From Halioglobus sp. (GTDB lineage: Bacteria > Pseudomonadota > Gammaproteobacteria > Pseudomonadales > Halieaceae), in the NCBI GenBank assembly GCA_020443425.1, contig JAGRIE010000013.1:39583-103582 (forward strand): a stretch of 64,000 nucleotides of DNA, written 5' to 3'. A program made the translations under genes and the position numbers. The notes under the pieces are model-generated. The model was not told the origin of the DNA and searched no databases. It was given only the letters and a program-made list of their open reading frames with translations. Below, one piece after another: positions 1-64,000 of this stretch (position 1 is the first letter of the stretch; the number at the start of each line of letters is the position of its first letter).

Positions 1-1011
1 CGGCGGCAGGTAATCCCGCGTCAATTCCTCCGACACCTGCCACAGCTGTGCAGCCATGGCGTCATCCTGCATATAGGGCGTTTCGCCCTTGTCCACATTG
101 CAGTCGGCAAAGTAGAACCCGCGCACGTCAACCAGTTCGGGGCTGGTGGCCACGTAGCAGGTGGTGGCGGCGCCTTCCTCCACCGACTTCAGGAACATCC
201 AGCCGATATATTTTGCCCCCCAGCGCTGCCATGCGGGCAGGTACTGCAGCAGGTTGGTGCCGATGACACCGGGGTGCACACTGTTGGCGGTGGCGTCCGT
301 ATGTGAAATCCGCGCCGCCAGTTCGCGGGCGCACAGGGCGTTGGCGAGCTTGGAGACGCCGTAGGCGTTCCACGGGTCGTAGTGCTGGCTGCCGTCCAGG
401 TTGTCGAACTCAATACCCTTGTCAGCGCGGCGATGGGCGACCGAGCTGAGCATGGTGAAGCGGCCCTGCGGTGCCGCCAGCACCGGCTCGCACAGCTGGT
501 TGATCAGTATGAAATGGCCGAGGTGGTTCACGGCAAACTGCTTTTCGACCCCGTTAACCCGTTCCAGCTCTGGCAGCGCCATGATGCCGGCATTGGTGAT
601 CAGGCCGTCGAGTGGGATGTTCATGGCCCGGATGATCTCTGCACAGCGCACTACGGAGTCCCAGTCGGCGAGGTCGAGGAACAGCGGCGTGGTCTCGCCC
701 TGTATGCTGGCGCAGGCCTCGTCGGCCTTGGCCTGGGTGCGCGCGATGCCGATGATGTGGGCACCGCGCAGCGCCAGCACGCGCATGGTTTCATAGCCGA
801 GCCCGGAGTTGGCCCCGGTGATAGCGATGGTCAGGCCGCTGAGATCAAGCCCTGCGGTGACCTCCTCAGCGGTGGAGTTGCTGTCAAAAGGGCTGCGCGG
901 TGGCTGGCGGGTGATAATCTGCGCCAGTACCGAGGAGGGTAGGGCGCTGAGCACACCCATTGTCGCCATGTGCTGCAGAAACGTGCGGCGACAGAGTGGT
1001 GCGTATGACAT
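1..1011 (-). CDS. Short-chain dehydrogenase/reductase with Tat-type signal (left-truncated)
   Basis: The gene runs off the left edge; 337 codons are visible from the ATG at 1009-1011, which has an AGGAGA ribosome site upstream. It is a classical NAD(P)-dependent short-chain dehydrogenase: Rossmann motif TGANSGLG at residues 65-72, NAG at 140-142, a serine around 190 and the catalytic pair Tyr217/Lys221 (YGVSK). The first 31 residues look like a Tat export signal, with CRRTFLQ at 7-13 followed by a hydrophobic stretch ending near SVLAQ. Export of an SDR with its cofactor folded in would fit Tat. The substrate is unknown; the sequence most resembles the retinol-dehydrogenase/protochlorophyllide-reductase branch of SDRs. 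The C-terminus is not visible. Confidence 0.85.
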   Translation of the reverse strand, partial: MSYAPLCRRTFLQHMATMGVLSALPSSVLAQIITRQPPRSPFDSNSTAEEVTAGLDLSGLTIAITGANSGLGYETMRVLALRGAHIIGIARTQAKADEACASIQGETTPLFLDLADWDSVVRCAEIIRAMNIPLDGLITNAGIMALPELERVNGVEKQFAVNHLGHFILINQLCEPVLAAPQGRFTMLSSVAHRRADKGIEFDNLDGSQHYDPWNAYGVSKLANALCARELAARISHTDATANSVHPGVIGTNLLQYLPAWQRWGAKYIGWMFLKSVEEGAATTCYVATSPELVDVRGFYFADCNVDKGETPYMQDDAMAAQLWQVSEELTRDYLPP

Positions 1012-1169
1012 AGTCCGGTTCTCCTGCTCACTTCAAGCTTCAGTATACGTCAGTAGCGACGTCAGTTCGCCGCCAAGCTTTGCGACATAGTGTAGACACC
1101 GCCGTCGCGCCCCCGGTGCCGGCAGCGGCCCACAGCAGTGACGCCGGCTGCAGTTCTGTTACACTGCCG

Positions 1170-1179
1170 CCCCCCCCCC
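1170..1179. repeat. Poly-C (C10) tract upstream of dbpA
   Basis: A run of ten C residues is followed directly by five A residues. It lies between a possible -10 element (TACACT, 1161-1166) and the dbpA start at 1205. Homopolymers of this length can slip during replication, so the spacing between promoter and ribosome site could vary between cells. No variation can be seen in a single sequence. Confidence 0.6.
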
Positions 1180-1204
1180 AAAAACACCCTGGAAGGTCTC
1201 TGCT

Positions 1205-2584
1205 GTGAGCGAACTCTCATTCTCCAATCTGGAGTTGCCCGCGGCGCAACTCGACAACCTGGCAAGCCTGGGTTACCTAGAGATGACAGCGATACAGGCG
1301 GCGGCGCTGCCGCTGGCGCTGGCCGGCAGTGATGTCATCGGGCAGGCGAAAACCGGCAGCGGCAAGACCGCCGCGTTTGCGCTGCCACTGCTGGCGCGCC
1401 TCGATCCCCAGCAGTTCGCGCCACAGGCGCTGATCCTGTGCCCCACGCGAGAGCTGGCCTCGCAGGTGGCCAGTGAAATCCGCCGCCTGGCGCGCTACCA
1501 GGGCAATATCAAAGTGGTGACGCTGTGTGGCGGCCAGTCCATCGGCCCGCAGATCGGGTCGCTGGAGCACGGTGCGCACGTGGTCGTTGGGACGCCCGGG
1601 CGTATCCGGGATCATTTGCGCAAGGCCACGCTGTCGCTGGCCTGTGTCAACACGCTGGTACTGGATGAGGCCGATCGCATGCTGGAGATGGGCTTTGTCG
1701 AGGACATTGAGGGCATTGTTGCCGGGGCGCCGCAGGAGCGGCAAACGCTGCTGTTCTCCGCCACCTTCCCGGACAATATACAGACGCTCAGCAATCGCTT
1801 CCAGCGCGCGCCACAGCGTGTCAGCGTGCAGTCGCTGCACAGCGAACAACACATCGCCCAGCATTTTTTCATCTGCCAGAAGAGCGATCGGCTGGCGGCG
1901 CTGGTGCGCCTGCTGGAACATTTCCGGCCCGCCTCGGCAGTGGTGTTCTGCAACACCAGGCAGTTGGTGCGCGAGGCCTGTGACTACCTCGGCCAGTGCG
2001 GGCTGCCGGCGTTGGCGCTGCACGGCGACATGGAACAGCGCGACCGCGACCAGGTGCTGATCCAGTTCAAGCACCTCAGTTGCACCATTCTGGTGGCCAC
2101 GGATGTCGCCGCCCGCGGCCTCGATATTGATGACCTGCCGGCGGTGGTGAACTTTGAGCTGCCGCGCAACGCGGAGGTCTATGTACACCGTATCGGGCGC
2201 ACCGGTCGCGCCGGCAAGGAGGGTATCGCGCTCAGCCTGTTCGCCGACTCCGAGCGCTACAAACTGCAGGCTATCGGTGACTACCTGCAGCGTGAACTGG
2301 CATTCGATGCGATTGAGCAACTGCAGCAGGGTGGTGGCGGCCTGTCGCTGCCGCCGTTTGTGACGCTGGCGATAGCGGGCGGGCGCAAGGAAAAGGTCCG
2401 CGCCGGCGACATTCTGGGCGCCTTGACAGGGGAGGCAGGCATCGACGGCAGGGCAGTGGGTAAAATTACCGTGACCGATTACGCCGCCTACGTCGCCATC
2501 GCCCGGGATGAGGCCGACAAGGCGCTCGGGCGCCTGCTCAATGGCAGGATAAAAGGCCGCAAATTCAAGGTGCGCCGCCTGTAG
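1205..2584 (+). CDS. dbpA: ATP-dependent RNA helicase DbpA
   Basis: DEAD-box helicase of 459 residues (the E. coli protein is about 457). DbpA acts in large ribosomal subunit assembly, recruited by its C-terminal RNA-recognition domain to hairpin 92 of 23S rRNA. Visible motifs are motif I AKTGSGKT (48-55), [13 protein letters not shown] (154-157), SAT, and [10 protein letters not shown] in the second RecA domain. The roughly 75-residue C-terminal part, with [17 protein letters not shown] and a basic end, is the DbpA-specific domain and separates it from RhlE or SrmB. The start is GTG with GGAAGG upstream. It is followed by ybiT on the same strand, with 127 bp between them. Confidence 0.95.
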
Positions 2585-2711
2585 CGGCGATTTTGGATTA
2601 TTACCACAGCTTGGGGTCGATTTCGCGTCGCAAAGCCTCTACAGTACGCATCCTGTTGAAAACCCCCTCGAAACCACACCGCAACCACACTCTCGTGTCA
2701 GGAATAGTCCG

Positions 2712-4325
2712 TTGATCTCTACCGCCAATATCACCATGCAGTTCGCCGCCAAGCCCCTGTTTGAAAACATCTCCGTGAAGTTCGGCGACGGCAATCGCTA
2801 CGGCCTGATCGGTGCCAACGGCTGCGGCAAATCCACGTTTATGAAGATCCTCGACGGCAGCCTGGCTCCCTCGGCCGGCAATGTGTCGATCACACCGAAC
2901 GAGCGCCTGGGCCGGCTGAACCAGGACCAGTTCGCCTACGAGCAGTACACCGTGATCGACACGGTGTTGATGGGGCACGAGGAACTGTGGGCGGTCAAGC
3001 AGGAGCGCGAGCGCATCTATGCACTGCCGGAGATGTCGGAAGACGACGGTATGAAAGTCGCCGAGCTGGAAGTCCAGTTCGCGGAGATGGACGGCTACAG
3101 CGCCGAGAGTCGCGCCGGCGAGATCCTGCTGGGCGCCGGTATCGACCTGGACCTGCACTACGGCCCGATGAGCGAGGTGGCGCCGGGCTGGAAGCTGCGC
3201 GTGCTGCTGGCCCAGGCCCTGTTTTCCGACCCGGATATCCTGCTGCTGGACGAGCCCACCAACAACCTAGATATTGATACCATCCGCTGGCTGGAGGCCA
3301 TGCTGAACGAGCGCAAGTGCACCATGATTATCATCTCGCACGACCGCCATTTCCTGAACGCAGTCTGCACACACATGGCTGATATCGACTACGGCGAACT
3401 GCGTGTATACCCGGGTAATTACGACGACTTTATGATGGCATCCACCGCTGCGCGTGAGCGGCTGCAGGCACAGAACGCGAAAAAGAGCGCTGAAATCGCC
3501 GATCTGCAGCAGTTCGTCAGCCGCTTCTCCGCCAACGCCTCCAAGGCCAAGCAGGCCACCTCGCGCGCCAAGCGTATCGAGAAGATCAAGCTGGACGATA
3601 TCAAGCCATCGAGCCGCGTCAGCCCGTATATCCGCTTCAAGCAGGAAAAGAAACTGCACCGCCAGGCGCTGGTGCTGGACAAACTGGGACACGGTTTTGA
3701 CGAGGGCCCGCTGTTCGAAAAGGGCAGTATGATACTGGAGGCGGGGGCCAGGCTGGCAGTGATCGGCGAGAACGGCGCCGGCAAGACCACGCTCCTGCGC
3801 TGCCTGATGAATGAGCTGACACCCGACAGCGGCAGTGTAAAGTGGGCGGAAAACGCCACCCTGGGTTACTGCCCGCAGGACAGCACGCGGGAATTTGACA
3901 GCGACCTGAACCTGTTTGACTGGATGAGCCAGTGGCGCAAGCCCAGCCACGATGACCAGATTGTGCGCGCCACCCTGGGCCGCCTGCTGTTCTCATCCGA
4001 CGATTTCAAAAAGCAGGTGAAAGTCTGTTCCGGGGGTGAGAAGAACCGCCTGCTGTTCGGTCGCCTGATGATGATGGACACCAATGTGCTGCTGCTGGAC
4101 GAGCCGACCAACCATCTCGACATGGAGTCCATTGAGGCGCTGAACCTGGCGCTGGAACACTATGATGGCACCCTGATCTTCGTCAGCCACGACCGCGAGT
4201 TCGTGTCGTCGCTGGCGACGCGCATTATCGATATCAAGGACGGCGCGCTGGTGGATTTCCAGGGCACCTACGAGGAGTACCTGGCCAGCCAGCAGGAAGC
4301 GGCACGGCTGGCCTCGGCGTCCTGA
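2712..4325 (+). CDS. ybiT: ABC-F family ATPase YbiT
   Basis: Soluble protein of 537 residues with two ABC ATPase domains and no membrane segments, the ABC-F arrangement. ABC-F proteins bind the ribosomal E site and modulate translation. Walker A motifs are GANGCGKS (34-41) and GENGAGKTT (from 352); each half has an [11 protein letters not shown] or [11 protein letters not shown] Walker B, and the second half shows the signature CSGGEKNR. The linker between them, around residues 240-320, is charged and helical. Sequence and length match E. coli YbiT closely. The start is a TTG preceded by AGGA at 2700-2703; no in-frame ATG is nearby. It ends one base before the convergent aldolase-family gene. 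Confidence 0.93.
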
Positions 4326-4326
4326 G

Positions 4327-5118
4327 TCAGCCCAGCAGTTCGGGTTGCTCGGCGGTGATCACATCGTACAGCGGCTGAAAACTGAACCATCCCGCCAGCG
4401 GGTTGCCCACCGTCTCCCGCGTTGACAGCGCCACCTCGTGGCGGATCAACTTGGGTGTGCCGGCGGCTTCGGCCAGCAACTGCGCCTGGCAACTGCGCTC
4501 CATCGTGATAAACCACCAGGCCGCGGCCTCGATGGTCTCGCCCACCGTGAGCAGGCCATGGTTCTGCAGGATGGCCGCCTTGCGGTCGCCCAGCGCCGCC
4601 GCGATCGCCTTGCCCTCGCTGTTGTCCAGCACCACGCCGGTGAAATCATCGAACAGCACATGGTCCTCGTAAAAGGCGCAGGCGTCCTGGGTCAGTGGAT
4701 CCAGCAGTTTTCCCAGCGTGGAGAAGGACTTGCCGTACACCGAGTGTGAGTGAGCCGCCGCCGTGACCTTGGGATTGGCCATGTGAATCTGCGAGTGGAT
4801 GGTGAACGCCGCGCCGTTGAGCAGGCCTGCGCCCTGCACCACCTCACCGGTGTGACTGACCAGCAGCAGGTCGGAGACGGTCATCTGCTTGAACGACCTG
4901 CCCATGGGGTTCACCCAGAAGTGATCGAGCTGCTCGGGATCGCGCACGGTGATATGCCCCGCGACACCTTCATCGAAGCCGAATTTACCGAACAGGCGCA
5001 GCGCCGCGGCGAGCTTGTTCTTGCGGTCCTGGCGAATCTCCTCGACTCCGGTCGGCGCCGGCGGGAGGCCGTTGGACTCGTCCATATTCATGACGATGGT
5101 GTTGGCCGCTTCGTTCAT
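4327..5118 (-). CDS. Class II aldolase/adducin family protein
   Basis: A 263-residue cytoplasmic protein of the class II aldolase/adducin N-terminal fold, which in bacteria covers metal-dependent aldolases, epimerases and decarboxylases such as FucA and AraD. The family core is visible: NPMGRSFKQMTVSDLLLVSHTGE, a metal-binding AAHSHSVYGK segment with two histidines, and QNHGLLTVG, which supplies the third histidine. The C-terminal half contains the usual AWWFITMERSCQAQLLAE helix. Substrate cannot be told; this longer form is often left unassigned. The start has AGAGG 9 bp upstream. A LysR gene lies directly upstream on the same strand, 82 bp away, but its main target is probably fpr. Confidence 0.85.
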   Translation of the reverse strand: MNEAANTIVMNMDESNGLPPAPTGVEEIRQDRKNKLAAALRLFGKFGFDEGVAGHITVRDPEQLDHFWVNPMGRSFKQMTVSDLLLVSHTGEVVQGAGLLNGAAFTIHSQIHMANPKVTAAAHSHSVYGKSFSTLGKLLDPLTQDACAFYEDHVLFDDFTGVVLDNSEGKAIAAALGDRKAAILQNHGLLTVGETIEAAAWWFITMERSCQAQLLAEAAGTPKLIRHEVALSTRETVGNPLAGWFSFQPLYDVITAEQPELLG

Positions 5119-5200
5119 GGCGCTTACCTCTCTTCAGTTGTGGATGGGTAGTGAAGCGGAGTCTACACGGTTTCAGCCCGATAAATCGATCCCAACACCA

Positions 5201-6094
5201 TCAGGGTGTCGAGGACCACCGCGTCTGGCACAGCGCCATCCACTCCCGCAGCCCCGCACTGTGGAATTTCTCCCTGTGCGTGATCAAAAACCACTCGCGG
5301 CGAAAATCGCGCGCGGGTACCGCCAGCGGCACCAGCGAACCGCGCTTGAAGGCGTCGACGAGCGCGACCCGCGACAGGCAGCCCACGCCGAGGCCAGCCT
5401 CGACCGCGCGTTTGATGGCCTCTGTGTGCTGCAGTTCCATGGCGATGTGCAGGTCAGTCAGGATACCGTGCATGGCGCGCTCGAAGGCCTGGCGGGTGCC
5501 TGAGCCGACCTCCCGCACAATCCACGGCAGCGCCATCAGGTCGGCATCGGACAGCGATGCCGATGTCGCCAGCGGATGGTCGGGCGCGGCGAACACCACC
5601 AGTTCATCGCCGCGCCAGTGCACGATATCCAGTGCCGGGTGCTGCAGTTCGCCCTCGATCAGGCCCATATCCAGATCGAAATGCGCAACTTGCTCGGCGA
5701 TCGCCTCGGTATTGGCGACCCGCAGTGCGATATCCGCCTGCGGGTGACGGCGGCGGAACTCGGCGATCATATTGACCGCAATATAATTGCCGATGGTGAG
5801 CGTCGCCCCTATCTGCAGGCGCCCGATCACGTCCTCGCCGGCCAGCGCGTGCTCCAGCGCCCGCGCCTGCGCCAGCAGGTTCTCCACCTGCGGCCGCAAC
5901 TGCTGGCCCAGTTCACTGAGCCGCAGCCGCTTGCCGAGCCGGTCGAACAGCTTGACGTCGAACTGGCTCTCCAACTCGCGCAGGGAGCCGCTGGCGGCGG
6001 ACTGGGACATGGCCAGTGACGCCGCCGCCCGTGTCACGTTCTCATAGTGAGCGGTGGCGAGAAAGACTTCGAGCTGACGCAGGCTGTAGCGCAT
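5201..6094 (-). CDS. finR: LysR-family regulator, FinR/YeiE type
   Basis: A 297-residue LysR-type transcription factor. The N-terminal winged helix-turn-helix reads RQLEVFLATAHYENVTRAAA and continues SQSAASGSLRELE; the effector domain follows from about residue 90. The effector domain has the GATLTIGNY and REVGSGTR segments typical of the YeiE/CysB-like branch. It is divergent from fpr, which is the arrangement of Pseudomonas finR, an activator needed for induction of ferredoxin-NADP reductase. The name rests on this context and on similarity, so treat it as probable. The start ATG at 6092-6094 has GAGG 4 bp upstream. The shared 112-bp AT-rich region upstream carries repeated CGTTTTA elements. 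Confidence 0.85.
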   Translation of the reverse strand: MRYSLRQLEVFLATAHYENVTRAAASLAMSQSAASGSLRELESQFDVKLFDRLGKRLRLSELGQQLRPQVENLLAQARALEHALAGEDVIGRLQIGATLTIGNYIAVNMIAEFRRRHPQADIALRVANTEAIAEQVAHFDLDMGLIEGELQHPALDIVHWRGDELVVFAAPDHPLATSASLSDADLMALPWIVREVGSGTRQAFERAMHGILTDLHIAMELQHTEAIKRAVEAGLGVGCLSRVALVDAFKRGSLVPLAVPARDFRREWFLITHREKFHSAGLREWMALCQTRWSSTP

Positions 6095-6206
6095 GGCACC
6101 TCATATATTTATAAAAACGATTTATATTATTGAATATATCCGTTTTACCGATTAATGGATACGTTTTATTCTGCTCGCATCAGAGTCACACCAGAGGATA
6201 TACCAG
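6095..6206. promoter_or_regulatory. finR-fpr divergent control region
   Basis: This 112-bp spacer is strikingly AT-rich compared with the surrounding coding DNA. CGTTTTA occurs on the plus strand at 6141-6147 and 6162-6168, exactly 21 bp or two helical turns apart. A related CGTTTTTA is on the minus strand at 6112-6119. TATCC (6137-6141) and GGATA (6157-6161) form an inverted repeat around the first plus-strand copy. The arrangement suits a LysR-type regulator bound between two divergent promoters; the binding protein is inferred to be the FinR-like product. Confidence 0.55.
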
Positions 6207-6980
6207 ATGGCACAGATACTGCGGGAACAAGTCACGTCGGTTCATCACTGGACCGACCGCCTGTTCAGTTTCAAAACCACGCGCAATGCCGGCTTCCGTT
6301 TCAAGAACGGGCATTTCACGATGATCGGCCTGGAGCAGGAGGGCAAGCCGCTGATGCGCGCCTACAGCCTGGCCAGCGCCAACTATGAGGACGAGCTGGA
6401 GTTTTTCAGCATCAAGGTGCCGGACGGCCCGCTGACCTCCAAGCTGCAGAAGATCAAGGTCGGGGACAGCCTGCTGGTGAACAGCAAGTCCACCGGGACC
6501 CTGGTGCAGGACAACCTGCTGCCGGGCAAACACCTCTACCTGATCGCCACCGGTACCGGGTTGGCGCCGTTTCTCAGTATTATCCGCGATCCGGACATCT
6601 ACGAGCACTACGACAAGATCGTGTTGACACACGGCTGCCGTTACACCGAGGAGCTGGCCTACCGCGAGCTGATCACCGAGCACCTGCCGCAGCACGAGTA
6701 CCTCGGCGATGCCGTGCGCGACAAGCTGATCTACTACCCGACTGTGACGCGTGAGAAGTTCGACAACAACGGCAGGCTCACCGACCTGCTGCGCATCGGC
6801 AAGCTGACCGCCGACATCGGCCTGCCGCCGGTCAATGTCGATGACGACCGTTTCATGATCTGCGGCAGTCCCAGCATGCTCAAGGATATCTGCGCGCTGC
6901 TGGATGCGCGCGGTTTCCGGGAGTCGCGTCACGGCGAGGCCGCGCACTATGTGATTGAGCGCGCGTTTGTGGAGAGTTAG
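6207..6980 (+). CDS. fpr: Ferredoxin--NADP(+) reductase
   Basis: A 257-residue FAD flavoprotein exchanging electrons between NADPH and ferredoxin or flavodoxin, usually linked to iron-sulfur repair and oxidative stress defence. The FAD site is RAYSLAS (51-57) with VPDGPLTSKLQ; the NADP site shows GTGLAPF (116-122) and CGSPSML near residue 216. The C-terminus, YVIERAFVES, is of the Azotobacter/Pseudomonas type in which the terminal residues cover the flavin. The start ATG lies at 6207 after an AGAGGATATACCAG leader. It is divergent from the finR-like gene, which probably activates it. Confidence 0.95.
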   Translation: MAQILREQVTSVHHWTDRLFSFKTTRNAGFRFKNGHFTMIGLEQEGKPLMRAYSLASANYEDELEFFSIKVPDGPLTSKLQKIKVGDSLLVNSKSTGTLVQDNLLPGKHLYLIATGTGLAPFLSIIRDPDIYEHYDKIVLTHGCRYTEELAYRELITEHLPQHEYLGDAVRDKLIYYPTVTREKFDNNGRLTDLLRIGKLTADIGLPPVNVDDDRFMICGSPSMLKDICALLDARGFRESRHGEAAHYVIERAFVES

Positions 6981-7001
6981 CCCCGGTACCGGCGAGCCGT
7001 C

Positions 7002-8429
7002 TCACTGCAGCCACTGCAGCACCCGTTCTTTTTGGTACTCGTAGAACGGGTTGTGGCGCAGCCGCAACAGGAAATCGCCGGGAATTTTCAACACCCCCCG
7101 TTCGCCCTGCATCGCCTGCTGGCCGAGAAATATCTGTCGGCTGCGCTCGGGGCGACGCTGCCCGTAGAGCGCATCGTTGGCCGGGAACGGCAGTGCGACA
7201 TGCGACAGTGAAAACACCCCCGCGGGCCAGTTCAGGCCCAGGTACTCGGTGCGCGAGTGACCGGCGGCGTAAGGCGCTTTGGTATAGGCCGCTACCGCGC
7301 GGCTGTTGGCGTTGGAGTTTGTCACCAGGGTGAAGGTGAAGGGCAGCTGCTGGTCGGCGATCATCCTGGCGGTGAACGGCCCCGGGTCCTTCACCAGCAG
7401 GCTGTGATTGGCCGCCACGCGATTGATGTCGAACACCACCAGTTCGTCCCGCTCGGGCGGCAGCTTCATCAGCAGCCGGTCGACCACGGCGTTGTTTGAA
7501 ACGGTGGCGTCCACCGTGGACTTCAGTATCAGCATCGGCGGCAGCGGTGGCGCGGTCGGCGCTCGATTCGCCAGGCGGTGGCCGACAGATTGCGTCAGCT
7601 CATACACCTGCTCGGCCGCATTGGTCGCAAACGAATTGTACTTGTAGGGGTCGAACTCAGGTTCGATATCCAGCCAGGCCAGTCGCTCCAGCCCCGGCAG
7701 TTCCGCCAGGCGGCGGCTCCACTTGGCCAGCGCCGCCGCCGGGCTGACGCCTATCGCCGGGGAGATCAGTACCAGCCGGCTGACCGCCGGTTGTGCCGTG
7801 GCGGTCTCGCCGGCCCCGGCGTTGTCCAGCACATAGTCCAGCGCCAGCGCCGCACCGGTGGAGTAGCCGATGATATACAGCGGTTTATCCGGTGTGCGCT
7901 GCGCCAGATACTGCATGCCCAATCGCACCACGGCGGCCATATCCTGCCAGCGCAGGTCGAGGAGGCCGGACGGTATCGTGCCGTGCCCCGGCATCCGCAG
8001 CCCCAGCACCGCAAAGCCACGCTGTTGCAGCGCCTGGCCGAGCGCGCGCAGGCTGTAGGGCGAGTCCGACATGCCGTGCAGTAGCAGTACTGCGGCCTGT
8101 GGAGCGTCGTGATCCAGCATGAAGGTCCTGTTCCAGTTTGGCTGGCGCAGCTCAGGGTCGGCGAAGCTGCCCCGGCTGTAGCGCTCCAGGGCCTGCGCCG
8201 GCCCCGTGGCGGCATGGGCGTAGATGCGCTGCTCCATCTCGGTGAAGACCGCGCTCTCCAGCCGCAGGTAATCCTCGAGGTTGTCGATTTCCCCCGCTGT
8301 GTCGCTGGAGTATTCGTGCTCGAGGATGTCGGTATGCCAGGGCTGGAGTTCGCTGGTGTCGCAGCCGGCCAGGGCCAGCACAGCACAGAGTGCCAGCAGC
8401 GGGAGCGACCATTGCGGTGGGTTGTTCAA
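7002..8429 (-). CDS. Alpha/beta-hydrolase lipoprotein
   Basis: A 475-residue alpha/beta hydrolase anchored as a lipoprotein. The start chosen is TTG at 8427-8429, preceded by AAGAGA, which gives an N-terminus LNNPPQW, a hydrophobic stretch and the lipobox LALAGC about 20 residues in. The upstream ATG at 8495 would put 22 polar residues before the signal and is less likely. The hydrolase fold shows VLLLHGMSDSPYSLRALG, MPGHG, the nucleophile elbow GYSTGA, a probable acidic residue in KSTVDATVS and a histidine in VAANHSL. A lysophospholipase-like or esterase role is plausible; the substrate is unknown. It is convergent with fpr, 21 bp away. Confidence 0.82.
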   Translation of the reverse strand: MNNPPQWSLPLLALCAVLALAGCDTSELQPWHTDILEHEYSSDTAGEIDNLEDYLRLESAVFTEMEQRIYAHAATGPAQALERYSRGSFADPELRQPNWNRTFMLDHDAPQAAVLLLHGMSDSPYSLRALGQALQQRGFAVLGLRMPGHGTIPSGLLDLRWQDMAAVVRLGMQYLAQRTPDKPLYIIGYSTGAALALDYVLDNAGAGETATAQPAVSRLVLISPAIGVSPAAALAKWSRRLAELPGLERLAWLDIEPEFDPYKYNSFATNAAEQVYELTQSVGHRLANRAPTAPPLPPMLILKSTVDATVSNNAVVDRLLMKLPPERDELVVFDINRVAANHSLLVKDPGPFTARMIADQQLPFTFTLVTNSNANSRAVAAYTKAPYAAGHSRTEYLGLNWPAGVFSLSHVALPFPANDALYGQRRPERSRQIFLGQQAMQGERGVLKIPGDFLLRLRHNPFYEYQKERVLQWLQ

Positions 8430-8620
8430 AGGTATATTTCTCTTGTAGCAGTTGGCATCCAGCAACAATATAGGTTTAATCGCACGTTGAGCCAAGCCGG
8501 GCGCCGGGTTTTGTCGCTGCAGCTGCGCGGGTTGCGGTATCGCGATGCAGACGCCGCGCGGTCCGGGGCGATTTATGCTGCCAATAACGAACGTTCCGGG
8601 AGACCGGCCAAGGAGTATCT

Positions 8621-9148
8621 ATGTCATCTGTCTACCAACGCGTAGGGGCGGCTATCGGCCTCGCCGTGCTGCTCGCCGCCTGCGCCGGTTTGCCCACGGG
8701 TCTCAAGGCGACCACCGACTACAACCACAGCTACGATTTCAGCCGTATCCACAAGGTGGCAATCCAGCCGATTCCGAGGGATACGCTGTCCACGATGATG
8801 ACATCCGACGAGCAGATCAACCGCATCAACACGGCCCTGACGGCGGAGTTGCGGCGTCGCGGTTTTGAGGTTGTCGCCAGTAATGCCGAAGCCGATATTT
8901 TCCTGTCCTGGAAATTCCTGCCGCCGGAGAAAGACGAGGTTGCCACCTTTGATCCGGCCACCCAGCAGATTACCGGCGGTACACTGATTGTCAGCATGAT
9001 AGACCCGCTGAGCCTGCAGTCAGTGTGGCGCGCCACCATCCACTCCAATATGCGCAGCCAACCCGATACGGAAGAGGCGGCCCGCTATCGACAGCAGGCT
9101 GCACAGGCGGTGCTCGCGCAGTTTCCGCCTGACCCCGCCGGCGGCTGA
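8621..9148 (+). CDS. DUF4136 domain lipoprotein
   Basis: A 175-residue lipoprotein with a signal peptide ending in the lipobox LLAAC (Cys21). The rest matches the DUF4136 layout: the [11 protein letters not shown] start, a central [23 protein letters not shown] segment, [11 protein letters not shown], then a WRATIHSNM strand and a helical end. Members of the family are outer-membrane lipoproteins without an established function. The start has a strong AAGGAG 6 bp upstream. It stands just before rhlE, 23 bp away, and may share its transcript. Confidence 0.85.
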
Positions 9149-9171
9149 GCGACGTTGCCGGACCAGCGTCC

Positions 9172-10485
9172 ATGAGGTTTGACACACTGGGATTATGCGC
9201 GCCGCTGTTGCGTGCCATTGAGGAGCGGGGCTACCGTGAACCCTCGCCGGTGCAGGCCGCTGCCATTCCGGCGGTGCTCTCTGGCCGCGACCTGATGGCG
9301 GCGGCCCGCACCGGCACCGGGAAAACAGCCGGTTTCACGCTGCCCATACTGCAGCGCTTGTACGCCAGTGGTGACAGCCAGGCTCACCGCCTGCGCGCAC
9401 TGATACTGGTGCCCACGCGGGAGCTGGCGGCACAGGTGGGGGAGAGTGTCGCGGCCTATGGTGCACATCTGCCGTTCACCTCGGCGGTGGTATTCGGTGG
9501 TGTGAAAATCAATCCACAGCTGGCCGCGCTGCGACGGGGTGTCGATATTCTGGTGGCGACCCCCGGGCGACTGCTGGACCTGTACCAGCAGGGGGAGCTG
9601 AGTTTCTCTGCCCTGGAAATCCTGGTGCTGGACGAGGCGGATCGCATGCTCGATCTGGGCTTCATCCGCGATATCCGCCGTATCGTCGAAGCGCTGCCGC
9701 CGCAGCGCCAGAACCTGCTGTTTTCGGCGACATTCAGCCGCGACATCCGGCAGCTGACCAAAACCATTTTGCGCAACCCGCTGGAGGTCTCGGTGTCGGC
9801 GCCCAATGCGACTGCAGAGCGGGTCGCGCAGTGGGTGTACCCGGTGGACAAAAAGCGCAAGGGGGAACTGCTACTGGACCTGGTGCAGCAGTGCGACTGG
9901 CAGCAGGTGCTGGTTTTCATCCGCACCAGGCAGGGTGCGGATCGGCTTGTACAGTACCTGCAGCAGTGCGGCATTGACGCCGCGGCCATTCACAGCGACA
10001 AGGGCCAGGGCGTGCGCAGCCGCACACTTGCGGGCTTCAAGTGCGGCGAGGTCCGCGTGCTGGTCGCCACCGATATCGCGGCGCGTGGACTCGATATCGC
10101 ACAACTGCCGCAGGTGGTTAACTTCGATCTGCCCACTGTGCCGGAGGACTACGTGCATCGCATCGGGCGCACCGGCCGCGCGGGGTTGTCGGGGCATGCC
10201 TACTCGCTGGTCAGTGCCGACGAAATCAAGCAGCTCACCGCGATTGAACAGCTGATCCAGCGGCATATCCCGCGCGAGTACATCGGCGGGTTCGAGCCCG
10301 GTCACGAGGTGCCCGCCAGCCCACCCCTGCGCAAATCGCGCACCGGCAGGCAACAAGCGCCTGCGGGCAGGCCGGTGGCGCCGCGCAGGCGCGGTCAAAG
10401 TCGCAGTGACAGCCGCGGTCGCGGTAAGCCGGGCGCGGGGCGCCGGGCGCCCAACAGGCGAGGCGGGCGCCGCCCCGGTCAGTAG
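9172..10485 (+). CDS. rhlE: DEAD-box RNA helicase RhlE
   Basis: A 437-residue DEAD-box helicase. Motifs in order are the Q motif region [16 protein letters not shown] (45-52), [13 protein letters not shown] (154-157), SATFS, and [10 protein letters not shown]. After the helicase core, from about residue 375, comes a basic tail rich in Arg, Gly and Pro ([20 protein letters not shown] and onward). This tail is typical of RhlE and helps it bind RNA non-specifically; RhlE takes part in RNA turnover and ribosome maturation. The last 7 bp overlap the convergent acyl-CoA synthetase gene. Confidence 0.93.
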
Positions 10486-12287
10486 CCGGCTCTGCCGGAG
10501 CGCAGCACCTCGGCGTAATCCTCATCCAGCAGCGTGTAGGTGTCGCTGCGGGGCTTCATGACATAGACGGGATCGCTGATCTGGTCCAGGTCATAGGCCT
10601 GTTTGCGCAAATCGCCCTTCACCATCTTGAAGGTGCCGGTGGTGTCCAGTTCAGGCTGGATACGCAGGAACACCGGCCGCGCATAGGCGGGCAGGTGCTC
10701 ATTGACGTAGGCGGAAAAACTCTTGATATCCAGTGCGTCAACGCCCGGTGCGAGTACGAGGGCGGCCATGCCGGCGCGGCCGTCCGCCTTCGGAATTTCC
10801 ACACCGTAGACATTGCAGAAATCGACCTGCGGGTGACCGTTGATGATTTCGCCGACCTCATTGGTGGACACATTTTCCGATTTCCAGCGAAAGGTATCGC
10901 CGACACGGTCGACGAACTGGTAGTGCGGCATGCCGAGCGAGAACCCCACGTCCACTGTCTTCATCAGATCGCCGGTATTGAACCAGGCATCGCCGTCCCT
11001 GAAGACATTGCGCAGGATTTTCTTCTCGGTGTCCTCCTTGCTGGTATAGCCCTCAAACTGCGTCTTGCCGGTGATTTTTCCAAGCAGCAGCCCCGGTTCG
11101 CCAGTGGCCACTTTTATTAGGCGGCCATTGTCGTCGCGCGCCAGTTCATCAGTATCCACGTCGTACTTCACCAGCGCGATGGGGATACTGGTCGTGCCGA
11201 CAGTGCAGTCCTTGTTCAACATGTTGACGAAGGCGACGTTGCCCTCGCTGGAGCCATAGAATTCGGCGATCCGCTGGATGCCGAACCGGGCCTTGAATTC
11301 ATGCCATATATCGGGGCGCAGCCCATTGCCCATCATGCATACCAGCGGGCTGCGATGGTCGTCGGCCTGTCGCGGGGTGTTCAGCAGATAGCGACACAGC
11401 TCGCCGATGTAGATAAAGCAGGTCGCGCCGCTGTCGCGGATATCGCTGAGAAAGTGACTGCCGGAGAATTTGCGGCGTATGAACATGGTGGCCCCGGTAG
11501 ACAGGGATGCGCCTACACCCAGGAACAGGCCGGTGCCGTGATACAGCGGCAGGCACAGATAGATGCAGTCATTCTCATTGCATTTGAGGCCGCCCTTGTA
11601 CGACATACCGGCGGCCAGCAGGAAGCGGCGGTTGGAAATCACCGACGCTTTGGGAAGCCCGGTGGTGCCGGAGGTGTAGATATACAGTGCGGTATCCGCC
11701 AGTGTGTTCTGCCCGGTCTGCGGCGGGTTGCCGGCAGGTTTGCCGTCGGCCTCTGCGCCGAAATCCAGTGCCCAGTCGGGGCAGGGTTCGTGCTGCTGGT
11801 CACTGACGTAAAGCCAGTTCTCGATACCCTGCAGGTCCGGCTCTGTGCGTACCTGTGCAACCGCCGCCAGGCGCTCCTCACCGAAAATACAGAGTCGGGA
11901 ACCGGTGATATTGATGCAGTGGATCAGCGGTTTGCCGGTCAGGTTGGTGTTGATCAGCGCGGCGATCACCCCCAGTTTGTTGAGAGCGATAATGGTGGCG
12001 AGAAACTCGATCCGGTTTTCCATGATGAGGCTGACCGCGTCGCCGCGCACCAGGCCCTGCACACGCAGTGCCGCCGCATAGCGGTTGGCGAGTGCGTTCA
12101 GTTCGCTCCAGGTCAGGCTCTGGCCCTCGAACATCACGGCCGTGTGATTGGGGAAGCGGGCCGCCGTGCGCTCCGTCCTGGCGGCAAAGCAGTCGCGGGT
12201 GGAGTCAGGCCTGGGTTTTACCTCCTTCGCCAGCTGCAGCAGGGTGGAGGTTTCCGCAACTGTGCTTACAACGTCTCGTAGGCTCAT
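10479..12287 (-). CDS. Long-chain acyl-CoA synthetase (FATP/FadD6-like)
   Basis: A 602-residue AMP-forming ligase that activates fatty acids to acyl-CoA. The adenylation P-loop is [12 protein letters not shown] (around 204-215), with FYGSSEGN near 345 and a C-terminal hinge with WFNTGDLMK and [18 protein letters not shown]. The last of these is the signature of the FATP/very-long-chain acyl-CoA synthetase branch rather than E. coli FadD. The gene is last in a same-strand run with a PlsB-like acyltransferase 103 bp upstream, so the acyl-CoA it makes may feed that enzyme. The ribosome site is weak. The 3' end overlaps rhlE by 7 bp. Confidence 0.9.
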
Positions 12288-12390
12288 CGCATATCGCTTC
12301 GTCTATGGATTATCACGGAACGATAGCGGGTCTCTGGCGTGTCGGCAAGTTGTACCGGGGCCCCGTTCAGGGAGTCCAGCCGTGCCCCTG

Positions 12391-14229
12391 TCAGGGGCCC
12401 AGCAGGTTGGCGATTTTTCCCGCCGAGAGCTGTGCAAACCACGCCTCGTCATACGAGCGCTGCAGCAGGTTGATCGCCGACAGCGCCGATACCACCGCAT
12501 CGGCGAAGGCCGTGCGGCGCTCGACCAGTTCACCGCTGCGCCCGTCCAGCAGCGCCAGGTGCGCGGCCAGGCGCAGGCCGTTGGTGAACAGGTCCTGTGA
12601 CACCGAGGATTCACAACTGATAGTGCGACGCAGTAGCATCTGCTGCCCCTGGTCGAGTAATTCCCGGGTGAAGGCTTTCCTGTCGTGTACCGGGCGGCCC
12701 TCCAGGTCCAGCAGCGCCACCGCGATGATCAGGTAGGCCTCGGTAATGGAGCGCAGGATGGCGTGCCCGAAGCGCGGCGGCTTGTCGCGCAGCAGCTTCT
12801 GGATCGACTGGTCGCCGCTGTCCCATTGCGGATAGCGCCTGCCTGTCTCGTGCAGCACATCGGCCCAGAATACATCTGCCGGCTTGTAGAAGAACTCGAA
12901 TTTGTACAGTTCACGCAGCGCTGTGACATTGCTGTGCAGGGAGTCCGTATTGGGTATCCCGATATCCAGTGCGCACATTGCCAGGCCGATCTCACCCAGC
13001 GCCGCGTGCAGGAAATAGTGGGTGATGGTGTTGCGGTAGTAGGCGGCCGCCAGCCGCTTCTCGCCGGGAATGTAGTAAACCGGTACGTGGCCGCCATCGA
13101 AGGATTTCACCAGACCCGCGTTGACCAGCGCCAGCACCGCCGCACTGACCTCGGCTTCGTTGTTCAGGCTGAAGCCGGAGGAGGCAGGCAGCTTGAGGTC
13201 GCGGATCAGCTCCTCGATACCCGCCGACTGCGTGTACATCTCAGCGGCCGTCAGCGCGCGCTTGTTGGCGCCCAGTAACACCATGGTCAGCACATCGGCG
13301 GATTTGATCGGGGTGATCTGTTCTATCCGGGTACAGACCTCAAACGCCATACGCGTTACATCGAAGGGCTGCTGGCCGGTGACCGGGCTGCCCGCAGGCG
13401 GGGCCGGGGCCATTGGCTGCTCCAGCGGCAGCGGCTCACCATAGCGTACATACACCTTGCCGTAGGGTTGGCGCATGCCGAAGATGTAGTTGAAGAACCA
13501 GCGCAGTGACTCCTTGCGCTTGGGCAGCCCGCTCTGCAGGGCAACGTAATCATCGATCTCGGCGATGCGGTCAAACGCGATGGACACAGGTACCAGCAGT
13601 ACGTTGGCGGTCTGCTCGCGGTGACAGGATTCCACCACCCAATTCAGCAGTCCCAGTTTTGGTGGCGACAGCTTGCCGGTGCGCGAACGGGTGCCCTCGA
13701 TAGACCATGACAGCGGTGTGCGATTGCGTATCAGGTGGTGTATGTAGTGCTGGAACACCAGTTTGTACACCGGGTCTTCCTGGAAGGTACGGCGCAGGAA
13801 GATGGCCCCGACGCGGCGCGCCAACGCCCCGAAGCCGAGGAAGTTCATGTTGATGCCGGCAAAAATCAGCGGCAGGGGACGAAACCGGTTCTGGTACAGC
13901 GACAGCAGGAATACGAAACTGTCCATGTGGGACTTGTGTGACCACAGGAACAGCAGCAGGTGATCCCTGGACAGTGTCCTCAGCTTCTCCAGCTGGTCGA
14001 GGTTGATGTCCAGTTCCGGTTCGTAGCTGCGTGTGTAGATGAATTTTGCCAGTTTCGACATCGGTCGCAGCCAGCTGTCCCGCGGTGTTGCCTCAATCTC
14101 CTTGAGACATTTGGCCGCGTAATCCCGCGCCTGCACCAGCGTTTTTCCGCTGGCACTCGCGGCCAGCTCAAGCTCTGCGATGAAAGATGCATCGCTGAAA
14201 ATCGCGTGTGCTGCAGAGTCGTGGGTCAT
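12391..14229 (-). CDS. Glycerol-3-phosphate acyltransferase, PlsB-like short form
   Basis: A 612-residue acyltransferase of the GPAT/DHAPAT family, which transfers an acyl chain to sn-1 of glycerol 3-phosphate in membrane phospholipid synthesis. The catalytic HX4D box is HKSHMD (98-103) and the substrate-binding block is EGTRSRTGK (from 178), followed by a VPVSIAFDRI segment. E. coli PlsB is about 807 residues. This protein lacks most of the N-terminal third and may be a second, divergent GPAT. Its start overlaps the end of the upstream EEP gene by 4 bp (ATGA), showing translational coupling. Confidence 0.88.
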   Translation of the reverse strand: MTHDSAAHAIFSDASFIAELELAASASGKTLVQARDYAAKCLKEIEATPRDSWLRPMSKLAKFIYTRSYEPELDINLDQLEKLRTLSRDHLLLFLWSHKSHMDSFVFLLSLYQNRFRPLPLIFAGINMNFLGFGALARRVGAIFLRRTFQEDPVYKLVFQHYIHHLIRNRTPLSWSIEGTRSRTGKLSPPKLGLLNWVVESCHREQTANVLLVPVSIAFDRIAEIDDYVALQSGLPKRKESLRWFFNYIFGMRQPYGKVYVRYGEPLPLEQPMAPAPPAGSPVTGQQPFDVTRMAFEVCTRIEQITPIKSADVLTMVLLGANKRALTAAEMYTQSAGIEELIRDLKLPASSGFSLNNEAEVSAAVLALVNAGLVKSFDGGHVPVYYIPGEKRLAAAYYRNTITHYFLHAALGEIGLAMCALDIGIPNTDSLHSNVTALRELYKFEFFYKPADVFWADVLHETGRRYPQWDSGDQSIQKLLRDKPPRFGHAILRSITEAYLIIAVALLDLEGRPVHDRKAFTRELLDQGQQMLLRRTISCESSVSQDLFTNGLRLAAHLALLDGRSGELVERRTAFADAVVSALSAINLLQRSYDEAWFAQLSAGKIANLLGP

Positions 14230-14981
14230 AGCTTGAACACTCCGAACAGTGCGGCGTGGTCGGACAGTTCGCGCCAGGGGCCGGTGCCGAGGCGCTGGCA
14301 GGCCACGGGATCCAGGCCGCGATAGTAGATCCGGTCCACCGGCAGCATCGGTCGCCAGACCGGGAATGTCAGCGCGTGGCGACCCTTCATGTGCACAAAC
14401 AACTCCGTCAGTCCGAGGTCGGCGTGCAGGTGGTTCTCAGCGCGCCGGCGCCAGTCGTTGAAATCGCCGGCGATAATCATGGGTTCGTCGTGGGGCACAT
14501 GGCTGTTGATGCGGTCAGTCAGCGCCTGCAGTTGCTCGCGGCGCTCCTGCTCCAGCAAACCCAGGTGCACACAGAGCGTGTGCAGGCGGGTGTTCTTGTG
14601 CGGCAGTTCGATGACGCCGTGCAGTATGCTGCGGCTGGAGCGCGGGAAGATGGAAACGTCGATATTCTCAAAACTCGCGAACGGGTACATGCTGAGAATC
14701 GCATTGCCGTGATCGCCCTTGCGGTAGATGGCATTGCGGCCGTAGGCATAGTGCGGCCAGGCCTCATTGGCGAGGTATTCAAAATGGGGTTCATCGGGAT
14801 AGGAGAAACGCCGCCGTTTGGCCGCGCTCTTGATCGCCGTGCCGTGGATCTCCTGCAGGAAGACAATATCAGCCCCCGTCTCGGCGATGCGCTGGCGCAT
14901 GGATTCCAGTACGAAGCGGCGGTTGCCCGTGCAATACCCTTTGTGGATATTGTACGTCAATACATGTATTTCCTTGCTCAC
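14226..14981 (-). CDS. Endonuclease/exonuclease/phosphatase family protein (YbhP-like)
   Basis: A 251-residue member of the EEP fold, which includes DNase I-like nucleases, sphingomyelinases and inositol phosphatases. Landmarks are LTYNIHKG at the start, IVFLQEI with the metal-binding glutamate, the CVHLGL strand, IIAGDFNDWR with the catalytic Asp/Asn pair, and ELSDHAALF with the terminal catalytic histidine. In E. coli the similar YbhP sits beside a cardiolipin synthase. Here the gene lies between a phosphatidyltransferase and a GPAT, so a phosphodiesterase acting in lipid metabolism is more likely than a nuclease. This is inference. It has no signal peptide and is coupled to the downstream GPAT gene. 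Confidence 0.85.
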   Translation of the reverse strand: MSKEIHVLTYNIHKGYCTGNRRFVLESMRQRIAETGADIVFLQEIHGTAIKSAAKRRRFSYPDEPHFEYLANEAWPHYAYGRNAIYRKGDHGNAILSMYPFASFENIDVSIFPRSSRSILHGVIELPHKNTRLHTLCVHLGLLEQERREQLQALTDRINSHVPHDEPMIIAGDFNDWRRRAENHLHADLGLTELFVHMKGRHALTFPVWRPMLPVDRIYYRGLDPVACQRLGTGPWRELSDHAALFGVFKL

Positions 14982-15023
14982 GGGCGTCCCGTCCAGTCAG
15001 TTGTGAATTGCTCCAGCACCCGT

Positions 15024-15578
15024 TTATTCCTTTGTTTTGCGTGATTCAATGGCTTTAATCGTCCAGGACATTACATAATCGAAACCGCTGGCCGCGGCCA
15101 TGAACAGCACAGCTGCGGTACCCGCCAGTAGTATTTGCCCGGGTATAATGGGCACAACCTGTGACAGCAGGACCAGCACGCAGAAGCTGATCTGTACTGC
15201 CATATTGCCCTTGCTGAGGCCGGTGGCGGCGAATTCAAACGGGCCGATGAACCGGTAGTAGCAAATGGCCCCCAGCACAATCACCAGATCGCGCGCGATC
15301 ACCGCGATGGCCAGATACCAGGGCAACAGCCCGACCTCGGCGAGGCAGATAAACGTGACAGTGATCAGGAGCTTGTCGGCAATCGGGTCCAGCACGGCGC
15401 CAAAGCGGGACAGGGCGTTGAGGCGCCGGGCGAGGAAACCGTCCAGCGCATCGGATACACCGGCCATTGCGCCGATGGCCAGCGCCCAGTCGTATTGTTC
15501 ACGCAGTATCAGCCAGCCCAGTGGCAGGGCGAGTAGCAGGCGTGCAAATGTCAGGCTGTTCGGCAGTTGGCGCAGCAT
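15024..15578 (-). CDS. CDP-alcohol phosphatidyltransferase family protein
   Basis: A 184-residue integral membrane enzyme with four to six hydrophobic segments. It carries the complete family signature: Asp43, Asp46-Gly47, Ala50-Arg51, Gly60, Asp64 and Asp68, spaced as D-x2-DG-x2-AR-x8-G-x3-D-x3-D. Such enzymes transfer a phosphatidyl group from CDP-diacylglycerol to an alcohol, as PgsA does. Which alcohol is used cannot be read from the sequence. It lies 42 bp upstream of the EEP gene on the same strand and 8 bp downstream of the sorbosone-dehydrogenase-like gene, so one transcript could run from 17101 to 12391. Confidence 0.9.
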   Translation of the reverse strand: MLRQLPNSLTFARLLLALPLGWLILREQYDWALAIGAMAGVSDALDGFLARRLNALSRFGAVLDPIADKLLITVTFICLAEVGLLPWYLAIAVIARDLVIVLGAICYYRFIGPFEFAATGLSKGNMAVQISFCVLVLLSQVVPIIPGQILLAGTAAVLFMAAASGFDYVMSWTIKAIESRKTKE

Positions 15579-15586
15579 GGTCCCGT

Positions 15587-17101
15587 CTATTGCTTGTGCC
15601 CTGGTTGCCAGAGCAAAAATACCGCCAACTCGCGGCGCTCCGCCTCACTGAGAGGGAATACGGGCATCGGCGACTGCGGCGCTTCGAGGGTATCGATCAC
15701 CGCGCGATAACCCAGGCGCTGCGAAAGACCGTCCAGCGATACCGGGTTGTCGCCCTGCTCATGGCAGGTCTGGCACTGGTAGCGCTGGTACAGGGCGCGG
15801 CCGCTCTCGGCCATGCGGGGCAGGTCGGCGTCCGCCAGCCAGGCCGGCGGCTGTTTGTCGAGACGGCTGACAGTCGGCAGCACCATGTCCTGATCGCTGC
15901 CGCTGGCGCCGGTGTCGCCGTAGGCGACGCGATAGATCGCGCCGGCGTAATCGTCAGAGACGTAGATGGCGCCGTCCGGGCCCTGGGCGACGTCGACAGG
16001 TCGTCCGCTGATATCGCCGTCCCGGTTGAAGCCGGACAGGAAGTCGCGCTCCTCAATGCCAGCTGCAGTCCAGTGCAGCGAGACGACTTTGTAGCCGTCG
16101 GGCGTGCTGCGGTTCCATGAGCCGTGCAGCGCCGCCACCGCGCTGCGCCGAAACGCTGGCGGCAGGGCATCGCCGGTGAGGAATGCCATACCCAGCGGCG
16201 CATTGTGCGGGCGGAAGCCGTGTGCGGGCGGTGTCGGGGTGCGCTCTGAGGCGAGTGGGTCCGCGCCCATATCCGGGTCGGGGATATTGTCGCCGTTGTA
16301 GTAGGGCCAGCCGTAGAAGCGTCCTGTCTCGACCAGGTTCAGCTCGCAGGGTGGGAAATCGTCGCCCAGCATATCGCGGCCGTTATCGGTGGCGTACAGT
16401 GCGCCGTTCCACGGTGCCCAGTCGAAGCCCACGCTGTTGCGCAGGCCGGTGGCGATGATCTCGGGGTCGCTGCCATCGAGTTCGAAACGCATCATGGTGG
16501 CGCGTCGCTGGTCCTCCTCCTCGCAGACATTGCAGGTGGACCCCTGGGCAAGGTACAGCTTCCGGTCCGGCCCGATGCGGATGGTCTTGGACCAGTGGTT
16601 GCCGTCGTCCGTCAAGCCCTCCACTACCGGCTGGATGTCACCGCTCACCGTGCCGCTGGCGCTGTCAAAGCGGATGCGCCCGATGCGGTTCGACTCGGCG
16701 ATGTACAGCCAGTCGCCGTGGATATCCAGCCCCAGCGGCTTTTTCAGGCCAGACACCAGGGTCTCGCGCGCATCGGGGTGGCCGTCGCCATCAGCGTCGC
16801 GCCGCAACAGCTGGATGTCTCCGGCTCCCGGTCGGCTGACCAGCAGGTCTCCGGCCGCGGTGAAGCGCAGGAACCGGGCGCGCGGCAAGTCGGCGGCGTA
16901 CAGTTCCAGCGTAAAGCCCTCGGGCACCTGGTAGCGCTGGCGCACCGTGGCATCGTCCGCCGCCGGCCCGGACACACCAAACAGGGTGTTGAGCAGGATG
17001 GGGAAGGTGCTGGTGCCGATCTGGCCCGTGGCCAGCAGACCGCCGATCAAGCCGGCGATGAGGACTACCACCACCCCCAGGCCGATGAGAAGTTTGCGCA
17101 T
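15587..17101 (-). CDS. Membrane-anchored glucose/sorbosone dehydrogenase fused to cytochrome c
   Basis: A 504-residue protein with an N-terminal membrane anchor (MRKLLIGLGVVVVLIAGLIG), a beta-propeller of the glucose/sorbosone dehydrogenase type (about 50-420) and a C-terminal cytochrome c module with CQTCH at 443-447. Propeller marks include SRPGAGDIQLLRRD, GLRNSVGFDWAP, FYGWPYYNGDN and HGSWNRS. It probably oxidises a sugar or alcohol in the periplasm and passes electrons to the attached haem. Start ATG at 17099-17101 with GGAA upstream; a longer frame up to 17212 lacks a signal-like start and is rejected. PQQ dependence is usual for the family but not visible here. Confidence 0.87.
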   Translation of the reverse strand: MRKLLIGLGVVVVLIAGLIGGLLATGQIGTSTFPILLNTLFGVSGPAADDATVRQRYQVPEGFTLELYAADLPRARFLRFTAAGDLLVSRPGAGDIQLLRRDADGDGHPDARETLVSGLKKPLGLDIHGDWLYIAESNRIGRIRFDSASGTVSGDIQPVVEGLTDDGNHWSKTIRIGPDRKLYLAQGSTCNVCEEEDQRRATMMRFELDGSDPEIIATGLRNSVGFDWAPWNGALYATDNGRDMLGDDFPPCELNLVETGRFYGWPYYNGDNIPDPDMGADPLASERTPTPPAHGFRPHNAPLGMAFLTGDALPPAFRRSAVAALHGSWNRSTPDGYKVVSLHWTAAGIEERDFLSGFNRDGDISGRPVDVAQGPDGAIYVSDDYAGAIYRVAYGDTGASGSDQDMVLPTVSRLDKQPPAWLADADLPRMAESGRALYQRYQCQTCHEQGDNPVSLDGLSQRLGYRAVIDTLEAPQSPMPVFPLSEAERRELAVFLLWQPGHKQ

Positions 17102-17217
17102 GGATAGTTTCCGTGTTGTCAGTGCATTGCGGTTGAGCGTCAGGCGCGAATATAGCACAGCAGGGGTCTGGTTAGGCACGACTCGCTGCCCCCTCGATTG
17201 ACCGCGCCGCAATTATC

Positions 17218-17242
17218 TGGAGAAATCTCCACTTATTTGTGG
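17218..17242. promoter_or_regulatory. Overlapping palindromes in a divergent intergenic region
   Basis: TGGAGA-AA-TCTCCA (17218-17231) is a near-perfect palindrome. It overlaps CCAC-N6-GTGG (17229-17242). Both sit between the cytochrome-dehydrogenase start (17101) and the HD-GYP start (17361), which are divergent, so they may be operator sites. No known regulator consensus is recognised. Confidence 0.35.
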
Positions 17243-17360
17243 ACAGGTTCCGGGCGCGGCCCTAGTGTCAAACAGTGGAATCCGCCGCCAGTTGAGGTAT
17301 GACTGATCGCAGCGCGGTATTTGAGATGGGGCAGCAATAACATCGGGACGCCTGACGCCT

Positions 17361-18665
17361 ATGCTTAAAACCCTAAAGATATCGACCAGTGACCTGAGCA
17401 TTGGCATGTACGTCAGCGGGCTCGACCGGCCCTGGCTGGAGACCCCGTTTATTACCCAGGGCTTCCTGATCGAGCGCGACCAGGATATACGCGACCTGCA
17501 GAAATATTGCGAGTCGGTCTACATTGACAGCCGGCGCAGTTCGCGCCCGGGCACGGTCATTCGCCGCGAGCCGCCAGCGCGCGCCGAGCCATCCCGTCGC
17601 GGCGAGTCGGGCAAGCGGCCGATTCAGAGCAGTTCCACCGGGCTGAATGACAGACCGCGTATCCCGCTAGCCCACATTTTTTTTGATCGTGTGTTGAAGC
17701 CGTACCACGACGACAGTGGCTGGGAAGAGGAGCACCCGCGCGCGCAGCGGGCGCTGAATACACTGATTGGCGATATTGACCAAATCTATGAAAACGTCAG
17801 TGCCGGGGAAAAGCTGGATGTCATCAAGCTGCGCAAGTCGGTAGAGCCGATCGTCGACAGTATCAGCCGCAACCCCGATGCCTGCCTGTGGGTGAGCCGC
17901 CTCAAGGATCACGACCAGTACACCTATCATCACGCGCTGAGCACGTCCATGTGGGCGGTGTCGCTGGGTCGCCAGTTGGGGCTGCCGCGGCGCGACCTGC
18001 GCTCGCTGGCCATGGGCTGTATGCTGATGGATATCGGGAAATTGCGTGTCGACCCCGGCCTGTTGCAGGCGGATCGCAAGTTGACTGCCGATGAGGCCGC
18101 AGAGGTGTCACGCCACGTGAGCCACGGCCTGGCGATTCTCGATGAATGCGGGATTCTCAACCAGGACGTCATCGATATTGTGGCGCATCACCACGAGCGC
18201 TTCGACGGTTCGGGCTATCCCAAGGGCTTGGCCCGTGACCGGATTCCACCCTTTGCACGCATAGCCGGCATTGTCGATACCTATGACGCGGTGACCAGTA
18301 ACCGGAGCTACGCGAAAGCGGTATCGCCCAGCGAGGCGATCAAGTTGCTCTACCAGTCGCGGGACCAGGAGTTCCAGGCCGAGTTGGTGGAAGCCTTTAT
18401 CCAGGCGGTTGGTATCTACCCGGCGGGCACTCTGGTGGAGCTGTCCTCCGGCGAGGTCGGTGTGGTGGTTGCCGAGTACCGGACCCGGCGCCTGCGACCC
18501 AAGGTGATGCTGCTGCTGGACGCCAGCAAGCACGAATTGGAGACCACACCAGTGGTCGACCTGCAACATTTCTCGCCCGGAGACGGCGCGCCCCCTCCCT
18601 CGATCAAGAAGAGCCTGGAACCCGAGGCCTATGGTATTGATCTGTCCAGAGTGACCGGCTTATAG
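17361..18665 (+). CDS. HD-GYP domain protein with DUF3391, altered HD dyad
   Basis: A 434-residue cytoplasmic protein: N-terminal DUF3391 (about 1-65; KISTSDLSIGMYVSGLDRPW), a low-complexity basic linker, then an HD-GYP domain from about 185. HD-GYP enzymes degrade cyclic di-GMP with a bi- or trinuclear metal centre. The first metal histidines (YHHALS), RHVSHG, HHHERFDGSGYP and a late D-x-YDAVTSNR-Y block are present. The HD dyad, normally HDIGK, reads MDIGK (Met223-Asp224), so the dyad histidine is missing. Activity may be reduced or changed. A T8 run lies within codons near 17677-17684. The gene faces away from the cytochrome dehydrogenase. Confidence 0.88.
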   Translation: MLKTLKISTSDLSIGMYVSGLDRPWLETPFITQGFLIERDQDIRDLQKYCESVYIDSRRSSRPGTVIRREPPARAEPSRRGESGKRPIQSSSTGLNDRPRIPLAHIFFDRVLKPYHDDSGWEEEHPRAQRALNTLIGDIDQIYENVSAGEKLDVIKLRKSVEPIVDSISRNPDACLWVSRLKDHDQYTYHHALSTSMWAVSLGRQLGLPRRDLRSLAMGCMLMDIGKLRVDPGLLQADRKLTADEAAEVSRHVSHGLAILDECGILNQDVIDIVAHHHERFDGSGYPKGLARDRIPPFARIAGIVDTYDAVTSNRSYAKAVSPSEAIKLLYQSRDQEFQAELVEAFIQAVGIYPAGTLVELSSGEVGVVVAEYRTRRLRPKVMLLLDASKHELETTPVVDLQHFSPGDGAPPPSIKKSLEPEAYGIDLSRVTGL

Positions 18666-18746
18666 CCCGACATCGTCGACAGCACCCCAAATACATTTTA
18701 TATTGACGGATCAGGCAGTTCCGCACTGACAACTATGGGAATTTCT

Positions 18747-19166
18747 ATGTCCGTTAATGTAAAAAAGACAATCGCAGCCGCTTTCGCGGTCGCTCTTGCG
18801 GGTGGTTGCGCCTCCATGGCCAACCAGGATGCCATCGACACCGAGCGCCGCTTGTCCGCTGCCGGCTTCCAGATGAAGCTGGCCGATACACCCGAGAAGC
18901 AGGCCCATCTCTCGCGGTTCGCCCAGCGGCGGCTGGTGCCGATGGAGAAAGACGGCCAGACGGTGTTTGTCTACGCGGACACCAAGGAGTGCAACTGCCT
19001 CTATGTCGGCTCGGAGGCAAACTACCAGCAGTACGAGCGCCTCTCGATACAGCAGCATGTGGTAAATGAACAGCGCGAGACCGCTGAGGACATGAATATG
19101 GCGGTGACCAATGAGACCCTGAACTGGGATATGTGGGGTGCATGGCCCCGTCCCATCCTGTACTGA
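18747..19166 (+). CDS. Small lipoprotein of unknown function
   Basis: A 139-residue protein with a lipoprotein signal (MSVNVKKTIAAAFAVALAGG then Cys). The second in-frame ATG at 18747 is chosen because GGGAA lies 5 bp upstream; the ATG at 18735 has no ribosome site. The mature part is polar, with a CNC pair around the middle (TKECNCLYVG) and a Trp-rich end (NWDMWGAWP). I do not recognise the family. It precedes the GAPDH-like pair on the same strand, but a strong dyad in the 120-bp gap may separate them. Confidence 0.75.
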   Translation: MSVNVKKTIAAAFAVALAGGCASMANQDAIDTERRLSAAGFQMKLADTPEKQAHLSRFAQRRLVPMEKDGQTVFVYADTKECNCLYVGSEANYQQYERLSIQQHVVNEQRETAEDMNMAVTNETLNWDMWGAWPRPILY

Positions 19167-19206
19167 GCAGGCGCGCGCAGTTTTGTTGCGATGCGTCATG
19201 GTCGGT

Positions 19207-19246
19207 GGCACGCCGATGGCAGATAATGCCACTATGCAGGCGTGCC
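19207..19246 (+). promoter_or_regulatory. Nested hairpin upstream of the GAPDH-like gene
   Basis: GGCACGCC (19207-19214) pairs with GGCGTGCC (19239-19246). Inside it TGGCA (19217-19221) pairs with TGCCA (19227-19231) around the loop GATAA. The structure ends about 28 bp before the AAGGAGG ribosome site of the next gene. There is no T tract, so it could be a leader structure, an operator or a weak terminator. Confidence 0.4.
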
Positions 19247-19286
19247 GGACCTGACTCTGAAACCGGCGTGAAGAAGGAGGATGTCA

Positions 19287-20312
19287 ATGGCAGCGAACAG
19301 ACCGATTCGGGTGGGTCTTATGGGCTTCGGCCAGATAGGCCGACAAATCTATCAACTGGCCTCCCTCAGTAGCGATGTTGAAATCGTCGCCGTTGCCGAC
19401 ATCGGCAAGCCGGAGATACTGCACTACCTGTTAACCTCAGAGGTGGTTGAACCGCAGCGCCATACCCTGGAGCGCAACTTTCTGGTCAACCCGCGCTTCC
19501 GGGCGCGGCTGATGCAGATCGATCGCCCACAGGAAATGCCCTGGGATGTCTTCGATGTCGATATCGTGATCGACGCTACCGGCAAGTTCGGCGACAGCGA
19601 TTCCATGGCCGCGCATCTGGCCAATGGTGCGCCCCGGGTACTGCTGCGTACGCTGCCGATGGACGCCATCGACCGCATTGTCGTTCCCGGAATCAACGAC
19701 GACAGCGCGAGCCAGGGGGATCGCATGATCTCGGCGGGTTCGCCGACGGCTTCCGCGCTGTGCCTGCTGCTGCAGAGTGTGTCCGAACAATACGCCATCG
19801 AGTGTGGCAGCATGACCACGGTACACGCCTATACCTCGGACCAGTCACTGCAGGACTACGCCGGCAGCGACTTCCGTCGCAGTCGGTCCGCCGCCAAGAA
19901 TATCATCCCCAACACCCATGATGCCGGGCGCTGGCTGGGCCACATACTGCCCGCGTTCGACGACAGGATAATGACCTGGGCGCTGAATGTGCCGGTACAG
20001 GAGGGGTGTCTGCTGGACGTCACGCTGGTAATGCGCGATCCCGAGGTGGACGCTGAAGCAATCAACCAGGCAATGCGCGTCGCCGCCGGCAAACGCAAGG
20101 GTATTGTCGATGTGGTGGAAGATCCGGTGGTGTCGTCAGATGTGATTGGCAACGCTCATTCGCTGCTGTTCGATGCCAAGGGCACGATCAAGGCGGGCAG
20201 CACCATTATCAAGACGCTGGGCTGGTATGAAACGCTGGGGCATGCAGCGCGGTTGCTGGAGGTGGTGCGTCTTTACGCGGCGCTGGGTCTGCCACAGGAG
20301 GAGCTGTCATGA
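19287..20312 (+). CDS. GAPDH-like protein lacking the catalytic cysteine
   Basis: A 341-residue paralogue of glyceraldehyde-3-phosphate dehydrogenase. The NAD-binding start is kept (VGLMGFGQIGRQIY), as are the length, the catalytic-domain histidine (His180 in TVHAYTSDQ) and the RRSRSAAKNIIP block. The active-site SCTTNC becomes SPTASA, placing Pro153 at the nucleophile position. The phosphate-site arginine of RVPVPDG is lost (ALNVPVQEG) and NWYDNEWGYS becomes LGWYETLGHA. Normal GAPDH chemistry is therefore unlikely. The start at 19287 is chosen because AAGGAGG (19274-19280) is optimally spaced from it. The stop overlaps the true gap gene by 4 bp, indicating coupled translation and possibly a mixed complex. 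Confidence 0.88.
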   Translation: MAANRPIRVGLMGFGQIGRQIYQLASLSSDVEIVAVADIGKPEILHYLLTSEVVEPQRHTLERNFLVNPRFRARLMQIDRPQEMPWDVFDVDIVIDATGKFGDSDSMAAHLANGAPRVLLRTLPMDAIDRIVVPGINDDSASQGDRMISAGSPTASALCLLLQSVSEQYAIECGSMTTVHAYTSDQSLQDYAGSDFRRSRSAAKNIIPNTHDAGRWLGHILPAFDDRIMTWALNVPVQEGCLLDVTLVMRDPEVDAEAINQAMRVAAGKRKGIVDVVEDPVVSSDVIGNAHSLLFDAKGTIKAGSTIIKTLGWYETLGHAARLLEVVRLYAALGLPQEELS

Positions 20313-21310
20313 GAATCGCGATCAATGGTTTTGGGCGTATCGGGCGCTCGGTTTTCCGCATTCTGGAGGAGCGGGATGACATCGAGGTTGTTGCGATCAA
20401 TGATCTTTTTGATTACGAGGCGCTGCGCTACCTCCTGAGTTACGACACTGTGATGGGCCCTTTCGCCGGGTCGCTGAAGCTCGAGGACAATCACTTCGTG
20501 ACCGCCAAGGGACGCGTCAAGTTGCTCAGCGAGCGCAGCCCGCTGGACCTGCCCTGGGCGGAACTGGGGGTGGACGTGGTCATAGAGTCGACCGGGGCCT
20601 TTCGCAAGCGCGAGCAGTTGCAACAGCACCTGACTGCCGGTGCCGGTCGCGTGATCCTCACCGTGCCGGCCAAGGATGCCATCGATTACACGGTGGTGCT
20701 CGGGGTCAACGAAGAGGGCCTGACGGCGCAGCAGAAGATTATCTCCAACGCCAGCTGCACCACCAACTGTCTCGCCCCGATGGCGCGGGTGCTGGATGAG
20801 ACCTTCGGTATCGAAGAGGGTGTGATTAACACCGTGCACGCCTATACCAATGACCAGCGCCTCGCCGATGTGCCCCACACCGACTGGCGCCGCAGTCGCG
20901 CGGCGGCAGAGAACATCATCCCCACCTCTACCGGGGCGGCCAAGGCGGTTGGCGAGGTGTTGCCACAACTCAAGGGCAAGCTGCACGGTATCGCCGCCCG
21001 TGTTCCGGTGCCTGACGGTTCCGTGGTGGACCTGTTTGTAAAACTGGGCAAAAAGGCGTCGGTAGCGGATGTGCACGAGGCGGTGCGGACTGCATCCGCG
21101 TCGCCCCGCCTGCAGGGTATCCTGCAATACAGCGAACAGCCCATCGTGTCCACCGACATTATCGGCAACTCGCACTCGTCGATCTACGATGCCGGCTTCA
21201 CCGGTATCACCGGTGGGCACTATCTGCGTGTGCTGAACTGGTACGACAATGAATGGGGCTACTCCTGCCGGGTATGTGATCTGCTGTCACGGCTAAGAGA
21301 CTTGACCTGA
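20309..21310 (+). CDS. gap: Glyceraldehyde-3-phosphate dehydrogenase
   Basis: A 333-residue type I GAPDH that interconverts glyceraldehyde 3-phosphate and 1,3-bisphosphoglycerate. All key parts are present: INGFGRIGR at the N-terminus, nucleophile Cys150 in SNASCTTNCLAP, His177 in TVHAYTNDQ, the arginine of ARVPVPDGS, and NWYDNEWGYS near the end. The residue after the second strand (AINDLFD) suggests NAD preference, without proof. It starts within the stop of the GAPDH-like gene (ATGA overlap), so the two are co-translated. Confidence 0.95.
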   Translation: MRIAINGFGRIGRSVFRILEERDDIEVVAINDLFDYEALRYLLSYDTVMGPFAGSLKLEDNHFVTAKGRVKLLSERSPLDLPWAELGVDVVIESTGAFRKREQLQQHLTAGAGRVILTVPAKDAIDYTVVLGVNEEGLTAQQKIISNASCTTNCLAPMARVLDETFGIEEGVINTVHAYTNDQRLADVPHTDWRRSRAAAENIIPTSTGAAKAVGEVLPQLKGKLHGIAARVPVPDGSVVDLFVKLGKKASVADVHEAVRTASASPRLQGILQYSEQPIVSTDIIGNSHSSIYDAGFTGITGGHYLRVLNWYDNEWGYSCRVCDLLSRLRDLT

Positions 21311-21424
21311 CCGGGTTGTGTACACAGAATAGGGACGGTGCGTTGTCGAGTATCCGAAGGGCGCACCCGACGCTTTCGGTCGTGCTGTCCTGCTATGTGT
21401 GCACTCAAACTCAAGGTTCCCATT

Positions 21425-21997
21425 ATGTCCAAAGTGATCAAGCTCGTACTCTTCATCTCGTTTCTGTGCGCCGGTGGTCCCGCCGCCTGGGCCAATAGCT
21501 ACAGCAGTGCGATCAAGGCGTTCAGCAATGCCGGGGAGAGCGGGCGCTATTTCAAGACAGCCTACGGTTACGCCCTGTTCCCCACTATCGGCAAGGGTGC
21601 CTTTGTGATTGGCGGCGCCTATGGTGAAGGCAAGGTATTCGTCGGCACCCGGCACGTCGGCAATTCCACCATGACACAGTTGTCCCTGGGCGCACAGTGG
21701 GGCGGGCAGGCGTACAGCCAGATTATCTTTTTTGAGCACGAACAGGCATTCAAGGATTTCACCTCGGGCAACTTTGAGCTGAGCGCCACCGCATCGGCGG
21801 TTGCCATTACGGCCGGCGCTTCCGCCGAGGCCAATACCGGTGGCGGCACAGCGGCGGGCATCAGCGGCGGGCGCAACGACGCGGCGACAGTGTCCGGTGG
21901 CTACCGCAAGGGTATGGCGATATTTACCATTGCCACCGGTGGCCTGATGTTTGAGGCCGCCGTCGCCGGACAGAAGTTTACCTACACGCCTCTATAG
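21425..21997 (+). CDS. SYLF (YSC84-like) domain secreted protein
   Basis: A 190-residue protein with a signal peptide (about 1-24, ending AAWANS) and a single SYLF/YSC84 domain, a lipid-binding fold. Marks include the GYALFPTIGKGAFVIGGAYG segment, GGQAYSQIIFFE, and the C-terminal KGMAIFTIATGGLMFEAAVAGQKF. Bacterial members are periplasmic or outer-membrane associated, with poorly known roles. The ATG at 21425 is chosen over one at 21338 because it begins the signal peptide and has AAGG upstream. It is convergent with lutC. Confidence 0.87.
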   Translation: MSKVIKLVLFISFLCAGGPAAWANSYSSAIKAFSNAGESGRYFKTAYGYALFPTIGKGAFVIGGAYGEGKVFVGTRHVGNSTMTQLSLGAQWGGQAYSQIIFFEHEQAFKDFTSGNFELSATASAVAITAGASAEANTGGGTAAGISGGRNDAATVSGGYRKGMAIFTIATGGLMFEAAVAGQKFTYTPL

Positions 21998-22036
21998 CCT
22001 CTATAGGGGCGACGGCACCGGCTGGCCGGGGATTTC

Positions 22037-22735
22037 CTAGGCCGGGACTGCCGCGCGCGCCAGCGCAAGGGCGTCTGCGGGAACATCGCCCATCAGTATC
22101 ACATGCCATTTGCGCGGCCCGTGCGCCCCGTAGACCAGCTGGCCCTCGATATCTGCCGTGCTGGAAGGGCCGGCGATAAAGTTGATACCGCGCGGGCGCC
22201 CGGTTTTCTCCAGTTCCAGATTGATCCTGCCCCAGGCGTGCTCCATGCTCGACACCAGGTCAGCGGTGTCCACCAGCACGATGTGATGTTCCGGTAACAG
22301 GTTGTTCGCCGCCGGGTTGGACTTACCGGTCCACGTCACAATGGCGCCGGTCTCCACCACACCCAACTGGGCGAATGTCAGCGCCACCGGTTCGCCGACC
22401 TCCAGACTGCCGAAACGCGGCAGCACGCCGGCATCGCGCCAGGGCATGGCGGCGAGGCGTGGGTCGTTGCCGGCCACCAGTCGGTGGCTGCGAAAATGCG
22501 AGTAGATGTGGTGCCCAATCGCCGTGACCGCCTCGGTCCGGTTGGCCACGCAGTCCACCGTCCCCTTGTTTTTCAGCACATTGGTCAGGAAGGCCTGGCA
22601 CAGCTCTGCGGCCGGTGGCGCAGGTACCGGCGCGCTACCCAGTGCCTGGCGCTCGCGCTGGATACGTTCCGCGGGTGCTTCGCCGGTGATCTCTCGCAGT
22701 CGCGCGAAGATTTCCGAGCGGGCGCTAGCGTTCAT
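22037..22735 (-). CDS. lutC: Lactate utilization protein C
   Basis: A 232-residue LutC/YkgG (DUF162) protein, the third subunit of the LutABC L-lactate oxidation complex, which converts lactate to pyruvate with iron-sulfur proteins. Family marks are VANRTEAVTAIGHHIYSHFR, the GVVETGAIV strand, and the C-terminal GPSSTADIEGQLVYGAHGPR. It overlaps the end of lutB by 11 bp, confirming an operon lutA-lutB-lutC on the minus strand. No lactate permease or regulator gene is adjacent. Confidence 0.93.
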   Translation of the reverse strand: MNASARSEIFARLREITGEAPAERIQRERQALGSAPVPAPPAAELCQAFLTNVLKNKGTVDCVANRTEAVTAIGHHIYSHFRSHRLVAGNDPRLAAMPWRDAGVLPRFGSLEVGEPVALTFAQLGVVETGAIVTWTGKSNPAANNLLPEHHIVLVDTADLVSSMEHAWGRINLELEKTGRPRGINFIAGPSSTADIEGQLVYGAHGPRKWHVILMGDVPADALALARAAVPA

Positions 22736-24161
22736 GCTTTCCCTGTTCCCTGCGCTTCTGCTGCGCTTTGTACTGCTGCATAAAGGTCTTCCCTTCGGGG
22801 GCTGGAAAATTGCGCTGGCTGGTCCAGCCAGCGGCCAGGGGCAGGCGCTCGAAATTGCCGTGTTTGCGGCCGAACCAGTGCAGAACGGGAATCACGATGG
22901 AGGTCAGCGCATGGTAGAGCGGCGGGTGCCGGGTCAGCCAGCTGTGCAGTTTCAGTCCCAGTCGCCAGCGCGGAGCGGACAATTTTTTGCTGTTCTCCTC
23001 ATGTCTCAGATCGCGCAGCAGGTCGGGCAGCGGAATATCCGCCGGGCAGACCTCGGCGCAGCGGCCGCAGCTGGTGCAGGCATTGGGCAGCGCGTGGCTC
23101 TGTTCCAGAGAGGTCAGCAGCGGCGTCAGTATCGAACCCATCGGCCCGGTGTATACCCAGCCGTAAGCGTGGCCACCGACGGCGCTGTAGATAGGGCAGT
23201 GGTTCAGGCAGGCGCCGCAGCGGATGCATTCGAGCATCTCCCGGTAGTCACTGTCCAGGATCTCGCTGCGCTTGTTGTCCAGCAGCACGAAATGCGTCTC
23301 GATCGGCCCGTCGACATCGCTTTCCCGGCGCGGCCCGGAGTAAAAGCTGGTGTAGCAGGTCTGCGATTGACCGGTGGCCGATCGCACCAGCAGGCGCAGC
23401 ATGGCGGTCGCATCCTGTGCCAGCGGCAGCACCCGGTCAATGGTGGTACAGACAATCAACACCCGGGGCAGATTGGCGCACAGGTCCCCGTTGCCTTCAT
23501 TTGTCACCAGCATGGAATAGCCGTTTTCGGCGATCAGTGCATTGGCGCCGATGATGCCCACTTCGGCTTTCAGGAAATGCTCGCGCAGTACCTGGCGGGC
23601 CTCGCTCACCAGATCAACGGTCTCGGGCAGCTCCCGGTCGCCGAGTTTGTGTTTGGCCTGGAACAGCTCGCGGATCTCGCCGGCAGATTTGTGCAGTGCC
23701 GGGGCCACGATATGGCTGGGTGTCTCGCCGGCCTGCTGGATGATGTACTCGCCGAGATCGGTCTCCATTACCTCAAGACCAGCGCGCTGCAGGAAATCAT
23801 TCAGGCCGGTCTCTTCGGTGACCATGGACTTGCCCTTGGCGACATGCCTGGCGTCGTGCTGCTGGCAGATGTCGAGCACCAGGCTGTTGAGTTCGTCGCC
23901 ATCGCGCGCAAAGTGCACGTGGTTGCCATTGTGCACGGCTTCGTGCTCAAACTGTCCGAGATAGTACTCGAGGTGATCCAGGCTGTGCTGACGCACACGT
24001 TTCACATGTTGGCGCAGGGCGTCAAACTCAGTGAATCCCTCGACCGCTGCCGAGCGTATCAGGGGCGCGAACGCTGCGATTACATCCCTGCGCTCGGCCT
24101 GTGCAGTGTTGCCCAGGGCCGCACTGGCATTGTCGAGAAACGTATCGCTGTGCTGCTCCAC
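22725..24161 (-). CDS. lutB: Lactate utilization iron-sulfur protein B
   Basis: A 478-residue LutB protein. An N-terminal LUD (DUF162-type) domain carries the EGNGDLCANLPRVLIV segment. Two ferredoxin-like [4Fe-4S] motifs follow: CIRCGACLNHCP and CTSCGRCAEVCP, spaced as in other LutB proteins. It relays electrons within LutABC. The C-terminal 80 residues contain a hydrophobic, possibly membrane-associated helix. It follows lutA by 3 bp and overlaps lutC. Confidence 0.94.
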   Translation of the reverse strand: MEQHSDTFLDNASAALGNTAQAERRDVIAAFAPLIRSAAVEGFTEFDALRQHVKRVRQHSLDHLEYYLGQFEHEAVHNGNHVHFARDGDELNSLVLDICQQHDARHVAKGKSMVTEETGLNDFLQRAGLEVMETDLGEYIIQQAGETPSHIVAPALHKSAGEIRELFQAKHKLGDRELPETVDLVSEARQVLREHFLKAEVGIIGANALIAENGYSMLVTNEGNGDLCANLPRVLIVCTTIDRVLPLAQDATAMLRLLVRSATGQSQTCYTSFYSGPRRESDVDGPIETHFVLLDNKRSEILDSDYREMLECIRCGACLNHCPIYSAVGGHAYGWVYTGPMGSILTPLLTSLEQSHALPNACTSCGRCAEVCPADIPLPDLLRDLRHEENSKKLSAPRWRLGLKLHSWLTRHPPLYHALTSIVIPVLHWFGRKHGNFERLPLAAGWTSQRNFPAPEGKTFMQQYKAQQKRREQGKHER

Positions 24162-24164
24162 CGG

Positions 24165-24959
24165 CTACTTTCCTTTTCCAATAGCGGGGCCGTCGAACTG
24201 CATGCTCAGCAGTTCCGCGATATGGCGTACTTCGATATCCTCGCCGAGGCGCTCTGCGCGCCCGGCGATATTGAGCAGGCAGCCCAGGTCGCCGCCGGCC
24301 AGGATCCTGGCGCCGGTGGCGACAGCGTCCTTCAGTTTGTCATCTACCATCTTGCCGGAGATAGCCGGCATCTTGGCGCAGAATGTGCCACCGAAACCAC
24401 AGCAGACCTCGCTCTGCTGGAGCTCGCAAACCTCGACACCGCTGAGCTCTCGCAACAGATCGCGCGGCTGCGATTTGATCTGCAGTTCCCGCAGTCCGGC
24501 GCAGCCGTCGTGGTAGGCCACCGAAGGCAGTTTGGCGGGCGATTTTTTCCGCTTTGGCCTGATATGCGCAATGTCCTTCAGAAATACCGTGAGTTCAAAG
24601 GTTTTGGCGGCCAGTTCAAGGGCCCGGTCGCGCCATTCCCCGTCGAGCAGGGTGGGGTAGTGATGGCTGATCATGCCGGCGCAGGAGCCGGATGGCACCA
24701 CCACATAATCCGCCCCTGCCAGTAGCTGTATGACCTCCTGCGCCTGCAGTACAGCATCTTCGTAATTGCCGCTGTTGTAAGCGGGCTGGCCGCAACAGGT
24801 TTGTCGCAGTGGCACCGTCACCTCGCAGCCGGCCTGTTCCAGCAGTTTGATGCTGGCAAACGCGACCGAGGGGCGAAACAAATCTGCCAGGCAGGTGACA
24901 AAAAGCGCAACCCGCTTTTTTCGTTGTGGGGGCGAGTGTTCCCGATCTCGCTCATTCAT
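24165..24959 (-). CDS. lutA: Lactate utilization (Fe-S)-binding protein A
   Basis: A 264-residue protein with two CCG domains, the heterodisulfide-reductase/GlpC-type cysteine-rich motif: QTCCGQPAYNSG with PSGSCAG in the first half, and SEVCCGFGGTFCAK in the second. It is the first gene of the lutABC operon for L-lactate oxidation. Similar folds occur in glycolate oxidase GlcF, but the lutB and lutC neighbours settle the assignment. The first 15 residues are charged and not a signal peptide. Confidence 0.93.
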   Translation of the reverse strand: MNERDREHSPPQRKKRVALFVTCLADLFRPSVAFASIKLLEQAGCEVTVPLRQTCCGQPAYNSGNYEDAVLQAQEVIQLLAGADYVVVPSGSCAGMISHHYPTLLDGEWRDRALELAAKTFELTVFLKDIAHIRPKRKKSPAKLPSVAYHDGCAGLRELQIKSQPRDLLRELSGVEVCELQQSEVCCGFGGTFCAKMPAISGKMVDDKLKDAVATGARILAGGDLGCLLNIAGRAERLGEDIEVRHIAELLSMQFDGPAIGKGK

Positions 24960-24992
24960 ACAGGCGGCAACCCCTGGCGTTTTTAGGGTGAT

Positions 24993-25012
24993 GGAGCGGC
25001 TGGCGCCGCTCC
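24993..25012 (-). other. Stem-loop between the 889-residue gene and lutA
   Basis: GGAGCGGC (24993-25000) and GCCGCTCC (25005-25012) form an 8-bp GC-rich stem with loop TGGC. It lies downstream of the membrane protein gene and upstream of lutA, both on the minus strand. There is no T tract after it on that strand, so it may slow transcription or protect an RNA end rather than terminate on its own. Confidence 0.35.
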
Positions 25013-25072
25013 GGATTGCGCAGTATATCCAAATGGGGGAACCGGTGTCGCCCCATGTCGTGTGCGCCGCAA

Positions 25073-27742
25073 CTAGAAAAGGCGCTGCAGCAATAGCAGC
25101 AGCACCGCTGCCGCGGTGGCGGCTGCAATTGCAATCGCGCCCAGCGCCAGCGGATGGCGGCTCTCCAGCAGCTTTATCGCAATGGTCTTGTGGTCAACCC
25201 GGATCGCACCGAGTGCCGGCGGGCTGATATGTCGCTGCAGCGGCGCCGGAGAGAAGGCCGGCAGCAGGCGATTGCCAGCGTAGACCACGATATCATCGAT
25301 GGACAGGAATGGACCCCGGTAATGCAGCCTGGGGCCGCCCGCGAGGTGGTACTGGCCGCTGTGGTCGACCAGTAGCAGCCTGTCTCCAAGAACCCCGATA
25401 TGGCCCACGGGTTGCCGACTGAGCAGGAGCAGGGCGATAGCCGGACCGCTGAGCGCCAGCAGCAGCGCCGCCAACTGCCAGGCACTGACATTCAGGGTGA
25501 CGGCCAGCAACACCACGGCCAGTGCTGCCAGCCCATAGAACGTGGCGGTGCGCTGCAGTTGTCGCTGGCGATCCTGCACCGGTTCGATCCAGCGCAAGGC
25601 ATCGGTGTGGTCATCCAGTGGTTCGGCACCCTGCTCACGACGGGGACGATAGACCAGGCCGCGCAGGCCCTGTACGTATCCGGTACCGAAACACACGATG
25701 ACCGCAAGTGCCAGCACCAGCAGGCTGCCGTGCCAGGCGATGTCCGCGCTGCGAGCGCTGCGCTGTTGCCCGCTGATCAACGCCTGCAGGGAGGTGGAGA
25801 CGAACGGCACCTCTGCGGCCCCCTCGGCGTTGAAGCGCTGTATCGCAGGCGTCAGGGGGTTGTTGATGAGTGTCCTGCTGCCCCAATTGACGAGTTGCAG
25901 TGGACCCGCCGTGCCCGCAGCCAGTGGCACGGTGCTGAGGTAGTTCCACTCCTCGTCAAAACGGTAGACCTCGCCGGTGCCGGACGCATCATCCTGCAGG
26001 TAGACCCACCAGGCATCGCCGGACCAGACAAAATCCCGCACGCGGGATTGCTGTAACTTTTCGCTGCCGGGGGGCAGCAGCAGTATTTCATCGAGCTGGG
26101 AGCCGAAGGCATCGTTCTCGTAACGAAACACGCTGATTGCCGGACCCTCGGCGCTGTTGATCCACAGCAAGCCGCCGTGCAGTTGCAGCACCGGCTCGTC
26201 GGGCAGCGCCACTTGTGCAGTCGCCAGTTGCTCTCCGTGGCGGTCCAGCTTCAGCAGTCGGCCGGCCGCACTGTCGGCAAGTAACACGCTGCCATTGATC
26301 GGGTTCAGCGCCACAGCCGTGATGTGACTGTCCTGCAACGGCGGCGAAAACGGGGTGCAGGCCGGTTGCGCCAGGTCGCAGTGCAGCACTGACCACCCGG
26401 TGTGTTGTGTGCTGTCGCTGTGGTCGTCGGCCAGCTGCCCCACGGCGATGAGGGCATCCTCGCGGTTGAACAACAGCGGCGGGGACAGCGCGACGACACC
26501 CAGCGCGCGCAGCGGGAGGCTCGCTGTGGCGACACCGGCGCGGTCGTGCAACAGCAGCGATTCGCCCGCCAGCAGTACGGGTGCAGATATGGCACTGATG
26601 CCCACCGCGCTGGCACCTGTGGTCACCGCCCGGGCGCCGCTCTGCAGGAACGTTCCGGTTGCAATCAGCAGTAATGCCAGTGCGACACTGCCGGCAGTGT
26701 AGGCCCGGCGCATGCGATGTCGGGCGAGCTCGGCGCGTGTACGCACTCTCTCTGAGTTGCGAAACGGGCTGATCTTGTAGAAGTTCGGTGCCCCGGATTG
26801 GCGTTTGCGCTGGCCGGGTGTGCCGATTTCGGGTGACTCGCCCGGCGTCCGCAGCGGTACGTCCAGGCCGGTTTTTACAGGCGTTTTAACCGGCCTGCCA
26901 CTGCGGGTCTGAGCGCGCTCGGCCTGCTGCGCTGCCAGACGCTGCCTGTGTTGCTCGGCCTGGCGCCGCGCCTCGTCCTCCGCTGCAAGCTGCTGCTGTG
27001 CTTCGAGCTCGGCTTGTTTGCGGGCTTGTTCCTCCGCTGCGCGCCGCCGCTGCGCTTCGAGTTCGGCTTGCTGCCGGGCCTCCCGCTCCGCCGCGAGTCG
27101 CTGCTGCTCTTCGCGCTCTACCCGGTGCCGTGCCTCTTCCTCGGCAGCGATGCGTTTGCGCTCTTCCAGTTCCGCCTTTTTCCGGGCTGTGGCCTCGGCT
27201 TTCTCGCGTGCTTTTTCGGCTTTTTCCTGCAGGCGGCGTGCCTTGCGTGCGGCGGCTTCCTCCGCTGCCTTGCGTTTGGCAGTGGCCCTGGCCGCTTTCT
27301 TCCTGGCGCTCTCTTCCTGTTCCTGCCGTTTGCGCTCTGCCGCTTCAGCCGCCTTGCGGGCGGCTTCTTCAGTGGCCTGCTGTAGCCGCTCCTGCTCAGC
27401 GCGCTCTGCCGCGACCCGGGCTTCCTCCTCGGCGATCTGGCGCTGGCGGGCTTCCAGCGCAGCGGCCTCCCTGGCGGCGGTATCGACGAGAGCATCCACG
27501 GTATCCGCCGCAGTCACTTTGACCAGTGCGGCCGCGAGGCCCATGAGTTGCAATTGGTGATATAACTCAGCGGCTTCCTTGCGCTCAAGGTTGCGCCGCA
27601 GGATTATCGTCTCGCCGCTGAAAAATCGCGCCAGGCGCGCTTGGTCGTCGATACCAAACTTCTCGGCGAATCGGAGCTTGACCTGCTCGATATCTTCGCC
27701 GGCAAGGATCTCGCCGCTGAACGTGAGGTTAAATCTGTTCAC
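25073..27742 (-). CDS. Large coiled-coil and multi-pass membrane protein, unknown function
   Basis: An 889-residue protein from a GTG start. Its layout is: an N-terminal folded module (1-76, beginning MNRFNLTFSGEIL) that resembles a small domain fused to various membrane proteins in gammaproteobacteria; an Ala/Glu/Arg-rich coiled coil (about 88-283); a Pro/Lys linker; a membrane helix (348-367); a beta-rich periplasmic region (about 380-665) with propeller-like repeats such as GSVLLADSAAGRLLKLDRHG; a helix at 671-690; a helical pair at 732-777; a small domain; and a last helix at 863-889. No catalytic motif is visible. The coiled coil resembles TolA or TonB spacers only in composition. The function is not known. 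Confidence 0.8.
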   Translation of the reverse strand: MNRFNLTFSGEILAGEDIEQVKLRFAEKFGIDDQARLARFFSGETIILRRNLERKEAAELYHQLQLMGLAAALVKVTAADTVDALVDTAAREAAALEARQRQIAEEEARVAAERAEQERLQQATEEAARKAAEAAERKRQEQEESARKKAARATAKRKAAEEAAARKARRLQEKAEKAREKAEATARKKAELEERKRIAAEEEARHRVEREEQQRLAAEREARQQAELEAQRRRAAEEQARKQAELEAQQQLAAEDEARRQAEQHRQRLAAQQAERAQTRSGRPVKTPVKTGLDVPLRTPGESPEIGTPGQRKRQSGAPNFYKISPFRNSERVRTRAELARHRMRRAYTAGSVALALLLIATGTFLQSGARAVTTGASAVGISAISAPVLLAGESLLLHDRAGVATASLPLRALGVVALSPPLLFNREDALIAVGQLADDHSDSTQHTGWSVLHCDLAQPACTPFSPPLQDSHITAVALNPINGSVLLADSAAGRLLKLDRHGEQLATAQVALPDEPVLQLHGGLLWINSAEGPAISVFRYENDAFGSQLDEILLLPPGSEKLQQSRVRDFVWSGDAWWVYLQDDASGTGEVYRFDEEWNYLSTVPLAAGTAGPLQLVNWGSRTLINNPLTPAIQRFNAEGAAEVPFVSTSLQALISGQQRSARSADIAWHGSLLVLALAVIVCFGTGYVQGLRGLVYRPRREQGAEPLDDHTDALRWIEPVQDRQRQLQRTATFYGLAALAVVLLAVTLNVSAWQLAALLLALSGPAIALLLLSRQPVGHIGVLGDRLLLVDHSGQYHLAGGPRLHYRGPFLSIDDIVVYAGNRLLPAFSPAPLQRHISPPALGAIRVDHKTIAIKLLESRHPLALGAIAIAAATAAAVLLLLLQRLF

Positions 27743-27883
27743 CTCGCGCTTGAATTCCCCTGTGTTTTTATCGATTCCGGCTGGGAATGTACGAGTTTTT
27801 ACCCTGTATTACCAGTGCCGCGAATGTTGAATAGTTGGCGGGGAGAGGGCCGCGATTGCCCGGCATACCCAAGCGCTGCGCGT

Positions 27884-29107
27884 TCATCGGCACACCTCGA
27901 ACGTCAGGCCGGCACTGTTGGCGAGGCGCTGTTGATAGGCTTCCCCCAGTGCGGAAGCCGGTGTCCAGAATCCGCCGCCGACGGGCAGCGTATCCCGGGC
28001 GAGACACACCGCCGCCTCCGCGAGCATCTTTGATGTCGATCCGTATCCCGGGTCCATGTCACCACAGACCTTTACCAGCGTATCCATGGCTCGATCCTGC
28101 GCATGGATGCCGAGAAAGAACAGTTCGTAGTAGCCAGCCTCACGCTGCTCCCGGGTGGGGCCCTCACCGGGCTTGGGCAGGAAGCGCTGTACCAGCCGGC
28201 GTGTTGGCCCGAGTGCCAGCGCGACCATGCCGACAAGGCCGGCGACGCTGTTGCGGGTGGCTTTGAAGCGCGATGTTTCCAGCGTCGCCTCGCTGTAGCG
28301 AAAATCCTCACCCCAGGGAAAGTCCAGCAGGGCGTTACTGCGACGCACTACCCGGGTGTTGACCGCCGCCATAATGAAGGGTGAAGTCCACTGCTCGAAA
28401 TCCTCGTCGTAGACAGGGCCGGTCTGGTCCGGTCCGTCCGGGCCGGCCGGTGTGCCCTGCGGATACAGTGAATACGGATTGGCGACCAGGCGCCTGACCG
28501 AGGCGTCGCGACCGGCTTCCTCCATCATATTCAGCACGCTGGCGATCGTGCCGCCACTTGCCGCGCCGCGATTGCGCCCGACCCGCGCTTTCACTTGGGA
28601 GGCGCAGACACCGTGGCGCTGCAGCATCTGCTGTTGCAGATACCAGTTGCCCATATCAAACGGCACGGAATCGAAGCCACAGGTATGCACAATTCGCGCG
28701 CCGCTGGCCATCGCCCGGTCCTGGAACTGTGGGATGACCCGCGCCATCCACTGCACCTCGCCGGTGAGGTCGCAGTAGTCCGTGCCGGCGTCTGCGCAGG
28801 CCGCGACCAGCGGCGTGCCGTATTTCGCGTAGGGACCGACAGTGGTGCAGATCACCTTTGCCTGCTCAGCGAGCCGGCCCAGGCTGGCGGCGTCCTCGCT
28901 GTCGGCCAGCAGGATAGGCAGTTGGTTGCGCTGCGCCGCTGGCAGGCAGGCGTGCCTGACGGCATCGAGTTTGTTGCGGTTGCGCCCGGCGATAGCCCAG
29001 CGCAACGCGCCGCCGACACCGTAGGTCTGTGCCAGATACTCCACCACCAGTTGCCCGGTAAAGCCGGTAGCGCCCCAGACGATAACATCGAACTCGCGTG
29101 TGCTCAT
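27884..29107 (-). CDS. Saccharopine dehydrogenase-like NAD(P)-binding protein (trans-acting enoyl reductase type)
   Basis: A 407-residue protein with an N-terminal Rossmann site (VIVWGATGFTGQLVVEYLA) and the saccharopine-dehydrogenase fold. It resembles the group annotated as trans-acting enoyl reductases and eukaryotic SCCPDH: AGRNRNKLD, a conserved VGPYAKYGTPLVAACADAG segment, DLTGEVQWM and HTCGFDSVPFD are all present. True lysine biosynthesis is unlikely; reduction in lipid metabolism is the usual guess for this group. The start has AGGACAGG upstream. It follows the POT transporter by 9 bp on the same strand and may be co-transcribed with it. Confidence 0.85.
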   Translation of the reverse strand: MSTREFDVIVWGATGFTGQLVVEYLAQTYGVGGALRWAIAGRNRNKLDAVRHACLPAAQRNQLPILLADSEDAASLGRLAEQAKVICTTVGPYAKYGTPLVAACADAGTDYCDLTGEVQWMARVIPQFQDRAMASGARIVHTCGFDSVPFDMGNWYLQQQMLQRHGVCASQVKARVGRNRGAASGGTIASVLNMMEEAGRDASVRRLVANPYSLYPQGTPAGPDGPDQTGPVYDEDFEQWTSPFIMAAVNTRVVRRSNALLDFPWGEDFRYSEATLETSRFKATRNSVAGLVGMVALALGPTRRLVQRFLPKPGEGPTREQREAGYYELFFLGIHAQDRAMDTLVKVCGDMDPGYGSTSKMLAEAAVCLARDTLPVGGGFWTPASALGEAYQQRLANSAGLTFEVCR

Positions 29108-29116
29108 AATCCTGTC

Positions 29117-30673
29117 CTAGTGTATGCCGTGCATCATTTTTTTCAGCAGCGGCGACAGCAGCAGCAAGAGTGCCGCCACGCCAAGGCCGATGTACAGCAG
29201 GCCGTTGAAGAGCTCAGTATAGCTTGCCAGCGCCGCACCGATATCAGACACCGCGCCATTGACGGTTTCGATGTGCGCCAGTTGCGCCAATTGCACCGCG
29301 ACAAACTCCGAGTAGGCCGTTGCCAGGAACCAGGAGCCCATCATCACGCCGACCACGCCGGGTACAGCCAGCTTGGTTACCGCGGACAAACCGACGGGGG
29401 ACAGGCACAGTTCACCCGTGGTGTGCAGCAGATAGGCCAGCACCATCCAGTAGCCGGCCACAAGGCCAGCCTCGTCGGGTGTCGCGGCGCCGATCACCAG
29501 TGCGCCGAATCCCAGGCCCGCCTGGGCGATGCCGAGCGCGAACTTGACAGGGGTGCCGGGCTCGAGCCCGCGGCGCCCCAGGAATATCCACAACCAGGCG
29601 AACAGCGGGGCGAACAGGAAGATGAAAAAGGCGTTCATCGCGCCGAATTGCGAAGCCGTCAATTCCCAGCCAAAAATAGTGCGATCCATGACGCGGTCTG
29701 CATACAGCGTCATCGATGCGGCAGCCTGTTCGAACAGCGCCCAGAACACGACTGTGGACATGGTCAGTATCAGTAACACCAGCATGCGACTGCGTTCCAC
29801 CGGATTGCATTTCACCGTGATGAACCAGCCAAGGCCCAGCAGTACCGCCACCGAAAGCGCGTTCAGCGTCATGCCCACGGCGCCGTGGAACTGCAGCATC
29901 GGCCAGGCGATGAAGACCGCAAGCAGGGCGCTGAGGTAAATGGTGTTTTCCACGCTGAGCCCCAGTGGTGACTTGTCTGCCAGCCGCGCAGCGTCCCGGG
30001 GTTCGGCGAGACCGTGCAGGTGTTTCTGGCCGGAGAGGAATGTGACCAATCCCAGCACCATGCCGATGCCAGCGAGGCCGAAGCCGTAATGCCAGCCGAA
30101 TGTTTCGCCGAGATAGCCACACAGCAGCGTGGCTGCAAAGGCACCGATATTGATACCCATGTAGAAGATCGTAAAGCCGGCGTCCCGACGTGGGTCGTCG
30201 ACGCTGTAAAGCCGGCCCACAATGGTGGAAATATTCGGCTTCAGGAAACCGACGCCGATCACAATCAGCGCCAGCGAAAAGTAAAACACCTGCAGCGCGG
30301 CGTCATCGCGCACAATCTCACCGTCGACCACGTGCGCCTGCTGGCCCTCCAGTGCCATACCGAGGTGACCCAGTGCCAGCAGCACGCCACCGAATACCAC
30401 CGCCTTGCGCATGCCCAGATAGCGGTCGGCCAGCAGGCCACCGAGTACCGGCATGGCATAGACCAGCGCGGCGTAACCGCCGAGGACTTCCAGCCCGTTG
30501 GCATCGCTGAACAGGTGGTACTTGGTGAGGTAAAGGAGCAGCAGGAACTTCATGCCGTAGAACGAAAACCGTTCCCACAGTTCAGTCGCAAAGCAGACAA
30601 AAAGCCCGCGCGGATGACCGAGAAAGCCGCTGTCTGTTGGCAGCGGTGTAGCCGCTGCGTCGGCGTTGGACAT
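29117..30673 (-). CDS. Proton-dependent oligopeptide transporter (POT/PTR2 family)
   Basis: A 518-residue major-facilitator transporter of the POT family, importing di- and tripeptides with protons. The signature ELWERFSFYGM (ExxERF-x-Y) on helix 1 is clear, followed by about 12-14 hydrophobic segments and the PTR2-type GADRYLG-like ADRYLGMRKAV loop. The start ATG at 30671-30673 gives a normal cytoplasmic N-terminus; an earlier start at 30928 would add 85 residues without similarity. It is divergent from the ABC peptide importer operon, so two peptide uptake systems flank one control region. Confidence 0.92.
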   Translation of the reverse strand: MSNADAAATPLPTDSGFLGHPRGLFVCFATELWERFSFYGMKFLLLLYLTKYHLFSDANGLEVLGGYAALVYAMPVLGGLLADRYLGMRKAVVFGGVLLALGHLGMALEGQQAHVVDGEIVRDDAALQVFYFSLALIVIGVGFLKPNISTIVGRLYSVDDPRRDAGFTIFYMGINIGAFAATLLCGYLGETFGWHYGFGLAGIGMVLGLVTFLSGQKHLHGLAEPRDAARLADKSPLGLSVENTIYLSALLAVFIAWPMLQFHGAVGMTLNALSVAVLLGLGWFITVKCNPVERSRMLVLLILTMSTVVFWALFEQAAASMTLYADRVMDRTIFGWELTASQFGAMNAFFIFLFAPLFAWLWIFLGRRGLEPGTPVKFALGIAQAGLGFGALVIGAATPDEAGLVAGYWMVLAYLLHTTGELCLSPVGLSAVTKLAVPGVVGVMMGSWFLATAYSEFVAVQLAQLAHIETVNGAVSDIGAALASYTELFNGLLYIGLGVAALLLLLSPLLKKMMHGIH

Positions 30674-30718
30674 TGTGGTTATCGGTTCCTGTGCGCGGTC
30701 TGCTGTGATTGACAGGCC

Positions 30719-30746
30719 ATTATAGGGACTAACGGCCGGGTGTCGC
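30719..30746 (-). promoter_or_regulatory. Candidate promoter of the POT transporter
   Basis: On the minus strand a perfect -10 TATAAT (30724-30719) is preceded, with a 16-bp spacer, by GCGACA (30746-30741) as a partial -35. This would place the transcription start about 40 bp upstream of the POT start codon. The prediction is from sequence alone. Confidence 0.5.
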
Positions 30747-30825
30747 AGTCCTTTTTCGGGTCGCGCGAAGGGCGACAACAGGTTATGCTTGGCCGCTTGC
30801 CAGAGTGTCACCGACTGCCGAGCGA

Positions 30826-33030
30826 ATGACAGCCGATAAGCCCATCCACTACACGACTGCCTCACATCGATGCCTGCGCGCGCTCTCGACGCTGGTATTT
30901 TTTGTATTGGCAGCCTGTGGCGAGCCACCCTGGAACAACCCCAATCCCCCGGCCCAGGATGACAAGGTCACCTACCAGTCGATGATGTCGCCGGCGCCGC
31001 CCAAGCACCTCGATCCGGCGCTGTCCTACGCCACCGACGAATCGCTGTTCATTATGCAGATCTATGAGCCGCCGATGGCGTACCACTACCTCAAGCGGCC
31101 GTATGAATTGATCCCGGGTGCGCTGCGGGCGATGCCACAGGTCACCTATCTGAATGCCGAGGGCCAGCCGGTGGCCGAGGACGACGACGCAGTCGCCTAT
31201 ACCCGCTACACACTGCAGTTGCGCGATGACCTGCGCTACCAGCCACACCCCGCGTTCGCGCTCAATGCGCAGGGCGAGCCGCTGTACCTGTTTGAGAGTG
31301 CGGCAGAGGGTGCCGGGTTCAAGCAGATTCCCGATTTTCCTGTCACCGGCGACCGTCCGGTGACCGCGGACGACTACGCCTACGCGATCAAGCGGCTGGC
31401 CGACCCCCTGAATGCCTCGCCGATGCTCGGTTTCATGTCGCAGTACATCGTCGGCATGAAGGAGTTCTCCGAGCAGCTGGCCGATCTGCCAAGGGATGAG
31501 TGGCTGAATCTCGACACTTACGCCATGCAGGGGCTTGAGGTGGTGGATGACCGCACGCTCACTATCACCATCAAGGGCCGCTACCCGCAGTTCGTGTACT
31601 GGCTGGCCATGCCTTTTTTCTCCCCGGTCGCAATGGAAGTGGATCGCTTTTACCACAACCCCGGGTTTGCCGATCGCAACCTCACGCTGGACTGGTGGCC
31701 GGTGGGCTCCGGGCCGTTCATGATGGTGAAGAATGATCCCAACAGCGAAATCGTGCTGGAGCGCAACCCCAACTACCATGACGACTTTTTTCCCACCGAG
31801 GGGGCACCTGGAGACCTGGAGGCCGGTAACCTGGATGACGCCGGCAAGCCCATCCCGTTTATCGACCGCGCGGTGTTCCGGCTGGAAAAGTCGGGGCTCT
31901 CGCTGTGGACAAAGTTCATGCAGGGCTATTACGACCGCTCTGGCGAGGTGCATTCCAATACCACAGGCGTGTTTGACCAGGCTTTTGTAGTGCGCCCGGA
32001 CGGTGTCGAGATGTCGCCGGAGCTGGCGGACCACAACATCACGATGTCGCCGGATGTGAAGCCCGGGCTCTACTACTACGGTTTCAATATGCGCGACCCT
32101 GTGGTGGGCGGCTACACGGAAGAGAAGCGCAAGTTGCGCCAGGCGCTGCAGATTGCGTTCCTGACTGAGGAGTACCTCAATGTCTTTTACAAGGGCAACG
32201 GGATTGCCGCACAGACCCTGATTCCCCCCGGTATTCCCGGGCACCTGGAAGGGGAGGCGGGTATCAACCCCTATGTGTACGACTGGGTCGACGGCGAGCC
32301 GCGGCGCAAGTCGATCGAGTACGCCCGGCAACTGCTCGCTGAGGCCGGGTATCCCAACGGGCGCGACGCACGCACCGGGGAGCCGCTGAAGATCTTTATC
32401 GATGTGCAGTCGCAGGCGATCAGCAATACCTCGATGAACTGGATCGACCGGGTGTTCTCGGATATCGGGGTGCAGGTGGAGTTCCGCCCGGCTGATTTCA
32501 ATCGCACGCGCGAGAAGTTGCTGACAGGCAATACCCAGATCTACTCGCATGGCTGGCTGGCCGACTACCCGGACCCGGAGAACTTCCTGTTCCTGCTGCA
32601 CGGTCCCGAGAGTCCGCTGGAGTGCGCCTGCGATGGTGCCAATAACTCCAATTATGCCAGTGAGGAGTACGACGAGTTGTTCCGCAAGATGCGTGTGCTG
32701 CCCGCGGGGCCGGAGCGCGATGCCCTGGTGGCGCGAATGGTGGAACTGTACCGTCGCGATGCCGTCTGGCTGTACGCGTTCTTCCCCAAGGAGATCTACC
32801 TGAATAACAGCTGGGTGCACAATAACAAGCGTCACGGTATCTCCAAGGCCACACTCAAATACACACGGGTGGACGAAGAGGAGCGCGCCAGAATGCAATC
32901 GCTGTGGAACCAGCCCGTGACCTGGCCGCTGTACGCTGCGGTGCTGCTGCTGGCCAGCCTGCTGCTGCCGGGTATCGTCGCCTACCGCCGACGACAGAAC
33001 GCCACCGCCAGGCACACGAGGGAACACTGA
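30826..33030 (+). CDS. Peptide ABC transporter substrate-binding lipoprotein with C-terminal membrane helix
   Basis: A 734-residue extracellular solute-binding protein, family 5 (OppA/DppA/YejA type), which captures peptides for the ABC importer encoded downstream. The N-terminus has a signal ending in the lipobox LAAC and the body shows SYATDESLFIMQIYE, RPVTADDYAYAIKRL and WWPVGSGPF. Unusually, the C-terminus adds a hydrophobic helix (WPLYAAVLLLASLLLPGIVA) and a short RRR tail, so the protein would be anchored at both ends. It is also longer than the usual 530-600. The ATG at 30826 is preferred; a GTG at 30805 is possible. It overlaps the first permease gene by 1 bp. Confidence 0.88.
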   Translation: MTADKPIHYTTASHRCLRALSTLVFFVLAACGEPPWNNPNPPAQDDKVTYQSMMSPAPPKHLDPALSYATDESLFIMQIYEPPMAYHYLKRPYELIPGALRAMPQVTYLNAEGQPVAEDDDAVAYTRYTLQLRDDLRYQPHPAFALNAQGEPLYLFESAAEGAGFKQIPDFPVTGDRPVTADDYAYAIKRLADPLNASPMLGFMSQYIVGMKEFSEQLADLPRDEWLNLDTYAMQGLEVVDDRTLTITIKGRYPQFVYWLAMPFFSPVAMEVDRFYHNPGFADRNLTLDWWPVGSGPFMMVKNDPNSEIVLERNPNYHDDFFPTEGAPGDLEAGNLDDAGKPIPFIDRAVFRLEKSGLSLWTKFMQGYYDRSGEVHSNTTGVFDQAFVVRPDGVEMSPELADHNITMSPDVKPGLYYYGFNMRDPVVGGYTEEKRKLRQALQIAFLTEEYLNVFYKGNGIAAQTLIPPGIPGHLEGEAGINPYVYDWVDGEPRRKSIEYARQLLAEAGYPNGRDARTGEPLKIFIDVQSQAISNTSMNWIDRVFSDIGVQVEFRPADFNRTREKLLTGNTQIYSHGWLADYPDPENFLFLLHGPESPLECACDGANNSNYASEEYDELFRKMRVLPAGPERDALVARMVELYRRDAVWLYAFFPKEIYLNNSWVHNNKRHGISKATLKYTRVDEEERARMQSLWNQPVTWPLYAAVLLLASLLLPGIVAYRRRQNATARHTREH

Positions 33031-34007
33031 TGCTCGCGTACATCATCAGGCGACTCTTCTACGCGATCCCGATTCTCATCGGCGTCAACCTGCTGACATT
33101 CATGCTGTTTTTTGTCGTGAACTCGCCGGACGATATGGCGGTGTCACAGCTCGGGCAGAAGTATGTGACGCCGGAAGCTGTGCAGGCCTGGAAGCGCAAA
33201 AATGGCTACGACCTGCCGCTGTTCTACAATGCACAGGAACCCGGTGCCGCTGCCCTGACAGATACAATCTTTTTCACCAAGTCGCTGAAGCTGTTCGCTT
33301 TCGATTTCGGCCGCTCCGAGAGCGGCCGCGATATCACCACCGATGTCTCCACCCGGATGTGGCCCAGCCTGGCGGTGGCGCTGCCGACATTTGTGGTGGG
33401 TATCTGGGTCAATATCTGCGTGGCGCTGATGGTGGTGATGTTTCACGCCACACGGTTGGATCGCTGGGCGGTGTTTGTGTTTGTCGGCCTGATGTCGATC
33501 TCCTACCTGTTCTATATCATCGGCGGCCAGTACCTCGTGGCCAAGACCTGGAAGCTGGTGCCGATCTCCGGTTTCAATGGCGAGATACAGCCGTGGAAAT
33601 TCCTGCTGCTGCCGGTGCTGGTCGGGGTGATTGCCGGCATCGGTGCCGGCGCGCGCTGGTACCGCACGCTGTTCCTGGAGGAGTCCAGCCAGGACTATGT
33701 GCGCACTGCCAGGGCCAAGGGCGCCAGTGAAATACGCATTCTGTTCCGCCATATACTGCCCAATGCGCTGATACCGATTCTCACCGGCGTTGTGGTCGTC
33801 ATTCCCACGCTGTTCATGGGCGGCCTGCTGATAGAGTCGTTTTTCGGCATTCCCGGTCTCGGCAGCTATATGCTGGATGCGATCAACGCGCAGGATTTCG
33901 CCATTGTGCGCGCGATGGTGTTCATCGGCTCCATTCTCTACATCGTGGGCCTGATACTGACCGACATCTCCTACACCTGGGCTGATCCCAGGCTGCGGCT
34001 GGATTAG
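33030..34007 (+). CDS. Peptide ABC transporter permease (YejB/OppB type)
   Basis: A 325-residue inner-membrane permease. The N-terminus MLAYIIRRLFYAIPILIGV matches the OppB/YejB pattern, and the EAA loop, which docks the ATPase, is VRTARAKGASEIRILFRHIL. About six membrane helices are predicted. The start overlaps the binding-protein stop (TGATG), with GAGGGA upstream. It pairs with the following permease to form the channel. Confidence 0.92.
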   Translation: MLAYIIRRLFYAIPILIGVNLLTFMLFFVVNSPDDMAVSQLGQKYVTPEAVQAWKRKNGYDLPLFYNAQEPGAAALTDTIFFTKSLKLFAFDFGRSESGRDITTDVSTRMWPSLAVALPTFVVGIWVNICVALMVVMFHATRLDRWAVFVFVGLMSISYLFYIIGGQYLVAKTWKLVPISGFNGEIQPWKFLLLPVLVGVIAGIGAGARWYRTLFLEESSQDYVRTARAKGASEIRILFRHILPNALIPILTGVVVVIPTLFMGGLLIESFFGIPGLGSYMLDAINAQDFAIVRAMVFIGSILYIVGLILTDISYTWADPRLRLD

Positions 34008-34011
34008 CCTC

Positions 34012-35382
34012 GTGAAGCCGTTACTGCTGTGGTCCGACCTGCTGATTTACCTGTTGGTCTTCGCTCTGTGCCTATTCTTCCTGCGCTTGCGGCGCGACCC
34101 GCAGACGCGCGAGCACTGGCGGCAGGTGTTCAGTACCCGGCTGGGCATGGTCACCATGACATTGATCCTGGTGTATGTGGGTGTCGCGCTGCTGGATTCG
34201 CTGCACTTCCGCCGCGCCCTTGAACCGGTTGCCGGGTCACCGGCGGACGAGGTCTTTTACGACAATAAGGTGACCAGCGTACTGGACGTGATGCTGGGCG
34301 GTATGGGCGAGCGCTTCGAGCGCACCTACTCCGCCCCGTTTGCACTGGATTCCTTCGAGAAGCAGGACATGAAGGACGACAACGGGCATACCTACCGGGA
34401 TTTCCCGCCACTGGAACACGCCGGCTATCACCTGTCGCAGCCAGAGCAGCGCTGGGCGGACGTGGCGGCCAAATCGGGTGTGGCACTGCTGTGGGGGGTG
34501 GGTATCTCGCTGCTGGTGATCGGTGCGCAGTGGCTGTTGCTGCGCCGCAGTCCGTATCCGTGGTCGGCTTCCTGGGTGACCCAGGCCGTGGTGATCTGTC
34601 TCGCCGTGTGGCTGGTCAGCATCAGTCGCTACTACCATGTGCTGGGCACCGACCTGGGCGGGGCCGACGTCGCCTACCAGAGCATCAAGGGGATTCGCAC
34701 GGGTGTGCTGCTGGGCACCCTGGCGACGCTGATCATGCTGCCGATCGCGGTCACACTCGGCGTGATGGCGGGGTACTTCAAGGGTTGGGTGGACGATGTC
34801 GTGCAGTACCTGTACACCACACTGAGCTCCATTCCCGGCATCCTGCTGATCGCCGCTTCCGTGCTGTTGTTCCAGGTGTATATCGACCTGAACCCGGATT
34901 TCTTCTCCGTCGGGCTGGAGAAGGCCGATGCGCGCTTTCTCGCCCTGTGTTTCATTCTCGGGGTGACGAGTTGGTCCTCCCTGTGTCGGCTGATCCGCGC
35001 CGAGACATTGAAGATCAGCCAGCTCGGCTATGTGCAGGCGGCCCATGCCTTTGGTGTCAGTCACCAGCGTATCCTGCTGCGCCACATCCTGCCCAATGTG
35101 ACCCACATCATCCTGATCACCTTTGTGCTGGATTTCAGTGCGCTGGTGCTGGCCGAGGCGGTGTTGTCGTATATCGGTGTCGGCATCGACCCGAATATGG
35201 CCAGCTGGGGCAATATGATCAACGGCGCGCGCTCGGAACTGTCCCGCGAGCCGGTGGTATGGTGGACATTGACCGGTGCCTTCTTCTTCATGTTTGTACT
35301 GGTGCTGGCCGCCAACCTGTTTTCTGACCTGGTACGCGACGCCTTTGATCCGCGCTCCGGCACCGGGAGGTCTGTCGCATGA
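34012..35382 (+). CDS. Peptide ABC transporter permease (YejE/OppC type), extended
   Basis: A 456-residue permease starting at GTG. The EAA loop is VQAAHAFGVSHQRILLRHIL, followed by the ITFVLDFSALVLAEAVLSYIG segment typical of OppC and YejE. Compared with OppC (about 300 residues) it has an additional N-terminal helix and a long soluble insert (about 70-150) before the permease core, as in the longer YejE type. The insert is probably periplasmic and could contact the anchored binding protein. It overlaps the ATPase gene by 4 bp. Confidence 0.9.
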   Translation: MKPLLLWSDLLIYLLVFALCLFFLRLRRDPQTREHWRQVFSTRLGMVTMTLILVYVGVALLDSLHFRRALEPVAGSPADEVFYDNKVTSVLDVMLGGMGERFERTYSAPFALDSFEKQDMKDDNGHTYRDFPPLEHAGYHLSQPEQRWADVAAKSGVALLWGVGISLLVIGAQWLLLRRSPYPWSASWVTQAVVICLAVWLVSISRYYHVLGTDLGGADVAYQSIKGIRTGVLLGTLATLIMLPIAVTLGVMAGYFKGWVDDVVQYLYTTLSSIPGILLIAASVLLFQVYIDLNPDFFSVGLEKADARFLALCFILGVTSWSSLCRLIRAETLKISQLGYVQAAHAFGVSHQRILLRHILPNVTHIILITFVLDFSALVLAEAVLSYIGVGIDPNMASWGNMINGARSELSREPVVWWTLTGAFFFMFVLVLAANLFSDLVRDAFDPRSGTGRSVA

Positions 35383-36989
35383 ACAGCACAACGCCGCCGG
35401 TGATGCAGGTGTCGGACCTGCAGGTGGAGGTCGCCGAGACCGGTGAGGCCATCCTCAAGGGCGTGAGTTTCGAGTTGCGGGCCGGAGAGATCTTCGCCCT
35501 GGTCGGTGAGTCCGGCAGCGGCAAGTCGGTCACCTCCCTGGCCGCCATGCGCCTGTTGCCCAACGCCCTGCGCATCACCGGTGGCGAGGTGCGTGTGGGC
35601 AGTGAGGATTTGTTCGATCTGTCCGAGGCGGCCATGCAGTCCGTGCGCGGCGAGCGCGTGGCGATGATCTTCCAGAACGCGATGAGCGCGCTGAACCCGG
35701 TGCAGACCGCCGGTGAGCAGGTGGCGGAGACGCTGCGGCTGCACACCCGGCTGTCGGGCGAGGCGCTGCGAGAGCGTGTTGTGCAATTATTTTCAGAGGT
35801 GGGCATCCAGGACGCCGCCGCGCGCTATGCCTTCTATCCGCACCAGTTGTCGGGCGGGCAGCAACAGCGAGTGATGATCGCGATGGCGCTGGCCTGCGAA
35901 CCCGATATCCTGATCGCCGATGAACCGACGACAGCGCTGGATGTGACCATCCAGGCGCAGGTGCTGGCGCTGATACGCGGGCTGACACGGTCGCGCCAGC
36001 TGGCGGTGTTGCTGATCACCCACGATATGGGGGTGGTCAGGAATACGGCCGATGAGGTGGCTGTGATGTACCGCGGTGAAATCATCGAGCGCGCGCCGGT
36101 CGATGACTTTTTCCGCAATCCCCGCGAGGCCTACAGCCGCCGCCTGATTGCGGCGCTGCCGGATCTGCGGCACTTTCACGACAGCCCCGCCGATGAAGCG
36201 CTGCTGCAACTGGATGACGTCAAAGTGCATTTCCCGATCCGCAAGGGTATTTTCCAGCGGGTGGTGGATTACACACGTGCCGTGGATGGCGTGTCGCTGA
36301 AGATCGGCCGCGGTGAGACCTACGCGCTGGTGGGTGAATCGGGCAGCGGCAAATCGACGCTGGGCCGGGCCATTCTCAATCTGGAGCCGGTGGCGGCGGG
36401 GCAGATCACCTTCCGCGGCCGGGCGATACAGGCGTTGAACCGCCGCGCGATGATGCCCTATCGGAAACAGATCCAGGTGGTGTTCCAGAACCCCTATTCG
36501 TCGATGAACCCGCGTCTCACCATCGCCCAGATCATCAGTGAGGGCATGGACAGTCTCGGTATGGGGTTGAGCGTCGAGCAGCGCGAGGCGCGTATTGCCG
36601 CGCTGCTGCACCGGGTACAGTTGGGGGCCGGGTTCAGCCGTCGCCATCCGCACGAATTGTCCGGCGGCCAGTTGCAGCGCGTCGCGATCGCACGGGCGCT
36701 GGCGGTGGAACCCGAGCTGATCATCTGCGATGAACCCACCAGCGCGCTCGATGTGTCGATACGGGCGGAAGTGCTGGACCTGCTGCAGGAACTGCAGCGC
36801 GAGTTCGGGGTGTCCTACCTGTTCATCACCCACGATCTGTCCATTGTACCCAGCCTGGCGCACCGCGTCGGGGTAATGCAGGCCGGGCGCCTGGTGGAGC
36901 AGGGGACTGCCGAGCAGATCCTGACGCGGCCGCAGCACCCCTACACACAGGCCTTGCTGAACTCCGTGCCACGGGTAGAGCCGACATAG
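35379..36989 (+). CDS. Peptide ABC transporter ATPase with two nucleotide-binding domains (YejF type)
   Basis: A 536-residue fusion of OppD-like and OppF-like ATPases, the YejF arrangement. Walker A motifs are GESGSGKS at 43-50 and from 319; signatures LSGGQQQR and LSGGQLQR, and Walker [11 protein letters not shown] and [10 protein letters not shown], occur once per half. The Opp-type C-terminal region after each half ([11 protein letters not shown] and [11 protein letters not shown]) is present. It is the last gene of the operon at 30826-36989 and powers peptide import. Confidence 0.94.
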
Positions 36990-37057
36990 CGACGCGCAGG
37001 CGCATCCACTAGAATAACGGAACCGCCGATAATACTAACGAGGCCGGAGGTGAAGTC

Positions 37058-38437
37058 ATGGTGACGCCCGGGTACGATGAGACACTGCTGCAGCAGCTGC
37101 GCGAGTTGCTGGGCGACGGCGGGTTGCGCATCGAACACGACGAGGTGTTGCCCGACGTCATCCTGCGACCACAGACCACCGAGCAGGTCGCGGGGGTGCT
37201 TCGCCTGTGCTCCGCCGCCGCGCAGCCGCTGGTGCCGCTGGGCGGCAGGACGGGCCTCGCCAACGGCCATGTCCAGACCTGCGGCGAGTTCGGGCTGTCG
37301 CTGGAGCGTATGACGGCGATCGAGGAAATCGATACCCACAACCGCACGCTGACCGTGCAGGCCGGCTGCATCCTGCAGGTGGCGGTCGAGGCGGTCGCTG
37401 AAAAGGGCCTGTTGCTGCCGCTGGATTTCGGTGCCCGCGGGTCGGCGACGCTGGGCGGGATTGCCGCGACCAATGCCGGCGGCAACCGGGTGATCCGCTA
37501 CGGAATGGCGCGCGATGTAATCCTGGGGCTGGAGGTGGTGCTGGCGGACGGCACGGTGGTCACCAGTCTCAACAAAATGCTCAAGAACAATACCGGCTAC
37601 GATATCAAGCAGTGGTTTATCGGCGCCGAGGGGACTCTGGGCGTGATCACCCGGCTGGTGTTGCGCCTGCGTCCCCTCCCGCGCAGCGAGAATACGGCGC
37701 TGTTGGCTGTCGACAGTTTCGAGGCGCTGATCGGCCTGCTGCACTGGATGGATGAGCGCTCGGCTGGCACACTCTCCGGCTTCGAGGTGATGTGGCCGGA
37801 GTTCTACCAGTACATCACCCGTGAGGGCAGCCTGCACCGGCCGCCGCTGCCGCACGGCAGTGCGTTTTATGTGCTGGTGGAGACGCTCGGCTCTGAGCCC
37901 GAACTGGATGGAGAGCGCTTTGAGACTGTGCTCGGCGAGGCGATGGAGGCCGGCCTGGTCGCCGATGCGGTGCTGGCCCATTCGCAATCCGAGCGCAATG
38001 CGCTGTGGGAAATTCGCGATGATGTGCTGGAGTTCTTCAAGCTGGGCCCTATCATCCCGTTTGATATCAGTGTCACACTGGATACTATGGAGGCGTTTGT
38101 CGAGCATATCCGCAGCGGTATGGCCGCGGTGCCGGAACCGGTGTGCATCGTCTTCGGCCACCTGGGCGACAGCAACCTGCACCTGATCCTCGGCACGAAA
38201 ACCGCAGCGGCATTTGACCACGAGGCCCTGGGTACGCTGGTCTATGAAACCGTGCAGCGGTATGGTGGCTCGGTGTCGGCGGAGCACGGTATCGGCCTGA
38301 GCAAGCGCGATCAACTGCACCGCAGTCGCAGTGCCGCGGAGCTGCAGTTGATGTGGGCGATGAAATCACAGCTGGACCCGAATAACATCCTTAACCCGAA
38401 CAAGATTTTTGCCGCGGAGACACCAGGGCGCGGCTGA
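37058..38437 (+). CDS. FAD-linked 2-hydroxyacid dehydrogenase (GlcD/D2HGDH type)
   Basis: A 459-residue flavoprotein of the vanillyl-alcohol-oxidase/GlcD family. It oxidises a D-2-hydroxy acid such as D-lactate, glycolate or D-2-hydroxyglutarate to the oxo acid. Visible parts are the FAD-binding PLVPLGGRTGLANG, the GSATLGGIAATNAGG loop, GAEGTLGVITRLVLRL, and the C-terminal metal/substrate residues FGHLGDSNLHL and SAEHGIG. There is no separate iron-sulfur partner (GlcF) beside it. GGAGGTG lies upstream. It is followed by a thiamin-diphosphate enzyme, suggesting that the oxo acid is used there; this is inference. Confidence 0.88.
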   Translation: MVTPGYDETLLQQLRELLGDGGLRIEHDEVLPDVILRPQTTEQVAGVLRLCSAAAQPLVPLGGRTGLANGHVQTCGEFGLSLERMTAIEEIDTHNRTLTVQAGCILQVAVEAVAEKGLLLPLDFGARGSATLGGIAATNAGGNRVIRYGMARDVILGLEVVLADGTVVTSLNKMLKNNTGYDIKQWFIGAEGTLGVITRLVLRLRPLPRSENTALLAVDSFEALIGLLHWMDERSAGTLSGFEVMWPEFYQYITREGSLHRPPLPHGSAFYVLVETLGSEPELDGERFETVLGEAMEAGLVADAVLAHSQSERNALWEIRDDVLEFFKLGPIIPFDISVTLDTMEAFVEHIRSGMAAVPEPVCIVFGHLGDSNLHLILGTKTAAAFDHEALGTLVYETVQRYGGSVSAEHGIGLSKRDQLHRSRSAAELQLMWAMKSQLDPNNILNPNKIFAAETPGRG

Positions 38438-38468
38438 ACCCCCTTTCACCACATTCGCGGAGAACTGC

Positions 38469-40028
38469 ATGAACGGCGCAGAGAGTTTACTGACCACCCT
38501 GATCAACAACGGCATCGATGTCTGCTTCACCAATCCCGGCACCTCCGAGATGCATTTTGTCGCAGCGCTGGACGAGGTGGAGGGCATGCGCTGTGTGCTG
38601 TGCCTGTTTGAAGGGGTGCTCAGCGGTGCGGCCGATGGCTATGCACGCATGGCGCGCAAGCCCGCGTCGACGCTGTTACACCTGGGCCCCGGGCTCGGCA
38701 ATGCGCTGGCCAATACGCACAACGCCAGGAAAGGCCATGTGCCGATTGTGAATATTGTCGGTGACCACGCCACCTATCACCTGCAGTTCGATGCGCCGCT
38801 GACCGCGGATATCGAGGGTATCGCCAGGCCTGTGTCACACTGGGTATACACCTCGCAAGCGCCCGCTGATATCGCCCGCGATGCCGCCGAGGCGGTGCGC
38901 CAGGCCGGTCACAGCAAGGTCGCGACGCTGATGTTGCCAGCGGATGTGTCCTGGGGTGACAACCCCAACGGTGCGGAGGCCGCTGTCGAGATCACGCCGC
39001 CAGCGCTGGTGCCTGCCAGCCGTATCGATGAGGCGGTCGCGAAACTCACCTCGGGCAAAAACTGTATGCTGATGATCGGCGGGCGCGAGGTCGATCAACA
39101 GCGCGGCCTGCTGTTGAGCCGTATCGGCAAGGCCTGCGGTGCCCGCGTCAGCACCGATACCTTTCCCACCCGACAGGCGCGCGGCGCAGGCACGGCGGTG
39201 CTGGAGCGGCTGCCGTATCTGGCGGAACTGGCGATAGATCACATCAAGGAGCTGGATCACCTGATCCTGGTCGGCGCAGCTGCCCCCGTATCCTTCTTCG
39301 CCTATCCCGGTGTGCCGAGCCAGATGGCCCCGCCGGGCTGCAAGGAATTCAGGCTCGCTGGCCCCGATGACGATATCGACCAGTGCCTGCTCGCCCTGCT
39401 GGAGCGGCTGGACGCCGACGACATCGAGGCGGAAGTACACCCGCTGTCGCTGCCGGAGCTGCCCTCGGGCAGCCTGGATGTCAACGCCGTGGCCCAGGCC
39501 GTCGCCCACTTCCTGCCGGAGCAGGCGGTGGTCGTTGACGAGGCGAACACCAGTGGCCTCGCGCTGGCACCGGTGACCGCCACAGCGAGAAGCCACGACT
39601 GGCTCAGCCTCACCGGTGGCAGCATCGGCTGGGGCCTGCCGGCCGCTGTCGGCGCGGCAATCGCCTGCCCCGAGCGCAAAGTCGTGAACCTGGAGGGCGA
39701 TGGCAGCGCGATGTACACCCTCCAGGCATTGTGGACGATGGCCCGGGAAAACCTCGATGTCACCGTGGTGATATTCAACAATCGCAAGTACAGCATACTG
39801 GAACTGGAGTTCGGGCGCACCGGCGCGCGCGGCGGCACTCCCGGTCCCAAGGCGGCCAGTATGCTGCGCATCGACGGTCCCGAGCTGGATTTTGTCGCGC
39901 TGGCCCGGGGGATGGGCGTGCGGGCGGAGCGGGCCACGACGGCGGAGGAATTCAACAGGCTGTTCGGTGACGCCATGGCGTCCAGGGGCCCGCGCCTGAT
40001 TGATGCGATTGTGCCTACACTGTTCTGA
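38469..40028 (+). CDS. Thiamin-diphosphate enzyme, acetolactate synthase large-subunit-like
   Basis: A 519-residue ThDP enzyme. The cofactor-activating Glu48 lies in LFEGVLSGAADGYARM, and the ThDP/Mg motif starts GDGSAMYTLQ (410 onward) and ends with FNN. Although similar to acetolactate synthase, it is shorter than IlvB (about 560-590) and has no small regulatory subunit gene beside it, so it may be a decarboxylase or carboligase such as a benzoylformate-decarboxylase relative. The start at 38469 has GGAG 6 bp upstream. The preceding hydroxyacid dehydrogenase, 31 bp away on the same strand, may supply its 2-oxo acid. Confidence 0.82.
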   Translation: MNGAESLLTTLINNGIDVCFTNPGTSEMHFVAALDEVEGMRCVLCLFEGVLSGAADGYARMARKPASTLLHLGPGLGNALANTHNARKGHVPIVNIVGDHATYHLQFDAPLTADIEGIARPVSHWVYTSQAPADIARDAAEAVRQAGHSKVATLMLPADVSWGDNPNGAEAAVEITPPALVPASRIDEAVAKLTSGKNCMLMIGGREVDQQRGLLLSRIGKACGARVSTDTFPTRQARGAGTAVLERLPYLAELAIDHIKELDHLILVGAAAPVSFFAYPGVPSQMAPPGCKEFRLAGPDDDIDQCLLALLERLDADDIEAEVHPLSLPELPSGSLDVNAVAQAVAHFLPEQAVVVDEANTSGLALAPVTATARSHDWLSLTGGSIGWGLPAAVGAAIACPERKVVNLEGDGSAMYTLQALWTMARENLDVTVVIFNNRKYSILELEFGRTGARGGTPGPKAASMLRIDGPELDFVALARGMGVRAERATTAEEFNRLFGDAMASRGPRLIDAIVPTLF

Positions 40029-40082
40029 GGCCAAGCCACACAGCTTGGTGCTATTTTCCATGCCGCGAAATCTTCTCGATGG

Positions 40083-40112
40083 AAAGAGCCTGCACATGGA
40101 TGTGCGCTTTTT
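40083..40112 (+). terminator. Candidate intrinsic terminator
   Basis: GCACA (40092-40096) pairs with TGTGC (40101-40105) around TGGA. An outer AAAGAGC (40083-40089) pairs with GCTTTTT (40106-40112), with one G-T pair and a two-base bulge. The run of five T ends the structure. It lies 55 bp after the ThDP enzyme and would separate it from the next gene. Confidence 0.55.
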
Positions 40113-40138
40113 GGCGTGCCCCGCCCGCAAGGTAATCA

Positions 40139-40157
40139 TGCAGGCTCCCGGCCTGCA
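40139..40157 (+). other. 7-bp stem-loop in the leader of the isopropylmalate dehydrogenase-like gene
   Basis: TGCAGGC (40139-40145) and GCCTGCA (40151-40157) pair perfectly around TCCCG. There is no T tract. It lies about 140 bp upstream of the start at 40300 and may be a protein-binding dyad or an RNA structure. Confidence 0.3.
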
Positions 40158-40299
40158 AAGGACAGTGATTTCAACCCCATCATCAGTAGCAACCTCAAAC
40201 CGGTGAAACTTGGGGTCATCTGCAGTAGAATGGCCGCCTTTTGCGGCCGGGATGCGCTGTTCCCGGCACTTCGTTGAATTGAATCCAGAGAACTAGAGT

Positions 40300-41409
40300 A
40301 TGAAGAATTACAAGATCGCCCTGCTGCCAGGAGATGGCATCGGCCCTGAAATCATGGCCGAAGCCGTGAAAATTTTCCGCCTGGTGGAAGAGCGCAACGA
40401 TGTCACATTTGAACTGATCGAAGCGGACTTCGGTGCCTCTGCGTATTTCAAGTGCGGCCATCCCTTCCCGGAGGAGACCAAGGCAATCTGCGACGCGGCC
40501 GATGCCATTATCAAGGGTCCGATCGGGCTGAGCCATGAAGAGTCGAAGAAAATCCCGGTCGATATGCAGCCCGAGCGGGGCGCGCTGCTGCCCATGCGTC
40601 GTCGTTACAATACCTTCGCCAATTTCCGCCCGGTTTTCCTGCCCAAGTCACTGGGGCATTTCTCGCCGCTGAAACCGGAGATTATCGGTGAGGGTATCGA
40701 TCTTATCATGGTGCGCGAACTGGTCGGCGGTCTTTACTTCGGTGAGAAGGAAGAGGGGGTCAACGAGCGCGGCCTGCGCTATGTGAAGGAAGTGCTGGAG
40801 TATGACGAGGAGCAGATCCGCAATATCCTGCACGAGGCCTTCCAGCTGAGTATGCGCCGTAAAAAAGTGCTGCATAACATCCACAAGAGCAATGTGCTGA
40901 AATCCAGCGTGCTGTGGAACGAGGTGTTGGCCGAGGTCGCCGTCGAGTATCCGGAGGTCGAGGTCAGGCACATACTGGTCGATGCCGCCGCCACCCTGCT
41001 GTGCCTCAACCCGGGGCAGTTTGATGTCATGGTGATGGAGAATATGTTCGGCGATATCCTCAGTGACCAGGGCGGCGGGATTCTCGGCTCGCTGGGCCTG
41101 ATGCCGTCTGAATGCAAGGGGCCGCAGAAGAGTTACTACGAGCCCTCGCACGGCTCCGCTCCCGACATCGCAGGGCAGAATATCGCCAACCCGTACTCGA
41201 TGATCGGCTCGGTTGCGATGATGCTGGAGAGCAGTTTTGGCATGGTGCAGGAGTCGAAGAATGTCTGGAGCGCGATGCAGAGTGTCTTTGCTGATGGCTA
41301 TTCGACAGCTGACCTGTCCAAGCCGGGCAGCGGTGTGAAGATGATCAAGACGGCAGAGTTCGGCGATAAAGTCGTTGCCGCGTTGAAGGCGATGCCAAAG
41401 GCAGGCTAG
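40300..41409 (+). CDS. Isocitrate/isopropylmalate dehydrogenase family enzyme (LeuB-like)
   Basis: A 369-residue decarboxylating dehydrogenase. The start has LLPGDGIGPEIM, the substrate arginines lie around PERGALLPMRRRYNTFANFR, and the metal-binding ENMFGDILSDQGGGILGSLG block is clear. Typical LeuB reads DEAA where this reads DQGG, so it is a divergent branch. It may act on 3-isopropylmalate or on 3-methylmalate, the step needed after citramalate synthase, whose gene lies 0.7 kb away. The choice between these is inference. It stands alone after a terminator-like structure. Confidence 0.87.
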   Translation: MKNYKIALLPGDGIGPEIMAEAVKIFRLVEERNDVTFELIEADFGASAYFKCGHPFPEETKAICDAADAIIKGPIGLSHEESKKIPVDMQPERGALLPMRRRYNTFANFRPVFLPKSLGHFSPLKPEIIGEGIDLIMVRELVGGLYFGEKEEGVNERGLRYVKEVLEYDEEQIRNILHEAFQLSMRRKKVLHNIHKSNVLKSSVLWNEVLAEVAVEYPEVEVRHILVDAAATLLCLNPGQFDVMVMENMFGDILSDQGGGILGSLGLMPSECKGPQKSYYEPSHGSAPDIAGQNIANPYSMIGSVAMMLESSFGMVQESKNVWSAMQSVFADGYSTADLSKPGSGVKMIKTAEFGDKVVAALKAMPKAG

Positions 41410-41429
41410 TCGCCGCTGCCTGAGCGTCG

Positions 41430-42074
41430 ATGAAAGCTCCCCGCGCTGCCCATTGGCTGGTAACGATCGCCCTGCTGCTGGCAGGGTTGGCCGGCTGTGG
41501 TGAGCGCGACCGATACGACGCGCTGCCGCACGATGCCGTGGTGCTGGCATTCGGGGATAGCGTCACCCACGGCGTCGGTGCCGGGGCGGGCGAGGATTAC
41601 CCCAGTCAACTGGCGGCCCTGACGGGACTGAGGGTGGTGAACGCGGGCGTCTCCGGCGACACTGCGCGCGCGGCCCGCAGTCGGCTGCAACCCCTGTTGG
41701 CGAGGGAACAACCGGATCTGGTGATTGTGGAGCTGGGCGGCAATGATTTCCTGCGCAAGACCAGCGAGCAACAGGTCAAGGCGTTCCTGGCGGACATCAT
41801 TGGCGCGGCCCGTGGCGCCGGTGCGCAGGTGGTGCTGGTGTCCGTGCCGCGCCTGTCCCTGCTGAGGGCGAGTGTAGGTGCGCTCAAGGATTCCGCGATT
41901 TATGCCGAGCTGGCGGCTGAGGAGGGTGTGATCCTGGTGCCGGATACCTTCTCGCAGATACTGTCTGACAGCGCCTTGCGCGCGGATGAAATCCATCCGA
42001 ACGCGCAGGGGTACCGGGTGCTGGCCGACAGTATCCACGCCGTGATGCTGGACAGCGGGCTGCTCATCAATTGA
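41430..42074 (+). CDS. SGNH/GDSL esterase lipoprotein (TesA-like)
   Basis: A 214-residue SGNH hydrolase. A lipoprotein signal ends in LAGLAGC (Cys23). Block I is FGDSVTHG with the nucleophile Ser44, block III is GGNDF, and block V is DEIHPN with the catalytic Asp/His pair. Such enzymes hydrolyse short acyl esters, thioesters or arylesters; here it would act in the periplasm facing the membrane. It starts 20 bp after the LeuB-like gene and is convergent with cimA. Confidence 0.9.
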   Translation: MKAPRAAHWLVTIALLLAGLAGCGERDRYDALPHDAVVLAFGDSVTHGVGAGAGEDYPSQLAALTGLRVVNAGVSGDTARAARSRLQPLLAREQPDLVIVELGGNDFLRKTSEQQVKAFLADIIGAARGAGAQVVLVSVPRLSLLRASVGALKDSAIYAELAAEEGVILVPDTFSQILSDSALRADEIHPNAQGYRVLADSIHAVMLDSGLLIN

Positions 42075-42103
42075 CGCGGCGGGGCGCGCAGCGCCCGCCG
42101 TCA

Positions 42104-43690
42104 TCAACCCTGGCTGTCTGCCACCAGCGCAGTCGTCGTGCTCGCCTGCGTTTGCCCGCGCTCGTGCAGCTGCAAATTCACGATGCGCAGGGTCGCGAGG
42201 ATACCGGCGAAGACCTGGTTGGAGTGTACGCCGCGGGTCTTGATCTCCTGGCCGTCGCAATCCCATGTGATGACACACTCGGTGAGCGCGTTGGTATGGC
42301 CACCGCGGGGAATGCGCACCTCGTAGTCCACCAGTGTCGGCAGCACGTAATGCCTGGAGGCCATCACTTCGTTCATGGCGTGAATAAAGGCGTCGAAGCC
42401 GCCGTTGCCGGAGCCGGTCGCGTGCTGGATGTCGCCGTCCACATCGACGCGAATACTGACGGTCGACTTCAGGTTCAGGCCGCTGGTCACCGAGCAGTTC
42501 AATAACTTGATGTGGTGGTAATTCTTGCTCTCCAGTACCTCGGAGATGATGAAGGGCAGGTCGTCAGCGGTGATCAACTCTTTGGAGTCGCCCAGTTTGA
42601 CGATTCTCGCCAGCACCTTTTTCTGGTTCTCCTCGGACAGGCTGAGGCCCAGCGCCTCCAGGTTCTTCGCCAGCGATGCGCGGCCGCTCATCTTGCCGAG
42701 GGCGTAGCTGCGGGTCCGTGAGAAGCGCTCGGGGCTGAGGCGGGTCTTGTAGAGGCCGCCTTTCTTGTCGCCGTCTGCGTGAATGCCGGCGGTCTGCGTG
42801 AACACATCGGCCCCGACGATGGGGGCGTTGGCCGGTACGCGTTTGCCGGAGAACGATTCCACCATGGCGCTGAGCTGCACCAGGTAGCTTTCATCAATCG
42901 ACAGCTCTACCCCCAGTTTGTCCCGCAGGACCACGCTCACTTCAGCCAGTGAGGCGTTGCCGGCGCGCTCGCCGAGACAGTTCACCGTACAGTGGACGGA
43001 GCTGACCCCGGCGCGCACCGCCGCCATCACATTGGCGGTGGCGAGCCCGTAATCGTTGTGCGGGTGGAAATCGAACTGCTGCCGGGGGTAGCGTGTGGTC
43101 ATATCGCTGAGGCTGTCAAACACCTCATCCGGTGACATCACCCCCAGTGTGTCGGGCAGCATGAAGTGCCGGATGCCGCAGTCCTTGAGCTGGTCCATCA
43201 TCGCGTAAACATAGTCCGGGCTGTTGCGGTAGCCGTTGGACCAGTCCTCGAGATACGCGTTCACCTGCAGGCCCTTCGCCAGTGCGTACTCTACCGTGGC
43301 CAGGATTTCAGCCACATGCTGTTCCAGCGTTTTTCCAAGTTGCTCGCGGCAGTGTTTCTCGCTGCCCTTGGTCAGCAGGTTGATGACGCGGCCGCCTGTC
43401 TGCAGGATCCAGTCCACGCTTTTGGTGTGATCGACAAATCCCAGCACCTCGATGCGGTCGCCGAGGCCCTGTTGCTGCGCCCAGGTGTTGATATTGCAGA
43501 CGGCGTCCATCTCACCTTTGGATACGCGCGCGGAGGCCACCTCGATGCGGTCTACCTTCAGCTGCTGCAACAAGGCCTTGGCCAGATTGACTTTTTCTTC
43601 GGGGGAAAAGGAGACGCCCTGGGTCTGTTCACCGTCGCGCAGGGTGGTGTCCATTAGCTGGATGTGTCGTGATGCGTTGTCCATAGTCAT
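42104..43690 (-). CDS. cimA: (R)-citramalate synthase, Leptospira CimA type
   Basis: A 528-residue enzyme of the isopropylmalate/homocitrate synthase family: catalytic TIM barrel (about 1-330; LRDGEQTQGVSFS, metal-binding HPHND) and a C-terminal LeuA-type regulatory domain ending around VITWDCDGQEIKTRGVHSNQ. Segments such as VASARVSKGEMD, LLTKGS, YLEDWSNG and GVFTQTAG-like ADVFTQTAGIHADGDKKG match the Leptospira citramalate synthase closely, from memory of that protein. It would condense pyruvate and acetyl-CoA, opening the threonine-independent route to isoleucine, with feedback control by the C-terminal domain. An ATG two codons later (43684) has a better-placed GGA and may be the real start. 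Confidence 0.85.
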   Translation of the reverse strand: MTMDNASRHIQLMDTTLRDGEQTQGVSFSPEEKVNLAKALLQQLKVDRIEVASARVSKGEMDAVCNINTWAQQQGLGDRIEVLGFVDHTKSVDWILQTGGRVINLLTKGSEKHCREQLGKTLEQHVAEILATVEYALAKGLQVNAYLEDWSNGYRNSPDYVYAMMDQLKDCGIRHFMLPDTLGVMSPDEVFDSLSDMTTRYPRQQFDFHPHNDYGLATANVMAAVRAGVSSVHCTVNCLGERAGNASLAEVSVVLRDKLGVELSIDESYLVQLSAMVESFSGKRVPANAPIVGADVFTQTAGIHADGDKKGGLYKTRLSPERFSRTRSYALGKMSGRASLAKNLEALGLSLSEENQKKVLARIVKLGDSKELITADDLPFIISEVLESKNYHHIKLLNCSVTSGLNLKSTVSIRVDVDGDIQHATGSGNGGFDAFIHAMNEVMASRHYVLPTLVDYEVRIPRGGHTNALTECVITWDCDGQEIKTRGVHSNQVFAGILATLRIVNLQLHERGQTQASTTTALVADSQG

Positions 43691-43725
43691 TCCGTCGATT
43701 GCCTGCTGCGTTGGCAGGAGTCAGC

Positions 43726-43770
43726 TCAAGCGAACCGGCGATTATCGCTTGATTGCCGGTTCTTGTACAA
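43726..43770 (-). promoter_or_regulatory. cimA promoter with two overlapping dyads
   Basis: On the minus strand TTGTAC (43770-43765) and GATAAT (43746-43741), 18 bp apart, form a plausible -35/-10 pair for cimA. Two 8-bp inverted repeats overlap it: GAACCGGC/GCCGGTTC (43732-43739 and 43755-43762) and TCAAGCGA/TCGCTTGA (43726-43733 and 43745-43752). They share bases, so as RNA hairpins they would exclude each other. As DNA they would be operators covering the -10. Confidence 0.5.
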
Positions 43771-43792
43771 TTTGGCCGCAGGGCGCCGCCCG

Positions 43793-43803
43793 CAGCTCAA
43801 GCG
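43793..43803. repeat. 11-bp direct repeat copy upstream of cimA
   Basis: CAGCTCAAGCG occurs at 43793-43803 and again at 43722-43732, 71 bp apart, which is close to seven helical turns. The second copy overlaps the dyads at the cimA promoter. The spacing would allow cooperative binding of one regulator on the same DNA face. Confidence 0.4.
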
Positions 43804-43806
43804 CCC

Positions 43807-43832
43807 GTGCGAACTCTGTTTGCGGTTCGCAC
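43807..43832 (-). terminator. Stem-loop at the dusC 3' end
   Basis: GTGCGAAC (43807-43814) and GTTCGCAC (43825-43832) form a perfect 8-bp stem with a 10-base loop. It begins at the dusC stop codon on the minus strand. No T tract follows, so termination without a factor is uncertain; it may mark the 3' end or protect it. Confidence 0.35.
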
Positions 43833-44812
43833 TAGGCTGCGCAGCGAGCCTGGCGGCCAACCGGCTGGTGGCGCTGCAATACCGCCCGGATGTCGTCCGG
43901 CGCCCGCAGGCGCTTCACCTGCTCGAACAGCGGCCCGGCCTGGGGAAAATACCCCCGCATATAGACCAGCCACTGTTTCAGCGGGTTGCCCGCGCAGTGC
44001 GCGTCATACTCTCGCAGCGTCATCTCGAAGAAGCGCAGCAGCAGCGGTGTGATGCCTTGCCAGCCAAGGGGCTCCACAGTGTCGCCGCAGTCGTCCGCCG
44101 CCGCGATCAGGCGCGGCAGGTCGGGCCGGCAGATCACGCCGCGACCCAGCATCAGGTCATCGCAGCCGGTGACGGCACGACAGCGCAGCGCGTCGTCGAC
44201 ACCCCAGATTTCACCGTTGGCGATGATCGGGAGTGAGACCCGCTGCCTCGCCTCAGCGATGAACTCCCAGTGCGCCGGCGGGCGGTAGCCCTCGCGCTTG
44301 GTGCGGGCGTGTACGGTAAGCTCGCTGGCACCGGCGGCCGCTATACCGTCCGCAATCTCCAGGAACAGTGTCTTGTCCTCGAACCCCAGCCGCGTTTTCA
44401 CTGTCACCGGGATGTGCGCCGGTACCGCTGCCCGGACTGCGGCGGTGATCTCGTGTACGCGCTGCGGTTCGCGCAGCAGGATGGCGCCGCCGTCGGAGCG
44501 GTTCACGGTTTTTGCCGGGCAGCCGAAGTTTAGGTCGATGCCGGGGGCGCCGAGCTCTGCGGCGCGCGCCGCATTCTCTGCCATTACCGCAGCCCGGCCT
44601 CCCAGCAGTTGCACATACACCGGCACTCCCGAGGGCGTGGTGCCGCCGCGCTCGAGTTCCGGGCACAGGCGGTGGAATACACGCGCTGGCAGCAGTCGTT
44701 CGGTGACGCGCACAAATTCAGTGACGCAGCGATCCACACCGCCCAGCGAGGTGAGCAGTTCACGCATGGTGTGATCGATAACGCCCTCCATCGGGGCGAG
44801 CATCAGGCGCAT
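43832..44812 (-). CDS. dusC: tRNA-dihydrouridine(16) synthase
   Basis: A 326-residue flavin enzyme that reduces uridine in the D-loop of tRNA. It has the family start MLAPMEGV, the FMN barrel, and the catalytic Cys98 in DLNFGCPAKTVN, followed by LTVHARTKREGY and PIIANGEIW. The C-terminal helical domain with REYDAHCAGNPLKQWLVYMRGYF matches DusC, which modifies position 16, rather than DusA or DusB. It is transcribed away from a long inverted-repeat element that fills its upstream region. Confidence 0.93.
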   Translation of the reverse strand: MRLMLAPMEGVIDHTMRELLTSLGGVDRCVTEFVRVTERLLPARVFHRLCPELERGGTTPSGVPVYVQLLGGRAAVMAENAARAAELGAPGIDLNFGCPAKTVNRSDGGAILLREPQRVHEITAAVRAAVPAHIPVTVKTRLGFEDKTLFLEIADGIAAAGASELTVHARTKREGYRPPAHWEFIAEARQRVSLPIIANGEIWGVDDALRCRAVTGCDDLMLGRGVICRPDLPRLIAAADDCGDTVEPLGWQGITPLLLRFFEMTLREYDAHCAGNPLKQWLVYMRGYFPQAGPLFEQVKRLRAPDDIRAVLQRHQPVGRQARCAA

Positions 44813-44942
44813 CTGGCAGTCCGGTCAATTTTCCTGGAGGTGGGCATTATACGTTTTAATGGTCGCCTGTTGCTGTGATAATTTGTATGGTGCTTGTCGT
44901 GGAATCGGGGCAGATGCGCCTGTGCTGTGCGGGGCAGGGGAC

Positions 44943-45133
44943 GTTCTGCGGGCGTGGCGGGGGCGCCTGTGGTCATAGGGCGCGCTCTGAGTTTTCCCGT
45001 GTTTTCGGGGCTTTCTGCGAGCACTGTCCGAGTCCCAAATTTTGCGAAGCAAAATTGGTCGAGTTGCGCAGCAGCCGAAAACACGGGAAAACTCACGCCC
45101 GTTCCACAGGCGCCCCCGCCACGCCCGCAGAAC
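44943..45133. repeat. 191-bp structured inverted-repeat element (MITE-like)
   Basis: The ends are perfect 30-bp inverted repeats (44943-44972 and 45104-45133). Inside are perfect 20-bp inverted repeats (44989-45008 and 45075-45094), a short CTGCG/CGCAG pair (45015-45019, 45067-45071), and a central palindrome AATTTTGC-GAA-GCAAAATT (45038-45056). GGGCG/CGCCC in the gaps between arms also pair. The whole element could fold into one long hairpin. It carries no gene, has no evident target duplication, and occupies the divergent space between dusC and a thioesterase gene. This is the layout of a non-autonomous mobile element or a large regulatory cruciform. Confidence 0.8.
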
Positions 45134-45166
45134 TGGCCACAGGGCACACCCACCAGGAGAACTGTT

Positions 45167-45556
45167 TTGAAAGAATTTGCCGTTACCATCAGCCCGCGTT
45201 TCTACGAAACCGATGCGCTTGGCCACATCAATAACGCGACCATTGCCGCCTGGTTTGAGGTGGTGCGTCTGCGTTTCATTGACACGTTGGCCGGCGACAG
45301 CGGGATGGATACCAGAAGCTGGATCCTGGCCTCGCTACAGATCGACTTCCTCGATGAGACCTTTTACGGCAGCGATGTGACCGGCAAGGTGGTGGACGCC
45401 ACGATTGGCAACAGTTCGTTCACACTGCACTGCGAGATGTCTCAGGGCGACCGGCTGACGGTGCGCGGCAAGGCCGTGCTGGTGCACATGGACGTGGCGA
45501 GCAAAAAACCACAAAGGGTGCCGGACGTCCTGCGCGACAGCCTCGCGGCGCGCTAG
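45167..45556 (+). CDS. Acyl-CoA thioesterase, 4HBT/YbgC-like hotdog fold
   Basis: A 129-residue hotdog-fold thioesterase. The catalytic region is FYETDALGHINNATIAAWFE with Asp16, as in 4-hydroxybenzoyl-CoA and YbgC-type thioesterases. The start is TTG at 45167 with AGGAG 7 bp upstream; a longer frame would read through the inverted-repeat element. The last 4 bp overlap the convergent NTF2-like gene. Substrate is unknown. Its promoter must lie within or beside the inverted repeat. Confidence 0.88.
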   Translation: MKEFAVTISPRFYETDALGHINNATIAAWFEVVRLRFIDTLAGDSGMDTRSWILASLQIDFLDETFYGSDVTGKVVDATIGNSSFTLHCEMSQGDRLTVRGKAVLVHMDVASKKPQRVPDVLRDSLAAR

Positions 45557-46089
45557 CGCTGCCCGCGTTTCAGCAGGCGGAAAAAGTCGTAGGAGGGATC
45601 GTCGGGGCCGGGTCGGCCGATGTGGGAGCCCGCCACCATCGGGTGATCCAGCTGCACGGTTGACGGGTTATTGAAGGTGGCCCAGTCCGCAACCACCGCG
45701 CGGTGGCTGTATTTCCACTCGCCGTCGCGCTTTTCGTACTGGTCAAAATAGCGCCCGCCGATGAGCAGGTCGGCAGGGCCGTCATCGGTGCGCACCTGGT
45801 GGAATGCCAGCACATAGATCTCGCCCTCGGCGTAGTCGCCGTCCAGCGCGATGTTCACCGTAGTCACGTTGTGATGCAGGATCTGCATCGGCTCCTGGAT
45901 GGCGGGCAACTGGTCGATAAAGTCCACGGCAAGGCCCTTGAAGAATGCGCCGTGATCGTCTGTGGCGTCCTCGTGGTAGAGCGCGCGCATTTTATCGTGG
46001 TCGTGGCGGTCAGCCGCATTGCAGTAGGCGTGGACCAGGTCCGTGATCGCCTGCTTGTCGAGCAGGGCCTGCAATCGCGCGTCCATCAC
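45553..46089 (-). CDS. NTF2/SnoaL-like family protein
   Basis: A 178-residue cone-fold protein of the SnoaL/NTF2 superfamily: an N-terminal helix pair with LLDKQAITDLVHAYCNAADRHD, then MRALYHEDATDDHG, and a sheet ending ISYSHR-like WKYSHRAVVADW. Similar proteins are dehydratases, isomerases or ring-hydroxylating dioxygenase small subunits; many are uncharacterised. The start overlaps the pdxJ stop by 4 bp, so it is translated with pdxJ, though no functional link is obvious. Confidence 0.82.
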   Translation of the reverse strand: MMDARLQALLDKQAITDLVHAYCNAADRHDHDKMRALYHEDATDDHGAFFKGLAVDFIDQLPAIQEPMQILHHNVTTVNIALDGDYAEGEIYVLAFHQVRTDDGPADLLIGGRYFDQYEKRDGEWKYSHRAVVADWATFNNPSTVQLDHPMVAGSHIGRPGPDDPSYDFFRLLKRGQR

Positions 46090-46850
46090 CGGTTCCCCAG
46101 TGCGAGCTGATAGGCCGCTACCGTTGCGGCCAGCCCCATGCGAATGGCATCGACGGTGAGGGCGTGGCCGATGGACACCTCCTGCAGGCCGGCAATGGTG
46201 GCGAAGCGCGGCAGGTTGTGCAGGTCGAGGTCGTGGCCGGCGTTGATGCCAAGGCCTGCGTCGGTGGCCGTTTCGGCCGCCTCGACGAACTGTTGGAAGA
46301 CGGCGTCCACATTGTCGCCGAGCCGGTAAGCCTGGGCCCAGGACTCCGTGTAGAGCTCGATACGGTCTGTGCCGGTCTGGGCAGCGAGGCGTATCTGCTC
46401 CGGGTCCGGGTCCATGAAGAGGCTGGTGCGTATTCCCAGCGCCTGCAGCTCCTGCACCAGCGGTGCGATGCGCTCGCCATCGCGTTTCAGGTCGAAGCCG
46501 TGGTCAGAGGTCAGCTGGCCGTCGCCATCCGGCACCAGCGTGCATTGCGCGGGGCGAATCTCTTTCACCAGCGCCATGAAACCGGGGTAATCCTCCACCC
46601 CGGCGCGCTCACTGTTGCGCGGCCCGGTGAAGGGGTTGCCCTCGATATTGAACTCCACGTCCAGCATCGCGGCCAGGTCGAAACAATCGCGCACGCGGAT
46701 GTGGCGCTGGTCGGGGCGCGGGTGAACGGTGATACCGTCAGCCCCGGCGTCGATACACATTTTCGCGTGCAGCGGGATGTCCGGATTGCAGGTATCGCGG
46801 GAATTGCGGATCAGGGCGATTTTGTTGAGATTGACGCTGAGTGCAATCAT
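46086..46850 (-). CDS. pdxJ: Pyridoxine 5'-phosphate synthase
   Basis: A 254-residue TIM-barrel enzyme that makes pyridoxine 5'-phosphate, the last ring-closing step of the DXP-dependent vitamin B6 pathway. Marks are LSVNLNKIALIRNSR at the start, GADGITVHPRPDQRHIR with catalytic His/Arg, NIEGNPF, and GHDLDLHNL with GLQEVSIGHAL near the end. The ATG at 46850 is preferred; a GTG two codons earlier overlaps the ppiA stop. In many bacteria pdxJ follows era-recO, but here it lies between ppiA and the NTF2-like gene. Confidence 0.95.
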   Translation of the reverse strand: MIALSVNLNKIALIRNSRDTCNPDIPLHAKMCIDAGADGITVHPRPDQRHIRVRDCFDLAAMLDVEFNIEGNPFTGPRNSERAGVEDYPGFMALVKEIRPAQCTLVPDGDGQLTSDHGFDLKRDGERIAPLVQELQALGIRTSLFMDPDPEQIRLAAQTGTDRIELYTESWAQAYRLGDNVDAVFQQFVEAAETATDAGLGINAGHDLDLHNLPRFATIAGLQEVSIGHALTVDAIRMGLAATVAAYQLALGNR

Positions 46851-46855
46851 GGCCA

Positions 46856-47419
46856 CTACTGACGCACAATTTCTTTGATGACAATGGGCTGCTTCGGCAC
46901 GTCCTGCATCCTGCCGGCGTTGCCGGTCGGGGCGGTGGCGATGAAGTCCACAATATCCATGCCCTGTATCACCTCGCCGAACACGGTGTAGCCGGGGTTC
47001 TGTGGCGTCCAGTCGAGGCTCAGGTTGGAGCGCTGGTTGATAAAGAATTGCGAGGTGGCGGAATCCGGGTCGGTTGTGCGCGCCATCGCCAGTGTGCCGC
47101 GGGTGTTGTGCAGGCGATTCTTGGATTCGTTGACGATAGGGTCCCCGGTGTCTTTCTCCACCATCTCCGCGGTGAAACCGCCGCCCTGGATCATGAAATT
47201 GGGAATCACGCGGTGAAAGATGGTGCCTTTGTAAAAGCCGCTGTCGACATAGTCGAGGAAATTGGCGACAGTGACCGGCGCCTTGTCGGCAAACAGCTGT
47301 ACGGTGATGTCACCCTCGCTGGTCTTGATCACCACCTGCGGGTTTTTTGCGACGCTGTCCGCGGCGACAGCGACCGCGGGTAACAGCAGGGACAGGCACA
47401 GGAGCAGTATGCGAATCAT
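46856..47419 (-). CDS. ppiA: Periplasmic cyclophilin-type peptidyl-prolyl isomerase
   Basis: A 187-residue cyclophilin with a signal peptide (about 1-20, ending VAVAADS). The active-site sequence FHRVIPNFMIQGGGF is intact, followed by SATSQFFIN and YTVFGEVIQGMD. It catalyses cis-trans isomerisation of prolyl bonds in exported proteins. It is followed directly by pdxJ, the stop lying 5 bp from that gene's ATG. Confidence 0.93.
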   Translation of the reverse strand: MIRILLLCLSLLLPAVAVAADSVAKNPQVVIKTSEGDITVQLFADKAPVTVANFLDYVDSGFYKGTIFHRVIPNFMIQGGGFTAEMVEKDTGDPIVNESKNRLHNTRGTLAMARTTDPDSATSQFFINQRSNLSLDWTPQNPGYTVFGEVIQGMDIVDFIATAPTGNAGRMQDVPKQPIVIKEIVRQ

Positions 47420-47430
47420 GATAGTCTCCC

Positions 47431-48093
47431 TCAGGCCCAGCTGGAACTTTTGCGGCGCTTGGGTACCAGTCGTGGAGCGACGAGGGCAATGACGACACCC
47501 AGCAGTACCGCCAGTGCCCCGTTCATGAAGTCCTCACTTTCGACCTTGTCCTGCAAGCGCATGTTTTCCGCGCGCAGCATCTCCACTTCCGAGCGCAAAT
47601 TTTCAGTGATCTCCACCAGCCGGCGGTTGTCGATGTCCAGCTGCTCAGCCTTGCCGGAGACCTGCTTCAGGCGGTACAGCTCCTGTGCGACCGCATTGAA
47701 CTGCTCGTCGCGAACCTTGAGCTGATCGGCCAGCTCTACAGCGCCGTCGCCCGGGGCGGCGTCCTGGTCGGTGTCATCGCCATCCACCGCTGCCTCGGCT
47801 ACCCCGGCGGGGGCGACCTCTGGCGTCAGCGGTTCAACCAGCAGCTTCTGGGCTGGAATCCAGCCGGTGACACCGGCATCGGTGGTGATGTCAGCCCACA
47901 GGCCGTCATCAGAGGTACGCGACACAATCAGGCGGGCGCCAGGCGGGATACCGCGGTGCACCACCTGGTAGTCGTCTCCGGCACCGGCGCGCAGCGGTAC
48001 GCTCTGGTCGCCGCTGACATAGCGGATGTCCTGCGCCAGCACAGTGTGGGTGAACAGGGTGAAAAGCATCAATAAAGGTACGAAGAATCGCAA
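47431..48093 (-). CDS. SH3-domain, coiled-coil membrane protein (YgiM/TIGR04211 type)
   Basis: A 220-residue exported protein. A signal peptide (RFFVPLLMLFTLFTHTVLAQ) leads to a bacterial SH3 domain (about 20-85; YVSGDQSVPLRAGAG, GWIPAQKLL), an acidic spacer, a coiled coil (about 120-185; AEQLDIDNRRLVEITENL) and a C-terminal membrane helix with a basic tail (PKRRKSS). This matches the YgiM/TIGR04211 family, whose role may be in the cell envelope. The TTG start at 48093 has AGAGGA 7 bp upstream; a longer frame to 48222 lacks a signal start. Confidence 0.86.
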   Translation of the reverse strand: MRFFVPLLMLFTLFTHTVLAQDIRYVSGDQSVPLRAGAGDDYQVVHRGIPPGARLIVSRTSDDGLWADITTDAGVTGWIPAQKLLVEPLTPEVAPAGVAEAAVDGDDTDQDAAPGDGAVELADQLKVRDEQFNAVAQELYRLKQVSGKAEQLDIDNRRLVEITENLRSEVEMLRAENMRLQDKVESEDFMNGALAVLLGVVIALVAPRLVPKRRKSSSWA

Positions 48094-48160
48094 GGTCTGT
48101 TCCTCTGAAGGACGTGGTTGAAACAAGCTAATGTAACGCCGCTGGCCGGGAAGGTGAAGC

Positions 48161-48460
48161 TCAGGGCAATACCAGCTTGTAGGGTTTGACAGTAATTTTG
48201 CTGAACACGCCGGCGTCCACATAGGGGTCGCAGTCGGCCCAGGTGGTGGCGGCTTCCAGGCTCTCGAACTCCGCGATGATCAGGCTGCCGGTAAAGCCGG
48301 CATCGCCGGGCTCCTCGGCATCGATGGCCGGGTGGGGGCCGGCGGCCAGCAGCTTGCCGGCGTCCGCCAGTGCCTGTAGCCGCGCCAGGTGGGCAGGGCG
48401 GGCGCTTTTGCGCAGCGGCGTGCTGTTCTCGACATCCTCACAGAGTATTGCGTAGTACAT
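48161..48460 (-). CDS. yciI: YciI family protein
   Basis: A 99-residue ferredoxin-fold protein of the YciI family, with the start [13 protein letters not shown], the conserved [15 protein letters not shown] segment and [13 protein letters not shown], and [13 protein letters not shown] near the end. The conserved His and Asp form the presumed active site, but the reaction is not known for the chromosomal form. It lies downstream of yciB, as in E. coli and Pseudomonas. Confidence 0.92.
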
Positions 48461-48495
48461 CCCGGGTTGATCTCCTCGATGGGCCGGTATGGCCG

Positions 48496-49089
48496 TTACA
48501 GTTGCTGTTCTTCAGTCGCGCTCTCTTTCAGGTGCGGACTGATCAGGAAAGCTGTGAGCAGTGTCAGCACCAGCGTGAAGCCGATGGCGGAATACATTTT
48601 GTAGCTGACCCAGGTGGCTTCACTGAAGCCGTAGGCCACGATCAGGTTGAGACCGCCCACGATGAAGAAATTGGCGGTCCACAGCAGGTTGAGGCGGGTC
48701 CATACCGGCCTGGGCAGATGGATCTGGCTGCCGAGTGTGCGTTGCATCAGGTTCCTGTCGCCGATGAATTGTGACAGGCCGAAGGCCAGCGCCAGTGCCC
48801 AGTTGAAGATCGTCGGTTTCCACTGGATGAACATCTGGTTGTGGAAAAACAGGGTCGCGCCACCGAACACCAGGACGGCGGCAGCCAGCCACAGCAGGCG
48901 TTTCTCCAGGTGACGGGTCAGCGCGTAGGTGAACACCAACTGCAGGACCGTGGCCAGCATCAGTACCGCCGTGGCGGAGTAGATACCGTCAAAATGGTAG
49001 GTCCAGCCCAGCAGGGTGATACTCTCGCCATCGAGCTGGTAGACGATGAAAAACAGGACAATGGGAACGAACTCGGCGATTTGCTTCAT
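48496..49089 (-). CDS. yciB: Inner-membrane septation/cell-envelope protein YciB
   Basis: A 197-residue integral membrane protein with five or six helices. It has the family start [49 protein letters not shown], and [23 protein letters not shown] with [10 protein letters not shown] following. YciB (septation protein A, IspZ) takes part in cell-envelope synthesis and division in gammaproteobacteria. It is divergent from the RNase AM gene, with about 100 bp between. Confidence 0.93.
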
Positions 49090-49188
49090 GGATTCTGGTG
49101 TGCTCCGGCTGTTACCATGTGGGGATGATTATTAACATTGAACCGATGGGTGCCTGTGTCAAGCAGCCGGTGCAACAGGATGCAACAC

Positions 49189-50031
49189 GTGCTGATTGAT
49201 TTTCACACCCACACTACCGCCTCCGACGGCGCCCTCGATCCCTGCGAGCTGGTGGCGCGAGCAGTGGCCAGCAATGTGCGACAACTGGCAATCACGGATC
49301 ACGACACGATGGCCGGCTACGAGGCAGCGAAAGCTTACCATAGGCAGACCGAGGACGGTATGCAGCTCATACCCGGAATCGAGTTTTCCTGCCAGTGGTC
49401 GGCCACCACCATCCATGTCCTGGGCCTGGGTGTGCAGTGCGATCACCCGGTGATGATAGCGGCGCTGGAGACGATGGCTGCCGCGAGGCGGGACCGGGGT
49501 GAGAAAATCGCGACGCGACTCGCCGCCCGGGGCTTTGGCGGTGCCCTCGACGGCGCCCTGGCAGTGGCCGGAGACAGCCAGCTGGGGCGGCCGCATTTCG
49601 CACAGTGGATGGTGGAGCAGGGGCATGTGGCCGATCACAACCAGGCGTTTGACAGGCATCTGGGCCAGGGCAAGACCGGCGACGTCAAGGCGTTCTGGCC
49701 GGCGCTGGCCGAAGTGGTCGACTGGATCGTCGCCTGCGGCGGCACCGCTGTGCTGGCCCACCCGTTAAAATACCGCTTCACTGGCATGAAACTGCGGCGG
49801 TTGATCGAGGCTTTTGTCGCCGCCGGGGGGCGCGGTATCGAGGTTCTCAGTGGCAGACAGACAAGTGACCAGACCGCGCTCCTGAGCCGCCTGGCCAGGG
49901 ATTACGCGCTGGAGGTGTCGCTCGGCAGCGATTTTCACCGCGATGCCCCCTACAGCGCCGCAGTCGGTGTAGAATCCAGCCCGTTTGAGGGGTTGCACGG
50001 TGTCTGGGAGCGATGGGCTCCGGCGCCGTAG
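49189..50031 (+). CDS. rnm: PHP-domain nuclease RNase AM (YciV/TrpH)
   Basis: A 280-residue PHP-fold metal-dependent phosphoesterase. The metal ligands lie in DFHTHTTASDG, AITDHDTM, PGIEFSC, and LGSDFHRD near the end. In E. coli the orthologue matures rRNA 5' ends and hydrolyses 3',5'-nucleoside bisphosphates. Start choice: a GTG at 49189 with AGGA 8 bp upstream (49177-49180) gives the usual N-terminus; ATG at 49180 and TTG at 49138 are possible but poorly spaced. It is followed 39 bp later by yciO, the conserved order. Confidence 0.9.
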   Translation: MLIDFHTHTTASDGALDPCELVARAVASNVRQLAITDHDTMAGYEAAKAYHRQTEDGMQLIPGIEFSCQWSATTIHVLGLGVQCDHPVMIAALETMAAARRDRGEKIATRLAARGFGGALDGALAVAGDSQLGRPHFAQWMVEQGHVADHNQAFDRHLGQGKTGDVKAFWPALAEVVDWIVACGGTAVLAHPLKYRFTGMKLRRLIEAFVAAGGRGIEVLSGRQTSDQTALLSRLARDYALEVSLGSDFHRDAPYSAAVGVESSPFEGLHGVWERWAPAP

Positions 50032-50070
50032 TATCGCGACCGTTACGTTGACATAACAAGAGATGACACT

Positions 50071-50694
50071 GTGAGCCAGTTTTTCCAGATTCACCCGGAA
50101 AATCCCCAGGCGCGCCTCATTCGCCAGGCCGTGGACATAATCAAGGGCGGCGGCGTTGTGGTGTACCCCACCGATTCCGCCTATGCGCTGGGCTGCCATA
50201 TCGGCGACAAGAATGCGCTGGACCGGATTCGCCGTATCCGTAAGCTCGATGCACGCCACAATTTCACACTGGTGTGCAGCGATCTGTCGGAGATCGCCAC
50301 CTATGCCAAGGTCAGCAATGCCGTGTATCGCCTGCTGCGCCACACTACGCCAGGACCCTATACGTTTATCCTGCCGGCGACCTCCGAGGTGCCCCGTCGC
50401 CTGATGCACCCGAAGCGAAAAACCGTTGGGCTGCGCGTGCCGGATAACCCAATCGCGGCGGCATTATTGGCTGATCTCGGCGAGCCGCTGATGAGCGTGA
50501 CGCTGATCCTGCCCGGCGATGACCTGCCGCTGATGGACCCCTACGATATTCGGGAGACGCTGGAGCACGAGGTGGACCTGGTTATCGATGGCGGTTACTG
50601 CGGCCTGGAACCGACCACAGTGGTGGACCTGGCGGACGAACAGCCGGTGGTGGTGCGGGTGGGTAAAGGGGACACTGCGCCGTTTGAGATCTAG
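50071..50694 (+). CDS. yciO: YciO/Sua5/YrdC-family protein
   Basis: A 207-residue YrdC-like fold protein from a GTG start. Family segments are GGVVVYPTDSAYALGCHIG, RKLDARHNFTLVC, HTTPGPYTFILPAT, and KTVGLRVPDNPI. YrdC proteins form threonylcarbamoyl-AMP for tRNA modification; the YciO branch has weaker or different activity. In related genomes it is followed by scpA, but here 7.5 kb of other genes intervene. Confidence 0.93.
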   Translation: MSQFFQIHPENPQARLIRQAVDIIKGGGVVVYPTDSAYALGCHIGDKNALDRIRRIRKLDARHNFTLVCSDLSEIATYAKVSNAVYRLLRHTTPGPYTFILPATSEVPRRLMHPKRKTVGLRVPDNPIAAALLADLGEPLMSVTLILPGDDLPLMDPYDIRETLEHEVDLVIDGGYCGLEPTTVVDLADEQPVVVRVGKGDTAPFEI

Positions 50695-50712
50695 CCGACG
50701 GCGCAGCCAATC

Positions 50713-53700
50713 TCACTCCCCGCAACCGGCGACGGCGGGCACCGGCGTCAGCGTCATAGTGAACCCGCCCCGGGCCTCCATGGTGACAGCAATCTCGTCA
50801 TCGGGAGCGGCGACCAGCACGGTGTTCTGCAACTGCCCAGCTGTGGCACCTTCAGTGATGAGGTTGACCGCGTAGTACAGACCTTCGGTATCCTCACCCT
50901 CCAGCAGCCCGGCCATATCCAGCACAAACTCGCGTGGAGCAGCCTCGGCGTTGATGCCGGCGACATACCACTGGTTTGCGTGCCGCCGCGCCAGCACCGC
51001 GTGGCTATCCGGATCGCCGTCCAGAAGGCGGCTGTCATCCCAGCGCGCCGGGAGCTGTTTCAGGAACCCCTTCACAAAGGGGAAATCGGCGTACAGCTGG
51101 CGGAAGCCCTTGTTGGCACTGCTGTCGGCCTGGCCGGCGAATACCTGCAGCGCCGACTCAAAAACCACCGCGAGTGCCAGCTGGTGCGAGTAGCTGATGC
51201 CCTGCAGCGCCAGCGGCTCGGCAAAGGCGAGAGGCGTGTAATCCATTGCGCCGACGGTATTGCGGGTGAACACCAGCCGCACATTGTGTTCGGCGTCCGG
51301 GCCCGGTGACCATTTATAGTGCTCCGCGCCAAACACGGCCTCGCTGGTCAGCAGGTTGGGGAACTGCCGCCGCCAGCCCCGCGGCGGCGTGGAACCGTGC
51401 AGCACCACGTGCAGTTTGTGCGCTGCAGCAATACGCAATATATCCCGGTACTGCTTGATACGGGCCTGTTTGTCGCTGCGGAAAAAATCGACCTTGACCC
51501 CTGCCACACCCCAGGCCGCGAGCCTGGCAAACTCGGCCTGGATCGCGGCCTCGTCGTCGAGGCGCCCGCGCGGCTCGAAGGCAACCGCATTGTTGTCGCC
51601 ACCGGAGTTGTACCAAAGCAGTAATTTGACGCCGCGCTGGTTGGCGTACTGCACCAGTGACTGCACTGCGGAATCGGCATCGGGCCACAGCGACCAGTCG
51701 GCATCCACGATCACATACTGCCAGCCGAATTCCGCGGCGGAATCAATATACTGCCGCTGCAGTGCAGGCGTCTGCGTATCCTGGCTCCACCATGACCAGG
51801 CGGCTTTGCCAGGGGTGACCCAGCTTGTGTCACCCTGGAATACCGGGTCCAGCGCGGGACTCAGGTGCGTGCTGAGGTTAGAGGTGACAATATCCTGCAG
51901 CGAACCCACGACCGCCAGGCGCCATGGCGTCGCGCCCGGGCGTGCCAGCGTCGGCTGTACCGGCGCCAGCGCGTCGCCCTCATCTGGCGACGGGAAACGT
52001 ACCTGGTAGACCCTGTCACTGGTGTCGGCATCCAGCCGGGTGCCGGCGTAGGAACTGTCCAGGCCGGCTTCGTGCAACAGCACGTAGGTGCGGCCCTGCG
52101 GCAGTTGGAACAGCGCCGGGTAGTAGTACCCATCCAGGCCAGCGCCCGCCTCGGCGCCGGCACTGTGCAGGGAGTAGGGGTTTTCATAACCGGGCTGGTA
52201 CAGGGAGGGCGGCACCGCCCCGGTGACATAGGCCATTGAGCCTTCCGGCAGTCGAAACGCCGTCTGCTCGCCGGTGACGGTTGCCTCGCCGCTGCCGGGC
52301 AGCTCGTAGCGGAACGCCAGCCCGTCGTCGAACAGGCGAAAGCGCAGCGCCATCAAGTCGGCCTCCGGGTTCTGCACGGCCAGTACCAGGTCCCAGGCAG
52401 CGTAGCTGTGATCCGCGCGCTTGCCGTGCAGCAGGGTGTACTCGTCGCCGACCACATCCCAGTTGATGCCGACAAGTTGCAGGTCCGAGATGAAGTCGCT
52501 GTCTTCAAGTTCCAGCCCCAGCGGCGACCAGTCCAGCACGGTTTCACCCTCGCGTTGCAACCGGTAGTACAGCAGCTGCCCCTCGGGGTATCGCGGCACC
52601 AGGAGCCCCAGGTCCATCTGCTTGATAGTCAGCGTCAGGCTGCCGTCCGGTGAATTGATGGTGGCCCAGTCGCCGACCCCGGAGGAGTAGTTCAGCAGCA
52701 TGCAGGCCGGCAGGTTCTGGCAGTTGGGGTCATCGCAGTTGTAGAGTCCGTCGCCGTCATTGTCCAGGTCATCGAAACACTGGGCCGGATCGGAGCCCTC
52801 GTGAAACAGCTGGTTGGCGCGCACGTTTTGCCAGTCGGTTTTCAACGGCCGGCCGATGTCGTTGCCGAAGTAATCGAGGAAGCCGGTGGTCGACCAGTTC
52901 TTGAATGTCGCCTCGCCGAAGTTGGCGAGATCGCTGCTGTAGGGGGTGCCGTATTTCTCGTGGATTTCCTTCGGGACAGCGTGCCGGAAGGCGTGGATGG
53001 CGTTGTCCCAGGCCACCGGGCTGCAGCTGCTGTTTTCCAGCGCTGGCGCGATGCCCCTCTGGGTGGTGATGCCGCTGTCGATCTGGTCGCGCACAGACCA
53101 CCAGGTGATAAGTTCTACGCGGGGATTCGCGTGCGCCGTGATGACCAGGTGATTGAAAAAGTCCGATTGTTCCTGCGCGCTGCCCATCGGTTCATCGGGA
53201 TCCTGGTAGGGCCAGGATACGCCGACGCAGCTGCCGTCGGTGTAGAAGCCGGTCTCCGCATACTGCGGCTCTGACCCCGGTTCAAAATCGAAATCCCAGC
53301 ACTCCTTGCCCGCGCCGGGATCGCTGCTGACGTGGATGATGACCTCGGTGGCATTCCAGGAGGTTTCCGTGACCACGATGCCCTCGTCCCGTTTGGCGCC
53401 GGCGTTCAGCCAGTCGATTTCGGAGAACACCTCCAGTGCATTGTCGTAGAGGAAATGCTCATCGTAGTTCGGTTTGGCGGGGTCGTAATCGGCGTGTGCG
53501 TGAGAGAACGGCTGGAACGCAACACCGAATTTATCCCGTTTCAGGGAGGCGGCCCGCGTGATATTCGCCGCCGCGCACTCGCTGCGATCCTGTCCCGCCA
53601 TACAGCCTCGGTAGCGATTGCTGTTGGGCTCGTAGGACAGCGCGTACAGCTCTTCCACGCCGAATGAGGGGAAGGTGAAAATGCGGCTGTCGACTTTCTT

Positions 53701-54366
53701 CACCGCGTCATAGGCCGCATTGAGCAGGTCGTCATAGTCCTCATCGCCCTCCAGGCAGGCCCGCTGGCCGGAGCGCTCGAATTCGTCGATCTTTCCCTCC
53801 CACGGCGACTGCGCCTCTGCTGCGTGGACGAAATACTTCAGACGCGACCCGAGTTGTTCCGAGAATACGCCTGCCACCCAGCCGACATAATCGGCGTAGC
53901 GCTGGGCCGCGTCGGGCGGAATGGCGCAGGTGCGCGGCGGGTAGTAACTGCTGGGTGTGTGGTAGGGCGTCTCTCCGGGTGCCGGCATCCAGTCCAGCCG
54001 CTGCATCGGCCGTGTGTGCAGCAGCACATTGCCCTCGGTGTGGTCGCGCAGCCAGATGGCGTAGTTCTCAATGGCCTGCTCCCACCACGCCGGCCGCTGG
54101 TCCCAGGGGACACCGAGGTAGTCCAGGTTGACCGCGATGGTATCGAGGTACTGCGCGCCATCGGCATCCTTGATCGGCTTCCAGTTGACCATGCCGACCG
54201 GTTCCTCGGTGCCGCAGATATCGTACTGCGAGAGATAGGCGCCGAGTTCATAGTGGCGCACGCCGGGCTGGTTGTGGGAGCCCTGTGCGGATGCCGGATT
54301 GGCTGCCAGTGCGCAGAGAAAAGCGAGGGCGGTGAGGCGCCGCCAGCGGGATAAATAAGTGTGCAT
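50713..54366 (-). CDS. Bimodular secreted glycoside hydrolase with C-terminal GH97 module
   Basis: A 1217-residue exported protein (signal peptide about 1-27). Residues about 35-520 form a TIM-barrel-like module with candidate acids Glu184 (AAEAQSPW) and Glu334 (VVTETSW), and a late ITWWSVRDQ strand, resembling clan GH-A. A Cys/Asp-rich linker (530-555) reads like a calcium-binding hinge. Residues about 560-1217 are a GH97 module: SWWSQD, VIVDADWSLW, Asp960 in VKVDFF and Glu1015 in SEAVFGAEH. Asp960 with a Glu 55 residues later fits the retaining, alpha-galactosidase-like GH97 subgroup. I infer an alpha-galactoside or similar substrate. A CRP-like site lies upstream. Confidence 0.85.
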   Translation of the reverse strand: MHTYLSRWRRLTALAFLCALAANPASAQGSHNQPGVRHYELGAYLSQYDICGTEEPVGMVNWKPIKDADGAQYLDTIAVNLDYLGVPWDQRPAWWEQAIENYAIWLRDHTEGNVLLHTRPMQRLDWMPAPGETPYHTPSSYYPPRTCAIPPDAAQRYADYVGWVAGVFSEQLGSRLKYFVHAAEAQSPWEGKIDEFERSGQRACLEGDEDYDDLLNAAYDAVKKVDSRIFTFPSFGVEELYALSYEPNSNRYRGCMAGQDRSECAAANITRAASLKRDKFGVAFQPFSHAHADYDPAKPNYDEHFLYDNALEVFSEIDWLNAGAKRDEGIVVTETSWNATEVIIHVSSDPGAGKECWDFDFEPGSEPQYAETGFYTDGSCVGVSWPYQDPDEPMGSAQEQSDFFNHLVITAHANPRVELITWWSVRDQIDSGITTQRGIAPALENSSCSPVAWDNAIHAFRHAVPKEIHEKYGTPYSSDLANFGEATFKNWSTTGFLDYFGNDIGRPLKTDWQNVRANQLFHEGSDPAQCFDDLDNDGDGLYNCDDPNCQNLPACMLLNYSSGVGDWATINSPDGSLTLTIKQMDLGLLVPRYPEGQLLYYRLQREGETVLDWSPLGLELEDSDFISDLQLVGINWDVVGDEYTLLHGKRADHSYAAWDLVLAVQNPEADLMALRFRLFDDGLAFRYELPGSGEATVTGEQTAFRLPEGSMAYVTGAVPPSLYQPGYENPYSLHSAGAEAGAGLDGYYYPALFQLPQGRTYVLLHEAGLDSSYAGTRLDADTSDRVYQVRFPSPDEGDALAPVQPTLARPGATPWRLAVVGSLQDIVTSNLSTHLSPALDPVFQGDTSWVTPGKAAWSWWSQDTQTPALQRQYIDSAAEFGWQYVIVDADWSLWPDADSAVQSLVQYANQRGVKLLLWYNSGGDNNAVAFEPRGRLDDEAAIQAEFARLAAWGVAGVKVDFFRSDKQARIKQYRDILRIAAAHKLHVVLHGSTPPRGWRRQFPNLLTSEAVFGAEHYKWSPGPDAEHNVRLVFTRNTVGAMDYTPLAFAEPLALQGISYSHQLALAVVFESALQVFAGQADSSANKGFRQLYADFPFVKGFLKQLPARWDDSRLLDGDPDSHAVLARRHANQWYVAGINAEAAPREFVLDMAGLLEGEDTEGLYYAVNLITEGATAGQLQNTVLVAAPDDEIAVTMEARGGFTMTLTPVPAVAGCGE

Positions 54367-54461
54367 GAGTCTGGATCTGTCGGAGTGGTGTCTGATGTCG
54401 TCGCAAAAAGCCTGTTGGAAATCCAGTATAGGGCAGAGTCAAATCTATCGCATGCGGCAAG

Positions 54462-54477
54462 CGTGACAGGTGTCACG
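54462..54477 (-). promoter_or_regulatory. CRP/Vfr-like operator upstream of the GH97 gene
   Basis: The dyad CGTGACA-GG-TGTCACG contains GTGA-N6-TCAC, the core of a CRP/Vfr site. It is about 96 bp upstream of the GH97 start codon and about 32 bp upstream of a -10-like TATACT (54430-54425, minus strand). Control by cAMP-CRP would suit a polysaccharide-degrading enzyme. Confidence 0.5.
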
Positions 54478-54530
54478 TTTCGGCATCACTGTGCCGCGTT
54501 TTTATCGGTTGGCGGCAGCGCCGGCCCGGC

Positions 54531-56225
54531 TCACGACAGGCCGGCTGCCCCGGTCTGCAGTTCGGTGCGGTTGCGCCCGGCCTCCTTGGCGCGGTACATG
54601 GCGGCGTCTGCCCGCTGCAGCAGGTCTTCAATACCGCGGTCACCCGGCAGCAACTCGCTGATGCCGAGGCTCACGGTGATCTCCCTGCCCTCGGGGGCAG
54701 CCGCCATCTGCGCCAGCCGTAAACGCTCGGCGATTTTGCGCGCTTCGGAGATGGGTGTCTCCACCAGCAGGATGGCGAACTCCTCGCCACCGAGTCGCAC
54801 CACCAGGTCGGAGGCCCGCGACTGCTTCTGGCAGTGCTGGGCCAGCCCGCGCAACACCTGGTCGCCGAAGGCGTGGCCCCAGCTGTCATTGACCCGCTTG
54901 AAGTGATCGACATCCAGCAGCACCAGCGACAGCGGGTGGTCGTAGCGACGCGCGCGATCGTACTCCATTTCGCCCTGGATCTGGAACAGGCGTCGATTGG
55001 CCAGCCCGGTGAGGAAATCGGTATAGGCGTAGACGCGTTCAGCGGACACGCGGGTCGCGATCGACCAGGTGAAAAAAGCAAACGCCACCGCGCAGCCGAT
55101 CGCGGGCAGATGCAACAGCAGGTCGCTGTTGGGCAGAACCCCGCTGACCCTCAGGGTGCCCAGCATCGAGCCCAGGTGGGCGATAGTCCAGCCGAGCGCG
55201 AATACCGATGCGTGGGGCCGGCGCCGGTACCACAGGTAGAAAGCCAGCCCGATCGTGAACAGCGGTCCCAGCCCGGCGACCAGTCCCAGGATCAGGCCGA
55301 GTGTGGCTGTGGACAGCAGCGGTGAGAGAATTACCGCAAAACCCAGCCACTGCAACAGCGCCACCACCCGGTCGGCCCAGCGACACTGGCTGGCCAGCAG
55401 CAGGTAGCGGCGGAAGAACAGCGCGCCGAAGCCGAACAGCAAGCCCATACTGGCCAGGTGCAGGGTGTTGATGAACGGCAGCAGCGCCGCGGGCAGCCAG
55501 AGACTGGGAAAGCCGTTCAGGAACGCCAGGTAGAGCCCGTAGGAGGTCAGGTAGGCGGCCAGTAGCAGCGCATTGGTCTCCCGGGCCAGTTGCGCCGCGA
55601 ACAGCAGATAGAGCACGGTGACGGCGACACCGCCGAACAGCACACCATAGGCAAGGCCGAGCAGTTGCTCGTGCCACTGGAACTGCATCGGCGGCCACAG
55701 GGAGAGCTCCAGGTTCAGGTTGGACTCGGTGGCGACACGCAGATACAGCGTCTGCGAGCTGTCGGGCGGCAGTTCCAGCTCAAACGCCGCCACGCGGTTG
55801 CGAAAGCGGTGCCCCGGTGCGACGGAGTCGCCCGCGATTCGCACATCGCCCGCGCCGGGCCCGGTGAAAACCCGCACGTCGTCGGTGGGCGCATAGTCGT
55901 GGCTCAGGATGACCCTGCGAGCAGTGGCATCCGGGTTGGTGATCTGTAGGCGGGCCCAGTAGACCGAGCTGGTAATGCCGCGGTTGAGGGCGCTGGCAGG
56001 CGACGGAGAGAAGTCAGCCGCTCGCCAGGACTCGACGACCTGCGCGTAGCTGAGCGAACCGGCGGGGTCCTCAAGCAGTGCCAGGTGTTCAGGGCCAATA
56101 CGCACGCGGTCGTCGATAGCGGTCACCGCCACAGGCGTCACGGCGCGCGCGAACGCGGAACAGAGCACCAGCGAAAGCAGCAGCCAGCGCAGTTGCCGGG
56201 TTGTCGCAGGGCGGGTCTTGCGCAC
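54531..56225 (-). CDS. Diguanylate cyclase with 7TMR-DISM sensor
   Basis: A 564-residue membrane protein. After a signal peptide (about 1-27) comes a periplasmic 7TMR-DISM extracellular domain (about 30-175), seven membrane helices (about 185-395), and a GGDEF domain (about 405-560). The catalytic motif is RLGGEEFAIL, and the inhibitory I-site RASD stands exactly five residues before GGEEF, so product inhibition is likely. It makes cyclic di-GMP in response to an outside signal, possibly a carbohydrate as in related DISM sensors. The gene neighbours the GH97 hydrolase on the same strand. Confidence 0.92.
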   Translation of the reverse strand: MRKTRPATTRQLRWLLLSLVLCSAFARAVTPVAVTAIDDRVRIGPEHLALLEDPAGSLSYAQVVESWRAADFSPSPASALNRGITSSVYWARLQITNPDATARRVILSHDYAPTDDVRVFTGPGAGDVRIAGDSVAPGHRFRNRVAAFELELPPDSSQTLYLRVATESNLNLELSLWPPMQFQWHEQLLGLAYGVLFGGVAVTVLYLLFAAQLARETNALLLAAYLTSYGLYLAFLNGFPSLWLPAALLPFINTLHLASMGLLFGFGALFFRRYLLLASQCRWADRVVALLQWLGFAVILSPLLSTATLGLILGLVAGLGPLFTIGLAFYLWYRRRPHASVFALGWTIAHLGSMLGTLRVSGVLPNSDLLLHLPAIGCAVAFAFFTWSIATRVSAERVYAYTDFLTGLANRRLFQIQGEMEYDRARRYDHPLSLVLLDVDHFKRVNDSWGHAFGDQVLRGLAQHCQKQSRASDLVVRLGGEEFAILLVETPISEARKIAERLRLAQMAAAPEGREITVSLGISELLPGDRGIEDLLQRADAAMYRAKEAGRNRTELQTGAAGLS

Positions 56226-56330
56226 AGGTCATCCAAAACGGGGTCAGGGAACCCGATTGTACCGTCGGGATGCAAGGGTGCAAACCGTTGCCGGCGATGG
56301 GGCAGGCGGGCGTTCCGGCGGTAAGCTGCC

Positions 56331-57893
56331 TCAGTGCACGCCGGACACGGGTCGCATCTGGGTATCGCACACCCCGCCGACCTGTACCGTGACCATCTGT
56401 TCCGGGCCGGCGCAGGACTCGCCGCGCTGTGCGATGTTGCAGCTGAGCCCCAGCGGCCGGCCCGCATTCAGCCAGAATGGCGTTTTGCGGTGTCGCCCGA
56501 CTTCCTGTAGCGCGCAGCCGGCGGGAATGCCGTAGGGTGCGCAGTCGGTGGCGGTGGAGAGCGTCACTTTGCGGTCGTCGACAAGGAAGCCGGGGTAGTC
56601 GTCCCTGAACTCGACCGTGTCGCGATCGTCGTCCTCCTGCAGCACAAAGGTGCGAAAGCGGTAGCCATTGCCGACCTTGTCATCGACCTGGATACGCGTG
56701 TTGGCGATCAGCGCGAAGTCGTTGCCGTTGCGTGCCACGGCGCCCGACATGTACTCGACGCGCTCGTGCTCCGGAAAACACTTGCCCATCGCGGGCGCGT
56801 GGTAATAGTGCGCGGTGCGCTCCAGTTCCGGCAGCGGCGTGCCCGGGAACAGGGCCTGCAGATCGGCGCTGTCGCCAAACAGGATACGCTGCACATCAAT
56901 GACGTTCTGGCCGTACATCGCCTGCAGTTTGTCGTAGTAGGGCTGTGCCGCGAGGTCGTCGCGCAGGAAGCAGGAGGTGAGACCGGAAATCTGCGTGAGG
57001 TATTCATCCCAGATGTTGTACTGCGACACCTTGGTGGCGACGCCGGCAAAATCCCCTTCGGAGGAGCAGCCCTCGCGACTGAAGCAGCGCTGCAGGGCGC
57101 GATTGCGGATGGTCAGTGCGATGATATTGCGCTCGCAGGCGCCGTAGGCGTTGCAGCCGCGATCCAGGTGCCCCTCGAACAGGGCCGTGCGCATGGTGAG
57201 GTCCAGGTCGCGGGCCTGCTCCAGTGTCTCCTGCGGCCAGCTGCCGGCGCGCTCCTGCTGGAACCCGCGCCAGGCCGCCAGCAGGGAATCGCGCCGCCCG
57301 ATGAGCCGGCTGTTGGCCTGCGCGCACTGGGTGCTGTTGTGGAAAGCGCGCACCACCGCGTCCGGACCCGCCGTCGCTGCCGGTGTGGCAGAGGCCGGCG
57401 CCGGTGTCCCGGTGCGCGGCGGATCAAAAAACGGCACCTTTTCCATCGCGTACAGCTTGCGCACACTGATGACATGGCGCTGGTCGGCGGCGCAGTGGTG
57501 GTTGTCCACGGTGAGGGCCTTGCGCTGTGCAATGGCCTCTGCCACGCGCGCAGTTGCCGAATCGGTGGCCGCTCGCGGGTCGACGACTACTTCAAAGCCG
57601 ACATACGGGGTGCCGCTGGCGTCGGTCAGCGGCTGGCCCTCGCGCACCACCAGGCAGGGAATCAGGGAGGTGCCCTGCACCAGGTTGCCGGCCGGGTTGG
57701 CCAGGCCGCTGCGCTGGAATGCCTGCACATCGTAGTAGGGGACTTCGAGGGCGCCGTTGAACTGGTACAGCGTCATCACCGGGGTCGCCGGGATGGCGGC
57801 CTGTGTGGTGTGAGCCGCTGCGAGCGCCAGTGCGCCGGCCAGACGTTGCAGTGCGATCTTCAGTGTTCGCATCCGGGTATCTAAATGACTCAT
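56331..57893 (-). CDS. Secreted cysteine-rich protein, unknown function
   Basis: A 520-residue protein with a signal-like N-terminus (about 8-33, RTLKIALQRLAGALALAAAH) and many cysteines spread through the mature part (for example TQCAQANS, GCNAYGACERN, RCFSREGCSSEGD, GVCDTQ), suggesting disulfides in the periplasm or outside. No catalytic or fold motif is recognised. Either the ATG at 57893 or the one at 57872 may be the start; neither has a strong ribosome site. It begins only 7 bp after the tRNA-Arg 3' end on the same strand, so it may be transcribed from the tRNA promoter. Confidence 0.7.
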   Translation of the reverse strand: MSHLDTRMRTLKIALQRLAGALALAAAHTTQAAIPATPVMTLYQFNGALEVPYYDVQAFQRSGLANPAGNLVQGTSLIPCLVVREGQPLTDASGTPYVGFEVVVDPRAATDSATARVAEAIAQRKALTVDNHHCAADQRHVISVRKLYAMEKVPFFDPPRTGTPAPASATPAATAGPDAVVRAFHNSTQCAQANSRLIGRRDSLLAAWRGFQQERAGSWPQETLEQARDLDLTMRTALFEGHLDRGCNAYGACERNIIALTIRNRALQRCFSREGCSSEGDFAGVATKVSQYNIWDEYLTQISGLTSCFLRDDLAAQPYYDKLQAMYGQNVIDVQRILFGDSADLQALFPGTPLPELERTAHYYHAPAMGKCFPEHERVEYMSGAVARNGNDFALIANTRIQVDDKVGNGYRFRTFVLQEDDDRDTVEFRDDYPGFLVDDRKVTLSTATDCAPYGIPAGCALQEVGRHRKTPFWLNAGRPLGLSCNIAQRGESCAGPEQMVTVQVGGVCDTQMRPVSGVH

Positions 57894-57900
57894 GAAAAAG

Positions 57901-57977
57901 TGGCGCGCCCGGAGAGATTCGAACTCCCGACCAACTGGTTCGAAGCCAGTTACTCTATCCAGCTGAGCTACGGGCGC
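57901..57977 (-). tRNA. tRNA-Arg (anticodon TCG)
   Basis: A complete 77-nt tRNA with encoded CCA (57901-57903). The acceptor stem GCGCCCG (57977-57971) pairs with CGGGCGC (57911-57905). The anticodon stem ACTGG/CCAGT holds the loop CTTCGAA, anticodon TCG, reading CGA (Arg). The T-arm contains GTTCGAATC. A perfect -10 lies 15 bp upstream. Confidence 0.96.
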
Positions 57978-57991
57978 GTGGAAGAAGGGCG

Positions 57992-57997
57992 ATTATA
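57992..57997 (-). promoter_or_regulatory. tRNA-Arg promoter -10 box
   Basis: A perfect TATAAT on the minus strand ends 15 bp before the mature tRNA 5' end and is followed by a GC-rich discriminator (CGCCC), typical of stringently controlled tRNA promoters. No good -35 is seen; CTTCCT at about 17 bp spacing is the nearest. Confidence 0.55.
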
Positions 57998-58193
57998 TAG
58001 ATTCCTGGCCCCGGAGGAAGGCCTTCGACGCCAATATCGCCGTATATCCGCCAAATTTTCCTGGTTTTCGCCCCGCGGGGGCGTGGCCGACGCCGATTTT
58101 ACCGCGGCGACAACCGCTGCCCGGGACATTCATCCTCACGCATTGGGGATTTACTCAGGTATACTGTGGCCCAGCTAAAATCAGGTTTTTGCC

Positions 58194-59102
58194 GTGTCAG
58201 TCAACGAATCCAGTACAGAAGCGACAAATGAGGGAAGTGCGGCAGCACAGGCTGCCCCTGAGGCGCAGCCTGTGGTGAGTCCGCAGGGGCCGGCGTCGTC
58301 GCGCGCGGGCGAGCGGCCGCAACAGGGTGAAATGCCGTTCGCTGTGGTCATGGGCAAGACGCTGACCGAATTCCCCAAGGACCTGTATATCCCGCCGCAG
58401 GCGCTCGCTGTGTTCCTCGAGGCCTTCGAGGGCCCGCTGGATCTGCTGCTGTACCTGATCAAGCGGCAGAACCTGGATATTCTCGATATCGACGTCTCCC
58501 GTATCACCGAGCAGTACATGCAGTACGTGGAGCTGATGGATGCCATGCAGTTCGAACTGGCGGCGGAGTACCTGTTGATGGCCGCAATGCTGGCCGAGAT
58601 CAAGTCGAGGATGCTGCTGCCGCGCGCCAGCGATGTGGAGGAGGATGAGGAGGATCCGCGCGCGCAGCTGATCCGGCGGCTGCAGGAGTACGAGCGTTTC
58701 AAGAAAGCGGCGGAGGATATCGAGGAGCTGCCGCGCGTGGAGCGCGATACCTGGGTCGGCAGCGCGAGTCCCCCCGAACTGCAGCGCGCGCGGCTGGAGC
58801 CGCAGGTCGAGATGCGGGAGCTGCTGCTGGCGATGGGCGAGGTGATGCGTCGGGCGGACATGTTCGCCAGTCACCATATCCAGCGCGAGGCGCTGTCGAC
58901 GCGTGAGCGTATGAGCGAGGTGCTGGAGCGCCTGGCCGGTCGCCAGTTTGTACCCTTTGTCTCGCTGTTCAGTGCCTCCGAGGGCCGCCTGGGAGTGGTA
59001 GTGACCTTTCTGGCCATCATGGAGCTTATCAAGGAATCACTTGTGGAAATCGTGCAGACCGAACTTTTCGGCCCGATCCACGTCAAGGCAAGGTCGGAGT
59101 AA
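58194..59102 (+). CDS. scpA: Segregation and condensation protein A
   Basis: A 302-residue kleisin subunit of the SMC-ScpAB complex, which compacts and segregates chromosomes. After a disordered Ala/Glu/Gln-rich N-terminal extension (1-68), longer than in Bacillus ScpA, the core begins FEGPLDLLLYLIKRQNLDILDI and continues with AAEYLLMAAMLAEIKSRMLL. The C-terminal winged-helix part (about 240-302; TFLAIMELIKESLVEIVQ) binds the SMC head. The start is GTG with AGG 8 bp upstream and a -10-like TATACT at 58160. It is followed by scpB one base after the stop. Confidence 0.93.
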   Translation: MSVNESSTEATNEGSAAAQAAPEAQPVVSPQGPASSRAGERPQQGEMPFAVVMGKTLTEFPKDLYIPPQALAVFLEAFEGPLDLLLYLIKRQNLDILDIDVSRITEQYMQYVELMDAMQFELAAEYLLMAAMLAEIKSRMLLPRASDVEEDEEDPRAQLIRRLQEYERFKKAAEDIEELPRVERDTWVGSASPPELQRARLEPQVEMRELLLAMGEVMRRADMFASHHIQREALSTRERMSEVLERLAGRQFVPFVSLFSASEGRLGVVVTFLAIMELIKESLVEIVQTELFGPIHVKARSE

Positions 59103-59103
59103 T

Positions 59104-60018
59104 ATGTCGGACATCGGTTTGGTGCAGATTATCGAGGGGGCGCTGTTGGCCGCAGACAAGCCGCTCACGGTAGCGCAATTGGGGGATTTGTTTGAGGAGC
59201 ACGAGCGGCCGGATAACACCGCGATTCGCGAGGCGCTGACGGAGGCGCAGGCCCGCTGCGACGAGCGCGGCTTTGAGCTGAAAGAAGTGGCCAGCGGCTT
59301 CCGCTACCAGGTGCGGCAATCGCTCAGTCCCTGGGTTGGCCGGCTGTGGCACGAGCGGCCGCAGAAGTATTCTCGGGCGCTGCTGGAAACCCTGGCGCTG
59401 GTCGCCTATCGGCAGCCCATCACGCGCGGCGAGATCGAGGAGATACGCGGTGTCGCTGTCAGCTCCAACATCATTAAAACCCTGCACGAGCGGGAGTGGA
59501 TACGCGTGGTCGGTCATCGCGACGTGCCCGGGCGGCCGGCGATGTATGCCACCACCCGCCAGTTCCTCGATTACTTCAGCCTGAAGACACTCGATCAGCT
59601 GCCGGCGCTCGCGGAGATCCGCGACCTCGAGACGCTGAACGCCGAGCTCGGCTTCAGCGATCCGCTGCCCACGGCAGAGGCTGCACCGGCCGGGCAGGAC
59701 GCATCCGGGGAGGGCGCTGCAGCGCAGGCGGAAGCGGGCCAGATGGAACTGGAGGCTGCGCCAGACGGCTCTGCGCCTGCGCAGGAGGCCGTGGCGTCAG
59801 GCCCGGGCCTGAGTGTGGTCGGCGGTACGGCACATGTGCCGGCACCTGCCGGCGAGCAGTCCGAGCCTGTGACTCTTGCCGAAGCGGCGGATGATCTGGA
59901 GGCGCGAGCGGCGCAGCCAGGGTCCGGCGCTGCTGCCCCCGTTGCTGACAGCGGGATTGACCCGGCGCCGGATGGCTACGCGGACAGCGCGTCGTCTGAA
60001 TCCGAATCAAAGAACTGA
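59104..60018 (+). CDS. scpB: Segregation and condensation protein B
   Basis: A 304-residue protein with two winged-helix domains (about 1-185). It includes LVQIIEGALLAADKPLTVAQL at the start, QKYSRALLETLALVAYRQPI and VSSNIIKTLHEREWIRVVGH. ScpB dimerises and binds the kleisin ScpA. The last 90 residues are an Ala/Glu/Gly/Pro-rich low-complexity tail, longer than in most ScpB proteins. The ATG at 59104 is chosen, one base after scpA; a frame from 59041 would overlap scpA widely. Confidence 0.93.
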   Translation: MSDIGLVQIIEGALLAADKPLTVAQLGDLFEEHERPDNTAIREALTEAQARCDERGFELKEVASGFRYQVRQSLSPWVGRLWHERPQKYSRALLETLALVAYRQPITRGEIEEIRGVAVSSNIIKTLHEREWIRVVGHRDVPGRPAMYATTRQFLDYFSLKTLDQLPALAEIRDLETLNAELGFSDPLPTAEAAPAGQDASGEGAAAQAEAGQMELEAAPDGSAPAQEAVASGPGLSVVGGTAHVPAPAGEQSEPVTLAEAADDLEARAAQPGSGAAAPVADSGIDPAPDGYADSASSESESKN

Positions 60019-60024
60019 TCTGAT

Positions 60025-60993
60025 ATGGCAAAGAAGTCCCACCGGGACGCACCCCGACTGCAGGGCAAGCAGCCGGCCGGCGTCGAAGCCAGGCCAGCCG
60101 CTGCCAAAGCCCCTGTGGCCGCGCCCAGCGCCGGCGAAAAACTGCAGAAAGTACTGGCGCGTACCGGTCTCGGTTCGCGCCGGGAGATGGAGCGCTGGAT
60201 CGAGGCCGGTCGTGTGGCGGTCAACGGCAGGGTCGCCCACCTCGGTGACCGCGTGGATGGCCGCGACAAGCTGGCCGTCGACGGTCGCGCACTGGATATC
60301 GCGCCGGCCGAGGAGGCGCGCTGCATTCTGTACCACAAGCCGCCCGGAGAGGTCTGCTCGCGCAATGATCCGGAGGGGCGCCGCACAGTGTTCGGGCGTC
60401 TGCCCAAGCTGAAAACCGGCCGTTGGATTTCCATTGGCCGACTGGATTTCAATACCTCCGGCCTGCTGTTGTTCACCACCGACGGTGAGCTGGCCAATGC
60501 GCTGATGCACCCCTCGTCCAACATCGAGCGCGAATATATGGTGCGGGTGATGGGCGATGTGCAGGACGATATGCTGCAGCGCATGCTGGAAGGTGTGATG
60601 CTGGAGGATGGGGTGGCGCGTTTCACCGACATCCAGCAGATCGGCAAAGGCGGCATCAATCGCTGGTACTGTGTTGTGCTGATGGAGGGGCGCAACCGCG
60701 AAGTGCGACGCCTGTGGGAGTCACAGGGTCTGACCGTATCGCGCCTCAAGCGCGTCCGCTACGGCGATGTCTTCATCCCCTCAAAGGTCAAGCAGGGGCA
60801 GTGGACAGAACTGGAGCGCACCGATGTGAAATCGCTGTATCGTATGGCCGGTCTCGCGCCGAAAGAGTTGGCGCGCAGCACCGACAGGGAGCGCGAGCTG
60901 ATGGAGCGCCAGTTCGGCAAGCGCCACGGCGGCGCCGGCGCTGGCCGCGGCGCGGCCAAGCGCAGTGGCCCGAAGCCGCGCGGTCGAAGCTGA
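60025..60993 (+). CDS. rluB: 23S rRNA pseudouridine(2605) synthase
   Basis: A 322-residue RsuA-family pseudouridine synthase. An S4 RNA-binding domain (about 37-85; GEKLQKVLARTGLGSRREME) precedes the catalytic domain with Asp141 in GRLDFNTSGLLLFTTDGEL and the EGRNREVRRLWES motif. RluB modifies U2605 of 23S rRNA. The C-terminus is basic and Gly/Arg-rich. It follows scpB by 6 bp, a conserved operon order. Confidence 0.95.
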   Translation: MAKKSHRDAPRLQGKQPAGVEARPAAAKAPVAAPSAGEKLQKVLARTGLGSRREMERWIEAGRVAVNGRVAHLGDRVDGRDKLAVDGRALDIAPAEEARCILYHKPPGEVCSRNDPEGRRTVFGRLPKLKTGRWISIGRLDFNTSGLLLFTTDGELANALMHPSSNIEREYMVRVMGDVQDDMLQRMLEGVMLEDGVARFTDIQQIGKGGINRWYCVVLMEGRNREVRRLWESQGLTVSRLKRVRYGDVFIPSKVKQGQWTELERTDVKSLYRMAGLAPKELARSTDRERELMERQFGKRHGGAGAGRGAAKRSGPKPRGRS

Positions 60994-61002
60994 GCGCCCG
61001 CG

Positions 61003-61761
61003 CTAGCGCGCGTCGAACGCCTTGCCGGTGACGCCGATGCTGTCCTCGCCCATCAGGTAGAGGTACGCCGGCATGATGTCCTGCGGTGAGGGGTTGCTGG
61101 TGGGCTCCTCCGCCGGGTAGGCGGTCCTGCGCATCGCGGTGTTGGTGCCGCGCGGATTCAGGCTGTTGACGCGGATATTCGAGGTGTTCTCCAGTTCGTC
61201 CGCCAGTACCTGCATAAACCCTTCGGTGGCGAACTTTGACACCGCATACGCCCCCCAGTACGCCCGGCCGGTGCGGCCGACCCCGGAGGATGTCATCACG
61301 ATGGACGCGCTGGGCGCCTGTTGCAGCAGCGGCAACAGGTAGCGCGTCAGCAGGAACTGTGCATTGACATTCACCTGCATCACTTCGGCCCAGCTGGCGT
61401 AGCCGGCGTCCGCAATCGGTCGGCGATCGCCCAGCAGCGCGGCGTTGTGCAGCAGGCCATCGAGACAGGAAAACTCCTCACTGAGCCCGTTCGCCAGATT
61501 GGCGTAACTCTCCTCCACAGCGGTGGCCAGGTCCATTTCAATGATGGCGGGCCTGGCCCCGCCCGCCGCCTCAATCGCATCGTACACCGCCTCCAGTTTG
61601 CTGCCGGTGCGCCCCAGCAACAGGACGGTGGCGCCGTGCGCGGCGTAGGTCAGCGCCGCAGCGCGACCGATACCGTCACCGGCGCCGGTAACCAGAATGG
61701 ACTTGCCCGCCAGCAGGTCGCTGCGGGCGGTGTAGTTGTCGGGGATAAGCAGATCGGTCAT
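61003..61761 (-). CDS. yciK: YciK family SDR oxidoreductase
   Basis: A 252-residue short-chain dehydrogenase with VTGAGDGIGRAAALTYA, NAALL, a catalytic serine in VMTSSGVG and YAVSK. The order ubiG-mupP-yciK is that of Pseudomonas. The start is the ATG at 61759-61761, which overlaps the mupP stop by 4 bp; an upstream start at 61839 would lie inside mupP. Substrate is unknown. It is convergent with rluB. Confidence 0.92.
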   Translation of the reverse strand: MTDLLIPDNYTARSDLLAGKSILVTGAGDGIGRAAALTYAAHGATVLLLGRTGSKLEAVYDAIEAAGGARPAIIEMDLATAVEESYANLANGLSEEFSCLDGLLHNAALLGDRRPIADAGYASWAEVMQVNVNAQFLLTRYLLPLLQQAPSASIVMTSSGVGRTGRAYWGAYAVSKFATEGFMQVLADELENTSNIRVNSLNPRGTNTAMRRTAYPAEEPTSNPSPQDIMPAYLYLMGEDSIGVTGKAFDAR

Positions 61762-62465
61762 GCGATGTCCTGTTGTCGGTTGCCCAGAATCAATTCGAGC
61801 AGGTCGGTACTGTGGTGTGCCTGTGCGTTGGCGCCCCACTGCTGCGGGTCGTCGCCGGCCTCGATATAGCCGTAGCCGGCGGCAATGGTGTACATGCCGG
61901 CGGCGCGTCCGGCCTCGATATCCCGCAGGTGGTCGCCCACGTAGATCGCCTCGTGCGGCGCACAGCCCAGTTCCCGGCAGTTCAGGTACAGCGACTCCGG
62001 GTGCGGTTTGCGGTGGCGGACATCGTCCGGGCAGACTACGCTGCCCGGTGGCGGCTGGATGCCCAGCTTCTGCAGCAGCGGCGCGGTGTAGGCGCGCGGT
62101 TTATTGGTGGCGATTCCCCACGCGACACCCTGCGACTGCAATCGCGCCAGCAGGGACTCGATGCCGGGGTAGGGTGCGGCCAGGGTGCCGAGCACCTCGC
62201 TGTAGAGTTCCAGCAGGCGCAGTCGATTTCGCTCGAACTCCGGTGCGTCCTCGGCCATATCCAGCCCCAGGCTGACCAGCGCGCGGGCACCACTGGATAC
62301 CGAGGCGCGAATGCGGGCCGGGTCCATCGGTTCGCGCCCGTGCTCCCGTCGTAGTGCCTGCACCACGGGAACGAATTCGTCGGCGGTATCGACCAGCGTG
62401 CCATCGAGGTCGAAAATAACCGCGCGCAGCCTGCCGGCGAAGGGGGGGGCTGGCTGTTGCATCAC
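61758..62465 (-). CDS. mupP: N-acetylmuramic acid 6-phosphate phosphatase MupP (HAD family)
   Basis: A 235-residue HAD phosphatase. The nucleophile motif is FDLDGTLVD (Asp19, Asp21), followed by ATNKPRAYT (motif II), [10 protein letters not shown] (motif III) and [11 protein letters not shown] (motif IV). It resembles phosphoglycolate phosphatases, but its place between ubiG and yciK is that of Pseudomonas mupP, which recycles peptidoglycan sugars by dephosphorylating MurNAc 6-phosphate. The first codons contain a C8 run (G8 at 62442-62449). It overlaps both neighbours by 4 bp. Confidence 0.88.
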
Positions 62466-63172
62466 GCCGGCTTCACTGCGTGCACCATGTAGTTCACGCT
62501 GACGTCCTTCTCGTTCAGCCGGTAGCGCCGGCTCAGCGGGTTGTACGTCAGGCCGGTCATACCCTTTAGCACCAGCCCCGCCTCGCGCATCCAGCCGGCC
62601 AGTTCAGAGGGTTTGATGAACTTGGCGTACTCGTGGGTGCCCGCTGGCAGCAGCTGCAGAATATGCTCGGCGCCGACGATGGCGAACGCGAACGCCTTCG
62701 GATTGCGGTTGATGGTGGAGAAGTACAGGGCTCCGCCGGGCTTCGCCAGGGCGGCGCAGGCGGCGATGACCGCGCCCGGGTCCGGCACGTGTTCCAGCAT
62801 CTCCAGGCAGCAGACGATGTCGTATACGGCGCCTTCGTCCGCCGCCAGCTGTTCCGCCGTGGACTGGCGGTAATCCACCTCGACACCGGATTCCAGCTGG
62901 TGCAGTCGCGCCACGGCCAGCGGTGCCTCGCCCATGTCGATACCGGTGACAGCCGCGCCGCGCTGGGCCATGGCCTCGGCCAGGATGCCGCCGCCGCAAC
63001 CCACATCCACCAGCCGCTTGCCGGCGACCGGTGAGTGCTCGTCGATATAATTGGCGCGCAGTGGATTGATATCGTGCAGCGGTTTGAACTCGCTGCCCCG
63101 GTCCCACCAGCGCGAGGCGAGCGCCTCAAATTTGGCTATCTCCTGTGGGTCGACATTGAGCTGCTTGTTCAT
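62462..63172 (-). CDS. ubiG: Ubiquinone biosynthesis O-methyltransferase
   Basis: A 236-residue SAM methyltransferase that methylates two hydroxyl groups during ubiquinone synthesis. The SAM-binding motif is [15 protein letters not shown], preceded by [19 protein letters not shown], which is diagnostic for UbiG. Later come [13 protein letters not shown] and FSTINRN. It starts within the stop of the MtaD-type gene (4-bp overlap) and is coupled to mupP. Confidence 0.96.
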
Positions 63173-64000
63173 TGTGCAGTCCCCGCGGTATGTGCAATCC
63201 GTTGTTGCCAGCCGTTGATACGCCGGGTGAGGGTGTCGAGATCAATGCGCGCGAGCTTGCGGTCGGCCATGACGGCCTGCCCGGCAATCCAGCTGTGACT
63301 GACCTGGCTGCCGTTGCAGGCGTAGACCAGTTGCGACAGCGGGTGGTAGAGCGGCTGTGTCTCGGGGCCACTCAGGTTCACCGCGATCAGGTCGGCCTGC
63401 TTACCCGTTTCGAGGCTGCCGATACGGTCGTCCAGTCCCATCGCGCGGGCGCCGTTGATGGTGGCCATGGCCAGGGCGTCGGCCGCGGGCAGCGCAGTGG
63501 CATCGCCGGTGTGCAGCTTGGCCAGCAGCGCGGCCGCCTGCATCTCGCCGAACAGGTTGAGATCATTGTTGCTGGCGGCACTGTCAGTGCCCAGCGCGAC
63601 ATTGACACCCCGGTCCAGCAGGGCGCTGACCCGGCAGGTGCCGGAGGCCAGCTTCATATTGGACTGCGGGCAGTGCACCACACTGGCACCGCTCTCCACC
63701 AGCAGCGCGATGTCCTGGTCGCCCAGGTCGGTCATGTGCACGCACTGGGTGCGCGGGCCGAGCAGTCCGAGCCGGTGCAGGGTATCCAGCGGTCGCTCCC
63801 CGCTCTGCTCTACCGCCATCAGTACCTCGCCGGCAGTTTCGTGTAAATGAATGTGCACCGGGGCGTCCAGTTCCGCGGCCAGCGTCGCCACCTTGGCGAG
63901 ATTGGCCTCGCAGACGGTGTAGGGGGCGTGTGGGCCGAAGACCACGGTGACCAGCGCGCTGTGTTTGTAGTCATCACGCAGCGCCAGTCCCTTGCTGATG
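63169..64000 (-). CDS. mtaD: Amidohydrolase, 5-methylthioadenosine/S-adenosylhomocysteine deaminase type (right-truncated)
   Basis: The coding frame is open from 63169 to the right edge, so the N-terminus lies outside the window. The visible part contains amidohydrolase metal-binding motifs: [34 protein letters not shown] and the catalytic aspartate in [13 protein letters not shown]. The C-terminal [10 protein letters not shown] strand closes the barrel. MtaD-type enzymes deaminate methylthioadenosine or adenosylhomocysteine in methyl-cycle salvage, and this gene commonly precedes ubiG in Pseudomonas. Other TRZ/ATZ deaminase substrates cannot be excluded. Confidence 0.85.

Follow-up and report, generated by a model that had tools for sequence, protein, structure and literature searches.

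The ps-gap gene pair and its surroundings

The window, i.e. the whole stretch of 64,000 nucleotides that was analysed, carries a head-to-tail pair of genes, ps and gap, whose products are 35% identical across 327 residues. The features of the pair are as follows:

19287..20312, + strand: ps, a GAPDH-fold pseudoenzyme of 341 aa (Pfam, NCBIfam, alignment with relatives, AlphaFold2, Foldseek)
20309..21310, + strand: the partner gap, a class-I GAPDH of 333 aa with intact catalytic residues (Cys150, His177 and Arg231 of P0002; Pfam, NCBIfam, alignment)
20309..20312, + strand: ATGA, the 4 bp shared by the stop of ps and the start of gap (read from the sequence)
19276..19280, + strand: GGAGG, 6 nt 5' of the ATG at 19287, a probable ribosome-binding site for ps (read from the sequence, its function inferred)

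A second in-frame ATG is available to ps at 19281; the position of the GGAGG and the alignment with relatives favour 19287 as the start. The 4-bp overlap of ps with an intact gap, which had been pointed out in the initial annotation, is borne out by the ATGA, and similar junctions are seen in other genomes. Across the 84 pairs that were measured, the two genes are separated by -4 bp in 24, by -1 bp in 49 and by 0 to +15 bp in 11, i.e. they overlap by 4 or 1 bp in 73.

The pair of the window lies between an HD-domain gene on its 5' side and a Ysc84-like gene, followed by lut-like genes, on its 3' side. We compared these surroundings across 34 pairs, comprising the window, 13 related loci and 20 more, some of them with short flanks. 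The upstream neighbour (17361-18665) encodes an HD-domain protein with an N-terminal DUF3391 (Pfam), which we take to be of the HD-GYP type, and is found 5' of the pair in 4 of the 34 neighbourhoods. Downstream, positions 21428-24959 hold the Ysc84-like gene and then the convergent lut-like genes, the third of which encodes a CCG domain (Pfam); the names Ysc84-like and lut-like are presumptive. Clusters of the Ysc84-like type occur in 8 of the 34 neighbourhoods, and those of the lutB- and lutC-like types in 9.

Active site and family identity of ps

In ps of the window the position of the catalytic Cys is occupied by Pro153, the phosphate-site Arg is replaced by Asn234, and GWYETLGHA stands where GAPDH has NWYDNEWGY, while His180 is kept. 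To place these differences among relatives, 131 loci were reduced to 89 distinct upstream proteins, of which the 87 with at least 300 aa were aligned with 84 full-length partners. Position 153, that of the nucleophile, is Ala in 60 of the 87 ps proteins, Pro in 18, Ser in 5 and Gly in 4, and is never Cys; the initial annotation was thus correct in reading Pro153 at the Cys site, but Pro is one of several states and most relatives have Ala. The catalytic Cys of the SxxSCTT motif is accordingly found in 0/87 ps versus 84/84 partners, and the partners likewise all retain the His and Arg. A sequencing or assembly error at codon 153 is excluded in practice by the lack of Cys in all 87 distinct ps proteins. 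The loss of the phosphate-site Arg and the change of the NWYDNEWG motif, which had also been claimed from the single sequence, hold as well, with position 234 being Asn in 87/87.

Beyond the nucleophile, Thr209 of the partner is replaced by Asn209 in all 87 ps proteins, Thr211 by His in 69 and Gly212 by Glu or Asp in 72. His180, Ser152 and Asp38 are each kept in 87/87, and the residues that are fixed in ps and yet unlike gap include N209, N234 and H319. Positions 209-234 of ps were matched to the numbering of E. coli GAPDH via motif alignment; excerpts of PMC8615399 give Cys150 and His177 of that enzyme as catalytic, Arg232 as belonging to the 'Ps' site, and Ser149, Thr151 and Thr209 as belonging to the 'new Pi' site. 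Judging from this alignment, ps would have no capacity for GAPDH chemistry. The ps proteins of family f157 (L070-L072) have Ser for Cys and keep a WYDNGWGY motif, and may represent an earlier stage of the same active-site loss.

The retention of the GAPDH fold, its length and His180, as originally described, is supported by the 341-aa span, by the invariant His and by Pfam, with both Gp_dh_N and Gp_dh_C above the gathering score (59.4 and 128.6 bits) and no further domain matched. With the class-I GAPDHs (TIGR01534; PF00044/PF02800) ps thus shares fold, length, domains, the adenine-side NAD residues and the active-site His and Ser; unlike them, it is devoid of the catalytic Cys and the Ps-site Arg in 87/87 cases, and at 234 bits it falls below the cut-off of the TIGR01534 GAPDH-I equivalog (367.2 bits), which the partner exceeds with 423 bits.

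Further GAPDH paralogues are encoded in the genome of the window. Epd is, like ps, a GAPDH paralogue of gammaproteobacteria; unlike ps, the Epd-like protein of this genome (L003) keeps the Cys and scores 520 bits with TIGR01532, just below the cut-off of 530.55, against 163.5 for ps. The ArsJ-associated G3PDH resembles ps in being a GAPDH paralogue of a specialised type whose gene is paired with another; unlike ps, its representative in this genome (L004) keeps the Cys and reaches 548 bits with NF033735 (cut-off 450), against 163 for ps. An assignment of ps to either of these types is ruled out by the NCBIfam scores. Another paralogue (L005) is of the 480-residue type PRK08289, with 772 bits versus a cut-off of 431. 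L004 and L005 also exceed the general GAPDH-I cut-off, with 383 and 375 bits; hence the notion that the genome has no ordinary GAPDH besides the partner was dropped, and the partner is one of up to three GAPDHs in this 94%-complete assembly. Gap need not be the sole GAPDH in the cell, and the reading of ps as a partner subunit does not depend on its being the main one.

Distribution, descent and selection

The initial annotation had proposed a search for the same pair in other genomes, and it is indeed found there. A related-locus search recovered 13 loci, several of them named Haliea, Halioglobus or Halieaceae, and in all of them gap follows ps directly within the sequence available, which in 2 loci ends inside gap. 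Within the family of the window ps occurs in 66/140 genomes, and in the order sample it occurs in 32/390, distributed over eight families including the window's own (f1, f4, f9, f13, f32, f40, f44 and f47). In the class sample of 369 genomes it is seen in the window's own genome and, outside the order, in 3 genomes, all of family f157. These samples overlap, and the genomes in them are not independent events. A profile search of a phylum sample (349 genomes) at E 1e-80 or better matched 24, the window's own included; among the 20 of these for which loci were obtained there was no wider spread of ps, as all 19 besides the window's carry SNASCTTNC.

Among the 66 ps-bearing genomes of the family, 63 give a full-length match to the partner profile of at least 632 bits, two have a fragment on another contig (G049 and G050), and in the 66th (G120) the fetched stretch ends when only 153 aa of the partner have been read (L026). 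In the 74 family genomes that lack ps the best score is 456 bits (G122). Similarly, in the order sample of 252 genomes the partner scores at least 569 bits in 24, all of which (24/24) also carry ps, and in a class sample of 350 genomes scores above 449 bits are seen only in the window's genome and the three f157 genomes. Thus, in the samples searched, the partner-type gap is found only together with ps.

Two genomes bearing a genus code common to ps carriers, G218 (L181) and G251 (L182), have GAPDHs of 443 and 442 bits; neither is listed as a match to the ps profile, and the fetched stretch around their gap holds no ps-like gene. This pattern fits the loss or replacement of the ps-gap pair as a unit. 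G122, mentioned above, belongs to the same genus as the window; its solo GAPDH (L134, 456 bits) and that of G520 (L144, 448 bits) group together outside the partner clade.

In an unrooted tree of 79 rows, ps forms one side of a branch with bootstrap 100 and SH-aLRT 100, and the partner does likewise (100/94). Neither clade includes any of the remaining 15 GAPDHs, such as E. coli GapA and Epd and the three further paralogues of the window's genome. The join of the f157 ps proteins with the remaining ps carries a long-branch warning in this tree. We considered an independent origin of ps in f157 and rejected it: when the other ps rows are left out, the f157 ps proteins fall outside the partner clade and not beside their own gap (31 rows, quick method), and Asn209 and Asn234 are common to f157 and the other ps. 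A single origin of ps is favoured by these sequence comparisons.

The ps gene is under purifying selection and far from neutral. For this analysis we used 28 of 66 loci whose ps is at least 60% identical to that of the window, namely the ones nearest to the window's once the set had been thinned at 93% identity. By the Nei-Gojobori method, pairs with dS below 1.5 give a median pairwise dN/dS of 0.139 in ps (113 pairs) versus 0.087 in gap (112 pairs), the pairs being non-independent and dS being high. Relaxed selection, which the initial annotation had named as grounds for discarding its interpretation, is thus not seen, and the claim that ps has been retained without decay of its frame also holds. 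Pseudogene forms in relatives, named there on the same grounds, are rare, with a single frame-shifted copy (G043; L124/L125) among the 66 family genomes, next to which gap is intact. That copy, the only one seen, is either an assembly error or a recent decay. The distances among ps proteins are on average 1.52 times those among the corresponding gap products (84 pairs), and the two sets of distances correlate with a mirror-tree r of 0.92, a value expected from shared descent alone and no proof of contact.

The roughly 1.5-fold faster divergence of ps and its one broken copy would be in keeping with a decaying duplicate that still awaits loss. However, a gene in this state would hardly be encountered across eight families of an order and one outside it, with a dN/dS near 0.14 and with N209, N234 and H319 fixed in a form unlike gap. 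We regard this explanation as scarcely credible, it being already contradicted by selection and distribution.

Predicted structure, pocket and possible role of ps

The AlphaFold2 model of ps has a mean pLDDT of 87.9 when built from 14 ps rows and 11 partner rows (the 14 ps rows alone gave 70.5), and only residues 196-207, which correspond by motif to the S-loop, and the last residues fall below 50. Among the best 50 matches listed by Foldseek against the PDB, 49 are titled GAPDH and the remaining one comes from structural genomics and bears no functional name. We compared conservation across ps using pocket site sets of our own choice, for which the adenine-side NAD residues have a mean column entropy of 0.04 bit versus a column median of 0.99, the nine former catalytic and phosphate positions have 0.50 bit (the fraction of random column sets as low being 0.014), and the nicotinamide-side residues have 0.78 bit (random-set fraction 0.154), i.e. 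these last are no more conserved than random columns. This points to a remodelled, still conserved pocket in ps, where NAD, by its ADP-ribose end, or some other nucleotide may still be bound. As for the NAD or redox sensor that had been offered as one role for ps, the fixed adenine-side residues agree with it, but the nicotinamide side does not.

The other role that had been offered, a regulatory partner in a mixed tetramer, finds indirect support in the strict co-occurrence and in the separate clades of ps and partner, but not in the S-loop. Columns fixed in gap are kept in ps at 10 of 26 S-loop positions versus 34 of 126 other positions (Fisher p 0.24). S-loop conservation was consequently discarded as evidence of a shared tetramer, since the enrichment seen relative to all columns (p 0.0015) is not significant when gap-fixed columns serve as the background.

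Taken together, we consider it rather probable that ps is a catalytically dead GAPDH paralogue which serves one particular GAPDH as its obligate partner subunit and has been retained as such. On the sequence evidence, it is probably a non-catalytic subunit of the partner in a mixed tetramer. The coupled translation of ps and gap would set the subunit ratio and let the nascent subunits assemble into such a tetramer, in which ps would modulate how active or how stable Gap is, the most likely means being a nucleotide or phospho-metabolite bound in the remodelled pocket. Here we infer the complex, the ligand and the direction of control. Co-occurrence, coupling and separate parallel clades are equally expected if ps were a purely structural or chaperone-like partner that serves the folding, stability or placement of Gap and senses nothing, and the unremarkable conservation of its nicotinamide side is also compatible with this. 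On the other hand, a mere scaffold need not retain a pocket, and in ps Ser152, Asn209, Asn234, His180 and the adenine side are fixed, with the nine-site set conserved above random; accordingly, we hold the structural role to be rather unlikely.

GAPDH is the textbook example of a self-sufficient homotetramer. The chloroplast A2B2 enzyme, made up of GapA and GapB, combines GAPDH subunits in a mixed tetramer, one of the types being regulatory, as is proposed for ps; both of its subunits are catalytic and its regulation depends on a C-terminal extension, whereas ps is dead at the nucleophile. Paired non-catalytic or regulatory paralogues in hetero-oligomers are also known from the ADP-glucose pyrophosphorylase GlgC/GlgD and yeast Idh1/Idh2, whose folds and pathways differ from those of ps, with GlgD and Idh1 being examples of a dead paralogue that regulates a live one. 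Like a prozyme, ps is, at the level of sequence, the dead counterpart of a paralogue that looks live and is encoded in the same genome, and it is retained with that paralogue under purifying selection. In the trypanosomatid AdoMetDC/prozyme system, as described in excerpts of PMC5201418 and PMC6221367, the dead paralogue pairs with the live one and activates it; this enzyme is unrelated and eukaryotic, and the activation demonstrated there is conjectural for ps. The matches listed in the open-access literature, as represented by titles and abstract openings and with most subscription papers outside this scope, include no bacterial GAPDH pseudoenzyme subunit. The regulation of a live enzyme by a dead paralogue is a known principle (PMC5201418 and PMC6221367, in excerpt), and its extension to GAPDH, as proposed here, appears to be new. 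A GAPDH clade that is always seen with a coupled dead paralogue would add the redox step of glycolysis to the enzymes with pseudoenzyme subunits, and as a small two-gene system ps-gap can easily be expressed and tested.

Some genomes place the pair in a metabolic context. In L076 the gene order is a divergent RpiR-family regulator gene, which we take to be hexR-like, followed by zwf, pgl, edd, eda, ps, gap and ppc; the regulator, zwf, pgl and edd were assigned by Pfam, and eda and ppc by similarity to clusters with the Pfam-matched members L018 and L013. The zwf-pgl-edd-eda cluster recurs in L094, where the ps-gap pair is oriented convergently with it. A cluster of proteins of about 900 aa, whose tested member L013 is a PEP carboxylase (Pfam), is represented near the pair in 9 of the 34 neighbourhoods, and in most of the 34, some of which have short flanks, the pair is flanked neither by an Entner-Doudoroff gene nor by one for PEP carboxylase. 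Of the 74 family genomes that lack ps, three were inspected (L136, L138 and L139), and in each an ordinary GAPDH is situated within a hexR/ppc/pgl/zwf/eda/edd-like cluster, and therefore the ps-gap pair can occupy the same place as a conventional GAPDH. Excerpts of PMC10100682 describe the Halieaceae as abundant in coastal seawaters, and report a complete Embden-Meyerhof-Parnas pathway in 6/6 isolates of the family and a complete Entner-Doudoroff pathway in 5/6.

Where the pair is inside an Entner-Doudoroff cluster, the effect of ps would bear on the flow of carbon from glyceraldehyde-3-phosphate to PEP and oxaloacetate. In a more specific version of the subunit hypothesis, which we advance only tentatively, ps would be a dedicated allosteric GAPDH subunit. 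The remodelled active site of the dead twin in the mixed tetramer would then act as a sensor, whether for an adenine nucleotide, for the NAD pool or for a phospho-intermediate of the Entner-Doudoroff pathway, and ps would set the flux through the glyceraldehyde-3-phosphate step. The occurrence of the pair in such clusters, together with the invariant His180, Asn209, Asn234 and Ser152 and the intact adenine-side nucleotide site, could also be accommodated if ps were an independent enzyme that uses the GAPDH fold for a new chemistry and is expressed along with gap as their steps belong together. We think this unlikely, as the nucleophile position can be Ala, Pro, Gly or Ser, the nicotinamide-side residues vary too, and a merely pathway-linked enzyme does not require that the partner type never be seen without it. 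That ps might instead be a nucleotide-sensing transcription or RNA factor which autoregulates its own operon, and not a GAPDH subunit, is suggested by its position as the first gene of the pair and by the moonlighting reported for GAPDH proteins; we consider it very improbable, given that the 341-aa protein has no added Pfam domain and that the pairing with gap stays constant across differing gene neighbourhoods.

In the genome of the window, edd and PEP carboxylase are found on contigs other than that of the pair, which is not part of an Entner-Doudoroff cluster. In G013 (L137, G013:C6:1242000-1256000) an ordinary GAPDH adjoins hexR-, ppc- and edd-like genes, and the ps-gap pair is elsewhere in the genome. 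The ordinary GAPDH genes of L136, L138 and L139 are in opposite orientation inside their cluster.
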